A DNA stretch of 8,520 nucleotides from positions 1-8,520 of the forward strand of contig JBKPCR010000193.1 of NCBI GenBank assembly GCA_046727435.1, written 5' to 3'. The position numbers and the translations under genes were made by a program. Under the pieces are notes generated by a model. It searched no databases. It had not been told where the DNA came from and saw only the letters and a list, made by a program, of their open reading frames with translations. This document shows, in pieces, positions 1 to 8,520 of the stretch. The stretch's first letter is position 1; each line of letters opens with the position of its first letter. This stretch comes from CAVPRW01 sp046727435 [NCBI: bacterium] (GTDB lineage: Bacteria > Tectomicrobia > Entotheonellia > J063).

Positions 1-57
1 GGCCATATGGATATCCGTCGACCCCTTGACGCGACCTGGATCATCAATCAACGCTGA
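1..57 (+). CDS. C-terminal end of an upstream gene, possibly GerMN-domain
   Basis: Frame 1 is open from the window edge to TGA at 55-57 and reads [18 protein letters not shown]. It ends 20 bases before the chosen rph start, so it is probably the preceding gene of the same operon. A GH-[MILV]-D-[IL]-x-R-P-L ending resembles the tail of GerMN-domain (spore germination GerM-like) lipoproteins, which are often found just upstream of rph-rdgB in Desulfobacterota-type operons. That family call rests on only 18 residues plus context and is tentative. The existence of a coding end here is better supported than its identity. Confidence 0.45.
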
Positions 58-77
58 GTCAGGTGGAGGAGAGGTGT

Positions 78-875
78 GTGAGAGCTGATGGGCGACAACC
101 CGACGAGTTACGGCCGGTACGTTTCACACGTCACTTCAATAAGTACGCCGAAGGCTCGGTTCTCATCGAGGTTGGGGATACGAAAGTGATCTGTACGGCG
201 AGCGTTGAAGAGGGTGTACCGCCATTTCGCCGTGAGAGTGGCGAGGGTTGGTTGACCGCGGAGTATGCGATGTTGCCGCGGTCCACGGGAACGCGGAGCC
301 CACGCGAGTCGGCGCGTGGGCGCATTGGCGGACGCACGCATGAAATCCAGCGGCTGATCGGCCGTTCGCTGCGGGCGGTGGTGGATTTCCAGATGTTGGG
401 GCAGCGCACCGTGTGGATCGATTGCGATGTCATCCAAGCCGACGGAGGGACGCGGACGGCATCGATCACCGGGAGTTTTATCGCCGTCTTCGATGCCCTC
501 GAACATCTGCGTGTGCAGGGCATTATTCCGGTTGTTCCCCTGTGGGATTTTGTGGCGGCGACGAGCGTAGGGATCGTCGCCGAGCAACCCCTCCTCGATC
601 TGACCTACCAGGAGGATTCAGCCTGTGAGGTCGACATGAACGTCGTCATGACCGGCGCTGGACGGTTGATCGAGGTGCAGGGGACGGCCGAGCACCAACC
701 GTTTGCGCGGGAGGAGTTGGACCAGTTGCTGGACTTGGCGGCGCATGGTGTGGATCAACTGATTGCCCTGCAACGCACCCTCATTGGGGAGGATCGCCTT
801 GCGCCTCACGCTCCTCGTCGGGACCAAGAATCGGGGAAAGCTCGTCGAGATCCAGAGAATCTTGTCGGGGCTTGA
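78..875 (+). CDS. rph: RNase PH (tRNA 3'-end phosphorolytic exonuclease)
   Basis: RNase PH trims the 3' end of tRNA precursors with inorganic phosphate, releasing nucleoside diphosphates, as a ring-shaped hexamer in the cytoplasm. The family signature runs the whole length: VRADGR at the N-terminus, [66 protein letters not shown] (phosphate-binding Arg in GGTRT), and [15 protein letters not shown] with the acidic metal-site residues. I chose GTG at 78 because the family usually begins [MV]R-[AS]-DGR and GGAGG at 65-69 lies 8 bases upstream; an in-frame GTG at 63 would swallow that site. The protein is about 265 aa against a usual 237-250. The last 27 residues (from base 792) have no family counterpart and almost entirely overlap rdgB in another frame. 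Stop is TGA. Confidence 0.96.
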
Positions 876-1419
876 CCTCGACCTTCTCCCGTTGACCGAT
901 TTTATGCAAGCGCCGGACGTCGTCGAGGACGGCATGACGTATCGCGACAACGCCGTCAAGAAGGCGCAGACGATCGCCGCCTGGAGCGGTCAGCTCACCC
1001 TGGCAGATGATTCTGGCCTGGAAGTGGCGGCCTTGGGGGGCCAGCCGGGCGTCTATACGGCACGTTTTGGCGGCCTTGGCCTGAGCTCCCGTGAGCGCTG
1101 CCTGTACCTGCTGGAACGCCTGCGCGGCGTCCCGGACGGCCAGCGGCAGGCGGTCTTTCGCTGTGTTGCGGTCCTGATGGATCCCGCTGGGCGCATGAGC
1201 GTGCATGAGGGGCGATGTCCAGGGGTGATCGGGCACGACCTGCGAGGTGAAGGAGGCTTTGGGTATGATCCGCTCTTCTGGTTGCCGGAGCACGGATGCA
1301 CGTTCGCCGAGCTGTCATCGGAGCAGAAGGACGCGAGCAGCCACCGTGCCCAGGCGATGCGGGCCGTGATTCCCGTGTTAACCGCGCTGGCTCAGGGCGG
1401 TCCATGGCCTGAAGGATGA
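799..1419 (+). CDS. rdgB: XTP/dITP pyrophosphatase, RdgB/HAM1 family
   Basis: This enzyme hydrolyses non-canonical purine triphosphates (dITP, XTP, ITP) to monophosphate and pyrophosphate, keeping deaminated bases out of DNA and RNA. Family motifs appear in order: [11 protein letters not shown] near the N-terminus (nucleotide binding), [20 protein letters not shown] (catalytic acidic pair in DDSG), EGRCPG followed by [11 protein letters not shown], then [19 protein letters not shown], where SHR is the base-recognition motif. I chose TTG at 799 because GGGGAGG at 786-792 sits 6 bases upstream and the protein then begins directly at the family start, giving 206 aa; the longer frame from TTG 763 has no such site. 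It overlaps the rph 3' end by 77 bases, implying coupled translation of the pair. A KDASSHR segment replaces the more usual KNxxSHR. Stop is TGA. Confidence 0.95.
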
Positions 1420-1449
1420 GCCTTGCGGTTTTTGCCGCAGTGTGCTAGA

Positions 1450-1455
1450 TATACT
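1450..1455 (+). promoter_or_regulatory. Possible -10 box for the tRNA cluster
   Basis: TATACT lies about 40 bases before tRNA-Pro. The best upstream match to a -35, TTGCGG at 1423-1428, is 21 bases away, longer than ideal, and forms part of a small hairpin (TGCGG 1424-1428 with CCGCA 1435-1439). A dedicated promoter is reasonable because the tRNAs follow the rdgB stop, but read-through from the rph-rdgB operon is equally possible. Confidence 0.3.
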
Positions 1456-1495
1456 GCACCTTCCTGAAGGTGTCGCTCAGCGGTTGCAGGTCGGT

Positions 1496-1574
<79 letters not shown>

Positions 1575-1586
1575 CACGACGAACAA

Positions 1587-1660
1587 GCGCCCGTAGCTCA
1601 AACGGATAGAGCACGAGCCTTCTAAGCTTGGGGTTGCAGGTTCGATTCCTGCCGGGCGCG
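1587..1660 (+). tRNA. tRNA-Arg(TCT)
   Basis: The acceptor arms GCGCCCG (1587-1593) and CGGGCGC (1653-1659) pair fully. The D arm is GCTC/GAGC. The anticodon stem CGAGC/GCTTG encloses CTTCTAA with anticodon TCT at 1621-1623. The T-arm has GGTTCGATTCC. Discriminator base is G at 1660 and CCA is not encoded, unlike the neighbouring tRNA-Pro. Confidence 0.96.
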
Positions 1661-1701
1661 CTGGCTCGGGCGCTCTTCCTATGGACGACTGAACACTTGA
1701 T

Positions 1702-1774
1702 GGTGGGCGTAGCTCAGCGGCAGAGCACTGGGTTGTGGCCCCAGGGGTCGCGGGTTCAAATCCCGTCGCTCACC
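1702..1774 (+). tRNA. tRNA-His(GTG), integration target
   Basis: Acceptor arms GTGGGCG (1703-1709) and CGCTCAC (1767-1773) pair with one G-T. The extra 5' G typical of tRNA-His (1702) faces C73 (1774). The anticodon arm CTGGG / TTGTGGC / CCCAG holds GTG at 1735-1737. CCA is not encoded. From 1730 onward the gene is duplicated at 6996, so its 3' half forms one edge of an integrated element and was probably supplied by it. The tRNA is still complete and should be functional. Confidence 0.96.
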
Positions 1775-1794
1775 CTAAGTAAATCAAATATTTA
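1730..1794. repeat. Left attachment repeat of element 1 (tRNA-His 3' end plus integrase end)
   Basis: This is direct-repeat partner of 6996-7060, offset exactly 5,266. The 47-base core (1730-1776) differs at three positions only: 1751 C/G, 1758 A/G and 1765 G/C. Similarity continues at a lower level to about 1794, covering the shared integrase stop and the AAATCAA..ATTTA sequence. The tRNA-derived part is the expected attB/attP identity segment of a tRNA-targeting tyrosine recombinase. Confidence 0.85.
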
Positions 1795-2143
1795 CAGGGA
1801 GGCTGTCAGGCGGGTTTAGAGGCATTGTGCCCGAAAATGTGCCTGTCAGCTTCCTTGCCACCTGCAGATCACTGGGGCTGACGATATGGTAGCGGTCAAA
1901 CACCGTCCGGCTCCTGTGCCCAGACACCTTCATCGCCACCCGCTCAGGCAGACCTAGGTTGACCATGTTCCGCACTGCGGTGCGTTGGAAGTCATGCCGC
2001 AGCATCCCAGGACAACCTGCCTTCACACATGCAGTTTTCCAGGCTTTTTTAAAGTCCTGAACCCTCTTTCCCCGGTGTGGGCCTCTAAAAGGGAGTGGAC
2101 GCGTAGCCTGTGGGGAAAGAGGTGGAAAAAGCCAGATTACCAA
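1784..2143 (-). pseudogene. Tyrosine integrase, C-terminal remnant (element 1)
   Basis: The visible 119 residues match the catalytic half of a phage/island tyrosine recombinase: [50 protein letters not shown]50 (box II), H76 (box III) and nucleophile Y85 are present, but the box II arginine of H-x-x-R is Gln53 (codon CAA, 1985-1987); the sister integrase at 7050 has CGA in this position. The N-terminal DNA-binding domain and box I arginine are missing: the frame runs only to a stop about 30 bases upstream of the TTG used as nominal start, and the segment before RVQDF looks scrambled. It reads toward tRNA-His and stops 10 bases past it, the usual arrangement for tRNA islands. It is presumably inactive. 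Confidence 0.85.
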
Positions 2144-2257
2144 TATCCGTACATGGCGACTGATGGGCGTGAGGACCTAACCACTGGGCAAGGGCTACGC
2201 CGTGTAGTGCTCCCATGATTTCTTTGGACTCTGACTCACTGCTCTCTAGTGCTCTGG

Positions 2258-2293
2258 CCTCTGGGGGGAGTCCAGAGGGGTTCTCCCCTCTGG
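2258..2293. repeat. Competing hairpins, three complementary arms
   Basis: CCAGAGGGG (2272-2280) and CCCCTCTGG (2285-2293) form a perfect 9-bp stem around the loop TTCT. An upstream CCTCTGG (2258-2264) can pair instead with CCAGAGG (2272-2278), so two hairpins exclude each other. No T-run follows on either strand, so I do not call a terminator. It sits between the integrase remnant and the cargo. Confidence 0.6.
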
Positions 2294-2332
2294 TCGCTCG
2301 CCGTAAGTCTGCTATGACAATGACACGCCTAT

Positions 2333-2632
2333 ATGCGCGAGGCATCAGCGACGCTGCCAGGGAATGCCCGTGTTTCACAGCTCTATGATCCCTGGAAGCC
2401 AGTGATCTTCGGAGGGGCCTTCGTGCATGGCTCGTTTGAACGCCTCTATCCCCACATTGCCCGGTGGGTGCAGGCGCATGGCTATCATGAAATAAGGTGT
2501 AACGACTACCGCCGTTCCTTTGTCCGACCCCTGGACATCCGTAGCATGTTCTGGGAGAGGTTGGAGTCCTATCCGGCGGAACGCAATCCTTCCGGCTCCA
2601 AAACAGGAATCTCCCGTAACTGCTTTTTGTAG
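2333..2632 (+). CDS. Hypothetical protein, possible remnant
   Basis: This 99-aa frame starts at ATG 2333 without a recognisable Shine-Dalgarno site. I do not recognise a family. Its central part (PWKPVIFGGAFVHGSFERL, then YPHIARWVQAHGYHEIRCND) has the composition of a real globular protein: mixed aliphatic and aromatic residues, few rare repeats and no low complexity. The last 20 or so residues lie antisense to the end of the cyclotransferase-like frame on the other strand, so the true end may be missing. It is a convergent neighbour of the 2569-3439 pair. It could be the edge of a deleted gene or a chance frame. Confidence 0.35.
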   Translation: MREASATLPGNARVSQLYDPWKPVIFGGAFVHGSFERLYPHIARWVQAHGYHEIRCNDYRRSFVRPLDIRSMFWERLESYPAERNPSGSKTGISRNCFL

Positions 2633-2883
2633 TCCTCGCTCAACCCATGCTCCATCGCTCCAAGCAGCAGAAGATCACGATACGCCCTTGTCGGTTTGAG
2701 TCCGGCGCGAGGGGACTCTGCTATATAAGCGTATCCCTCCACTGACGTACCTTCCTGCTCTAATTGAACCTTCGTCCGGCGATACCCCACCTCGTGGAGA
2801 TCCAGAAACTCGATAACCTTGGCGGGGAGGTGATACAGGACGCCCTCGACCATGGCATCCTCGTTCGGCGCCAACTCAATCAA
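2569..2883 (-). CDS. Gamma-glutamylcyclotransferase-like domain, N-terminally truncated
   Basis: The 104 residues match the C-terminal two thirds of the GGCT/AIG2-like fold: VEGVLYHL near residue 12, then FLDLHEVGYRRTKVQL, VEGYAYIAES, LKPTRAYRDLLLLGAMEHGLSEDY. Glu31 in LDLHE is at the place of the family's catalytic glutamate. Members act on gamma-glutamyl peptides, releasing 5-oxoproline, although many bacterial ones have unknown substrates. The first strand with the Y-G-S-N substrate-binding loop is missing; a stop lies seven bases upstream of the TTG at 2881-2883. That TTG overlaps the stop of the membrane gene (2876-2878) by 8 bases, so translation could be coupled, or a deletion joined two genes. 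Without the N-terminal loop, enzymatic activity is doubtful. Confidence 0.7.
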   Translation of the reverse strand: MIELAPNEDAMVEGVLYHLPAKVIEFLDLHEVGYRRTKVQLEQEGTSVEGYAYIAESPRAGLKPTRAYRDLLLLGAMEHGLSEDYKKQLREIPVLEPEGLRSAG

Positions 2884-3439
2884 GATTCTTCATAACCGTT
2901 TTGACCAGGTCGATCCGTGCCTGTGCGCGGACACGATCAATGGCCTGTTCCATGAAATGAAAAAAGACTTTGATGACCTGTTCTGGCCCAATCGCGACAT
3001 CTTCGTCATCGATCCTAGCGGTGAATAGTTTCGAGCGCATAATCACCATGGATCCAAGCCCCGCAAAGAAGACCGCCTTCACGCGATCACCCTCCGTCGT
3101 CAGGGCCACAGCGTCAAAGACCTGGAGCATATAGAATGAGAAGGCCGCAACAGCGCCATTAAACACGTGATAGAGGAATCCCTGGATGGTCTCTAAGGCC
3201 CTCAGCGGCTCATCTTTGAATTTACCAAGGATTTCCGTAAATGCAGTGATGAAGCCCAGAAGGAACGTATAGAAGTACAAACGCTCATGTGAGGCGCCCT
3301 CATAAGGGGAGGACATCCAGACCAGGACAAGGACCATAATGTAAGCAACATAAATCGCCATTTGTCTGAGCGATTTCTTGACATGATGAGATCGTGAGAG
3401 CATTTGAAAGTTACCCAACAGCAGCCCTAGTCTGGTCAT
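2876..3439 (-). CDS. Multi-pass membrane protein of unknown function
   Basis: This 187-aa protein has an ATG start at 3437-3439 with AGGAGG at 3447-3452, seven bases upstream, making it one of the best-supported starts in the island. Predicted membrane segments are about residues 27-43 (MAIYVAYIMVLVLVWM), 54-72 (LYFYTFLLGFITAFTEILG), 88-108 (FLYHVFNGAVAAFSFYMLQVF) and a weaker one at 121-134. A soluble C-terminal tail follows, beginning RSKLFTARIDDEDVAIGPEQ and continuing as an amphipathic, Arg/Lys-rich helix. Positive charges before segment 1 suggest a cytoplasmic N-terminus. I do not recognise a named family. It is directly followed by the cyclotransferase-like frame. The open frame is intact, in contrast to most of the island. 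Confidence 0.75.
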   Translation of the reverse strand: MTRLGLLLGNFQMLSRSHHVKKSLRQMAIYVAYIMVLVLVWMSSPYEGASHERLYFYTFLLGFITAFTEILGKFKDEPLRALETIQGFLYHVFNGAVAAFSFYMLQVFDAVALTTEGDRVKAVFFAGLGSMVIMRSKLFTARIDDEDVAIGPEQVIKVFFHFMEQAIDRVRAQARIDLVKTVMKNLD

Positions 3440-4326
3440 ATTTTTGCCTCCTGCAGGCCTGAGCGTATTGCCGCGATTACTCTTAGAGAAGAGCCTCTAA
3501 TGTCTGCCGCTATCGTATGCTTGTCTCTCCGAAAGTACCTAGAGCCGCTCAGCCCTTGTATTGAGCAAGAATCGTGCGTCTCGATGTTATTTATTTTAAG
3601 TATTGAAATCTCCAGATAAAATAGGCTGATAGGTCATGAGAACACGTCAGCCTGGCTGCCCAAAATTAGACAGGTATGGCCGCCACCAACCAGGGAGAGC
3701 GCACTACAACCTGACAAATCGGCAGGTTGGGAATCTGCGCATTTCTGGATACCAATTGGTTGGATGTGCACACCCAAGTGGGGTTCCCACACTAAATCAC
3801 TAGGAGGGGCTTCCATGAACTTTTCCATAGGGGAGTGGGGGGAGAGTGGGAGTTTTGTGGAACTAAGGATTAAGGAGTGAAACCTCGGAGCGCATACGTG
3901 GGACCAATTCGCATTTGGCGGAAGGAAGCCACGAGAGCCTTGGAACCGATAGCCGTGGCAGCCTCCCATTCCGCCGTTGAGGTCGGGATCGGTGACTTGG
4001 GTAAACCTGTCAATTTCTGGGGGGTGTGAGGGCAAGGTGTTTATATGCCTCGCTCTCCATCCCTTCCCTCTTCCCTTCTGACGTTGAACTACTGACCCCA
4101 ACATAAATAGCTTAAGTTGTGTGACCCACGAAATGGCTTGCACAGCAGGTATCGCAGGCTACTGATACTTAAGATTCTATTGCTGGGATCAGTAGGTTAC
4201 AAATGATAGGCAGTACACAACCCCCAATTTTTGACAGGTTGGGGATATGTGAGAAGCATGCCATGGCGTGCAGCCAAGGGCAGAGCGCCTGATTCTCCTT
4301 ATCCGCCCACAGCTCTTCCGGAGCCC
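3440..4326. other. Gene-free stretch with inverted repeats
   Basis: The first 190 bases are A+T-richer than the surroundings and include the upstream region of the membrane gene, with a small hairpin TTAGAG/CTCTAA (3483-3500). A 169-codon frame on the - strand (3634-4143) has no family features, an odd composition (many His, Pro, Ser) and crosses several inverted repeats, so I do not call it. The remainder holds three copies of a CAATTTTTGACAGGT-like motif and two other hairpins: CAACCTG/CAGGTTG at 3707-3729 and CTACTGAT/ATCAGTAG at 4159-4195. Confidence 0.5.
4004..4240. repeat. MITE-like segment with 25-bp terminal inverted repeats
   Basis: Bases 4004-4028 (AACCTGTCAA, then GGGGGGTGTG) and the reverse complement of 4216-4240 agree at 20 of 25 positions, giving a 237-bp segment bounded by inverted ends AACCTGTCAA...TTGACAGGTT. 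No coding frame or transposase is inside. A third, weaker copy of the motif (GCCCAAAATTAGACAGGT) lies at 3658-3675 in the orientation of the right end. This fits a non-autonomous transposon remnant or the ends of a decayed insertion sequence. No flanking target duplication is clear. Confidence 0.4.
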
Positions 4327-4607
4327 TTAGCGTAATAGTCCCTCCCGTCGCAGCGCCTGCTCCAACTCTGGGTCACTGGGCTCCGCCAACACCTACTGTC
4401 CAATCTTGACCATTGGCTTCCTCTCCTTACCATCGTTCTGCTGCTTCACCCACTCGGACGCCTGCTGATCTTGCTCCACGTTGATGTATTGGTACGCGAC
4501 ACCCAGGCTGTCCAGATGTCGGCGCGTCCGCTGCGCATCCCCACACCAATCAGCCCCATAGACCTCGACCGTTCCCCTGGTCTCCTCTCTTCAAGGCCCT
4601 CTGTCAT
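4327..4607 (-). pseudogene. Glutaredoxin-like protein, broken
   Basis: The frame ending at TAA 4327-4329 reads a thioredoxin-fold glutaredoxin-like protein: TVEVYGADWCGDAQRTRRH, then LDSLGVAYQYINVEQDQQA, SEWVKQQNDGKERKPMVKIG, and the tail EPSDPELEQALRREGLLR. The active site is C-G-D-A, so the second cysteine of the usual CxxC is absent and only a monothiol reaction would be possible. Two lesions break it. TAG at 4393-4395 interrupts after IGQ, where a second Gln would be natural (CAG to TAG). The likely start, ATG 4605-4607 (MTEGLEERRPGE), is in a different frame and needs a one-base correction near 4570-4580 to join TVEVYG. It would have been about 93 aa, reducing disulfides or glutathionylated proteins in the cytoplasm. 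Confidence 0.8.
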
Positions 4608-5195
4608 GATGGCCAACCCCCCACCTCCCGTATGTACGGGCGCACTCTCTCAACTGTAGGGCTGCTACTCCGATGTGTCAACCACTTGACGGAGGCCTTG
4701 CATGTGTACACAGATATGGACTGGTCCGGCTCCCTGCAGGGGGCGGAGGGGGGACCCGGCCAGCGGGTGATGGGCCGCCAGAAGGTCGCCACCGATGCCT
4801 GCCGAAAGAGAGCTGCTCGGAAGATCGCCTAAAGGGTCCGTAACCCGATGTTTCCTACACCTTAAGTACTCAATTTTATGGAGCTGAGCGCGGACAAAAT
4901 CAGGGGGACCTTGGTGAGCGGAAGGCCCCCCCATGACGCTCGATCGCGCCTGCGTGAAGCCGCCTACCTGTCGGAGAACAAGACTCCAGCCGCCGAGGTA
5001 TTCCGCGCTGGTGCCATCCGATTGAGCCTGCCGTTGACGGAAGGGAAGTGAACATGGGTCGTGGAGCACCAGTCCAACGGTGTGCCATCGGAGACCTTGA
5101 AGCTGAGGCGAGCGGCTTGAGCCGAGGGCAGAGTGATGGTTATATCACCTCCTGACCTCACCACATGTGCATCGAAGCCGGGAACTCATCGCTCC
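4608..5195. other. Stretch with no convincing gene
   Basis: Several short frames exist on both strands but none shows a family motif together with a start signal. A 14-base sequence with inverted arms, CCCGTA-TG-TACGGG (4627-4640), sits 20 bases upstream of the glutaredoxin ATG and could be an old operator. On the - strand, 4964-5164 reads a short beta-rich peptide (SGGDITITLPSAQAARLSFK, then FPSVNGRLN) that faintly recalls the end of DUF4097-type beta-helical adhesin-like proteins; it may be a remnant of a gene downstream of the zinc-ribbon gene, but the evidence is weak. Confidence 0.4.
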
Positions 5196-5369
5196 TCAGC
5201 TCTTCTTGGTGGTCTTGACCTGAACGCTCGACATCTGCCTCACGACCTCCGAGCTGCCACACTCCGGACACTGGAAGCCCTCTGTTCTCTTGCGCTCATA
5301 TTCACTGATTGAAGAGCTAAACACAAAGCCTTTCCCACATTTCTGGCAGAGAAACTCATAGATTGGCAT
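5196..5369 (-). CDS. FmdB-type zinc-ribbon protein (57 aa)
   Basis: This short gene encodes a single zinc ribbon of the FmdB/CxxC_CxxC_SSSS family. It begins MPIYEFLCQKCGKGF and continues EGFQCPECGSSEVVRQMSS. Cys8, Cys11, Cys34 and Cys37 form the zinc site, and the M-P-[IL]-Y-E-[FY] opening is the family hallmark. Length is typical (55-100 aa). The start is ATG 5367-5369 with GGAGGA at 5378-5383, eight bases upstream; stop is TGA. The family was named after a putative regulator of formamidase genes, but most members have no known function and may bind nucleic acid or assist metal handling. It appears undamaged although its neighbours on both sides are broken, and it lacks an obvious operon partner. 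Confidence 0.9.
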   Translation of the reverse strand: MPIYEFLCQKCGKGFVFSSSISEYERKRTEGFQCPECGSSEVVRQMSSVQVKTTKKS

Positions 5370-5383
5370 GTGCTTTCTCCTCC

Positions 5384-5698
5384 GTCATGCGCCATCTTAC
5401 CTATGGTTCCCGAACACCCGTATCTATTGAAATCCATGCGCGTTATGCATTGGCTTCTCCTGATCTGCGGCGGGGCATCCAACCAATCGTGTGGGGGCGA
5501 TGGGCGAAGGACAGCGGCTGCCAGAAAGGGATTATCGGCGGGCTACTTGTCTACAAGTACCTCAACAGCACCATGGATCACGTCCAGAACATATGCAGGA
5601 TCGGAGAGGCCGTGTCAACCAGAATGTTGAACCAGCAACCGCAGTCAGCTCAACTGGCTGGGGCTCCCCCGCTTGTTCGCTGCCATCGGAGGAGATGC
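5384..5698. other. Stretch with no convincing gene
   Basis: Two overlapping + strand frames (5363-5737 and 5370-5630) begin inside the Shine-Dalgarno and start region of the - strand zinc-ribbon gene and show no family motif. The - strand has stops in all frames. I see no RNA gene and no strong repeat. It is probably spacer or eroded coding sequence between the zinc-ribbon gene and the beta-helix pseudogene. Confidence 0.5.
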
Positions 5699-6583
5699 TT
5701 ATTGGAGAGGTGCGCTATCCGACCCTCCAAAGCTTAAGTGGACCGTCGCGGTCTGACCGTCAAGGGTGCCACACGAGGGCACTCGTATGAAGTAGAGATA
5801 TGTAATTCCCGTCAGAGTCATCGGGGCATTGGTGACGCAGGAAGAGACCGTCACGAAGAGCTGCGCCGTCGGGGTGGCCGATGAGCTGGCAGATATCAAG
5901 AGGAAGTGGCCGCGATTGAAGAACGCGGCGCGAGTGATGTGCACAGTATCCGCAACGCCGAATTCGAAGGCTCCCAGATCCACGGTCCCCTGGAGAATGC
6001 GGGGACGGCCCTCCAGGTCCGTCAACGGAAGGCCAGGGGCGCTATTGTCCCCCTGGTCAATCACCGGAGAGCCCGCCTGCAAATGATAATCGTCGTTCTC
6101 GGCATCCACGAAACACGGATCCACGTCATGCAGGTTACTTGGATCAATCGGGAACGGTAGTGTCATAAACGTGCCTGCCGAACTGGTGTCAAAATCATTG
6201 GAAACGAGGTTGACGGGGGAAGGCTGACCATCCCCATTCCCATCGTTTTCCAGGAAGAGATCCGCTCCCGAGGCGGAAGAGTTGTTCCAGACAATGTTGT
6301 TGTAGAGATCTGCGGTATCACTGTTGGCCTTCAGCTGAAGCCGAAGACCACGGCCCGTGTTCCCCGTAATCGTGTTGTTGGTCACGATGATGGCGTGCTA
6401 CCACACGGTAAGGCCGCCGCAGCAGTTAGAGGCCGCATTCCTGGTGATGATGTTGTTCGCGATGGTGATGAGATCACCACTCACTGATCCTGGAGGCAGA
6501 GGCGAGGTCTGCCTGGGCATGTCCCCCGCGGTGTTGTGTGTACGCAGAGGCATGCCCCATGCCTGGCCCCGTGAGGGGGTCAA
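5699..6583 (-). pseudogene. Right-handed beta-helix surface protein, C-terminal part with in-frame TAG
   Basis: Beta-helix turns are recognisable as repeated Asn-rich rungs (ITIANNIITRN, then VTNNTITGNTGRG and LYNNIVWNN), followed by the conserved closing block of choice-of-anchor/parallel beta-helix proteins: DVDPCFVDAENDDYHLQAGS, PVIDQGDNSAPGLPLTD, GRPRILQGTVDLGAFEFG. After it comes a beta-rich C-terminal domain with paired cysteines that ends SDSAPLQ at TAA 5699-5701. Such proteins are secreted or surface-exposed and often bind or cleave polysaccharides; no catalytic site is visible. TAG at 6398-6400 splits the frame between LTVW and HAIIVTNN, with both sides clearly homologous rungs, so this is a nonsense mutation rather than two genes. 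The N-terminus with signal peptide and earlier rungs is missing, with no start signal near 6583. Confidence 0.85.
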
Positions 6584-6995
6584 GAGGGGACCCGTCCAGC
6601 CGTCATGGGGCTACAATCTCTGTCACGGCCTATGCTAGCTCAGCACTGCAGGCAAGTTTAGCCAGTTTGTTGGGCCGGGGTAGGAGCAGAAGGGGATTGG
6701 TAGTCTTGCAGGGCATGTCACAGAAAGAGGGTGCTGCATGGCCTGGACTGCAGGGGAAATGGAAGGATAAGACATGAAAAGCGACCGGATGAGAGAACCT
6801 AACGGAGTGTTCAGCTCTTACTTCTGGCACGCTCACGGCCGCCATTTTCAGGCCTTGACGCTGTACCCAACTGTGCCCATGACTGTGCCCGCGAGGGCCT
6901 GTAACTGACCCAAAATTACCTCCCGCCAACCAACCAGACAAAGAAAAACCCCTCAGTAAATCATTGACTTATCGAGGGGAATAGTCATGCCACAA
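6584..6995. other. Right end of element 1, no convincing gene
   Basis: Short frames on both strands lack family motifs. The - strand contains a repeated GGGCACAGT (around 6868-6890), translating as GTVMGTVGYSVKA before a stop. This vaguely resembles the short Gly-Thr tail seen in the element 1 integrase ([10 protein letters not shown]), but is too short to call. The last 60 bases hold the hairpin at 6949-6979 and the attachment core, as expected at the end of an integrated element. Confidence 0.4.
6944..6979 (-). terminator. Possible terminator behind integrase 2
   Basis: Read on the - strand, CCCCTC (6979-6974) pairs with GAGGGG (6954-6949) and is followed at once by TTTTT (6948-6944). It lies about 70 bases beyond the element 2 integrase stop in the direction of that gene. 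The loop is long (19 bases, with a possible inner AGT/ACT pairing), which lowers confidence. Inverted repeats of this kind can also be part of an attachment site arm. Confidence 0.4.
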
Positions 6996-7060
6996 GGGTT
7001 GTGGCCCCAGGGGTCGGGGGTTCGAATCCCCTCGCTCACCCTCATGAAATCAAGCATTTA
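6996..7060. repeat. Second attachment repeat: tRNA-His 3' fragment at the element 1/element 2 junction
   Basis: This copy starts at the anticodon stem (GGGTTGTGGCCCCAG) and runs through the T-arm (GGGGGTTCGAATCCCC) and acceptor strand CGCTCACC to the base equivalent to C73 (7040). The 5' half of a tRNA is absent, so it is not a gene. Its T-arm differs from the intact tRNA by a compensated C-G to G-C exchange. Just outside it, CCACAA (6990-6995) forms with GGG and TTGTGG (6999-7004) a near-palindrome suited to a tyrosine recombinase core site. Confidence 0.85.
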
Positions 7061-7433
7061 ATACCTCATCGTGAGGAAAGGAAGGGCCGTCTAGGAGGGA
7101 ACTATGAGTTTCGAGCAAGTCGAGTCTCCGGACGGCATCGAGATTGTCAGCGTCATCAGAAACGCCATATCGACGATAGATACTCTCCGTCCGATGTCCG
7201 GTGTTCTTCATGGTAACTGGCCTCGGCACACCAGCACGCTCGAAGTTCCGCGCAGTACGTCGGAAATCATGCCTTAGCATCGCAGGGCGTCCAGCCTTCT
7301 TAGATACGGTTTCCCAGTCCTTCTTGAAATCCTTGATGCGCGTCCCTCGCAAATGCCCTTTCATGTGGGGAAAGACGTAAGGAATCACTGGACGAAAACG
7401 CCTACTGGCCGCAACGCGCAACAACTCAACCAA
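7050..7433 (-). pseudogene. Tyrosine integrase, C-terminal remnant (element 2)
   Basis: The 127 residues show the catalytic C-terminal half of a tyrosine recombinase: PVIPYVFPHMKG, RIKDFKKDW, AGRPAMLRHDFRRTARNFER, AGVPRPVTMKNTGHRTESIY. His55 and Arg58 (HDFR, box II), His80 (box III) and nucleophile Tyr89 (in YRRYG) are all present. Relative to relatives, which read TAVRNFERAGV, one residue is missing after RRTA. The N-terminal DNA-binding region and box I arginine are missing; a TAG at 7449-7451 closes the frame upstream and a different gene remnant ends there. It reads toward the tRNA repeat and stops 10 bases past it, exactly as in element 1, and the two share RxxDFKKxW and LRHDFxRTA. It is therefore a related but diverged integrase. 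Confidence 0.85.
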
Positions 7434-7443
7434 GACTTTCGTC

Positions 7444-7714
7444 TCAGGCTATTCCTCGAAACCGGCCTTTCACAAGGGCAGCGGAATATGAACTGTTGAA
7501 AGCCCACGCGTTTTCAGTCTTGTACCAACAGGCACACCCCTGATCATTCCGCATGGGCTGCAGACCTGGCGGGAAAAGAAGGGATAACCGACACAGCAAT
7601 CCTTCCGGGTTGCTGCCTAGAGACTTTCCCCGCTCTAGGCCAGCATGTCGCCATAGCGACCGAACGTCGGTGTCGTCGGGGGGCTAACATTACCCAAGCA
7701 ATGAGCTTGGTCAT
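7444..7714 (-). pseudogene. Small exported-type protein, frameshifted in a C6 run
   Basis: ATG at 7712-7714 has an excellent Shine-Dalgarno site, GGAGG at 7722-7726 with a seven-base spacer, and begins MTKLIAWVMLA, which looks like the start of a signal peptide. The frame then meets a run of six C (7678-7683 on this strand). Removing one C joins it to a frame open to TGA 7444-7446 that reads PDDTDVRSLWRHAGLERG and ends GCACWYKTENAWAFNSSY, AALVKGRFRGIA. The corrected product would be about 90 aa. I recognise no family, and the signal peptide would be short, so the reconstruction may be incomplete. A perfect 8-bp hairpin (GCCTAGAG 7615-7622, CTCTAGGC 7633-7640) lies inside. It ends beside the truncated 5' end of the integrase. 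Confidence 0.4.
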
Positions 7715-7841
7715 GCAGTCACCTCCCCTCCTCCCCATGTGGAAGAATCTTCCTTGCGGAGCATCCTCAATATACTGAGGAATCACTCGCTGTTCAATCG
7801 GGACATGGGCATTCTGGCTTTGTGGATGGCGCTTACGGTAC

Positions 7842-8272
7842 TCACGTGTTTTTGCCGAACAGATAGCCAACCATAAGCGAAATAATAGGAAGCACCGTCT
7901 GCAGATAGTCGCCTGCGGGTACATTTGGTGGCACGAAAAGCACGGCGATACTTCTGAGTGTAAAAAGAAGAACGATAATACCTGCAATACTCGTCGGGGC
8001 ATTCGTTGCTGATCCGAAAATTTTCCCCAGCCAGCCCGCCTCAAGAGTCATGCGTGTTTGTTCAATCGCATAGCGACGCTCATAGAAGCTTCTTGTAGTC
8101 TGGTAGTCCTAGCGCAGGTCCTTTGCCACCTCTTCGTTTGGATGACCGCCCAGTAGGGCATCACCACCCCTCCGAGCCGCGTATCCCACACCCGCGTGAA
8201 CACCTCACGGGGGCGCGTCATGTCCTCCTGGAATTGTTCCACCAGGTCTCGGACGGTCATCCCCTGCTTCAT
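7842..8272 (-). pseudogene. Small two-helix membrane protein with TAG and frameshift upstream
   Basis: The 69-codon frame from ATG 8049-8051 reads MTLEAGWLGKIFGSATNAPT followed by two membrane segments, SIAGIIVLLFTLRSIAVLFV and YLQTVLPIISLMVGYLFGK. There is no Shine-Dalgarno site before this ATG, and the frame continues convincingly upstream as DYQTTRSFYERRYAIEQTR, then through TAG at 8109-8111 to GGHPNEEVAKDLR. A one- or two-base correction near 8162-8170 would link that to GMTVRDLVEQFQEDMTRPRE in the frame starting ATG 8270-8272. The likely ancestral product was about 140 aa: a soluble, charged helical N-terminus and a membrane-anchored C-terminus. I recognise no family. The 69-aa C-terminal piece could still be expressed, but more likely the gene is broken. 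Confidence 0.6.
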
Positions 8273-8472
8273 GGCCAGCCCCGCACCTGGGCAACGGTGA
8301 TGCATGGGGCCTGACCGATGGCCGCATGTGAAATTGCCCGTTGTTGTCTGTTGTCCAAAGTTTCCCTGGCTTCTTTCAAGATCACCCCAGCCCTGGGAAC
8401 GGCGTATAGCCGAGAAGCCACAGTTTGGGTATAATGCGAAACCATGTTTGCCGAAGTGGAGAAGACTGTCAT
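8269..8472 (-). CDS. Short hypothetical frame overlapping the next gene by ATGA
   Basis: A 67-codon frame reads MTVFSTSANMVSHYTQTVAS, with RLYAVPRAGVILKEARETLD after it, and stops with a TGA that overlaps ATG 8270-8272 of the membrane-protein pseudogene as ATGA, a common arrangement for translationally coupled genes. No Shine-Dalgarno site precedes the start and no family is recognised. The middle looks like an amphipathic helix. The frame overlaps another frame of similar length on the same strand, so it may be fortuitous. Confidence 0.25.
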   Translation of the reverse strand: MTVFSTSANMVSHYTQTVASRLYAVPRAGVILKEARETLDNRQQRAISHAAIGQAPCITVAQVRGWP

Positions 8473-8520
8473 CTGTGTCGCTCCGCCGCGGTTGGCCTTT
8501 CAAAGTCGTATCGGCAGGAC

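Follow-up and report, generated by a model that had tools for sequence, protein, structure and literature searches.

The window analyzed here is a stretch of 8,520 nucleotides that opens on the chromosomal side of its host. Two plus-strand genes come first: an rph-like gene encoding RNase PH (63..875; PF01138, E 8e-27, and PF03725, E 5.2e-14) and an rdgB-like gene of the Ham1/NTP pyrophosphatase family (763..1419; PF01725, E 6.1e-57). The rdgB-like open reading frame (ORF) has a TTG start that overlaps rph; its real start may be further in. Both ARAGORN and Rfam identify three tRNA genes downstream on the same strand: tRNA-Pro (tgg; 1496..1574; RF00005), tRNA-Arg (tct; 1587..1661), and an intact tRNA-His (gtg; 1703..1775), the apparent integration target. 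G+C content is 62.6% in this host part (1-1775), 55.1% in the region that we call element 1, and 54.1% in 7043-8520.

When we used the rdgB product to search genomes, the best identity among the matches listed (at least 80 loci) was 51%, and none of these was a close relative of the host. The closest rph genes among the matches listed were 65% and 64% identical (Desulfuromonadales and Geobacteraceae records). A Myxococcota record shows the same Pro-Arg-His tRNA order after rdgB, with only 50% and 53% identity, and among 58 genomes related to G002 identity reached 52% at most. Because no host relative was found, neither was an empty tRNA-His site.

A displaced tRNA-His 3′ fragment

The part of tRNA-His that runs from the anticodon arm to the 3′ end (1730..1776, plus strand) recurs as a direct repeat at 6996..7042 on the same strand, at a spacing of 5,266 bases and with 44 of 47 bases identical; the longest exact run common to the copies is 21 bases. 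The initial annotation had pointed out this repeat, and it stands far above the best 47-mer match, 29/47, obtained on both strands when 1777-8520 was shuffled 300 times with dinucleotides preserved. We considered a chance origin of the repeat and put it lower. Identity climbs from 1/10 just left of the repeat to 10/10 at its edge, which falls in the anticodon arm, while weaker similarity extends the repeat to 65 bases (88%), beyond the stop codons of both integrase remnants described below.

The downstream copy is a fragment: neither ARAGORN nor Rfam reports a tRNA at 6996, and none of six 5′-acceptor heptamers or hexamers occurs within the preceding 100 bases, where a tRNA 5′ half would lie. 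No third tRNA-His fragment is present in 7043-8520. As in islands accepted by the Islander criteria, an intact tRNA gene is followed downstream by a 3′ fragment in the same orientation, the fragment extends to the tRNA gene end without being a full tRNA gene, and the intervening 5.2 kb falls within the 2- to 200-kb length range.

Two of the three differences between the copies form a compensatory pair in the T-stem (C50-G64 to G50-C64), and all eight stem pairs are intact in both copies; in 400,000 trials of three random substitutions, such a pairing double arose in 0.97%. The compensatory pair suggests that the fragment probably came from another functional tRNA-His rather than from local duplication. 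Such a pair between a gene and its displaced fragment may separate foreign insertion from local duplication even where there is no empty site to compare.

Two integrase remnants and the DNA beside them

Each copy is followed, as the initial annotation described, by the C terminus of a minus-strand tyrosine integrase whose stop (1784 and 7050) lies at the identical offset, 8 bases past the end of the tRNA gene in one case and of its 3′ copy in the other. The first, int1 (1784..2143), matches positions 105-166 of the 172-position PF00589 Phage_integrase profile (E 1.6e-5); the second, int2 (7050..7433), is a diverged member of the same family that matches positions 77-169 (E 1.2e-4). Both score below the curated Pfam cut-off for PF00589 (27.1 bits) because both are partial, and both ORFs also match PHROG integrases. 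The tyrosine integrase content of the islands thus consists of C-terminal remnants only, with scores below the Pfam cut-off, a point that the initial annotation overlooked. Similarity of int1 is limited to about 1850-2098, which aligns with residues 268-349 of a 381-amino-acid relative at locus L094; int2 aligns with residues 265-365 of that same protein. By these alignments, the N-terminal two thirds are gone from both. In addition, the box-II catalytic Arg is replaced by Gln in int1, while 51 of 53 relative rows have R and the other 2 are unaligned at this position. At 43% protein identity, int1 and int2 are as clearly diverged as previously claimed.

Element 1 (1776..6995; 5.2 kb) is bounded by both repeats, and its candidate cargo genes lie on the minus strand. 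They encode an AIG2/gamma-glutamyl-cyclotransferase-like protein (2569..2883; PF13772, E 1.5e-10, over the cut-off); a 187-amino-acid protein, hydrophobic by eye, whose sole match, to EamA, is sub-threshold (2876..3439; E 0.02); a small FmdB-type zinc-ribbon protein of 57 amino acids (5196..5369; PF09723, E 7.3e-11; FmdB-like PHROG, E 3.2e-5); and, weakly, part of a possible repeat or beta-helix-like protein (5699..6385; DUF5123, E 0.0016, and Disaggr_assoc, E 0.025, both below cut-off). PADLOC found no match to defense systems among six ORFs. Beyond the fragment lies the left part of element 2 (7043..8520), whose right end would be outside the window. The only DNA common to elements 1 and 2 is the integrase stretch, 73% identical over 92 nucleotides; the remaining matches are short (E 0.005 or worse). 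The earlier view of these as different elements, rather than a duplication of cargo, is borne out by this comparison.

Searches of mobile DNA yielded little. The exact tRNA-His pattern occurred in none of the viral contigs, and a looser pattern occurred in six viral stretches; in one viral record (L087/L088) an intact tRNA-His is accompanied by a second 3′ copy, with no integrase identified. A scan of the viral contigs recovered nothing closely related to int1 or int2, and their alignment recovered one distant match. For int2 there was no match in phages or plasmids; int1 had distant matches in 14 plasmid records, all cyanobacterial, and element 1 DNA used as a plasmid query matched 17 records in tRNA-His genes only.

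Integrase relatives and their tRNA neighbors

In 297 genomes of the phylum reached through genome G001, int1 matched 58 places in 47 genomes. We looked for neighboring tRNAs at 52 distinct loci, 51 from this survey and 1 from another phylum. A convergent tRNA called by ARAGORN lies within 300 nucleotides of the integrase stop at 35 of the 52 (and within 60 nucleotides at 26 of these); by the same test, it is absent at 17, and one locus has a same-strand tRNA beside the integrase. The family thus habitually sits beside tRNA 3′ ends. None of the 35 is tRNA-His; for int1 and int2, target specificity is therefore read from where they lie in the window. Displaced tRNA-His 3′ halves that start at the same anticodon arm do occur in 4 of the 297 genomes; the integrases beside them are only 23 to 29% identical to our references, belong to a different subfamily, and lie beside the fragment instead of at the end that carries the tRNA.

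Two loci serve as tandem precedents, with comparable arrays. In the genome with the best int1 match (59%; L155, genome G180), a tRNA-Leu is followed by a full-length integrase and two 44/44 copies of the tRNA 3′ half, at 4500 and 7071. At L172 (G339), a 44/44 fragment of tRNA-Phe lies 14.6 kb off, abutted by a full-length member of the integrase family. Another locus, L164, has a displaced tRNA-Leu fragment with an altered variable arm in which, by eye, pairing is kept.

Among the relatives, 9 of 44 eligible integrase loci retain only the C-terminal part, with first covered residues from 185 to 296; since the survey query was itself a C terminus, this count covers loci that keep that end, and loci with an N terminus alone are outside its reach. 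We dropped the shared truncation point of int1 and int2 as a sign of design because the first covered residues differ among these other remnants.

Probable serial insertion at one tRNA-His gene

We consider it very probable that two or more small integrative elements, now decayed, form a tandem array at a single tRNA-His attB here. Each element would have brought a tyrosine integrase of the tRNA-targeting family, its gene ending just past the tRNA 3′ end and reading towards the tRNA, and each attP would have borne a tRNA-His 3′ half. On recombination in the anticodon arm, the element's copy would replace the 3′ half of the gene, and the resident half would be moved to the far end. The array would then read tRNA-His, element 1, fragment, element 2, and an end beyond the window. 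We infer recombination as the cause, as we do a right end for element 2. From the mechanism, the tRNA-His 3′ part from 1730 (attL of element 1) is expected to be the gift of element 1; since resident halves are displaced, the fragment at 6996 would mark the junction and, on the best reading, is where element 1 ends on the right and element 2 begins on the left.

The earlier description of integrative elements with a common tRNA-His target, orientation, and module order agrees with this array. Its count of two holds for element 1, which has both ends; within the window, element 2 has its left end only. If each member of a tandem should have its own integrase and its own fragment, the window supplies two integrase remnants and one fragment, and element 2 is therefore not established as a complete element. 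The layout does not support the proposal that element 1 was most probably the later arrival: it would come out the same whether element 1 entered the tRNA gene or element 2 entered the fragment at the close of element 1, a warning that arrival order is unreadable from such arrays.

The N-terminal two thirds of both integrases would have been lost after insertion, leaving the elements either immobile or dependent on an integrase supplied in trans: they may be fossils, or mobile only with help. Retention of the att sequences with loss of the element's own integrase would fit a cis-mobilizable element (CIME). An unlikely variant is that these are integrase-less units rather than mere fossils, keeping only attP and the overlapping integrase 3′ end and moved in trans by full-length relatives; each insertion would swap the 3′ half of the host tRNA-His, so that the array would record tRNA half-gene alleles from different lineages, with structure-preserving changes. 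The intact stem pairs in both copies (8/8), the variable arm at L164, and the C-terminal-only loci support this idea.

A single island is also unlikely. In that case element 1 would sit in tRNA-His, and int2 would be a relic in host DNA, older than element 1, unrelated to it, and at no time a piece of another element at this site. The closing fragment of element 2 is indeed absent from the window, but int2 belongs to the same family as int1 and stands at the same 8-base offset and in the same orientation relative to the fragment as int1 does to the tRNA; moreover, G+C remains low past the fragment, and L172 has a full-length integrase at the equivalent fragment-abutting position. An assembly chimera, in which two molecules were fused at the tRNA-His 3′ sequence, seems very unlikely: the record is possibly metagenomic and the join would fall in a short repeat with a 21-base exact run, but the copies are not identical, and the fragment is without a tRNA 5′ half, so at least element 1 and the displaced fragment must be real. 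Least credible is a local segmental duplication that took in the 3′ part of the tRNA together with its integrase and was followed by divergence; it would explain the equal repeat-to-stop spacing but not att copies that are 94% identical beside integrases at 43% protein identity, the lack of further common DNA, or tRNA differences that leave every stem pair paired.

The tandem array that we favor illustrates, clearly and on a small scale, how insertions can stack at a tRNA gene. The Islander report counts 125 tandems (two or more) in tRNA/tmRNA genes and an anticodon-centered crossover in 2,083 of 3,919 islands (PMC4383910). Like those tandems, as described there, our locus has an intact tRNA gene, a same-orientation downstream 3′ fragment, and a probable anticodon-centered crossover; where each of their members has tyrosine integrase genes, both integrases here are remnants, the second closing fragment is unseen, and the copies differ by a compensatory pair (PMC4383910). 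At the Dehalococcoides ssrA gene, several islands are stacked downstream of one RNA gene with a 3′ direct repeat as boundary; a reverse-strand integrase gene sits beside attL with its 3′ end at attL, and some islands without integration genes are regarded as cis-mobilizable (PMC3146451). The stacking behind one RNA gene and the attL-side reverse-strand integrase are alike, whereas that system pairs a serine recombinase with a tmRNA target and ours a tyrosine integrase with tRNA-His (PMC3146451). L155, with fragments displaced 4.4 and 7.0 kb, and L172, whose fragment abuts an integrase, share with the window the integrase family, its convergence with the tRNA, and displaced 3′ fragments. They differ in their targets (tRNA-Leu and tRNA-Phe), in their full-length integrases (open frames of 381 and 358 amino acids), and in fragments that match their own tRNA gene exactly over 44 bases, which the window copies do not. 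The arrangement is thus real but ordinary, of a well-known kind.

A displaced tRNA-His 3′ fragment and two integrase remnants

At the start of the window lie rph and rdgB (profile matches), followed by three tRNA genes, for Pro, Arg, and His (ARAGORN; Rfam). A Myxococcota record (L016:1449-2500) shares the order rph, rdgB, tRNA-Pro, tRNA-Arg, tRNA-His. As the initial annotation had claimed, the 3′ part of tRNA-His (1730-1776) recurs at +5,266 (6996-7042) with 44 of 47 bases identical; among 300 dinucleotide shuffles the highest score was 29/47. The left edge of the repeat is sharp and lies in the anticodon arm, its right side runs through the tRNA-His 3′ end, and weaker identity extends it to 65 bases. 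ARAGORN and Rfam called no tRNA at the second copy, and six short 5′-acceptor strings were absent from the 100 bases ahead of it; this copy is a displaced tRNA-His 3′ fragment.

Two minus-strand ORFs matching the phage integrase family, int1 (1784-2143) and int2 (7050-7433), have stop codons 8 bases beyond the tRNA end and the copy end, respectively, the equal relative position noted earlier, and at 43% identity they are as diverged as had been proposed. Against a 381-aa full-length relative in locus L094, int1 aligns to residues 268-349 and int2 to residues 265-365; reference full-length relatives span 358-381 aa. Because only C-terminal residues are covered, and searches with full-length relatives matched no N-terminal integrase part near either ORF, both are remnants. 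A single N-terminal match (E 3e-4) inside rph looks spurious. int1 also lacks one catalytic residue: its Q falls at what we take to be the catalytic box-II arginine of the family, where 51 of 53 relative rows (52 loci plus one duplicate) have R and two are unaligned. C-terminal remnants occur elsewhere too, since 9 of the 44 rows with ≥850 nt upstream lack any match before residue 181. Two minus-strand ORFs at 5699-6583, within element 1, may represent parts of a single disrupted protein; one of them weakly matches repeat-type families.

Probable separate origin and order of arrival

Duplication as the origin of elements 1 and 2 was rejected, and the earlier view that these are different elements holds: they have only the integrase stretch in common (73% over 92 nt), all other matches being short (E 0.005 or worse), and the repeats differ by a compensatory T-stem change. 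Within the tRNA part the copies differ at three positions, a purine in a loop and both sides of one T-stem pair (C-G to G-C), leaving 8 of 8 stem pairs intact in each copy. With three random substitutions, such a paired double change arose in 0.97% of trials, a rough guide only, since the trials assume uniform substitutions. Because the T-stem pair changed on both sides, the stem pairs were kept, and chance rarely does this, the fragment at 6996-7042 most likely diverged while belonging to a working tRNA gene. In L164 (13460; 19846-19927), the variable arm of a displaced tRNA-Leu fragment departs from that of the intact gene, with pairing kept by eye, and the fragment is possibly another swapped half; in L166, one of four fragment/gene differences breaks a T-stem pair, which looks like decay.

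In the established model, as given by Islander, attP of an integrating element restores the 3′ half of the gene and displaces the old half (PMC4383910). If elements E1 and E2 carry tRNA halves P1 and P2, and H is the host half, the final layout would be 5′ half-P1-E1-P2-E2-H whichever arrives first. Because both orders yield this layout, the order of arrival cannot be read from it, and the proposal that element 1 came later is not borne out. Under this model, the present tRNA-His 3′ half and the fragment at 6996 would both be element-borne, and the host's own 3′ half would be expected to close element 2.

Integrase relatives, tandem arrays, and a shared box

When 297 genomes from the phylum to which genome G001 belongs were searched with int1, 58 places in 47 genomes matched; int2 matched one of 188 Myxococcota genomes. 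We examined 52 distinct loci: 51 int1 places (the seven left out were among the weaker matches) and one from the Myxococcota search. This integrase family is located at tRNA genes. In 35 loci the nearest tRNA lies ≤300 nt past the integrase stop on the opposite strand (≤60 nt in 26 of these); at one locus the tRNA is on the integrase strand, and the 300-nt test found none at the other 16. The 35 tRNAs are Leu (18), Arg (7), Met (2), SeC (2; these calls may be wrong), and one each of Lys, Phe, Gln, Ser, Cys, and Thr; none is tRNA-His. Among 19 loci inspected more closely, picked mainly for absence of a clean tRNA, two (L102 and L107) have the integrase adjoining a tRNA 3′ fragment, not a gene.

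Longer stretches (20 from a non-random set plus two more) were checked for displaced halves, defined as ≥36/44 bases matching the 3′ half of the integrase-linked tRNA. Seven of the 22 carry a further copy (L155 twice, L160, L164, L166, L169, L170, and L172); five lacked a tRNA call and hence fell outside the test. A tRNA-Gly match in L167 was discounted as a tRNA-gene edge. L155, from the genome of the best int1 match, has two successive 44/44 fragments, at 4.4 and 7.0 kb; the second unit of this tRNA-Leu array (L155:110-7115), ∼2.6 kb between the fragments, has no integrase-family match. In L172, picked on account of its 44/44 fragment, that fragment lies 14.6 kb beyond tRNA-Phe and adjoins a full-length integrase.

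A tRNA-His pattern search matched 34 of the 297 genomes, four of which carry an intact copy plus a 3′ fragment that begins in the same anticodon arm as the window repeat. In G116 the two copies share a contig, 11.1 kb apart; in G350, G152, and G067 each copy has a contig of its own. Because the integrases in these four genomes show 23-29% identity to references and sit at the fragment end, they are another kind with the same tRNA-His target.

A short box like AAATCAAG lies a few bases beyond the tRNA end, behind different tRNAs and integrase-linked displaced fragments (window 1781-1787 and 7047-7053; also L147, L150, L160, L170, and L172). AAATCAA, containing the integrase stop codon, is kept in both window copies. 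Scored as WWWTCAA ≤34 nt past the tRNA end, the box follows 23 of 55 distinct tRNAs of integrase-linked loci (5′ control, 4/55), 1 of 29 in mixed loci collected with rdgB (control, 0), and 6 of 38 from two of the integrase-locus genomes (control, 1); these six include two at loci that match an integrase and the tRNA-Phe from the L172 array. By eye, an apparent terminator hairpin often follows. The box may be part of att identity or of the tRNA transcription end.

Comparison with known islands

Literature searches found no paper on this tRNA-His site. What is new is detail: integrases lost in both members, and a compensatory pair that argues for separate origin. The observation itself is real, well explained, and ordinary in kind. 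Islander reports 3,919 islands, with 125 tandems of at least two and 4 of at least three, and 2,083 anticodon-centered sites (PMC4383910). Dehalococcoides ssrA islands, some of which are described as lacking integration genes, are stacked in longer arrays and have an integrase gene next to attL (PMC3146451).
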